NCBI GenBank assembly: GCA_900314335.1
Contig: OMUV01000013.1
Coordinates: forward strand, 1 to 32,483
Length of the DNA stretch: 32,483 nucleotides
From: an uncultured Prevotellaceae bacterium
GTDB lineage: Bacteria; Bacteroidota; Bacteroidia; Bacteroidales; Bacteroidaceae
Direction: 5' to 3'
A program made the position numbers and the translations under genes. Below the pieces are notes generated by a model. It saw only the letters and a program-made list of their open reading frames with translations. It was not told the origin of the DNA and searched no databases. Positions 1 through 32,483 of this stretch are shown here, piece after piece (position 1 is the first letter of the stretch; each line of letters begins with the position of its first letter).

Positions 1-135
1 GAAAAGGCATTCCCCACATTTCAAAAAACCCTTCCGCATACGCGGATACTCACATAGGACTTGAGGAAAACTACATTTGAGATGTTTCTCCTCGTCTCAA
101 ATGTAGTTTTACCCCTCTAAGTGGTACTGAAAATC
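1..135 (-). repeat. Interspersed hairpin element, copy A1
   Basis: Read on the minus strand this copy has a 16-bp perfect stem (67-82 with 95-110), then the conserved string TCCTATGTGAGTAT, a 5-bp stem with a 4-base loop (33-46) and a run of six T. The same order of parts is seen in copies A2, B, C, D and E elsewhere in the window. It encodes no protein. It may be a REP/MITE-like element or a structured RNA; I cannot choose between them. Confidence 0.85.
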
Positions 136-296
136 ATATAGTTAGAACGGGTCAGAAACTACCTTTTGGAAAGCTGCAAGTGGGGCGTGGAGATTGTGGC
201 GCACAGAACATAATTTTCTCTTGCGGAAGTCCCCGCTCTCCTGCCCCGCCATAATATATTCGCCGTGCGATACAATTGCGATTTTTCATATTATTG

Positions 297-431
297 GAAA
301 AGGCATTCCCCACATTTCAAAAAACCCTTCCGCATACGCGGATACTCACATAGGACTTGAGGAAAACTACATTTGAGATGTTTCTCCTCGTCTCAAATGT
401 AGTTTTACCCCTCTAAGTGGTACTGAAAATC
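297..431 (-). repeat. Interspersed hairpin element, copy A2
   Basis: This copy is identical to A1 because it lies in the second 296-bp unit. The main stem is at 363-378 with 391-406, and the small stem is at 329-342. Confidence 0.85.
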
Positions 432-642
432 ATATAGTTAGAACGGGTCAGAAACTACCTTTTGGAAAGCTGCAAGTGGGGCGTGGAGATTGTGGCGCAC
501 AGAACATAATTTTCTCTTGCGGAAGTCCCCGCTCTCCTGCCCCGCCATAATATATTCGCCGTGCGATACAATTGCGATTTTTCATATTATTGGAAAAGGC
601 ATTCCCCATTTCTTCAAATCCATCCTACAAACACGAAAAAAC

Positions 643-680
643 GGCAAGGCCTTCTCATCAGACAAGAGCCTTGCCATTTT
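643..680 (+). terminator. Possible terminator hairpin downstream of the tandem array
   Basis: An 8-bp stem GGCAAGGC (643-650) pairs with GCCTTGCC (668-675) and is followed by ATTTTG. The T-run is short. The rest of 609-834 shows no gene. Confidence 0.35.
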
Positions 681-834
681 GCCCAACCGGGAGGATTGGA
701 GGGGTATACGAATTTGAAGCGGACTAATTACCCAGTATTTTAGCCTTATCCGGCAGTCCGTAATCTGCGTAATTAAGTATCGCCCCGCGGCGCACTATCC
801 ATTGTCCCGCTGGGGCGGGGAGAGGGACGGCGCA

Positions 835-1260
835 TCACTTGCGCGTGAACGTCACAGGGGAACCGTCGTCCGCGTTCACGGGAGAAAGCGTCAGCTCCTT
901 GCCCTTCACGCGCACCCTGACCGTAGCATCCTCCACGTCGGTATCGTCGATGGTCCATTCTCCGCGATAGTTGCTCCACGACTCCGACTTAGTCCAGTGC
1001 AGACTCAGTGTGCTGCCGGAGAGGCGGTATGTGCCGGTGTCGCGCGACCTGGATGTCGCGTCCTCAAGCATTGTCTCGGTATAAGTCACTGTGCCGTCGG
1101 CCGTAAACTGGAACTCGCAGCCGTAGCCGTCCATCTCGCAATACCATGTCCCCACAAGAGATTCGGCTGATGTCTTATCGCCGTCGTCATCGGATGAGCA
1201 CGCGCCAAAAGTGATGGTTGCCGCAAAGAGAGCCAACAAGAGGAATAATTTCTGTCTCAT
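835..1260 (-). CDS. Small lipoprotein with a lipocalin-like beta domain
   Basis: The product is 141 residues. A short basic start and a hydrophobic stretch lead to a lipobox-like FGAC with Cys at residue 21. The SSDDD that follows matches the acidic export signal known for surface lipoproteins of Bacteroidetes, so it is probably anchored to the outer membrane and perhaps exposed. Residues 33-140 hold features typical of lipocalin-like domains: LVGTWYCE near the start, then alternating short strands such as FQFTADGTVTYTE and TYRLSGSTLSLHW. The ligand is unknown. A -7 promoter element lies 27 bases upstream, so it is probably transcribed alone. The lipoprotein call is firm; the fold is inferred from pattern only. 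Confidence 0.8.
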   Translation of the reverse strand: MRQKLFLLLALFAATITFGACSSDDDGDKTSAESLVGTWYCEMDGYGCEFQFTADGTVTYTETMLEDATSRSRDTGTYRLSGSTLSLHWTKSESWSNYRGEWTIDDTDVEDATVRVRVKGKELTLSPVNADDGSPVTFTRK

Positions 1261-1286
1261 AGTTCTGTTATTTTAGTTAGACATGG

Positions 1287-1294
1287 CAAAGGTA
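1287..1294 (-). promoter_or_regulatory. -7 promoter element for the lipoprotein gene
   Basis: The minus strand reads TACCTTTG, matching the Bacteroidetes -7 consensus TAnnTTTG, 27 bases before the start codon. I see no clear -33 TTG. Confidence 0.5.
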
Positions 1295-1330
1295 ACGGCG
1301 CGCTATACCATATCGCGGTACATGCAGCAG

Positions 1331-1366
1331 AAAAAAGGCCGGACGTGAATGCGCCCGGTCTTTTTA
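1331..1366 (-). terminator. Terminator after the Sel1-repeat gene
   Basis: A stem of about 10 bp (1333-1342 with 1355-1364, one G-T pair) is followed on the minus strand by six T. The plus strand also ends in a T-run, so it may work in both directions. Confidence 0.7.
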
Positions 1367-1427
1367 AATATATGTATGGGGATGTCTGATGCAGGGAAGC
1401 GGTACTCTGAGACAAAAAAGCGAAAGT

Positions 1428-1955
1428 CTAATGCAGGAAATCGAATGTCTGTAGTTTCCTCACCGCGAGCGCATGGCGCTCCTTGTAGGCGAGGCGGTAG
1501 TAGCGCTTGGCCTCGTCGATATTCTGCTCTGTCCCCCAGCCGTGCTCGTAGCATTCGCCTACGCGATAATGGGCATAGGGCAGGCCGCAGCGCTTATAGA
1601 GTCCGAAGGCGCGCACAGGGTCCTTGGGATAGCCCTGCGAACCTTTGCGGAGAATGTCGGCCAGATTGCTCAGCGCCAGATCGTCGCCCTGAGCGGCGGC
1701 GCGCTCGTACCAGAAGACAGCCTTGTTGATGTCCTTGCGGACCAGGACGCCGTTCTCAAAAATATTGCCTAAATTGTTCTGCACGTCCTTGTCCCGCAAT
1801 GCAGGATGCCCGGGATTGTTCTTAAGCAGGTCGAGCAGCCACTCTACATAGTCACGGGTGAAACCGTTATCCTCACAGTTGCCCGAATACGAGAGATAAA
1901 ACTCGCGGTAACACTTCGGAATGTCCGAAAAATCGTCTTTCTTGTCCGTTGTCAT
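1428..1955 (-). CDS. Sel1-repeat (SLR/TPR-like) protein
   Basis: The product is 175 residues, with no signal peptide or membrane segment. From about residue 60 it contains Sel1-like helical repeats: NNLGNIFENG then AVFWYERAAAQGDDLALSNL, then RAFGLYKRC with AHYRVGECYEHGWG, then EAKRYYRLA. Such repeats act as scaffolds for protein-protein contacts; no enzymatic motif is visible. It starts 28 bases after the stop of the upstream WYL gene with no promoter between, so the two are probably co-transcribed and may act together. The partner is unknown. Confidence 0.8.
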   Translation of the reverse strand: MTTDKKDDFSDIPKCYREFYLSYSGNCEDNGFTRDYVEWLLDLLKNNPGHPALRDKDVQNNLGNIFENGVLVRKDINKAVFWYERAAAQGDDLALSNLADILRKGSQGYPKDPVRAFGLYKRCGLPYAHYRVGECYEHGWGTEQNIDEAKRYYRLAYKERHALAVRKLQTFDFLH

Positions 1956-1983
1956 AGTAAGTCGTTATTTTAGATTAGTATTA

Positions 1984-2883
1984 TTATTGGTAAGCCTGTT
2001 TCAGGCGGGCGTTGACCTTGTCTGTTACCGACTGCGGAGACAGCACGCGCAGCCTGCCCGCCTGCGAGAGCAGAAAGTCGATGAAGTCAGGCGTCGGCTT
2101 CAGGGTCACCTCTAGGTCGGCATAGTCCTCGTCCTCATTGGTCGCCTTAAGCACCTGGCTTCGGTGCATGGGGACGTCGGCAAGCCCGAAGCGCTCGTCG
2201 CCGAAAGCGCGGAGCAGGATGCGCTCCGTGGGGATGTCCTCGTCGATGTACACGCCGAAATAAGGCGCAAAGAACACGCCGGCGTCGAAGTTCCCCGCCA
2301 CGCGAAACTTGTGCTGCTGTATCACGATCTCCTCGATATTGTTCAGAGCGAACATCATGTACTTGTGGCCATAGAGCCGCCCGAGCAGGTACCACTGCCT
2401 ATGGAAGAGCTTCAGGCAGTAAGGGTCGGCGCCCTGCCAGTAACACTGCGGCGAGCCGTACTGCCGGTATCTGATGTTGACGCGGTGGCCGGTCTTCATG
2501 GCCCTGGTCAGCTGCCTCAGGATGCTCTCGTCGACGGCTACGTGCTCGGCTATGATGCGGTCCTGCAGCGAGAGGCTCTCGCTGATGAGGTTGCCGAGGG
2601 AGAGCGTGGAGAGCATCCAGTGTTGCACAGTGTCCTCCTCCAGCACGCGCGGGTTGCCGATAAAGTAGCGGTAGCCGGAGCGGCGGTCGCAGTCGATAAA
2701 GATGCCGAAGATGTCCTCTATGGCATCCTTGTGGCGGTTGAAGGTGGTGCGCGCCATCTCCACGCCGCCGCTCATGTCCGTGGCGACCCATTTCGCGTTC
2801 AGTTCGGCCAGCGATATTCTTCCGGCCCGCCTGATGGTGTTCACGAGCCAGATATATTCCCTGAACAATTCCGGTATCTTCAT
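1984..2883 (-). CDS. WYL-domain transcriptional regulator (first of two paralogues)
   Basis: The product is 299 residues. The frame stays open far upstream, but the start is placed at MKIPELFREY because it aligns without a gap to the start of the neighbouring paralogue and because a -7 element lies just before it. Residues 1-60 form the N-terminal DNA-binding region (WLVNTI, ISLAELN, ARTTFNRHKDAIEDIFGI). The WYL domain follows at about 130-215, and the literal W164-Y165-L166 is present in QWYLLGR. The tail (about 220-299) matches the C-terminal extension common in this family. WYL domains are known to sense ligands, often nucleic acid or nucleotides, and many regulate defence or stress genes. 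The target here is unknown. Confidence 0.88.
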   Translation of the reverse strand: MKIPELFREYIWLVNTIRRAGRISLAELNAKWVATDMSGGVEMARTTFNRHKDAIEDIFGIFIDCDRRSGYRYFIGNPRVLEEDTVQHWMLSTLSLGNLISESLSLQDRIIAEHVAVDESILRQLTRAMKTGHRVNIRYRQYGSPQCYWQGADPYCLKLFHRQWYLLGRLYGHKYMMFALNNIEEIVIQQHKFRVAGNFDAGVFFAPYFGVYIDEDIPTERILLRAFGDERFGLADVPMHRSQVLKATNEDEDYADLEVTLKPTPDFIDFLLSQAGRLRVLSPQSVTDKVNARLKQAYQ

Positions 2884-2906
2884 CTGTTTATTCCTTGTTT
2901 CGGGAG

Positions 2907-2914
2907 CAAATATA
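2907..2914 (-). promoter_or_regulatory. -7 promoter element for the first WYL gene
   Basis: The minus strand reads TATATTTG, 23 bases before the start codon, in the 136-bp gap between the two WYL genes. This suggests that the two genes are separate units. Confidence 0.55.
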
Positions 2915-3019
2915 GGACAATGTTGTTCCGTTTCACGGTACATGCTTGGGAATATTTCGTATCGCGCTATATTTATCGCACGTTCCCTTATAAAAGGCCT
3001 CCCGCACGGCGGGGCGAAC

Positions 3020-3961
3020 TTAAGTGTGCAGATCGGTGTAGCGGATATAAGCGGAGGAGAGCATGTCGCGGAGGTGCGCCACGAGAGAGTCGGGACTAAG
3101 CACACGGAGATGGACACTGTGGCCCAGCAGATAGCTGCAGAAATCCTCCGTGGGGCGCAGGAAGAGCTCAAAGTCGGAATAGTCGTCGCCCGTGGCCACC
3201 TCGCGCTGCGAACTGTGGATGGGCAGGTCGCGCAGATAGTAGCGCTCCTTACCGTAGGCCCGCAGCACGATGCGCTCGGCCATGGTGTGGTCGTCGATGT
3301 ATATGCCGTAGCACTCGCGGAAGTAGTCGGCGGGGGAAAACTTGGGGTCGATAATGAAACTGACGTCCGTGAGGCGGATGCTGAGGATGCGGTCGAAGGC
3401 GAAGATGCCGAAATAGTCGGCCGCGGGCTTGCCGTCGGCGGCCGGGCGGCAGAAATGGCCGAGCACATACCAGCGGCGCTCGAAGAGCTTGATGCAATAG
3501 GGCTCGAAGTCGAGGTGGCTCTCCTTGTCGCTGCCGTAGCGGCGGTAGACGACGGAGACACGCACGCTGCGCTTCATGGCCGTCAGGACGGTGACGAGCA
3601 TCTCATCGTTGACCGTGGTGGCCTCGGGCACTATGCGGTCCTGCAGCGAGAGGCTCTCGGAGAGGATATTGCTCATGGTGATGACCGACAGCATCCAGTG
3701 CTGCACCGTGTCGCGGCCCAGCACTTCGGAGTTGGAGATATAGTAGCGGGCGCCGTCCTTCATGTCGCAGGCTATATAGAGGCCGAAAATATCCTCTATC
3801 TCGTTGCGGTGGCGGCAGAATGTGGCGCGCGCCATCGGCTCGCCGCCGCTCATGTCGGTGCGCATCCAGAGGCGGTTGATCTCGGGCAGCGTGATGCGCT
3901 CGTGGCGGTAGATGGTGTTGACGAGCCAGACGTATTCCTTGAATTTGGCTGACAGTTTCAT
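3020..3961 (-). CDS. WYL-domain transcriptional regulator (second paralogue)
   Basis: The product is 313 residues starting at MKLSAKFKEY. It aligns without gaps to the other WYL protein over the first 170 residues, with roughly 90 identities by hand count, including TDMSGG, IEDIFG, DTVQHWM and SESLSLQDRI. The WYL signature reads W164-Y165-V166. A divergent linker at 170-180 (RPAADGKPAAD) separates the copies. The gene lies 97 bases downstream of argF' with a hairpin in the gap. I see no good -7 element, so some read-through from argF' is possible. It probably arose by local tandem duplication. The ligand and target are unknown. Confidence 0.86.
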   Translation of the reverse strand: MKLSAKFKEYVWLVNTIYRHERITLPEINRLWMRTDMSGGEPMARATFCRHRNEIEDIFGLYIACDMKDGARYYISNSEVLGRDTVQHWMLSVITMSNILSESLSLQDRIVPEATTVNDEMLVTVLTAMKRSVRVSVVYRRYGSDKESHLDFEPYCIKLFERRWYVLGHFCRPAADGKPAADYFGIFAFDRILSIRLTDVSFIIDPKFSPADYFRECYGIYIDDHTMAERIVLRAYGKERYYLRDLPIHSSQREVATGDDYSDFELFLRPTEDFCSYLLGHSVHLRVLSPDSLVAHLRDMLSSAYIRYTDLHT

Positions 3962-3980
3962 GATACGATTTATAGTTATT

Positions 3981-4014
3981 CTCCCCGTCGCTACCGTATT
4001 GGCGCGGCGGGGAG
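3981..4014 (-). terminator. Hairpin between argF' and the second WYL gene
   Basis: CTCCCCG-type arms (3981-3991 with 4004-4014, with mismatches) form a GC-rich hairpin downstream of the argF' stop on the minus strand, followed by AATAACTAT. It is a weak terminator or attenuator candidate. Confidence 0.4.
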
Positions 4015-4058
4015 ATGTTTGTTTGCGTAGCCTCTTCGGCCCCGGAGGCGGGGCTCGC

Positions 4059-5021
4059 CTACAGGCTCTCGAGCATGTGCTTGAGCACGACGGTGGCCGA
4101 TATCTCGCGGTTGGCGGCCTCGGGGATGACGAGCGAGGTGGGCGCTTCGATGACATCGTCCGTCACGATCATGCCGCGCCTCACGGGGAGGCAGTGCATG
4201 AAGTAGGCGTTGTTGGTCACGGCCATGTGAGCGGCGTCCACGGTCCAGCTCATGTCGCGCGAGATGACCTTGCCGTAGTCCTCCGGGCGCGTCACACCCG
4301 GGCAGCTCCAGTTTTTCGCGTACACGAAGTCGGCCCCCTCGAGGGCTTTCATCTGGTCGTATTCCACGCGGGCGTTACCGACAAACTGCGGGTCGAGCTC
4401 GTAGCCGTGGGGATGGGTCACGACGAAGTCGACGTCGGCGCGGTTCATCCACTGAGCGAAACTGTTGGGCACGGCCTGCGGCAGGGCGCGGGGATGCGGG
4501 GCCCACGTCATGACCACCTTGGGGCGGCGTTTCTTGCGATACTCGTCGATCGTGATCAGGTCGGCGAAGGCCTGCAGCGGATGGACCGTGGCGCTCTCCA
4601 TGGAGAACACGGGGCGGCCGCTGTGCTCGATAAACTGCCTCAGGATCTTCTCGCTGTAATCGTCCTCGCGGCTCTCGAAGCGCGCGAAGGTGCGCACGCC
4701 GATCACGTCGGCGTAGCATCCCATGACGGGCACGGCCTCGAGCAGGTGCTCGCTCTTGTCGCCGTCCATGATCACGCCGCGCTCCGTCTCGAGCTTCCAT
4801 GCGCCCTGGTTGACGTCGAGCACGATGACGTTCATGCCAAGGTTCATCGCCGCCTTCTGGGTGCTGAGACGTGTGCGGAGGGAGTTGTTGAAGAAGATGA
4901 GCAGCGCCGTGCGGTGGTGGCCGAGGCTCTCATAGGCATAGTGGTTCTTTTTTATTTCCTGCGCCTCTTGCAGCGCTTTGTCAAATGGTCCCAAATCTTC
5001 GGGATAGAGAAATGTCTTCAT
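4059..5021 (-). CDS. argF': N-succinylornithine carbamoyltransferase
   Basis: The product is 320 residues. It belongs to the aspartate/ornithine carbamoyltransferase family and carries the carbamoyl-phosphate loop SLRTR (47-51) and the late HCLPVRR motif. It matches the Bacteroides-type enzyme that uses N-succinylornithine rather than ornithine in arginine synthesis, with shared stretches such as LGMNVIVLD, NQGAWKLETERGVIMDGD and WAPHPRALPQAVPNSF. In the well-studied B. fragilis enzyme the residue after MDGDK is Pro90; here it is Ser90. From memory of the literature, this site separates N-acetyl (Glu) from N-succinyl (Pro) specificity, and Ser there was also reported to permit succinylornithine. 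The longer open frame upstream is not used: MKTFLYPEDLG fits the family start. Confidence 0.92.
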   Translation of the reverse strand: MKTFLYPEDLGPFDKALQEAQEIKKNHYAYESLGHHRTALLIFFNNSLRTRLSTQKAAMNLGMNVIVLDVNQGAWKLETERGVIMDGDKSEHLLEAVPVMGCYADVIGVRTFARFESREDDYSEKILRQFIEHSGRPVFSMESATVHPLQAFADLITIDEYRKKRRPKVVMTWAPHPRALPQAVPNSFAQWMNRADVDFVVTHPHGYELDPQFVGNARVEYDQMKALEGADFVYAKNWSCPGVTRPEDYGKVISRDMSWTVDAAHMAVTNNAYFMHCLPVRRGMIVTDDVIEAPTSLVIPEAANREISATVVLKHMLESL

Positions 5022-5073
5022 TGCCACGAGATATAAAAATGATACATACGGCGCTTTCCGCCGATACCATCGG

Positions 5074-5081
5074 CAAATATA
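5074..5081 (-). promoter_or_regulatory. -7 promoter element for argF'
   Basis: The minus strand reads TATATTTG, 52 bases before the start codon. The leader between them can form a short hairpin (GCCGAT/ATCGGC). No ArgR box was recognised. Confidence 0.55.
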
Positions 5082-5136
5082 GCAAAAAATAACATACGAC
5101 GCCCCTTCTAAGGCCCGCGGCATAGGTCTGCGCGCC

Positions 5137-5994
5137 TTAAAAGAAGAACACGGGCGCTCCGGCTTTCCCTTTTTGTCCTATTTCGCTTTTCATATACTTT
5201 ATAGCCGTCTCAAAAAAGAACGAGACCAGATACTCGTCGGTGTTCTCTACTCTAATCTGCTTTAGCGCACCTATATATTCCTGTCGTTCTTCCCTGCGAA
5301 TGATTAATTCCGGCAAGCCGAAATGGAGCAAGATGAAGTTTGACATCAATCGTCCTGTCCTGCCGTTGCCGTCACGAAAGGGATGCAGGTATTCAAAAAA
5401 TCCGTGAAACCGCGCTGCAAGTATCATCGGGTGAATATTATTCGCCTTCATAGCAGCTGCCGTTGAAGCAGTCAGTTCCGGCACACGACCTATCAGTATC
5501 TTATGGTCACCGAAAATAGTATCACCGGCGGCCATGTCTACATTGGTAAACTCACCGGGCTGCACGTCCGGGGCTTTAAATGCCAAGGTATGCAATGTGA
5601 CAAGGCGATTGACAGTCTTCAGCAGCTCAACGTCAAAGGCATGATCCAAATGATCATGCATCCATTCGTATGCAGCAAAATGATCGGCCATCTCCTGACA
5701 TTCCAGCAGAGACTTGCCCACCGGGCGGTAGCCTAAACCCTGCTCATACAAGGCTCGCGTATCATCCACCGTAAAGGTGCTGCCCTCTATGCCACAACTA
5801 TGACATGAGAATATTATCTCATTGCGCTCCTTGAACTGCTCTTTGCCCATCGGCCCGACTACCACCTTCTGATATTCGGCTACCGTCTTGTCATATTCCT
5901 TTATATAGTTTTCGTACATACTGTTTTCTATTTGTGTCTCCACCATGCCGAAAAATCGGCGGAGACAGTCACGAAGATTCGGCCTTGCCGCCAT
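5137..5994 (-). CDS. Fic-domain AMP-transferase family protein with in-cis inhibitory motif
   Basis: The product is 285 residues from the ATG at 5994. The Fic core motif HPFRDGNGRTGR lies at residues 204-215, with all catalytic residues of HPFxDGNGRxxR. An N-terminal SCGIEG (66-71) fits the inhibitory motif (S/T)xxxE(G/N), in which the Glu blocks productive ATP binding, so this looks like a self-inhibited class II Fic protein. Such enzymes usually transfer AMP to Tyr, Ser or Thr of a target; the target here is unknown. No separate antitoxin gene is next to it. Start choice is uncertain: a GTG at 6006 and ATGs at 5946 and 5919 are in frame. Its base composition is less GC-rich than the flanking argF' and radA, which may mean transfer. 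Confidence 0.88.
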   Translation of the reverse strand: MAARPNLRDCLRRFFGMVETQIENSMYENYIKEYDKTVAEYQKVVVGPMGKEQFKERNEIIFSCHSCGIEGSTFTVDDTRALYEQGLGYRPVGKSLLECQEMADHFAAYEWMHDHLDHAFDVELLKTVNRLVTLHTLAFKAPDVQPGEFTNVDMAAGDTIFGDHKILIGRVPELTASTAAAMKANNIHPMILAARFHGFFEYLHPFRDGNGRTGRLMSNFILLHFGLPELIIRREERQEYIGALKQIRVENTDEYLVSFFFETAIKYMKSEIGQKGKAGAPVFFF

Positions 5995-6056
5995 AGAAGC
6001 GGGCACCCGCAGCCGTTTTCATAATAGTTTTCTTCTGCGCTTTAATGTTTTGTCTA

Positions 6057-6064
6057 CAAATATA
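6057..6064 (-). promoter_or_regulatory. -7 promoter element for the fic gene
   Basis: The minus strand reads TATATTTG. The first ATG after it (6022) opens a 17-codon frame that ends inside the start of fic, at 5969. Confidence 0.5.
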
Positions 6065-6243
6065 GCAATTGATATTCACTAAAAAATCCATTCTTGTGAT
6101 AAAAATATGCTCTCGAACTGATTCGGCTTCATAATCCCGCTTATACTCGATTATGAAGTTGCGGCCCGTTGACAGAGTCCCCATGCATAATTCCCGCTGC
6201 GCGGCATGGGGCACGTAAGGCTTTCCCTCTCGCAATAATTCAC

Positions 6244-6251
6244 TAACTTTG
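6244..6251 (+). promoter_or_regulatory. -7 promoter element for radA
   Basis: TAACTTTG matches TAnnTTTG, with CTTTCC about 18 bases upstream as a weak -33. It lies 58 bases before the radA ATG and is divergent from the fic promoter. Confidence 0.6.
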
Positions 6252-6309
6252 CCCTCGCAACGGGCGGCACAATGCATTGTCGCCCCCTCATATCTTCTAT
6301 CCGGAAACT

Positions 6310-7692
6310 ATGGCAAAGAACAAGACAGCATACGTATGCGACAACTGCGGCTATGACAGTCTGAAATGGCTGGGGCGCTGCCCGTCGTGCGGGGCGTGGA
6401 ACTCGTTTCGCGAGGTGACCGTGGCGCCCGAGACCGTTTCGCCGGTGCACAAGGTGCTGAGCGATGCGGGCGCCGGCGCTGCCACGCGCTCCGTACCCCG
6501 CCGCCTCTCCCAGGTCAAGGCCTCGGACGACATCCGCATAGACACCCACGACGCCGAGCTCAACCGTGTGCTGGGCGGAGGTATAGTGCCCGGTTCGCTC
6601 ATCTTGCTCGGCGGAGAGCCCGGCATCGGCAAGTCGACGCTCATGCTCCAGACCGTGATGCGGATGCCCGAGAAGAAGGTGCTCTATTGCAGCGGCGAGG
6701 AGAGCGAGCGCCAGATAAAGCTGCGCGCCGAGCGCCTGGAGAACACCAGCGCCGACATCTATGTGGTATGCGAGACAAAGCTCGACGAGATATTCCGCGA
6801 GATAGCCGAGACAAAGCCCGACATCGTGATCATCGACTCGATCCAGACCGTGGAGAGCCAGAGTAGCGACAGCGCGCCGGGGTCGATAGCGCAGATCAGG
6901 GAGTGCGCCTCCGCCCTGCTCAAGTACGCCAAGCAGACGGGCGTGCCCGTGTTCCTCATAGGCCATATCACCAAGGAGGGCGTCATCGCCGGACCGAAGA
7001 TCCTGGAGCATATCGTGGACGTCGTGCTCCAGTTTGAGGGCGACCGCCACTACCTATACCGCATCCTGAGGAGCATCAAAAACCGCTTCGGCAGTACCAG
7101 CGAACTGGGCATCTACGAGATGCGCGCCGAGGGGCTGCGCATCGTGGAGAACCCGAGCGAACTGCTGCTCTCGGGCGAGGGCGTCGGACTGAGCGGTGTG
7201 GCCATCGCCGCCACCATCGAGGGCATCCGCCCGCTGCTCATCGAGACGCAGGCCCTCGTGAGCACCGCCGCCTACGGTGTGCCGCAGCGCTCCGCCACGG
7301 GCTTCGACACGCGCAGGATGAACATGCTGCTCGCCGTGCTGGAAAAGAGGGTGGGCTTCAAGCTCGCGCAGAAGGACGTGTTCCTCAACATCGCCGGCGG
7401 CATCCGCGTCACCGACCCCGCGCTCGACCTCTCGGTGATAGCGGCCGTCCTGTCGAGCAATGTGGACACCGCCATCAGCCGCGAGACCTGCATGGCCGGC
7501 GAGGTGGGTCTGAGCGGCGAGATACGCCCCGTGGCCCGCATCGAACAGCGCATAGCCGAGGCCGCCAAACTGGGATTCACGCGCATCCTTGTGCCGCGCT
7601 TCAACATGCGCGGCCGAGGCCAGAGCAAATATGAGATAGAAATCGTAAAAGTGGGCCGCGTGGAGGACGCCCTGAGGGAACTGTTCGGCTGA
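6310..7692 (+). CDS. radA: DNA repair protein RadA (Sms)
   Basis: The product is 460 residues, the usual length for the family. The order is classic: a four-Cys zinc finger (C10, C13, C24, C27), a RecA-like ATPase with Walker A GGEPGIGKST (101-110), a Walker-B-like strand IVIIDSIQT, the RadA signature KNRFG (about 257-261), and a C-terminal Lon-like domain with ISRETCMAGEVGLSGEIRPV. RadA acts in the cytoplasm in homologous recombination, helping branch migration of recombination intermediates. The ATG at 6310 is preferred because MAKNKTAYVCDNCG is the family start; the frame is open a little further upstream. No partner gene follows. Confidence 0.97.
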   Translation: MAKNKTAYVCDNCGYDSLKWLGRCPSCGAWNSFREVTVAPETVSPVHKVLSDAGAGAATRSVPRRLSQVKASDDIRIDTHDAELNRVLGGGIVPGSLILLGGEPGIGKSTLMLQTVMRMPEKKVLYCSGEESERQIKLRAERLENTSADIYVVCETKLDEIFREIAETKPDIVIIDSIQTVESQSSDSAPGSIAQIRECASALLKYAKQTGVPVFLIGHITKEGVIAGPKILEHIVDVVLQFEGDRHYLYRILRSIKNRFGSTSELGIYEMRAEGLRIVENPSELLLSGEGVGLSGVAIAATIEGIRPLLIETQALVSTAAYGVPQRSATGFDTRRMNMLLAVLEKRVGFKLAQKDVFLNIAGGIRVTDPALDLSVIAAVLSSNVDTAISRETCMAGEVGLSGEIRPVARIEQRIAEAAKLGFTRILVPRFNMRGRGQSKYEIEIVKVGRVEDALRELFG

Positions 7693-7879
7693 TACCGCGC
7701 CCCGCGCGCTCCCCATTGTGCTTTCGCGCTCCGATATGCGCCTTTCGCGCTACGACCCGAGACTTTCGCGCCAAGGATGCGCCGCACGCACCTCCGCCCA
7801 CGCCTTGCACACGCATATATATAATAGGCGTCACGCACAGCCCGGGCGGCCCCGGTAAACGAGGGAGTATTATATGGCC

Positions 7880-8065
7880 TTCGGCCAAGTTTCCTTCGGA
7901 AAGAACATTCCCCATAACGCCTGCGACGGGGCATTTGTCGAATACAATATTCCTCATCCCTCCTGCCGCGGAGCATTTGCCAAAAACAAAATCCCGCGCC
8001 GAAGCGGCCGCGGGGCATTTATCAGAAACAACAAATAACATCGCATAACCGACAGGGCATCCAGA
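7880..8065. repeat. Degenerate 42-bp tandem array before the FAD dehydrogenase gene
   Basis: GCATTT recurs at 7931, 7973 and 8015, and GCAT at 8057, exactly 42 bp apart. ACATTCC at 7905 and ATATTCC at 7947 keep the same step. Units are divergent but share a GC-rich half (GCGGGGCATTT) and an AT-rich half. The array fills most of the 397-bp gap after radA. Nothing else was seen in that gap. Confidence 0.7.
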
Positions 8066-8089
8066 GGCCCGCATAAACAATATCGCATC

Positions 8090-9721
8090 ATGTACACCAC
8101 ACTTCTCACACTCTCTCCGCGCGACGCGACCGACGAGGCCGGCATACGCCGTGCAGCAGCCCGCAGCCTGGGCATAGCAGAGGCCACCATCAGCGCCACA
8201 CGCATCAGGCGGCAGAGCATAGATGCGCGGCAGAGGGACGTCAAGGTAAGGATGGAGGTTGAGGTGTACGTCGGCGAGAAGCCCGGCGACTGGTTTGAGC
8301 CCATCGACTACCCCGACGTGGAGGGCAAGCCCGCCGCCGTCATCGTGGGCGCGGGGCCCGCTGGCCTCTTCGCCGCGCTGAAGCTCATCGAGATGGGCAT
8401 CCGCCCCATCGTCCTCGAGCGGGGCAAGGACGTCCACGAGCGCAAGCGCGACATAGCCGCCATAAGCCGGCTGCAGGAGGTCAACCCCGAGTCGAACTAC
8501 TCGTTCGGCGAGGGCGGAGCGGGCACATACTCCGACGGGAAGCTCTACACGCGCTCCAAAAAGCGCGGTTCGGTGGAGAGGATACTCCAGATATTCTGCC
8601 AGGCCGGCGCGGACTATTCCATCCTCTACGCCGCCCATCCGCACATAGGCACCGACCGCCTGCCGCGCATCATCGAGACCATGCGCCGCACCATCATCGA
8701 CCATGGAGGGGAGGTGCACTTTGAGACACGCGTCACCGCCCTGCTCACCGACTCGAGCGGGGCGGTCACAGGCGTCCGCGACGCCGCGGGCAGCGAGTAC
8801 GCCGGCCCCGTAATCCTCGCCACGGGCCACTCGGCCCGCGATGTCTACCGCATGCTCCACAGCGAGGGCTACACGCTCGAGCAGAAGGGGCTGGCAGTGG
8901 GTGTGAGGCTCGAGCACCCGAGCTTTGTCATCGACTGCCTGCAATATCACTCGCGCAACGGGCGCGGACAGTGGCTGCCGGCGGCCGAATATTCGATGGC
9001 GGTGCAGGTAGAGGGCCGCGGCGTCTACTCGTTCTGCATGTGCCCGGGCGGATTTGTCGTGCCGGCGGCGAGCGGAGCGGAGCAGATAGTGGTCAACGGC
9101 ATGAGCCCCGCTTCGCGCAGTTCGAAGTGGAGCAACAGCGGCATGGTGGTGGAGATGCGGCCCGAGGACCTGAATGAGTCATCTATAGCGGGGGTGATGG
9201 CGACGGCCATGAGCGACGAACAGTTTGCCGCAAGGCACACCGACGCCGGTGAGGAGGGCAACCCTCTGCGCATGATGTACTTCCAGGAGGCTCTCGAGCG
9301 GGAGTGCTGGCTGCAGGGCAACCGTCGTCAGACAGCGCCGGCGCAGAGGATGGGCGACTTTGTCAACCGCCGCCTCTCGTCCGACCTACCCGCGTCCTCC
9401 TACGCTCCCGGGCTCATCGCGTCGCCGCTGCACTTCTGGTTGCCCGCATTTATCTCATCGCGTCTGGCCGAAGGATTCCGCACATTCGGCGCGCGCCACC
9501 GCGGATTCCTGTCCAATCAGGCCGTAGTCATAGGCGTAGAGACACGCACCTCGTCGCCCGTGAGAGTGACACGCGACGCCGCCACGCTCGGGGCCATCGA
9601 CCGCCCGGGCTTGTTCCCCGCCGGCGAGGGCGCAGGCTATGCGGGCGGCATAGTCTCCTCGGCCATCGACGGCGAGAGGGCCGCCGAAGCTCTGGCGGCC
9701 TATATGGAGAGCAGGAAATAA
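8090..9721 (+). CDS. FAD-dependent dehydrogenase of the COG2509 type
   Basis: The product is 543 residues, with no signal peptide. An N-terminal extension of about 80 residues precedes the dinucleotide-binding loop VGAGPAGLFAALKL and the acidic strand end VLERGKDV. Further family marks are SFGEGGAGTYSDGKL, the central ATGHSARDVY, and the C-terminal FAD-contact segment PAGEGAGYAGGIVSSAIDG. This family is widespread and conserved but its substrate is unknown; a flavin-linked oxidoreductase role in the cytoplasm is all that can be stated. The gene converges on the phosphoesterase gene, with only 23 bases between stops and no clear terminator there. Confidence 0.9.
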   Translation: MYTTLLTLSPRDATDEAGIRRAAARSLGIAEATISATRIRRQSIDARQRDVKVRMEVEVYVGEKPGDWFEPIDYPDVEGKPAAVIVGAGPAGLFAALKLIEMGIRPIVLERGKDVHERKRDIAAISRLQEVNPESNYSFGEGGAGTYSDGKLYTRSKKRGSVERILQIFCQAGADYSILYAAHPHIGTDRLPRIIETMRRTIIDHGGEVHFETRVTALLTDSSGAVTGVRDAAGSEYAGPVILATGHSARDVYRMLHSEGYTLEQKGLAVGVRLEHPSFVIDCLQYHSRNGRGQWLPAAEYSMAVQVEGRGVYSFCMCPGGFVVPAASGAEQIVVNGMSPASRSSKWSNSGMVVEMRPEDLNESSIAGVMATAMSDEQFAARHTDAGEEGNPLRMMYFQEALERECWLQGNRRQTAPAQRMGDFVNRRLSSDLPASSYAPGLIASPLHFWLPAFISSRLAEGFRTFGARHRGFLSNQAVVIGVETRTSSPVRVTRDAATLGAIDRPGLFPAGEGAGYAGGIVSSAIDGERAAEALAAYMESRK

Positions 9722-9744
9722 GTGTTTCAGGCGGCTTCTTCCGT

Positions 9745-11724
9745 CTAAAGCACCACCTTTACAGATGTCTTTTTCGCAGTTATAATGTAGACACCGCGGC
9801 TGAGGGACACGCTGTTGCTGCCCGCCCTGAGGCGCAGGTGGCGCGCGGTTCCGTCGGTCGAGGTGATGGTGATGCGGCAGGCACGGGGGGGTGTGATCTC
9901 CAGTCCGCCGTCCGTAGTGCTGACGCTGATATTGTCGTCGCCGGCGAGGGGCGCGCTGATGCCCGTCACCTCGGTGCCCGTCTGCTCGCGCCCCGTAAGC
10001 ATGTCATACGGCAGGGGACGCCGTATGGCGGAGGTGTACACATTACCGAAATGATCGGTGACGCGCACGGTCACAGGACGGTCGGCGCTCGAGGCGCGGG
10101 CCACAAAGAGATGGGATACCTTGGTAGCCAGGAAACCTTTGCTCACGCTCTTGCAGCCCGTCTCGGCGTATCGGGGACGCGAATAGCAGAGATTGTAGAG
10201 CGGGTCCTCACCAGTGATGCGCACGGGCGTAAGCGGCTCACCGTCCTCAAAGATTTCCACCTTCCAGTCCGTATCATAGGCAAAGACATTGACCATAATC
10301 ATATTGTCCTCAAAGTCGGAATAGTCCTTTATCGTCGGATAGGCGCTTATGAGCCGGCGCATCACACTGTCCGAGGCGTAGAAATCCTTCACCGTGTTCA
10401 TGTCGTAGATCCTCATCTGTCCGCGGCTCACAGGGTCGGTCGAGACATAGCGCCAGCTCAGCTTCCTGCCGTCTATGTCCCAGAGGGCGTAGCCACCGGG
10501 GCTTCCGTCGCGCGACACCTGGCGATAGACACCCGTCTCCTGGTGAGCGTAATGGCCGGGGGTCCACCACGAATTGCAGATGCCGGACTGATTGTGCTCC
10601 GTGATGTTGGGATGGGACGGGCAGTGGGCTACGAAATTGTCGTGGACATGTCCGCTGAGAATGTGCACGTTGGTGAAGCGCGCCAGGAGCGTGTGGAGGC
10701 GGTAGGACGACTGCCGGGCGAGCGACTCATAGGATGCGAAGCCGCCGGCCTCGCCGCGGAGATGCATCGTGGGGATATGGCAGCAGACGATGACGGGCGT
10801 CGTGCTGTCGGCTATGAAACTCAGGTCGCGCGCCACCCACTTCAGCTGCTCCTCGGTGATGTAGGCGTCGTAGTCGCGCTTCCCGGCCACGCTGTCCCCC
10901 GGGTCGACGGTGGCGAAGGGTGTGTTCTTGTAGACGATGTCGTCGAGCACGAGGAAGTGGACGCCGCCGAGGTTGAAGGAGTAGTAGGTCGGGCCCATGA
11001 TGCGTCGCCACGGCGCGGAGGCGAGGTAGTCCACGCTGTCGCCCACGGCCGCGGGGTCGTTGTCATGGTTGCCCATCACCGGCCAGAGGATCATGGGGTA
11101 GCCGTAGGCGGTGTTGGTCCTGAGGAAATTGGGAAGGGCGAATTTGCGCTTGTACCAGTAGACATCCCAGGTAAGGTCGCCGAGGATCACGGAATAGACC
11201 GGGACATCGTCGGCCTTGGCCTGAGCGGCCACGTCGCGCAGGGCGGGGATATAATATGAGTCGTACTGTTTCAGGTCCTCCAGTTTGGTGTTATTGTTAA
11301 GGTGGGAATCGGTGCCGACGACGAAACGGAAGTGAGAGTTGTCGCGCTTGTGCAGCACAAAGTTGTGCTTCTCGACCACCGCGGTGTCGCTGTTGTTGAG
11401 GCGTGCCCAGAAGAGGGGGCGGAAGCCGTCGGCCGTGGCGGGCTCGTAGCCCGAGGGCAGCGTGTAGAAGACATAGCCGTTCATCTTGTCCGAGGCGAAC
11501 GAGTAGTAGCCGTCCCGGTCCGTGACGGTGATGACCTTGCCGTCGCTCACCTTGACGCGCGCCACGCCCTTACCGCCGCAGACCACGCGGCCGGTGAGAT
11601 TGTCGGTCGCTATGGCCGGCACTGTGACGGTGAGACAGAGGATTAGCGTGAGCGTAAGCGACAGTATAAAGGGCAGATGAGGCCTCGCGGATGCGGACAG
11701 CCATGTGGTGAAGCGGTGTTCCAT
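9745..11724 (-). CDS. Secreted calcineurin-like metallophosphoesterase with sorting-domain-like tail
   Basis: The product is 659 residues from MEHRFTTWL. A hydrophobic segment (about 20-40) ending in VPAIA forms a signal peptide. Next is a carboxypeptidase-regulatory-like beta domain (about 43-110, GRVVCGGKGVARVKVSDG). The phosphoesterase domain shows metal ligands in order: GTDSH, LGDLTWD, GNHDND, CCHIPTMH and SGHVHDN. A C-terminal beta domain follows, and the last 50 residues (ITITSTDGTARHLRLRAG then VSLSRGVYIITAKKT) resemble a type IX secretion sorting domain. The substrate is unknown; nucleotides, phosphodiesters or lipids are all possible. The secreted location is well supported and the secretion route is inferred. 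Twelve codons further upstream are in frame but lack signal-peptide character. Confidence 0.9.
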   Translation of the reverse strand: MEHRFTTWLSASARPHLPFILSLTLTLILCLTVTVPAIATDNLTGRVVCGGKGVARVKVSDGKVITVTDRDGYYSFASDKMNGYVFYTLPSGYEPATADGFRPLFWARLNNSDTAVVEKHNFVLHKRDNSHFRFVVGTDSHLNNNTKLEDLKQYDSYYIPALRDVAAQAKADDVPVYSVILGDLTWDVYWYKRKFALPNFLRTNTAYGYPMILWPVMGNHDNDPAAVGDSVDYLASAPWRRIMGPTYYSFNLGGVHFLVLDDIVYKNTPFATVDPGDSVAGKRDYDAYITEEQLKWVARDLSFIADSTTPVIVCCHIPTMHLRGEAGGFASYESLARQSSYRLHTLLARFTNVHILSGHVHDNFVAHCPSHPNITEHNQSGICNSWWTPGHYAHQETGVYRQVSRDGSPGGYALWDIDGRKLSWRYVSTDPVSRGQMRIYDMNTVKDFYASDSVMRRLISAYPTIKDYSDFEDNMIMVNVFAYDTDWKVEIFEDGEPLTPVRITGEDPLYNLCYSRPRYAETGCKSVSKGFLATKVSHLFVARASSADRPVTVRVTDHFGNVYTSAIRRPLPYDMLTGREQTGTEVTGISAPLAGDDNISVSTTDGGLEITPPRACRITITSTDGTARHLRLRAGSNSVSLSRGVYIITAKKTSVKVVL

Positions 11725-11814
11725 TGTTATTAGTTTACCCTGCGAAAATAAGGCTTTCATTTTAAACTTATGCTAAATCGCCGCTGTTCTTTAGGGGAAT
11801 AGCGGAATTATTAT

Positions 11815-11925
11815 TCCTCGGAGAATGATTCACAGCCATCGGGGAATGATTCAAGGCTCTTCGGGAATGGTTCATGGTCCTTCGAAAATGATTCTTATTC
11901 CTTCGGGAATGATTTCCTATGCCAC
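11815..11925. repeat. Degenerate 21-bp tandem array
   Basis: The core GAATGATT (or a one-base variant) begins at 11823, 11844, 11865, 11886 and 11907, an exact 21-bp step. The core is flanked by CTTCGG or CATCGG. Looser copies (CGCAAGCATCC, CGCAATCATCC) continue to about 11970. The array lies upstream of the phosphoesterase gene, in the 570-bp gap that also holds hairpin element B. Confidence 0.75.
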
Positions 11926-12059
11926 CACGCCCCGCGCAAGCATCCCCACGCTTCGCGCAATCATCCTCCCCTGCCTCGCGGGAAAGCCCGTCTCCACGCC
12001 GCAAAGGCCGCTCCCCTACGCCGCCGAAAAGCATCCGCTTCCACGGCCCTGGAAAAGGC

Positions 12060-12236
12060 GGTTTAGGCGCCCTTGTAACATCTTAATTATCAGCGTCCAT
12101 TAGAGGGCCAAAATTACATTTGAGACGTTTTGAACTACCTCAAATGTAGTTTTCCTCAGGTCCTATGTGAGTAACACAGCATGCGGGAGCGTTTTTGCAA
12201 GTGTGGGGAATGGCCTTTCAAAACATGGGAAAAGCA
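12060..12236 (+). repeat. Interspersed hairpin element, copy B
   Basis: The main stem is 12110-12124 with 12139-12153 (one T-G wobble). The conserved TCCTATGTGAGTA and GCATGCGGGA follow, then a T-run and GTGTGGGGAATGGCC. The orientation is opposite to A1/A2. It lies about 60 bases from the end of the AraC remnant. Confidence 0.8.
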
Positions 12237-12296
12237 CGCTCGTTTCGGATGGCTAAGTTATGTTGGCGGGACAGTGAGCGAAGACTTTTATAATCA

Positions 12297-12500
12297 TCAA
12301 GCGCCCTTCTGGCTCCGGCGCAGCTCTGAGGGCGGCACACCCATCACCTGCTTGAAGGTGCGGTTGAAATTGGCCGGGGTGCTGAATCCCGAAGCGTAGG
12401 CCACCTCCTTGAGGGGCTTCGTGTTGTCGGCCATCAGTTCCAGCGAGTGGATGACACGGCGGTAGCAGAGACAATTGCTGAACGTGGCGGCAGCATCGAA
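12297..12500 (-). pseudogene. AraC-family regulator remnant (only the C-terminal helix-turn-helix)
   Basis: Only about 60 codons remain. The frame reads CYRRVIHSLELMADNT, then KEVAYASGFSTPANFNRTF and KQVMGVPPSELR, which is the second half of an AraC-type DNA-binding domain. AraC regulators are normally about 250-300 residues, so the first helix-turn-helix motif and any sensor domain are missing. Upstream of about 12500 the same frame only runs on as antisense of the next remnant. No promoter or start codon is available. The exact 5' limit is an estimate. Confidence 0.75.
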
Positions 12501-13130
12501 GAGGGCGCACATCCGTGGATGGCCGACACGCAGGGCGACAAGGGCATAGAGCGGTGGCAGAAGGTCATCAGCGCCATGCAGGAGCTCAACCCCGCCACGG
12601 TCATCCCCTTCCACTTCCTCCACGATAACTTCAGCCCCGCGGTGCTCGGCTTCATGAACAAGTATCTCGCCGACTACCGCCAGGCCGCCGCCAGGAGCAA
12701 GGACGCCGCAGAGCTCATATCGGCGATGGAGGCTCTCTACCCCCAGCTGGCCGGCCGCGAGGACATGAGCTTCAGCGCAAAGGTGTTCAAGGGCGAGGAG
12801 AACTGGAAGATATTCTCCCCGTACCCTCCCATCGGCCGCGCCATCAAGGTGGACTTCGGCGCCTTCGCCTTCCGCAACTCGTTCAAGGACGCCCATCACA
12901 TGACATTCGTCGGCCTTGACGGCATCTACAAGGGCAATACCGACAGTGTGCTGCCCACCGTAGTGGAAGTCGCCCCCAACGTGTTCATGGTCTACTGGTC
13001 GGAGCCCAACTCGACAAAATCGAATGTGGTGCATGTGCAGAACTATAACACCGGCACGGTGTGGACCAACATCGCCGCTCCCGACGGCAAATTCTACAAC
13101 ATGAGCGGCAAGATGACCGTCGTGGACTGA
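12500..13130 (+). pseudogene. MBL-fold/MoaF-like protein, 5'-truncated
   Basis: About 210 codons are intact to the stop. The first part (HPWMADTQGDKGIERWQKVI, then PATVIPFHF) looks like the tail of a metallo-beta-lactamase-fold domain, but its HxHxDH metal site and all N-terminal strands are absent. The second part (KVDFGAFAFRNSF, MTFVGLDGIYKG, NVFMVYW, NVVHVQNYNTG, NIAAPDGKFYNMSG) is a complete MoaF-like domain. An ATG at 12447 is in frame but lies in antisense of the AraC remnant, so it is unlikely to be the original start. The function is probably lost unless the MoaF part is still expressed. Confidence 0.7.
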
Positions 13131-13151
13131 CAGCACCCGCCCATAAATCAT

Positions 13152-13192
13152 CAGGCCACGGCCCTCCCCGCCGCGGGAAGGGTCGCGGCCTG
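13152..13192 (+). terminator. Hairpin after the MoaF-like remnant
   Basis: CAGGCC at 13152 pairs with GGCCTG at 13187-13192, with further imperfect inner pairing. No T-run follows. Confidence 0.4.
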
Positions 13193-13241
13193 AAGGCTTA
13201 TATAAAATGTATCTTATCCCACAATAAAAAACGACGAAGCA

Positions 13242-14018
13242 ATGAAAACAATGCCTTCCGTATTCCTTGGCCACGGCAGTCCGATGCTCGCCCTCGACAG
13301 GAGCGACGTGACGCGCTCGCTCACCGCCCTCGGGGAGCGCATCATCCGCGACTACGGCCGCCCCAAAGCCATCCTCATGATCTCGGCCCACTGGTACACG
13401 CGCCGCAACCTCGTACAGCGCACCGACCATCCGCGGCAGATATACGACATGTACGGATTTCCCGAGGAACTCTATAAGGTGCGCTATCCCGCAGTGGGAT
13501 GCGCCGCGCTGAGCGATGCGGTCCTCGCCATCCCCGAGATTGGCGCGGAGGCGGACAACAGCTGGGGCATAGACCACGGCGCCTGGACGCCGCTCGTCCA
13601 TGTGTTCCCCGACGCCGGCATCCCCGTGGTGCAGTTCTCCGTCAATGGCGTGCTCACCCCGCGCCAGTGTTACGAGGTGGGCAGGCTGCTGGCGCCGCTG
13701 CGCTCTCAGGGCTATCTCATCATGGGCAGCGGCAATGTGGTGCACAATCTGAGGATGGTGCGCTGGGAGAGCCGCCAGGGCAGCCCCGAAGCCGTCGCCT
13801 TCAACAGTTTCATCACCGCGGCCGTGGAGCGCCGCGACGACGAAGCGGTCATAGGCTACGCCGCCCATCCCGACGCCCGCTATGCCGTGCCCACGCCGGA
13901 CCACTTCCTGCCTCTGCTCTATGTGCTCGGCTCTTGCAGCGGGCGCCGCGTCACCACGTTCAACAATCATCTCGAGCTCGACTCGATGGCCATGACCGGT
14001 TACCTGATCGAGGAATAA
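13242..14018 (+). CDS. Extradiol ring-cleavage dioxygenase of the DODA/YgiD (LigB) family
   Basis: The product is 258 residues, the usual length. Conserved metal or active-site stretches appear in order: FLGHGSPM near the start, SAHWYT (about 47-52), DHGAWTPL (about 107-114), GSGNVVHNL (about 162-170) and the late DHFLPLLYVLG. E. coli YgiD, a member, cleaves 4,5-DOPA in vitro; the natural substrate in this organism is unknown. It is cytoplasmic. It follows the MoaF-like remnant by 111 bases with a hairpin between, so the former locus may have been an AraC-regulated set that included this gene. No clear -7 element was found. Confidence 0.9.
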   Translation: MKTMPSVFLGHGSPMLALDRSDVTRSLTALGERIIRDYGRPKAILMISAHWYTRRNLVQRTDHPRQIYDMYGFPEELYKVRYPAVGCAALSDAVLAIPEIGAEADNSWGIDHGAWTPLVHVFPDAGIPVVQFSVNGVLTPRQCYEVGRLLAPLRSQGYLIMGSGNVVHNLRMVRWESRQGSPEAVAFNSFITAAVERRDDEAVIGYAAHPDARYAVPTPDHFLPLLYVLGSCSGRRVTTFNNHLELDSMAMTGYLIEE

Positions 14019-14090
14019 GCCATCGCCTCCGTCCTCCGCGCCGCCGCGGCCGTAATCGCCGCCTGCACCCCGTGGAAGGGCATAACCATA

Positions 14091-14126
14091 CACGCGCGGC
14101 CCCGCATGTTTGTGAGGCCGCGCGTG
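14091..14126 (+). terminator. Terminator after the dioxygenase gene
   Basis: A perfect 11-bp stem, CACGCGCGGCC (14091-14101) with GGCCGCGCGTG (14116-14126), is followed by ACGTATATTTATAT. Confidence 0.65.
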
Positions 14127-14371
14127 ACGTATATTTATATGAGTCATTCCCCTCCGACGCCCCGCTTTTCCATTTAATATCGCCCTGAGGCCGCACCGCG
14201 CATCCCGCAGCGTTGTTTCATTTGCGGCGGAAAGGCCGGCATCAGCGGGCGGAAGCCGCATTTCTTCATTTTTTATTACTTTTCAGCCCCAAATGCGGTA
14301 CAAATGACCACACTTTTCAAATATCCGTAATTTATTTTAGCTTTCATGGCGCCGCGTATTATCCTTTTTTA
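14127..14371. other. Gap with no recognised gene
   Basis: About 245 bases between the dioxygenase terminator and the promoter of the large discoidin protein. GC content drops toward 14350. No coding or repeat signal was recognised. Confidence 0.5.
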
Positions 14372-14379
14372 TAACTTTG
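14372..14379 (+). promoter_or_regulatory. -7 promoter element for the discoidin-domain protein
   Basis: TAACTTTG matches TAnnTTTG and is preceded by the T-run CCTTTTTTA. It lies 58 bases before the ATG at 14438. Confidence 0.6.
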
Positions 14380-14437
14380 TAAGCGGAGTCAGAGGAAATC
14401 CACCGGAAAATAATACCAACTTCTAAAAATATTGTTT

Positions 14438-17400
14438 ATGAAAAGGTACTTTTACTATTTGCTCACCCCTCTCCTGGCGCTCTTAGCCGGCATCCCAATG
14501 TCGGCTCTGGGACAGTCGTACGAGATCGATGAGTCGACCACGTACATCTCCTCTTCTCAGCAGCTCTCCAGCAATTGCACCTGGAAGCCGGAAAAGGGGA
14601 ACGACAACTACCTGCCGGAGAACAACGAAGCGTTCTACGACAAGGGCGATTATCTCGGGACGCTGCTTGACGGCAACCAGAGTACTTACTGGCACTCCGA
14701 CCCGATCAACATCAACCTCAACACTCAGGAGACCTGGATACAGGTAGACCTGCAGCGCACGGACATCGCAGCATTCTATCTCATGCTGCAGCGCCGCAAC
14801 GACCCCTACAACGGCAGCTATCGCCACGGCGTATTCCCGACCAACATCTCCATCTACGGCACCAACGACGAGACGCTCGCCGGCGATGAGAGCAGCAAAC
14901 TGGCCGACTGGAACAAGCTCGCCGACCTCTCGGAGCTGCCCACCGCTACCGATGACAGCTACGAGTGGCCTTACTACTCCACCGCCATCAGCAACAGCGG
15001 CAATTACCGCTACATACGTATCTCACCGACCAAGGGTAACAACGCTTACTGGTGCCCCTCCGAGCTGCAGCTCTACGGAGCTACCGAAGTCACCGACCAG
15101 CACAAGATCCTCTACGCCGTAGTCGACTCTATCTACGACGCTCAGTACAAGGCCGGCATATCATATACTGTAGGCACCGAACCGGGCTTTATCTCTCAGG
15201 CCGACTACGACGCTTACAACAACACGTTCGCCGATGTGCTCAACCTGGCAGACAACGCTTCCGCTACCGACGAGCAGCTGAAGGCCGGCATCAAGACGAT
15301 ACGCGATCTGGAGGCAAGCATGCCGTCCAAGATCATCAGGCCCGCCGAAGGCTACTACTACATCCGCAGCAGCTGGGACGTATTCCAGAACACGCAGAAG
15401 GTCTACAAGCAGTTCATGGTGAACGACTCGACCAATGTCACTTGGGGCACGGCCAACATGTCCGACCCGCGTCAGATATTCTACCTCAAGCCTCTGGAGG
15501 ACGGTAACTATCTCATCAAGCACGTCTACTCCGGCCGCTACATGTCCTACGCCAACGGTGATGCAGTAAACACCGCTGACGGCACATATATCACCGTGGC
15601 CGATACTATCGGCGCCGAGCAGGTGCTCCAGCCGCTGTTCAACGGTACCTGGTATATTGCCAACGATAAGAACCCGCTGCCCTATCACCCGCTCGGCCAT
15701 AACAACGGTGCAGGCGTATCGGGAAGCATCGTGTGCGCATCCGTCTACGCTGCGGCTTCGACATGGCAGCTCATCAAGGCAGACTCCACGAAATATCAGG
15801 CAATGGTAGACAGCCTCACCCGCGCGATCGATGTGGGCGCTATCTACGATGTCATCCTGCCGGCCCGCGCCGCTCTGGTGGAGATCTACAATCCCTCCGA
15901 CAAGCTCCTCACCTCTACCTCGCAGCTCTCCAGCAACTGCACTTGGCAATCAACCTACAGCGTCGACCAGCTCCTGGACGGCGACCATATCACGCACTTC
16001 CACTCCGACCCGAACATGGACTACCGTACCACCGACGAATATCTGCAGGCCGACCTCCTCGACGAGACACACAACGGATTCGTAATGGAATACTGGGGCC
16101 GCAACGATGTAAGTCATCCCTCATGGCACGACAACGTGATGGCATTCGAGGTGAAGGCTACCAATACTCCCGACGACGAGAGCTCGTGGACCACAATCAC
16201 CACGCTCGACAAATCATTCCCCGCCGAGGGTCTCAACGCCCACTACGTATCGCCGCGCATCACGGCTTCGCAGAACTACCGCTACTGGAGATTCTATGTG
16301 AGGAAGCAAGGCACGGGCCAGGCCTACTGGAACATGTCCGAATTCCAGCTCTACGATAAGCTCTCGCCCTCTGAGGGTTCGCTCTACACCACCAATGCTG
16401 ACGCAAAGGCCGCCGGCGACGCCATTCAGGCAGCCCTGACGAAGGCTGAGAACGACATAGCCAACTCGACCATCGACGGCACCGAGGCTCAGGGCCTCAT
16501 CGACGCAGTCAAGAGCTTCGAGGCTGTGAAGAAGACCATGGAGAACATCAGCGCCGAAGTCGACAAGGCCCAGACGCTCTATGACAAACTCTTCGTATTC
16601 GGTTCCACCGGTCTCATCACCACTGTCAACACTCTGAACGACGGGACAAACCAGCTCTCGGCCAACCACACCTGGACCAGCATCACCCCTGACAACGACA
16701 ACTACTCGTTCAACGCAGCCTTCATCGAGGACGGATACAACCTGCTCGGCGCGCTCATCGACAACGACGATCAGACTTACTGGCACTCCGACCCGAACTC
16801 CGACCTGCGCTACTCAGAAAACTTCCTCCAGATCGATCTCAAGCGCACCGACGTTTCCTCGTTCCGCTTATGGTTCATGCGCCGCAACGACCTCTACAAC
16901 GGTGTCAACCGTCACGGTTCGATGCCGGCTGAGATAGACATCTACGGCACCAACGACGATGCCCTCGGCACAGACCTCACCGCTGCCTGCTCCACCTGGA
17001 ACAAGATCACCAATCTCTACAACATCCCCAGCGTCAGCAACGATGCCAAGTGGCCCTACGTCTCCGAAGTTATCACTCCGTCCACACCTTACCGCTACCT
17101 GCGTGTTCTGGCCGCTAACGGCGTCTATGCATACTGGTGCATGAGCGGATTCCAGATACTGCCGGGCGATGACAGCGCCTATGACAAAGAGCTCTCACAG
17201 TATTACCGCGTAGACGGCATGAAGGACGCAGCCGACAAACTGGCCGCAGTCATCAAGGACGTCAACGCCAAGATTAAGGCCAACTCTGCCGTACTCTCCG
17301 ATTCGACGGCTCTCGCCGAAGCCGAGAAGGCTGTAGAGGACCTCTGGCAGGATACTACCGTGGTATACAACCTCCTGGTAGCTTCTCAGAACCTGGTCGA

Positions 17401-18763
17401 CAACACCGTAATCGGTGACAATGTCGGCGAACTGGCTGACGGCTCTCTCATCGACGCTCTTCAGGAGGCCATCAAGGCTGTCAAGCCCTATCCGTCAAGC
17501 ACTGCTACTTTCAAGGCCAACTATACAGCTCTCCAGACTGCTTACGACAACGTGCAGAAGGGTATCAGCAGCATCGAGCCGGGCAAGTGGTACTACATCC
17601 TCAGCAAGACCGCTGACGATGACAGCGCTCCCGCTAACTATTATCCCGCACGCGACAAGGTGGCCGGCACAGCACTCTATGTGCTCAACAACGGCGGCAC
17701 CGGCAGCAAGGGCGGCAAGATAGGCAACTACTACAACAACAACCAGCTCCGCTGGGGTATGGACGACATCAAGGGCATGGCTCAGGATGGCGATCCCGAC
17801 GCTCTGTGGCGCTTCGTTCCCGCTCCCGACAGCGTAGGCAAGGGCGCTTACTTCATCCAGAATATGCACACCGGTTACTATATCGGCAACTGCAACCTGA
17901 AGAACAGCGACTACTATTACTCCGGCAGCCTTGAGCCCGAAATAGCCTTCAACATCGTGTCCACGGGCAAGAGCGAATTCCACCTCGTACCTGTCAACGG
18001 CAACCGCGCAGGCGTACCTATCTCCTTCGGCGACAATGCACGCCAGATCAGAGGCGATGCCGTGGCCGACGGATATGAGAACCGCGCATCGCTGACCTTC
18101 CAGGAATATCCTGTAGAGGAAGGCGAAGTGATGAGCCTCCAGTTCATGGCCAACTCGATGCGGATTATCTCCCTGCCGTTCGCTGTGTCCGACATCACTC
18201 TCAATGAAACCGCCACGGCCTACACCGTTGTGGGCATCAACGAGGATCACACCGCTATCGCTGTCAAGGAGAAGACCTCCTTCGCAGCCGGAGAACCGTT
18301 CATCCTCGTGCTGGGCGACACCACCAAGTATGATCCCAAGAACATCGAGGCTACCGAGATGCTCTTCGAGATACCTACCGAATACATACAGAAGCGCGAC
18401 ACAGTCAACGGTCTCATCAGCACCGGCGAAGGCCTTAAAGTAGGTGCAGGCCGCGGCTATATCTCCGACAATGTGCTCCAGGCTACGACCAAGGATGCCG
18501 GCTTCCGTTCACACGGCGGTTACATCGATCCGGGTCTCATCACCGGCGACGGCGCTGACGCAGACGCATGGATTCCGCTCACGGGCGAAGGCATCCTCAA
18601 CAAGATCAAGACCGCAGCCAAGGACGCTGCTGCCAGCGCTAAGGTAGATGTCTACACCATCGATGGCGTGAGAGTGAAGCACAATGTAGCTCCCGCCGAG
18701 GCCGCCAAGGGTCTGACGAAGGGCGTCTACATCATAGGCAAGAAAAAGGTGACTATCAAATAA
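14438..18763 (+). CDS. Large secreted protein with three discoidin-like domains and two beta-trefoil-like regions
   Basis: The product is 1441 residues. A signal peptide (MKRYFYYLLTPLLALLAGIP, then MSALGQ) starts it. Three F5/8-type-C-like modules lie at about 30-225, 492-642 and 737-911; each has a version of LLDGNQSTYWHSDP, the first and third have ADLQRTD/DLKRTD-type strands and RRNDxYNG, and all end in a YW plus FQL-type strand. Helical FIVAR-like linkers lie near 647-720 and 914-1044. Ricin-type beta-trefoil-like segments lie near 302-449 and 1046-1225. The last 40 residues (DVYTIDGVRV, KGVYIIGKKKV) resemble a type IX sorting tail. No catalytic motif was seen, so a glycan-binding or adhesive surface role is inferred. 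Codons are more uniform than in neighbouring genes, suggesting high expression. The ATG is preferred over a TTG two codons upstream. Confidence 0.85.
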   Translation: MKRYFYYLLTPLLALLAGIPMSALGQSYEIDESTTYISSSQQLSSNCTWKPEKGNDNYLPENNEAFYDKGDYLGTLLDGNQSTYWHSDPININLNTQETWIQVDLQRTDIAAFYLMLQRRNDPYNGSYRHGVFPTNISIYGTNDETLAGDESSKLADWNKLADLSELPTATDDSYEWPYYSTAISNSGNYRYIRISPTKGNNAYWCPSELQLYGATEVTDQHKILYAVVDSIYDAQYKAGISYTVGTEPGFISQADYDAYNNTFADVLNLADNASATDEQLKAGIKTIRDLEASMPSKIIRPAEGYYYIRSSWDVFQNTQKVYKQFMVNDSTNVTWGTANMSDPRQIFYLKPLEDGNYLIKHVYSGRYMSYANGDAVNTADGTYITVADTIGAEQVLQPLFNGTWYIANDKNPLPYHPLGHNNGAGVSGSIVCASVYAAASTWQLIKADSTKYQAMVDSLTRAIDVGAIYDVILPARAALVEIYNPSDKLLTSTSQLSSNCTWQSTYSVDQLLDGDHITHFHSDPNMDYRTTDEYLQADLLDETHNGFVMEYWGRNDVSHPSWHDNVMAFEVKATNTPDDESSWTTITTLDKSFPAEGLNAHYVSPRITASQNYRYWRFYVRKQGTGQAYWNMSEFQLYDKLSPSEGSLYTTNADAKAAGDAIQAALTKAENDIANSTIDGTEAQGLIDAVKSFEAVKKTMENISAEVDKAQTLYDKLFVFGSTGLITTVNTLNDGTNQLSANHTWTSITPDNDNYSFNAAFIEDGYNLLGALIDNDDQTYWHSDPNSDLRYSENFLQIDLKRTDVSSFRLWFMRRNDLYNGVNRHGSMPAEIDIYGTNDDALGTDLTAACSTWNKITNLYNIPSVSNDAKWPYVSEVITPSTPYRYLRVLAANGVYAYWCMSGFQILPGDDSAYDKELSQYYRVDGMKDAADKLAAVIKDVNAKIKANSAVLSDSTALAEAEKAVEDLWQDTTVVYNLLVASQNLVDNTVIGDNVGELADGSLIDALQEAIKAVKPYPSSTATFKANYTALQTAYDNVQKGISSIEPGKWYYILSKTADDDSAPANYYPARDKVAGTALYVLNNGGTGSKGGKIGNYYNNNQLRWGMDDIKGMAQDGDPDALWRFVPAPDSVGKGAYFIQNMHTGYYIGNCNLKNSDYYYSGSLEPEIAFNIVSTGKSEFHLVPVNGNRAGVPISFGDNARQIRGDAVADGYENRASLTFQEYPVEEGEVMSLQFMANSMRIISLPFAVSDITLNETATAYTVVGINEDHTAIAVKEKTSFAAGEPFILVLGDTTKYDPKNIEATEMLFEIPTEYIQKRDTVNGLISTGEGLKVGAGRGYISDNVLQATTKDAGFRSHGGYIDPGLITGDGADADAWIPLTGEGILNKIKTAAKDAAASAKVDVYTIDGVRVKHNVAPAEAAKGLTKGVYIIGKKKVTIK

Positions 18764-18790
18764 CCCGTCACGTTTAATCTGACCTGATAC

Positions 18791-18824
18791 AAGGGGCCGC
18801 GACATTTGCCGCGGCCCCTTTTTT
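18791..18824 (+). terminator. Strong intrinsic terminator after the discoidin protein
   Basis: A perfect 11-bp stem, AAGGGGCCGCG (18791-18801) with CGCGGCCCCTT (18810-18820), runs into six T. Confidence 0.9.
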
Positions 18825-18860
18825 CATCCCTCCGCTGACGTATAAACGGGAAGACAAATA

Positions 18861-19080
18861 CCGACGACCGACGAATAATAAAGATGAGAATATTCCGGCT
18901 GCGGAGCTGATTGATCAGTTGCGGAGCAGAATAATCCGGTGCGGAGCAGAATATTCCGGCGATAAAGCGGAATAATCCGGCGGTGGAGCTGATTGATCAG
19001 TTGCGGAGCAGAATAATCCGGTGCGGAGCAGAATATTCCGGCGATAAAGCGGAATAATCCGGCGGTGGAGCAGAATATTC
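18861..19080. repeat. 20-bp-phased array with an 82-bp tandem duplication
   Basis: GCGGAG begins at 18901, 18921 and 18941, exactly 20 bp apart, and AATATTCCGG or AATAATCCGG closes each unit. A larger unit of 82 bp (18903-18984) is repeated without visible change at 18985-19066. It lies just after the terminator of the discoidin gene. The short minus-strand frame across it is a product of the repetition. Confidence 0.9.
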
Positions 19081-19099
19081 ACCCGTGCTCGCAGCCTAT

Positions 19100-19281
19100 C
19101 AAAGGGCAATTTTCGGCCCTTTGTAAATTACAGAAAATCAGCGCCTCCAGAAGGCCAAAACTACATTTGAGACGTTTTAAACTACCTCAAATGTAGTTTT
19201 CCTCATGTCCTATGTGAGTATCCCAGCATGCGGGACAGTTTTTTGAATGTCGGGAATGACCTTTTTGAAAAACGGGAAAAG
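19100..19281 (+). repeat. Interspersed hairpin element, copy C
   Basis: The most complete copy. Stem 1 is CAAAGGGC/GCCCTTTG (19100-19107 with 19116-19123). Stem 2 is a perfect 15-bp pair (19157-19171 with 19186-19200). Stem 3 is TCCC/GGGA (19221-19235) followed by six T. The conserved tail GGGAATGAC, then GAAAAACGGGAAAAG, ends it. Confidence 0.85.
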
Positions 19282-19346
19282 TGTGAGATTTTCGAATCGC
19301 GAAATTATATCAGCGAAGCCGGTGATTGAGGGCATACTTTTGGGAC

Positions 19347-19631
19347 GCGATAGCTGGGAGGGCCGTTGCCCTCAACGGCCGCCAGCCGCCGCGTAAGGTA
19401 TTGGAAGGAATAATACGCAATGCGCATCTGCGGCTATCGCGAGTCACTTGCATCGCCAAATTACTTCGCGCATTGCCCTTATTGGGCATGCGGCCGCATA
19501 AAGTATAGAAAGGAATAATGCGCATTCGCGCATCTGCGGCTATTCGCGAATTCCTTGCCTCGCAAATTACTTCGCGCTTTACCCATATCGGGCATGCGGC
19601 CGCTGAGGGCAGCGGCCCTCCCAGCTATCGC
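19347..19631. mobile_element. 285-bp MITE-like unit with palindromic inverted ends
   Basis: The left end GCGATAGCTGGGAGGG (19347) is inverted at the right end (to 19631), and each end contains its own hairpin: 19361-19368 with 19373-19380, and 19598-19605 with 19610-19617. The inverted ends are about 34 bp. Inside are two imperfect direct repeats of about 104 bp (19395-19497 and 19500-19603). No transposase frame is present, so if mobile it is non-autonomous. No target duplication was identified. Confidence 0.6.
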
Positions 19632-19710
19632 CGCGCTCATCTATTTTCTTCGCTCTTATCAACCGCCCCGCATATGGAATATGGTAAAAATGCGCACTTC
19701 TGCGACCCCG

Positions 19711-19890
19711 GGAAGGGCGATTTTGGGGCCTTTGTAAATGTCTGAAAAACAGCTCCCGCGGAAGGGCAAAATTACATTTGAGACGTTTTGAACTACCTCA
19801 AATGTAGTTTTACTCAGGTCCTATGTGAGTATCCCAGCATGCGGGACAGTTTTTTGAATGTGGAAAAATGAGTATTCCGGAAATGGGAAT
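19711..19890 (+). repeat. Interspersed hairpin element, copy D
   Basis: The main stem is 19768-19782 with 19797-19811 (one T-G wobble). The small stem at 19832-19846 is followed by T19850-T19855. The upstream part (AAGGGCGATTTT, CCTTTGTAAAT) aligns with copy C. It lies about 180 bases before the promoter of the radical SAM cassette. Confidence 0.82.
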
Positions 19891-20069
19891 ATCCATCGTT
19901 TGCGTGCACAAAGGTAGTGTCGCAAGGCGGCCCCTGACGACCAGAAGGCATTCCCGGAGCCCGTGTAACTACGTAAGAAATCAGCTTCCCGCAGAGGGGG
20001 CAAATCCTGTTGCGAGATAATTCTTTCCCTTCCCATAAAGTTTACCGGACATTAATCAGATTAAATACT

Positions 20070-20077
20070 TATCTTTG
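20070..20077 (+). promoter_or_regulatory. -7 promoter element for the radical SAM cassette
   Basis: TATCTTTG matches TAnnTTTG in a locally AT-rich stretch. A transcript from here would have a leader of about 185 bases before the 468-residue gene, containing the small frame at 20143-20250. No other feature was seen in 19891-20069. Confidence 0.55.
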
Positions 20078-20142
20078 TCGTATCATTTCAGTTGATTGGC
20101 CGCTTCTGCACGGTGCTGCCAAGTTGGCGATCAAGGCGTTTA

Positions 20143-20250
20143 ATGCTCATGACGCATTATGCAGAGAGTCCACACTACTACATGAACGCAGGACAAAGAG
20201 CATACGACAGACTTTCAAAACGAGAATATAGCCGCTATGATTTAGCTTAA
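20143..20250 (+). CDS. Possible small peptide gene at the head of the radical SAM cassette
   Basis: A 35-codon frame (in-frame ATGs also at 20149 and 20182) ends 18 bases before the 468-residue gene and on the same strand. The peptide is rich in Tyr (six) and charged residues, and its second half reads AYDRLSKREYSRYDLA. It has no signal peptide or membrane segment. It lies inside the predicted transcript, where a precursor peptide for a modifying enzyme would be expected. A frame this short can easily occur by chance, so the call is tentative. Confidence 0.3.
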   Translation: MLMTHYAESPHYYMNAGQRAYDRLSKREYSRYDLA

Positions 20251-20268
20251 TACCTAAGAGACAATAAC

Positions 20269-21675
20269 ATGAAGACCTTTAAAGAATATCCCGCGACCCA
20301 CTCCATGGCTACCTCCTGGTATGTTGCCGATGAGGATGGCAATGTAGGTATCATTGATTTTGAGGACAACGGCCCCGTGCCCTGGGAGACAGAACAAACA
20401 ATTATCGAAGACCTGGTTTTCGGCCATGAGGAAGGAGATAAATTCATAAGAGTAAACCTGACAGACGATCAGATTTTCGACCTGCTGCAGGATCCTCACT
20501 CACCTGAGGAAGAGGAATTCTGGTATGATTGTTTTGTGCAGATAGACAAAACCCAGGAGGAGGAATTCCTGCATTTAGCCCATAGCAAGGATATCGACTG
20601 CCATGTCATATCAGAGAAGTTGGGGCTGTATAAGATTGATGCAGGCGATTGCTTCCCCAATGTTAATAAATGGACGATAAAGACGGTTATCAAAGATTCC
20701 TCTTTGGGGAAGATGCTCGGGAAAAATATGATTCTGAGGATCTATCATATGAAGGATTACATGGTTTCCGGGGAGTGGCATAACGACAAGTTGGTATACG
20801 AGCACGAATTCGATTCAGCTCCGTACTTCATTTATGGCCAACCTTACTGGCCAGAGCTGCTGGCGGAAAGGATCAACATTCCGGCCGACCCCGTCAAGAT
20901 AAGCCAGTTTCCTGAGAAGCTTCAGAAACGGATCTATCGTCTTCCCGTGAAATTCAGCGAATGCGAGAAATTCCAAATAGCCGAGTGGGTTCCGTGTTCT
21001 GTTTATACGGAGGAAGAGATAGCCATTGATGGCTGCGTATACAGTCTGCTGCCTTTGAGCGACGGTTCAAAAGCCTACGTCCTGACGAACATCAACGCGA
21101 CCGACTTCTTCAAATATTGTTCGGAGAGAGAGAAGCATCATTGCAAGCAGTGCACTGCCGACGAATGCTATTATTGCGACAATTACAGCACTTTTACAGC
21201 GCGGCCTACCGTTATGATGATAATCTATCCTTTCAGATATAAGGACTACGATAAGCGATACATTACGGATGAGATAACCATGCACAGCATAATCCTCCCG
21301 TATCTTCCGAAAGTGCCATGTCCGCCACCTCATAACCATATATTTTTGAATAGCGATGCCAGGAAAGTGGTCTCACTTAAGGAGCTGCATCGTATCTTCA
21401 AAGACAGCCACCGGTATATGGACGACATGCTCAGGCGCTATCGGCCGAGAGTCATCATAATAGGAGAGGATGCTTACGATGCATTGAGTCAGGTCTATCA
21501 GATGGCTGACCATGTCCTGCTTTCTGATGGGGAGGAATTCCCTTACTATATGGAGAAGGAAGTGGAAGCGCACAGAGGCGAAATCGAAAGGCTGGCACAA
21601 CTTCCTTATCAGGGGAAAGTGTTTCCTCAGATTGCCAACAAAGCCCTTCTTGAGAAGAATCACGACGACGAATGA
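20269..21675 (+). CDS. Unrecognised 468-residue protein with a Cys cluster, partner of the radical SAM gene
   Basis: I do not recognise this family. No signal peptide or membrane segment is visible, and the protein is acidic and rich in Tyr, Asp and Glu. The N-terminal part (YPATHSMATSWYVADEDGNV, DNGPVPW) looks like a compact beta domain. A five-Cys cluster at C284, C292, C295, C300 and C303, with nearby His290-His291, could bind a metal or an iron-sulfur centre. The C-terminal region (about 365-465) is helical. Its stop overlaps the start of the radical SAM gene in ATGA, which implies translational coupling and joint function. Base composition is less GC-rich than the core genes, consistent with horizontal gain. 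It could be a substrate-recognition partner or an auxiliary enzyme. Confidence 0.85.
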   Translation: MKTFKEYPATHSMATSWYVADEDGNVGIIDFEDNGPVPWETEQTIIEDLVFGHEEGDKFIRVNLTDDQIFDLLQDPHSPEEEEFWYDCFVQIDKTQEEEFLHLAHSKDIDCHVISEKLGLYKIDAGDCFPNVNKWTIKTVIKDSSLGKMLGKNMILRIYHMKDYMVSGEWHNDKLVYEHEFDSAPYFIYGQPYWPELLAERINIPADPVKISQFPEKLQKRIYRLPVKFSECEKFQIAEWVPCSVYTEEEIAIDGCVYSLLPLSDGSKAYVLTNINATDFFKYCSEREKHHCKQCTADECYYCDNYSTFTARPTVMMIIYPFRYKDYDKRYITDEITMHSIILPYLPKVPCPPPHNHIFLNSDARKVVSLKELHRIFKDSHRYMDDMLRRYRPRVIIIGEDAYDALSQVYQMADHVLLSDGEEFPYYMEKEVEAHRGEIERLAQLPYQGKVFPQIANKALLEKNHDDE

Positions 21676-22421
21676 TAGAACAACTCTCCATAGACCTGTC
21701 AAACTACTGCTCCAAGGAGTGCCCGTTCTGCTACAACCACAGCCGGCGAAGCGGGAACACATTGTGGACGCCGGATGAGGTGATTCATTTCGCGGGCGAC
21801 TGTATTGCCCACGGCGTCAAGGCTGTCTCGCTCGGAGGCGGAGAGCCTTTTGAATACGATGGCATATTCGAGGTCATCGATGCCCTGTTCCCGCAGTGCT
21901 ACCTCTCGGTGACTTCCAACGGCCTTCCTCTGGAGAATCAGGATGTGTGGCAAAGCCTTCAGAGGCATAAGCCCGACAAGATACACATCACTATCCACAA
22001 TCCCGACCTGAAAGAAGAGACCGCAAGGGTGGAAAGCATCCTACCCAGAATCGCGGCTCTGGACATCAAGCCGGGCGTTAATCTGTTGGTCGGGGCCGAT
22101 AAAACGGAAGCCGCAAGAGATGAATATTCGCGCCTGCGGAAAATTCTGAACAGCGATCAGATTATCCTTGTTCCCCAGCGCTTTTCCAATTCTCCATCGC
22201 CCCGGCAGCTCGCCTCTGTCGCGGGCGGGAAACCGTTTCAGAGCCCTTCCTGCCTGTTAGGATGCAGGAAGCCCGATAAATTCTGCTCTGTGTCGTGGGA
22301 CAAGAGGGTGAACTTCTGTAGTTTCTCGCCCCATAAAGTCGCCCTCCGGTCGCTCGATTTCCGGGGGCTTATGGACGGGTTAAAAGATGTGGTGTGGAGC
22401 AGTTGCGCTCATCGCGCCTGA
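21672..22421 (+). CDS. Small radical SAM protein with extra C-terminal cysteines
   Basis: The product is 249 residues. CSKECPFC gives the radical SAM cluster motif CxxxCxxC (C13, C17, C20), and LGGGEP (54-59) is the GGE-type SAM-binding motif. Strands such as YLSVTSNG and KIHITIHN fit the partial TIM barrel. Beyond the core, C194, C198, C205 and C216 resemble a reduced auxiliary-cluster (SPASM/twitch-like) region, but the spacing does not match a full SPASM domain as I know it. It therefore probably cleaves SAM reductively to modify a peptide, protein or small molecule. It starts inside the stop of the 468-residue gene. No transporter, protease or other maturation gene follows, so its product probably acts inside the cell. 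Confidence 0.88.
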   Translation: MIEQLSIDLSNYCSKECPFCYNHSRRSGNTLWTPDEVIHFAGDCIAHGVKAVSLGGGEPFEYDGIFEVIDALFPQCYLSVTSNGLPLENQDVWQSLQRHKPDKIHITIHNPDLKEETARVESILPRIAALDIKPGVNLLVGADKTEAARDEYSRLRKILNSDQIILVPQRFSNSPSPRQLASVAGGKPFQSPSCLLGCRKPDKFCSVSWDKRVNFCSFSPHKVALRSLDFRGLMDGLKDVVWSSCAHRA

Positions 22422-22568
22422 AGCGGATAATGGCTAAACGGGATTGCGCAGAGGCTTAGCCGGCCTTCCCGCCAGCGTAAGGCCGCCGGGGAAACAGCGC
22501 GGCGGCAGAATAGTCCGCGCTGCGGGCAATGATACAACGGCAGGCCGCTGCCCGAAGCAACAGACAGC

Positions 22569-22606
22569 TCCGCCGCTGTGCCGCGAGGAGGCGACGCAGC
22601 GGCGGA
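22569..22606 (-). terminator. Hairpin downstream of the beta-barrel gene
   Basis: TCCGCCGCTG (22569-22578) pairs perfectly with CAGCGGCGGA (22597-22606). On the minus strand it lies just past the stop at 22623, though the following T-content is low. The rest of 22422-22622 is GC-rich with no gene. Confidence 0.5.
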
Positions 22607-22622
22607 ACAGTGTAACGGCGGC

Positions 22623-23102
22623 TCAGAAGTAATAGCCCAGGCCGATGCTCAGGCCGACGGTCGAGTCATCGCTGAAATTGTTGGTGCTTATCTTATAATA
22701 AACGGAGGGCTCGACGGCCAGGTAGTGGTTGAGGTAGAACGCGTAGCCTATCTCGATGGGCACCATGAGGTCGTTGTTGCTCTTGGTGTGGTGCACATAC
22801 TCCGCGCCGGCGCCGAGGAAGATGCCGTTCTGCGTGAAGTAGAAGCGTCCGCCCACGCCCGCGTTGAGGTCATCGGTGTGGCGTGTGTGGGTGTAGCCGA
22901 AGTCACCGTAGATCATGAGTCCGTCGGTCACAAAGAGGCCGGCCTTGCTGTTGAGCCCGAAGCGAAGGTGCTCGCTCGAGTTGTACTGGAGGTTGAGGCC
23001 GGAGACGGAGGCTCCGACATACTTGGTGCCGGCCTCAAACTGGGCCTGCGCTGTGCCAGCCATGGCCAGCAGCATGACTAAGGATAAGATAAGTTTCTTC
23101 AT
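22623..23102 (-). CDS. Small outer-membrane beta-barrel protein
   Basis: The product is 159 residues. A signal peptide (MKKLILSLVMLLAMAGTAQA) is followed by alternating amphipathic strands such as LRFGLNSKAGLFV, GLMIYGDFGYTH, GVGGRFYF, GIFLGAGAEYVHH and LMVPIEIGYAFYL. It ends in GLGYYF with a C-terminal Phe, as outer-membrane barrels do for assembly. The length suits an eight-stranded OmpW/OmpX-like barrel. The ligand or function is unknown. It starts four bases after the stop of the small membrane protein upstream and is probably read from the same promoter. Confidence 0.88.
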   Translation of the reverse strand: MKKLILSLVMLLAMAGTAQAQFEAGTKYVGASVSGLNLQYNSSEHLRFGLNSKAGLFVTDGLMIYGDFGYTHTRHTDDLNAGVGGRFYFTQNGIFLGAGAEYVHHTKSNNDLMVPIEIGYAFYLNHYLAVEPSVYYKISTNNFSDDSTVGLSIGLGYYF

Positions 23103-23106
23103 GTGT

Positions 23107-23328
23107 CTATTTTGTTAGTTGATTGTCATTTTTCCGGCTGCGTGTGCGGTGCTCGTGACGATAGTTTACCACGAACACGACGACGATCAGCGCCACGGCC
23201 ACGAAGGCGACGGTGATATTGCGCGGCGTGAAGCCCGCGTGGCGCACGCCAAACTCATAAGCGAAAAAGGCTATCGCATAAAGGCTCAACAAGGCAGTGA
23301 GCCACACGCTGACAGGGGGTCGTCTCAT
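23107..23328 (-). CDS. Small two-helix membrane protein
   Basis: The product is 73 residues from MRRPPVSVW. Two hydrophobic helices (about 8-27 and 40-58) are joined by VRHAGFTPRN, and the tail is strongly basic and polar (NYRHEHRTRSRKNDN), so both ends are probably cytoplasmic. I do not recognise a family. The start at 23328 is chosen because the longer frame runs back across the -7 element. It is four bases from the barrel gene, so the pair is likely one transcript. Confidence 0.55.
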   Translation of the reverse strand: MRRPPVSVWLTALLSLYAIAFFAYEFGVRHAGFTPRNITVAFVAVALIVVVFVVNYRHEHRTRSRKNDNQLTK

Positions 23329-23351
23329 CGATTGTCTCGTTACTATGAGAG

Positions 23352-23359
23352 CAAATTTA
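23352..23359 (-). promoter_or_regulatory. -7 promoter element for the small membrane protein and barrel genes
   Basis: The minus strand reads TAAATTTG, 23 bases before the start at 23328. It is divergent from the promoter at 23392-23399. Confidence 0.55.
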
Positions 23360-23391
23360 GAAAAAAGTTTCCATGGAGAAGGGAAAAACCG

Positions 23392-23399
23392 TAATTTTG
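23392..23399 (+). promoter_or_regulatory. -7 promoter element for the glycosyl hydrolase gene
   Basis: TAATTTTG matches TAnnTTTG, 21 bases before the ATG, with GTTTCC about 20 bases further upstream. Confidence 0.55.
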
Positions 23400-23420
23400 T
23401 GTCCATAAATTATCAAGTAG

Positions 23421-25139
23421 ATGAATCTCCGACCGCGCACTCTGCTTCTCGCCGCAATATTATCCTTCTCCATCCTCACCGCCTCCGCCTGGACCACGCA
23501 GCCTGCGCCCCGCCGCGAGGTGAGAGCCGTATGGCTGACCACCATCGGCGGTCTCGACTGGCCGCACAGCTATGCGCACACCGCCGCGGGCATCGCGCGC
23601 CAGCAGCAGGAGCTCTGCGCCCATCTGGACCGCCTCCGCGCGCTCGGCATCAACACGGTGCTCCTCCAGACACGCATCCGCGGCACGGTGATCTACCCTT
23701 CGGCCTACGAGCCGTGGGACGGCTGCCTCTCGGGGCGCCCCGGCATGTCGCCCGGCTACGATGCGCTGGCCTTCGCCGTGGAGGAGTGTCACAAACGCGG
23801 CATGGCGATACAGGCGTGGGTCGTGGCCTTCCCCCTCACGTCGCTCACCGTCACGCGCCAACTCGGAGCGCAGAGCATCATACGCCGCCACCCCGCTCTC
23901 TGCATGCGCACCGGCGACCACTGGATGATGAATCCCGGCATTCCCGCCACAGCCGACTATCTCGCAGGCCTCTGCCGCGAGATAGTGGAGCGCTACGATG
24001 TCGACGGCATCCATCTCGACTATATCCGCTATCCTGAGAAGGAAGTGCCCTTCGATGACCGGCGCACTTTCCGCCGTTACGGTCACGGCGAGAGCCTTTC
24101 GGAATGGCGCCGCGCCAATGTCACACGCTGCGTGAAGCAGATATACGACGCCGTCAAGGCCGTCAAACCGTGGGTCATGGTGAGCTGCTCGCCCGTAGGC
24201 AAGCACGACGACCTGCCGCGCTACTCTTCCTACGGCTGGAACGCCCGCACCACTGTCTCACAGGACGTGCAGCGGTGGATGAGCGAGGGCATAATGGACG
24301 AGATATTCCCCATGATGTATTTCCGCGGCAATCACTTCTACCCCTTCGCGCTCGACTGGACGGAGAACGCCTCCGGGCGCATCGTTGTCCCGGGCCTCGG
24401 CGCCTACTTCCTCGCTCCCGACCAGAAGGACTGGCCGCTGGAGACTGTGACGCGCGAGCTCTCCTTCCTCCGCATCATCGGGGCGGGCGGCGCGGCCTTC
24501 TTCCGCAGCCGTTTCCTTGAGGACAATGTCAAGGGGCTGGGCGACTTCCTCTCCGGGGGCTTCTACTCCGCCCCCACGCTACTCCCCGCCATGACCTGGG
24601 CGGACAGCATCGCCCCCGCGGCGCCCGCCGGCCTCAGGGTGAGCGAGAGTCGCTACGCCATGCACATATCCTGGCTCCCGCCCCACGATCCTACGCCCGG
24701 CGACAGCCTGAGATATAATGTCTATGTCAGCGACAGCTTCCCCGTCGTGCCCTCCCGCGCCCGCCTCATGGCTTCCTACCTGCGCTCCCCGGCCTGCGAC
24801 ATCGACATCGCCGCTCCCTCCGCGCGCCGCAGCTATTACGCCGTTACCGCCATCGACCGCTTTGGCAACGAGAGCGCTCCCGCCGCCGTCAATCATCCCT
24901 CGCCGCTCGCCATTGTGCCCGCCGGACTGCCTGAGGTGCGCGACGGTGTGCTCCGCACCGACACCATCGACGCCGGCGTGCTCATCCTGCGCGACGCCGT
25001 GGGCGACGAGGTGATGACCGTCAGGAACAATGGGAAAGTGGACGTATCCGCCCTGCCCGCCGGCGTGTACAAGCTCTACGGCCAGGGCCGCCGCGGCTCC
25101 GCTCACCTGACAGGGCGCTTCCTCATCCCGCTGCCGTAG
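23421..25139 (+). CDS. Secreted family-10-like glycosyl hydrolase (GHL10/DigH type)
   Basis: The product is 572 residues. A signal peptide (about 1-23, ending ASAW) precedes a (beta/alpha)8 domain: REVRAVWLTTIGGLDWP, then LGINTVLLQTRIRG, GMAIQAWVV, VDGIHLDYIRYP (the most diagnostic piece, with an acidic residue in place for catalysis or binding), MVSCSPVGKHDD and MDEIFPMMYFR. A fibronectin-III-like domain follows at about 400-490 and a short beta tail to the end. E. coli DigH (YddW), a distant relative, cleaves denuded peptidoglycan glycans, so a cell-wall or glycan role in the periplasm or at the surface is plausible. The substrate here is unproven. Confidence 0.9.
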   Translation: MNLRPRTLLLAAILSFSILTASAWTTQPAPRREVRAVWLTTIGGLDWPHSYAHTAAGIARQQQELCAHLDRLRALGINTVLLQTRIRGTVIYPSAYEPWDGCLSGRPGMSPGYDALAFAVEECHKRGMAIQAWVVAFPLTSLTVTRQLGAQSIIRRHPALCMRTGDHWMMNPGIPATADYLAGLCREIVERYDVDGIHLDYIRYPEKEVPFDDRRTFRRYGHGESLSEWRRANVTRCVKQIYDAVKAVKPWVMVSCSPVGKHDDLPRYSSYGWNARTTVSQDVQRWMSEGIMDEIFPMMYFRGNHFYPFALDWTENASGRIVVPGLGAYFLAPDQKDWPLETVTRELSFLRIIGAGGAAFFRSRFLEDNVKGLGDFLSGGFYSAPTLLPAMTWADSIAPAAPAGLRVSESRYAMHISWLPPHDPTPGDSLRYNVYVSDSFPVVPSRARLMASYLRSPACDIDIAAPSARRSYYAVTAIDRFGNESAPAAVNHPSPLAIVPAGLPEVRDGVLRTDTIDAGVLILRDAVGDEVMTVRNNGKVDVSALPAGVYKLYGQGRRGSAHLTGRFLIPLP

Positions 25140-25169
25140 CCGCTGAGCATAACACGAGCCCGGGCACCT

Positions 25170-26405
25170 TCAGCCATCCCGCCTAAAGATGATATAAGCG
25201 TGAAACTGTGTGCCCTCCAATAGCGGCGTGAGCGGGAGCAATCCCTGCAGATAGCGCTCGTCTCCGATAAAAGATGCAGACTTGGCCAGAAAGAAAGCCT
25301 TGGAATATTCCTCCGTCTGCCGCTTGTAGAGGGCCATGTCCTTGATGTGCACCACGCGAAAGTACCCCGTAGTACCGGCATCGGGATGAATGCCGAGAGA
25401 GTTGACTATCATGCCCATGGTGCGGCGAAAGTTCATCTCCACGAGCGGGAAGACGGCCGTCTTCTCCCCTTTGCACAGCATCATGTCAATGCCGAGCGGA
25501 CCGATGTAGTCGGGCAGGGCTTTGCCCAGGCTGCGGAGCATGACTTCCTCGAATGCGGCCTTCTCGTCATCGGTAGCCCCGAGCGCGTTGTATATCTCCC
25601 TGCCCTGCAGGGAGCCTTGAGAGAGGAAATTGCCGCTGTATGTCCCGCCTTTGGAGGTATAAAACTCCGAATATCCCGTAAGTCGGAACTTCCCGGGCTC
25701 ATCAGCGCAGAGCTCCATAGCGAAGTCGGCCTCCTTGTCATACAGTCGCTGACACTCCAGTCCGCCCTGCCGCTCTATGGAAGCCTCTGCCCACTGTCGC
25801 TCCTTCTCTCCCATTTCGCCAGTGACGCACCTCGTGCCTCGTCCGCTGCCCGAGAGCGGCAGCTTCATCATCATCCGTCCGTCGAAGCGGCACAGCGCGC
25901 GCTCCACAGCGCCCATATCCGCGGCAAAGACAGACTCTCCCGTGAACGCGATGCGCCCCAGGCGCGGCTCTTCGCGAAGATGCTCAAGCAGAGAGGGAAG
26001 AAAGGCGGACGAGAAACTGCGGTGCTGCAATCCTCGCAGCTCGGAGGCTCTCCGGTAGTCCTCGGGCGAGGGAGAGAAGCCGGCCTCTGCGAGGCGAGAG
26101 AGCAGATAGCGGTCCACACCCCAGGGACGAAGCGGGAGAGAAGCGTCGGGGCGAAGCGCGGAGACCGGTTCACAGTCGCGCACAAGGAGAGAAGAGCGCC
26201 GGGCAAACTCGCGGCACTCCTCGGGATGCTCCGTGTAGAAGCTCCGCAGGCTGCGGTCCCAATAGAGAAGCATGCTCAAGTCGCGTGATATGAGACGCGC
26301 GGCCGAGGACGGGGTGTAAGACGCATCACCGGCCTCAAGGGCTTCGTCGTGAGAAGCATTGAAAAGACCGAAGGCGGGAGCAGAGACGGAAAATAGGGTT
26401 TTCAT
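25170..26405 (-). CDS. ATP-grasp-like protein of unknown substrate
   Basis: The product is 411 residues, with no signal peptide. MMMKLPLSGSGRGTRCV (about 176-192) looks like the flexible glycine-rich ATP loop of ATP-grasp ligases. Later GIDMMLCKGE and PLVEMNFRRTMG (about 325-347) fit the Mg-binding acidic and ExN residues of that fold. The N-terminal 110 residues (FGLFNASHDEALEAG, LISRDLSMLLYW) form a family-specific domain. ATP-grasp enzymes join a carboxylate to an amine or thiol through an acyl phosphate. The substrate is unknown and the assignment rests on motifs only. It converges on the glycosyl hydrolase gene with 30 bases between stops. Confidence 0.65.
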   Translation of the reverse strand: MKTLFSVSAPAFGLFNASHDEALEAGDASYTPSSAARLISRDLSMLLYWDRSLRSFYTEHPEECREFARRSSLLVRDCEPVSALRPDASLPLRPWGVDRYLLSRLAEAGFSPSPEDYRRASELRGLQHRSFSSAFLPSLLEHLREEPRLGRIAFTGESVFAADMGAVERALCRFDGRMMMKLPLSGSGRGTRCVTGEMGEKERQWAEASIERQGGLECQRLYDKEADFAMELCADEPGKFRLTGYSEFYTSKGGTYSGNFLSQGSLQGREIYNALGATDDEKAAFEEVMLRSLGKALPDYIGPLGIDMMLCKGEKTAVFPLVEMNFRRTMGMIVNSLGIHPDAGTTGYFRVVHIKDMALYKRQTEEYSKAFFLAKSASFIGDERYLQGLLPLTPLLEGTQFHAYIIFRRDG

Positions 26406-26409
26406 ATTG

Positions 26410-26417
26410 CAAAGTTA
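26410..26417 (-). promoter_or_regulatory. -7 promoter element directly before the ATP-grasp-like gene
   Basis: The minus strand reads TAACTTTG and ends only four bases before the ATG at 26405, so the transcript may be leaderless. Confidence 0.5.
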
Positions 26418-26465
26418 TCACTTCCGCCGGAATTTCCCGTTTCCCTTATTAAAAATCTCAGTCCC

Positions 26466-26497
26466 TTTGGTCATTACGTGAATTATTCCTATATTTG
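26466..26497 (+). promoter_or_regulatory. Full promoter for rplY
   Basis: TTTG at 26466-26469 and TATATTTG at 26490-26497 are 20 bases apart, matching both parts of the Bacteroidetes primary sigma consensus. The leader to the ATG is about 90 bases. Confidence 0.8.
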
Positions 26498-26592
26498 CAC
26501 CCGATTTTGCCGGAGCAATAGCCCATAAGCGTGTGATGGCGAATTAAGAGTACTACTACAACTTAATTTAGAGTAACACAAAAAGAGAACAA

Positions 26593-27249
26593 ATGAAAGA
26601 GATCACAATCAACGGAACAGTCCGCAAGGAGACAGGCAAGAAGGCCACCCGTGCGGCTCGTAAAGAGGGCCTCGTACCCTGTGTGCTTTACGGAGAGGAG
26701 AAAGACGCTAACGGCAAGCCCATCGCAGAGGCCTTCACAGCGCCCTACGAAGAGCTTCGCAAACTGCTTTTCACCCCCGACATTTTTCTGGTAAACATTA
26801 TGCTCGACGGCAAGAAGCGTACGGCTATTGTTCAGGACAGCCAGTTCCACCCCGTCAAGGATACCATCCTTCACGTAGACTTCTTTGAGGTACACGCCGA
26901 GAAGCCTATCGTAATGGCAGTGCCTATCCGCACCGAAGGTCTGGCTCCCGGTGTGCAGGCCGGCGGTCGTCTGAATGTGCCGGTGCGTACGCTCAAGGTG
27001 CGCGCTACATATCAGCAGATCCCCGAGATGCTCGTAGTGGACATCTCGAAGCTCCGTCTGGGCAAGAGCATCAAGGTAGGCCAGCTCTCATACGACGGCC
27101 TCGAGCTCGTGACCCCGAAGGACGTGGTGGTATGCACCGTCAAGATGACACGTACCGCTCAGACCAGCGCCGCTACCGAGGAGGAAGCTCCCGAAGAGGC
27201 TGCAGCTGCTGCTCCCGCCGAAGGCGAGGCCGCAGAGAAGAAGGACTAA
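26593..27249 (+). CDS. rplY: 50S ribosomal protein L25 (Ctc type)
   Basis: The product is 218 residues, the long two-domain form. The N-terminal 5S-rRNA-binding beta barrel (about 1-95) contains VRKETGKKATRAARKEGLVP and VLYGEE, then VQDSQFHPVKDTILHVDFFEV. The C-terminal domain (about 96-190) follows, with IRTEGLAPGVQAGG and a VDISKLRLGKSIKV segment. An acidic Ala/Glu-rich tail closes it. It binds 5S rRNA in the large ribosomal subunit. Codon use is strongly biased, as expected for a ribosomal gene. It has its own promoter and terminator. Confidence 0.97.
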   Translation: MKEITINGTVRKETGKKATRAARKEGLVPCVLYGEEKDANGKPIAEAFTAPYEELRKLLFTPDIFLVNIMLDGKKRTAIVQDSQFHPVKDTILHVDFFEVHAEKPIVMAVPIRTEGLAPGVQAGGRLNVPVRTLKVRATYQQIPEMLVVDISKLRLGKSIKVGQLSYDGLELVTPKDVVVCTVKMTRTAQTSAATEEEAPEEAAAAAPAEGEAAEKKD

Positions 27250-27287
27250 GACCAGAAGGAATAATCATAGCTTACAATATTGGAGAG

Positions 27288-27322
27288 CGGGCGCAGAATT
27301 ACTTGTCTGCGCCCGTTTTTTT
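27288..27322 (+). terminator. Terminator after rplY
   Basis: A perfect 10-bp stem, CGGGCGCAGA (27288-27297) with TCTGCGCCCG (27306-27315), is followed by seven T. Confidence 0.92.
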
Positions 27323-27380
27323 CTAAGGTGGCGGAAGCGGCAGCAATGTCATCGCCCCGCCCGTAGCATAGCAAACTGAT

Positions 27381-27953
27381 ATGGCAAACATAAATTTTCT
27401 CATAGCGGGCCTGGGAAACATCGGCGACGAGTACAGGGAGACACGCCACAACATCGGATTTCGCATCGTCGACACTCTGGCAGCCGAGGCAGGCGTCACC
27501 TTCGAGGACAAGCGCTACGGCTTTATCGCCGAGATGCCCCTGAGGGGCAATAAACTCATTCTGCTCAAGCCCTCCACCTACATGAACCTGAGCGGCAACG
27601 CCGTGCGCTACTGGATGAACAAGCGCAACATTGCCCTGGAGCACCTGCTCGTAGCCGTCGACGACCTGTCGCTGCCCTTCGGCCACCTGCGCCTCAAGCC
27701 CTCCGGCAGCGAGGGCGGGCACAACGGTCTGAGGAGCATCAGTCAGGTGCTCGGCACACAGCAGTACGCCCGCCTGCGCTTCGGCATCGGCAACGAATTC
27801 CCGCGCGGCGGTCAGGTGGACTGGGTGCTGGGCAAGTTTCCGCCCGAAGAGCTCGCCGTGATGGACGAGAGGCTCAAGCTGGCCGCCGAGGCCGTGAAAT
27901 GCTTCTGTCTGCAGGGCGTGAACCTGGCTATGACCAATTACAATAACAAATAG
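27381..27953 (+). CDS. pth: Peptidyl-tRNA hydrolase
   Basis: The product is 190 residues, the normal length. It shows the family marks in order: [19 protein letters not shown] with the catalytic His of TRHN, then [21 protein letters not shown] and [12 protein letters not shown]. It frees tRNA from peptidyl-tRNA that has dropped off the ribosome. The order rplY, pth, S4 protein is one I associate with Bacteroidetes genomes. A promoter was not identified between the rplY terminator and this gene. Confidence 0.97.
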
Positions 27954-27960
27954 CGGCCCC

Positions 27961-28434
27961 ATGTCATCCTCCAGAATAGACAAGTGGCTCTGGGCAGCCC
28001 GCATCTTCAAGACGCGGAGCATCGCCGCGCAGGCCTGCAAGGGCGGCCGCGTGACCATCAACGGCGCGATCGCCAAACCGGCGCATATAGTCAGCGCCGG
28101 CGACCATGTCGGTGTGCGCAAACCGCCCGTGACCTACACCTTCGAGGTCATCGACCCCATTCAGATGAGGGTGGGCGCCGCCAAAGTGCCCCTCGTCATG
28201 CGCAACATCACCCCGCGCGAACAGCTGGACTATCTCCGCATGATCCGCGAGGGACGCAACGCCGTCCGCGACCGCGGCATGGGCCGCCCCACCAAGAAGG
28301 AGCGCCGCGAGATAGACGACTACATGCACACCGCCGAATTCAGCGGCTCCGATGCCGGTTCGCTCTACTACGACAGCGAGGACGATGATTTCGACTTCAA
28401 CTTCGACGATCTCGACACGCCCGACGAGCAGTAG
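27961..28434 (+). CDS. S4-domain RNA-binding protein (HslR/Hsp15 type)
   Basis: The product is 157 residues. Residues 4-60 form an S4 RNA-binding domain (RIDKWLWAARIFKTRSIAAQ, then GGRVTING and AGDHV). A basic middle (GRPTKKERREIDDY) and a very acidic tail (SEDDDFDFNFDDLDTPDE) follow. E. coli Hsp15 binds stalled 50S subunits that carry nascent chains, which would suit its position seven bases after pth in one operon. The acidic tail is not part of the core family domain and is probably flexible. Confidence 0.9.
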   Translation: MSSSRIDKWLWAARIFKTRSIAAQACKGGRVTINGAIAKPAHIVSAGDHVGVRKPPVTYTFEVIDPIQMRVGAAKVPLVMRNITPREQLDYLRMIREGRNAVRDRGMGRPTKKERREIDDYMHTAEFSGSDAGSLYYDSEDDDFDFNFDDLDTPDEQ

Positions 28435-28528
28435 CCTCTGCCACGCCGCCGGTCTCGCAGCCTGCGGCGAACGGTCGATGATGCGGCCGGGAAGCGCCGG
28501 TTGCCAGTCGATTTATCCCAACCCACAG

Positions 28529-28556
28529 AAGGGCGCCACACGGCGCCCTTTATTAT
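28529..28556. terminator. Bidirectional terminator between the S4 and AI-2E genes
   Basis: AAGGGCGCC (28529-28537) pairs perfectly with GGCGCCCTT (28542-28550) across an ACAC loop. TATTATTT follows on the plus strand. The two flanking genes converge here. Confidence 0.75.
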
Positions 28557-28599
28557 TTCGCGCTCTGCAGGCGCGACAGAAAGCAAGGCTTCTGAGCTG

Positions 28600-29700
28600 C
28601 TATTTCTGCTTTTCGTGGTCGCTGTCCAGCGGGTCGCCCACGATGTAGTAGCGGTAATAGGAGATGAGGAGCTGTGTGAGCGGCAGGGCGATGATGAGGC
28701 CGATGATGCCCAGCAGATAGCCCCAGACAGTGAGCGAGAGGAGCACCACGGCGGGCCTCAGGCCGAGGATCTTGCCCATGATATGCGGCGTGATGAGCGA
28801 GTCCTGGAGCACCTGCACCACACAGTAGACGGCTATCACGCCGAGCATCAGCATCCAGAAGTTGCGCCCCGTGTCGACAGAGCACAGGATGGCCAGCAGG
28901 GTGGCCGGCACAAAGCCCAGGAGCTGCACATAGGGCACGAAACTGATGATGCCGATAAACACACCCAGCGCGATGGGCATGGGGAAGCGCAGGATGAGGA
29001 AACCGATGGAGAAGAGCACACAGTTGGCCAGCGCCACGAGCGCCTGACCGCGGAAGTAACCGCTCATGCCGGCGTCGATGTCGGCCATGACCTTGCGGGC
29101 GAAGTCACGGTTGGACTTGGGCACGAAGCGTATCCAGCCCTTCTGCACGCGGTCGTAGTCGCACAGGAAGAACACCAGATAGAGCAGGGCGATGAGCGAG
29201 GAGAGCACGCTAACGATGACATTGGCCGTCGAGAGGAGCAGGCTCCACGCCTTGGGCACGGCTATCTTGAGGCCGCTCATCACGTCCTTCTCGCCGAGTA
29301 TCTTCTCGATCTGCAGTTTGTCGGAGTGCTCCTGCAGGAAGCGGCTCACCACCTTCGGCAGGCTGTCTGCGCCCGCGCCGCCGCTCACGTAAGCGATGGC
29401 CACGTCCTTGAGATGCATCAGTTCGGAGACAAACTGCGGGACGAAAAGGTACACCAGCAGTCCGATGGCGCCGAATACGACCACGAGCGTGAGGATCACC
29501 GACGGCAGGCGGTAGCGCAGGTGACACTTGTACTGGAAAAACGACACCAGCGGGTAGAGCATATAGGCCAGAGCCCACGCCACGACAAAGGGAATAAGCA
29601 CCGGCGAGAGGTAAGTGACCAGGAAATAGAGGGCAGTCACCACCGCCACGAATATCAGGCCGCGCACGAAGCGGTCAAAGTTGATCTCCTTTTTCAGCAT
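28600..29700 (-). CDS. AI-2E family transporter (YdiK/PerM-like permease)
   Basis: The product is 366 residues and an inner-membrane protein. Two or three hydrophobic helices at the start (FVAVVTALYFLVTYL, LIPFVVAWALAYMLYPLV) are followed by a soluble region (about 85-160) and then several helices. The C-terminal half includes GVFIGIISFVPYVQLLGF and GLRPAVVLLSLTVWGYLLGI, which are typical of the family, and LPLTQLLISYYRYYIV near the end. Members have been linked to autoinducer-2 export or Na+/H+ antiport; the true substrate cannot be read from sequence. Confidence 0.92.
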   Translation of the reverse strand: MLKKEINFDRFVRGLIFVAVVTALYFLVTYLSPVLIPFVVAWALAYMLYPLVSFFQYKCHLRYRLPSVILTLVVVFGAIGLLVYLFVPQFVSELMHLKDVAIAYVSGGAGADSLPKVVSRFLQEHSDKLQIEKILGEKDVMSGLKIAVPKAWSLLLSTANVIVSVLSSLIALLYLVFFLCDYDRVQKGWIRFVPKSNRDFARKVMADIDAGMSGYFRGQALVALANCVLFSIGFLILRFPMPIALGVFIGIISFVPYVQLLGFVPATLLAILCSVDTGRNFWMLMLGVIAVYCVVQVLQDSLITPHIMGKILGLRPAVVLLSLTVWGYLLGIIGLIIALPLTQLLISYYRYYIVGDPLDSDHEKQK

Positions 29701-29731
29701 CTCTTGGATTGATTACATAAACATTCAGTTC

Positions 29732-29739
29732 CAAAATTA
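29732..29739 (-). promoter_or_regulatory. -7 promoter element for the AI-2E transporter
   Basis: The minus strand reads TAATTTTG, 31 bases before the start codon. Confidence 0.55.
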
Positions 29740-29744
29740 GACAT

Positions 29745-29985
29745 TATTTCCCTAACACATGCCCCGCGCGCGCCGAAAATCACGCCCCTCGGGCATCGGC
29801 ATGTGCCCCGCGCGCATCCCGGGGCCCTCAGGCGCGCCTTTTATAATAAGCCTCCGGCAAATCTTCCTTCGCTCCGGGGAGCCGCCGCCCGCACATAAAA
29901 GCCACGGAGAATGACCCGGAACAACGCATTATATAATATGCGTCCCGGGCAATGATTTCCGCCTCGGCGGCGGGCCATCTGAAGG
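29745..29985. other. GC-rich gap with no gene recognised
   Basis: About 240 bases between the AI-2E promoter and the tRNA terminator. GCCCCGCGCGC occurs twice, 44 bp apart (29761, 29805), and there is a small AT palindrome near 29927-29942. No coding signal was seen. Confidence 0.5.
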
Positions 29986-29989
29986 GATT

Positions 29990-30019
29990 CAAAAAGTGCC
30001 GGCTAAAAAGAGCCGGCAC
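29990..30019 (-). terminator. Terminator of the tRNA-Val pair
   Basis: GTGCCGGCT (29996-30004) pairs perfectly with AGCCGGCAC (30011-30019). On the minus strand it runs into five T. Confidence 0.8.
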
Positions 30020-30052
30020 AATGAAGGATTGAAAGATTGAAAAAAATTGTCG

Positions 30053-30127
30053 TGGGCGTTGACGGATTCGAACCGCCGACCCTCTGCTTGTAAGGCAGAT
30101 GCTCTGAACCAGCTGAGCTAAACGCCC
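30053..30127 (-). tRNA. tRNA-Val (anticodon TAC), second copy in the transcript
   Basis: A complete cloverleaf: acceptor GGGCGTT/AACGCCC, D-arm GCTC/GAGC, anticodon arm TCTGC-CTTACAA-GCAGA with anticodon TAC (reads GUA), T-arm with TTCGAAT and discriminator A. CCA is not encoded. Confidence 0.95.
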
Positions 30128-30175
30128 GAGAATCGCTTTTCGCCAGATTTTTGCCCCCTCTATCGTATGTCGTGG

Positions 30176-30250
30176 TGGGCGTTGACGGATTCGAACCGCC
30201 GACCCTCTGCTTGTAAGGCAGATGCTCTGAACCAGCTGAGCTAAACGCCC
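30176..30250 (-). tRNA. tRNA-Val (anticodon TAC), first copy in the transcript
   Basis: Identical in sequence to the other tRNA-Val, 48 bases away, and on the same strand. The pair is probably one transcript from the promoter at 30270-30277 to the terminator at 29990-30019. Confidence 0.95.
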
Positions 30251-30269
30251 GTTCCGTCGAAAAGCGATG

Positions 30270-30277
30270 CAAAGTTA
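30270..30277 (-). promoter_or_regulatory. -7 promoter element for the tRNA-Val pair
   Basis: The minus strand reads TAACTTTG, 19 bases before the 5' end of the first tRNA. Confidence 0.6.
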
Positions 30278-30382
30278 ATGATATTTTTTATTCTCACACG
30301 TTTTCACGACAAAAAAATTAGCCTCCCCGCATATTTTCTCTTTTTCCGGGCGGCGGAGAGACGAAAGCGGAAGCGCCACTTC

Positions 30383-30410
30383 TTGGTTTTGGCTATTTTG
30401 CGTAACTTTG
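30383..30410 (+). promoter_or_regulatory. Promoter for trpS
   Basis: TAACTTTG at 30403-30410, with TTGG at 30383 as a slightly close -33 element. The ATG is 23 bases downstream, so the leader is short and leaves no room for a trp-type leader or T-box. Confidence 0.65.
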
Positions 30411-30433
30411 CAATACTAAACTGGATAAAATTT

Positions 30434-31531
30434 ATGGACAACGAAAAGATAATCCTCACCGGTGACCGTCCTACCGGTCAGCTACACATAGGTCATTATG
30501 TCGGCTCGCTGCGTCGCAGAGTAGAGCTGCAGAACTCCGGAAAATATTCCAAAATCTACATCTTTGCGGCCGACACACAGGCCCTGACGGACAATATGGA
30601 GAACCCGGAGAAGATACGCCGCAACCTCATCGAGGTGGCGCTCGACTGGCTCTCCGCCGGCCTCGACCCCACGAAGTGCACGCTCTTCGTCCAGTCGCAG
30701 ATACCCGAGCTCTGCGAGCTGTCGATGTACTACATGAACCTGGTGACCGTATCGCGCCTGCAGCGCAACCCGACCGTCAAGACGGAGATCAAGATGCGCG
30801 ACTTCGAGGCCAGCATCCCCGTGGGATTCTTCTGCTACCCCATCTCGCAGGCCGCCGACATCACCGCCTTCAGGGCCACCACCGTGCCCGCGGGCGAGGA
30901 CCAGAAACCGATGCTCGAGCAGGCCGTCGAGATAGTGCGCCGCTTCAACAATGTCTACGGAGAGACCCTCGTAGAGCCCTCCATCCTGCTGCCGGAGAAT
31001 GAGGCAAGCATGCGCCTGCCCGGCACCGACGGCAAAGCCAAGATGAGCAAGTCGCTGGGCAACTGCATCTACCTGGCCGACAGCCCCGATGAGGTGAACA
31101 AGAAGATACGCTCCATGTACACCGACCCCGACCACCTCAAGGTCTCCGACCCGGGCAAGGTGGAGGGCAACACCGTGTTCACCTACCTCGACGCGTTCTG
31201 CAAACCGGAGCACTTCGGCCGCTACCTGCCCGAGTACGCCAATCTCGACGAGCTCAAGGCCCACTACCGCCGCGGCGGCCTGGGCGACGTGAAGGTGAAA
31301 AAGTTCCTCGCCGCCGTCATGCAGGAGACGCTCGAGCCCATCCGCGCCCGCCGCAAGGAATACGAGAAGGACATCCCCGCCGTCTACGAGATACTGCGCA
31401 AGGGCAGCGAGGCAGCGCGCGAGGTGGCCGCACAGACGCTCCACGATGTGCGCGAGGCCATGAAGATCAACTATTTCGACGACGCCGAACTGATACGCAG
31501 CCAGCAGGCCCTCTACGACCAGAAGGCCTGA
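30434..31531 (+). CDS. trpS: Tryptophanyl-tRNA synthetase
   Basis: The product is 365 residues. It is a class I aminoacyl-tRNA synthetase: HIGH at residues 18-21 ([11 protein letters not shown]) and KMSKS at about 203-207 (AKMSKSLGN), with [13 protein letters not shown] and [12 protein letters not shown] between them, as in bacterial TrpRS. It charges tRNA-Trp in the cytoplasm. The frame is open 52 codons upstream, but [15 protein letters not shown] is the family start and lies just after a promoter. It is a little longer than the compact 330-residue forms, as in related Bacteroidales. Confidence 0.96.
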
Positions 31532-31564
31532 TAGCCCGTCCGGCCATTCGCCGACCCGCATTAC

Positions 31565-31614
31565 GATACCCGCACCGCGCCTCCTGAGCGCCGTGCGGGT
31601 ATCTGCATTTCTGT
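31565..31614 (+). terminator. Terminator after trpS
   Basis: A perfect 11-bp stem, GATACCCGCAC (31565-31575) with GTGCGGGTATC (31593-31603), is followed by TGCATTTCTGTT. Confidence 0.7.
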
Positions 31615-31850
31615 TCAGGCAAATGCCGAAGCGCCTCACGGCGGAGAATGAGATGACGCGAGAGAGAATTATTCTCGGAAGGCAATGCAACGGTCATAAA
31701 ATCCGCTGCGATAGCCGGCAGAACCAATTCAGCGGCGGTCATCTCTATCTGCAATGCCGCTTATATGGAGACAGAATTCATCCTGATGGAAGTCCTCACA
31801 TTCCTGTCCCACCGATATAAATTCGCCTTCCGTAACAACTGCCCTTTCCC
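31615..31850. other. Gap with no recognised gene
   Basis: About 235 bases between the trpS terminator and element E. Short open frames here have no recognisable product. Confidence 0.5.
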
Positions 31851-32025
31851 CCATTTTTGAAAAGGTATTCCCCACGCTTCAAAAAACGCTCCCGCATGCT
31901 GGGATACTCACATAGGACATGAGGAAAATTACATTTGAGATGTTTTTCCTCGTCTCAAATGTAATTTCAGTCTTTTGGGGACGCTGATTTTCAATATTTT
32001 GCAAAGGATCGAAAATGGCCTTTTC
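31851..32025 (-). repeat. Interspersed hairpin element, copy E
   Basis: On the minus strand: AAAGG/CCTTT arms and ATCAGCGTCCCC, the main 15-bp stem (31926-31940 with 31953-31967), TCCTATGTGAGTATCCC with GCATGCGGGA, a T-run, and GTGGGGAATACC. The main stem has an A-T pair where copies A and C have G-C, with both sides changed. Confidence 0.83.
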
Positions 32026-32072
32026 CAGAACCGGGGAATGCGGGCAAGGAGACTGCCGTGCGCGGGAAATAA

Positions 32073-32420
32073 CTGGGAGGGCCGCTGCAGCGCGGCCCGC
32101 ATGCCCAATCAGGCAAAGCGCATAGTAAGATGCGAGAATGGCTTTCGCCGCATTAACTGGGAGGGCCGCTGCCCTCAGCGGCCAAGAGCGAGCCAGGAAA
32201 ATCTAACGAGCGGCTAAGCGATGAAAAGTGAGTATAGCGCGATACGCCTCGCACTTTCTTATGCGGCTTGGCGGGCCGCGCTGCAGCGGCCCTCCCAGTT
32301 AGCTTCGCCTCATAATTAATCGCACTTTTTGTCCTTCACTCTAACTTCGCGCAATACATTATCACTCGTCCTTTCTCACTTACTCGCGGCGGCTGGCGGC
32401 CGTTGAGGGCAACGGCCCTC
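32073..32420. repeat. Cluster of four GC-rich palindromic repeats
   Basis: Palindromes lie at 32079-32098 and 32164-32183 (same direction), and at 32273-32292 and 32398-32417 (inverted). Each is bordered by CTGGGAG or its complement CTCCCAG. The last two are followed by a direct repeat of about 50 bp beginning CTCCCAGTTAG and running to TTTTTGTCCTTC. The last copy also shares flanking sequence with the palindrome at 19354-19396. The cluster continues to the window edge without a gene. Confidence 0.75.
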
Positions 32421-32483
32421 CCAGTTAGGCTTCGCCTCATAACTAATCACACTTTTTGTCCTTCCGGCTACATTTCGCACAAA

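Follow-up and report, generated by a model that had tools for sequence, protein, structure and literature searches.

The stretch of DNA analysed here (the window, 32,483 nucleotides) comes from a 2.74-Mb draft genome (90% complete) and carries two adjacent genes on its forward strand: gene A (20269-21675, ATG start), encoding a 468-aa partner protein outside any curated family, and gene B (21672-22421, ATG start), encoding a 249-aa radical SAM protein present in a single copy in this genome. As pointed out in a preliminary description made from the sequence alone, the stop of A and the start of B overlap in an ATGA (21672-21675), an arrangement suited to translational coupling. The pair is flanked by a large F5/8-type-C-domain protein on one side and a GHL10 protein on the other, with core genes (a RadA-like ATPase, a carbamoyltransferase, a Tyr/Trp-type tRNA synthetase and ribosomal L25) further away. 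The GC content is 46.6% in A, 55.1% in B and 57.4% in the whole window, and GC3 is 0.57 in A and 0.68 in B, most other genes of the window lying at 0.68-0.87. The lower GC content originally ascribed to both genes is thus strong for A and only mild for B, and, with core functions lying further out and A well below the window as a whole, A-B forms a lower-GC islet.

Directly upstream of A lies a 35-aa ORF (20143-20250), initially considered a possible peptide, which has no homologue in any related A-B locus, the upstream DNA not being conserved either. The dense repeats reported ahead of the cassette are real (18887-19861), but they are not specific to it since their main element occurs in at least 40 copies genome-wide, and the repeat region was rejected as a part of the system for this reason. 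This ~149-nt element, with hairpin core ACTACATTTGAG...CTCAAATGTAGT, is a high-copy interspersed repeat found in the window at 19102-19250, 19713-19861 and also 12054-12196, with at least 40 scored copies (299 first-look candidates) in the 2.7-Mb genome, many of them at contig ends. Positions 18887-19080 hold a 20-bp/82-bp tandem repeat (GAATAATCCGGCGGTGGAGC..., copies 96% alike). Tandem repeats make up 2.1% of the flanks near A-B loci versus 0.3% of the control, an excess that was set aside because the window and L035 account for most of it. Elsewhere in the window, a 296-bp unit is repeated 2.1 times with 100% identity at the contig start (1-608), probably an assembly-edge duplication, and a tandem tRNA-Val (TAC) pair lies on the reverse strand (30052-30250).

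The motif, the Pfam match and structural Z scores of about 20 to known members place B in the radical SAM superfamily. B matches PF04055 (Radical_SAM) at 47.2 bits (cut-off 29.5), and the CX3CX2C motif (C13-x3-C17-x2-C20, 21708-21731) as well as GGGEPFE are kept in 14/14 aligned homologues. Its AF2 model (pLDDT 88, pTM 0.87) fits viperin, SuiB, SkfB and MoaA in a tie (Z 19.6-20.2, with Z 20.2, rmsd 2.7 and 221 aligned residues for viperin 5vsm and Z 19.6 for MoaA), and the best profile relatives of solved structure in the PDB are SkfB (1e-8), tetraether lipid synthase (1e-6) and YydG/EpeE (1.3e-6). The C-terminal part (22251-22406) contains five cysteines rather than the four additional ones first counted, although four of them (C194, C198, C216 and C245) are indeed invariant in the 14 homologues, C205 being variable. 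The seven-cysteine SPASM motif is CX9-15GX4C-gap-CX2CX5CX3C-gap-C, and the twitch type has a single auxiliary cluster with up to four Cys ligands, as described for SkfB and BtrN (PMC6231123). With five C-terminal cysteines only, B has no CX2CX5CX3C and hence no SPASM motif; the number of its cysteines agrees with one auxiliary cluster of the twitch type, as does its predicted fold through the match to SkfB, which suggests a twitch-like auxiliary Fe-S site. An identification of B as viperin was rejected, the NCBIfam viperin model NF038283 giving 20.3 bits, far under its cut-off of 180; the PADLOC pVip model gives a weak match (25.1 bits). As the sequence begins directly at the barrel, B has no RRE.

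A and B are a genuine unit, paired far beyond chance. B is present in 6/393 genomes of the order, and the A profile finds the same six plus two marginal matches, one with in-frame stops and taken as chance (G503), the other remotely related and located at the edge of a contig (G495, locus L067). At other sampling levels, A occurs in 6/301 sampled genomes of the window's family (~2% of the sampled related gut bacteria), and B, among 395 phylum-level genomes, in the window's own genome only. Public genomes contain 14 B-bearing loci. The titles of most homologues read Bacteroidales, Bacteroides, Prevotella, Porphyromonadaceae or Paramuribaculum, which relates the window's genome to Bacteroidales, and one of the 14 loci belongs to a MAG titled Treponema (title as deposited; the contig may be misassigned). 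Searches of plasmids, phages and viral contigs found no relative of B, and a cargo gene of phages or plasmids was therefore rejected.

In the 22 carrier genomes, all 26 copies detected by the A profile are located at a B locus (26/26). Of 18 A-B loci, 14 have overlapping genes (1-14 bp) and the remaining four have a gap of 4-164 bases between them; one locus (L037) has the reverse order B-A with the overlap kept, and another (L035) has an extra gene between A and B. Their distance matrices are correlated (Mantel r 0.66, p 0.0002, n=18), the mean amino-acid distance being 0.72 for A and 0.42 for B, and two copies of A stand beside a single B in L029, L032, L011 and L012. The shared six genomes, the exclusive location of A at B loci, the overlaps and the correlated distances all bear out the proposal that the two proteins act together, and the pair is conserved among variable neighbours across the compared loci. 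Homologues of A usually have the radical SAM partner, the exception being the distant L067, in whose genome B is undetectable.

No significant match to A was found in Pfam, NCBIfam, PADLOC or PHROGs, and no solved structure matches A profiles by sequence, so that the protein, unplaceable at first reading, matches no curated family. Its homologues range from 229 to 491 aa. In an alignment of 21 sequences the most conserved stretch is a near-invariant N-terminal tail plus hairpin (residues 1-40, 20269-20388, KEYPATHSMATSWYVADEDGNVGIIDFEDNGPVP) with the near-fixed pattern KEYPATHSMxTxW(Y/F)xxDx(D/E)GN(V/I)...NGPVP, in which P8, A9, H11, S12, T15, W17, D21, G35 and P38 are invariant among 17 A proteins. 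When the first 50 residues were searched for in other families, the only matches besides A were weak and chance-like, in two larger proteins. Residues 1-13 have an AF2 pLDDT below 50, which may reflect true disorder or merely the shallow alignment (15 sequences). The tail is followed by an N-terminal domain common to A proteins, delimited by alignment and AF2 secondary structure (residues 41-252, 20389-21024), within which residues 88-159 appear in a ferredoxin-like strand/helix order. The cysteine cluster of A (C284-x7-C292-x2-C295-x4-C300-x2-C303, 21118-21177) is as previously described, but it is not a core feature of the family: it is absent from L016-L018, L036 and the short A proteins and partial in L020 and L035, and so cannot serve a common function.

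A proteins are also mosaic. Between L017 and L018, B is 97% identical, and the A proteins share 88% of their first 40 residues, 22-65% of the middle and 92-100% of the last third; likewise, the tandem A proteins of G023 share 97-100% identity across their last ~80 residues and 35-62% in the central part. This pattern is the one to be expected if recombination shuffles a variable central part flanked by fixed ends, chimaeric assembly being possible for a single MAG and less so for both cases.

The second half of A (residues 253-447, 21025-21609) is predicted to have a UDG-like fold devoid of catalytic motifs. Its best structural match by VIA-align is 4zbx (Z 8.6, rmsd 4.1, 151 aligned), and 49 of the best 50 rows are family 4 UDG, UdgX or TDG, the remaining one being a phage polymerase matched over a UDG-sized N-terminal part. 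Foldseek agrees with a weak E-value (0.013), and matches to viral structures include UDGs and DNA polymerases. Although the Z is modest and the A model has a pLDDT of 77, such agreement on a single superfamily is unlike chance and argues for a UDG fold. PF03167 matches neither A nor six of its homologues, and the catalytic motifs GExPG and HPS are absent from the 14 A sequences compared, the GExPG loop position reading IIYPF, VSPY or KAPT and the HPS position mostly (Y/F)P (e.g., FPYY/YPxF). A profile comparison of the C-terminal half of A with three true UDG-family proteins is not significant (prob 1.6), so the link between A and UDGs is carried by the predicted structure and by L067. The ORF of this distant A-like protein consists of two overlapping frames at the contig edge; it matches PF03167 below cut-off (E 0.076), and its profile gives no significant match to the same three proteins either. 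C292-x2-C295 of A aligns with CAQC of L067, which has further cysteines in CCVKC and NCHPK and resembles a genuine family 4 UDG more closely than A does. We infer that A may descend from a protein made of the N-terminal domain plus a UDG, the ancestral Fe-S site having been mostly lost.

In five loci (L014, L019, L031, L032 and L033) A is only 229-370 aa long, ending soon after residue 270 or lacking the UDG-like half, yet these short proteins keep the tail and are still paired with B. The tail and the N-terminal domain therefore constitute the core of A, with the UDG-like half optional.

No third gene is conserved across A-B loci outside one close group (L013, L015, L022 and L023, which share a 243-aa neighbour protein), and no transporter or protease is conserved alongside, in line with the initial reading of the window. 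Models of 77 different PADLOC families have matches (E<=1e-10) in 127 neighbour genes, versus 26 families in 127 control genes of the same genomes, redundant PADLOC models inflating both counts. Among the confirmed neighbours are AbiEi and AbiEii (L036 region), Abi_2 with a SLOG protein (L068), HipA (L074), GmrSD_N (L032), T5orf172 (L033), three WYL proteins, and DUF6361 and helicase proteins (L076, L071), whereas several other loci lie in housekeeping-gene surroundings. The defence-like module envisaged in the preliminary description is thus possible, the neighbours being richer in defence-type genes than the controls, and it is from the neighbourhood that the suggestion comes. Within the window, a Sel1-repeat protein (1428-1955, reverse strand) adjoins a WYL regulator and shares 52% identity with the product of the gene that immediately follows B in L031 (9899-10429). 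Homologous genes judged RtcB-like by eye occur near A-B in L015 (6882-8127), L017 (5764-6924) and L019 (2-979).

The reading that we tentatively prefer, at somewhat under even chances, is that of a patchily distributed enzyme-substrate cassette in which B recognises the tail of A and radically modifies A, which then acts inside the cell. B would be a minimal twitch-type radical SAM enzyme with one SAM cluster and one auxiliary cluster; A, its translation coupled to that of B, would be recognised by this enzyme through the conserved N-terminal tail and given a radical modification in the tail or near it, after which A would work intracellularly. The middle of A, varied by recombination, probably sets what A recognises, and the optional UDG-like domain, having lost its motifs, would probably serve in nucleic-acid binding or as a scaffold. 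That A is the substrate, and its tail the site of recognition or modification, is suggested by a fixed tail on a drifting body, by several A per B, by the overlap in both gene orders, by the relationship of B to peptide-modifying enzymes and by the larger distances among A than among B, as for a conserved enzyme with a diverging substrate. Several points count against it: the co-conservation of A and B is also compatible with a heteromeric enzyme, B leaves no space for a peptide-recognition domain of the RRE type, the tie among viperin, MoaA, SuiB and SkfB means that the B model does not fix the class of substrate, and A is large for a maturase substrate, for which anaerobic sulfatase maturation nevertheless provides a precedent. 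As to the cellular role, defence against mobile elements is our leading guess.

It is unlikely, though deserving of some weight, that A and B are instead subunits of one nucleic-acid-directed enzyme in a restriction-like defence, the UDG-like domain of A binding or flipping a base and B acting on DNA or RNA by radical chemistry, for example at a phage-specific base. The predicted fold of A would suit such an enzyme, as would the AbiE, Abi_2, HipA, GmrSD_N, T5orf172 and WYL neighbours and the fact that Brig1 and Brig3, of the UDG superfamily, are known phage defence proteins (PMC11078745, PMC13160076). However, A has neither GExPG nor HPS, and since in five loci A stands beside B without the UDG-like half, the function common to all pairs cannot lie in base binding by that half.

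Less likely still is that B produces a small molecule, such as a modified nucleotide, like viperin or MoaA, with A as a dedicated binding or effector protein: the unsurpassed fit to viperin and the weak pVip match speak for it, but the NCBIfam viperin score is far too low, and the invariant tail and the several A per B would be left unexplained. More of a long shot is a novel type of conflict system inside the cell, with a radical SAM enzyme that would arm or mature a recombination-diversified protein via a fixed N-terminal tag, the motif-less UDG-like domain being an exchangeable effector or nucleic-acid-binding module. A RiPP cassette, with the 35-aa ORF as precursor, B as maturase and A as accessory protein, is nearly refuted: the ORF is directly upstream and B does resemble RiPP maturases, but related loci lack both the ORF and conserved upstream DNA, and there is no RRE, transporter or protease.

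Both the radical SAM class of enzymes and the UDG fold are already known. Neither the A-B pair, nor the N-terminal domain of A, nor the linkage between them appears in the libraries and literature searched, in which no paper on the pair was found; such absence is not proof of priority. To our knowledge, radical SAM maturases acting on large proteins are few, most known ones acting on small precursor peptides, and the enzyme-substrate cassette, if A-B is one, would offer a compact and testable case of radical protein modification.

Among known systems, the twitch/SPASM maturases SkfB, SuiB and EpeE/YydG share with B a radical SAM core followed by C-terminal cysteines, in B putatively for an auxiliary cluster, and the group ranks among its best PDB profile matches (SkfB, YydG) as well as among its best structural matches. 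In contrast with these peptide maturases, B is only 249 aa long, has no RRE and no small precursor peptide, and has as its partner a large protein that contains folded domains. Viperin and pVip are similar to B in size and give an equal-best structural fit, but B falls far below the family cut-off and differs by its four invariant C-terminal cysteines and its constant partner A. The predicted fold of A residues 253-447 is like that of family 4 UDG, UdgX and TDG/MUG, from which A departs in lacking a Pfam UDG match and the two catalytic motifs, its remaining Fe-S cysteines being out of place. Brig1 and Brig3 have the UDG-like fold in common with A, and the best structural match of Brig1 is the UDG of S. 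tokodaii, the same as for A here (PMC11078745), while brig3 belongs to an operon of two genes (PMC13160076). The Brig proteins have glycosylase activity, whereas A has no catalytic motifs, and no radical SAM partner is described for either in PMC11078745 and PMC13160076, whereas A has B. If tied to defence, the A-B pair would bring a step of radical chemistry into bacterial immunity and represent a further immune use of the UDG fold beside Brig1 and Brig3.
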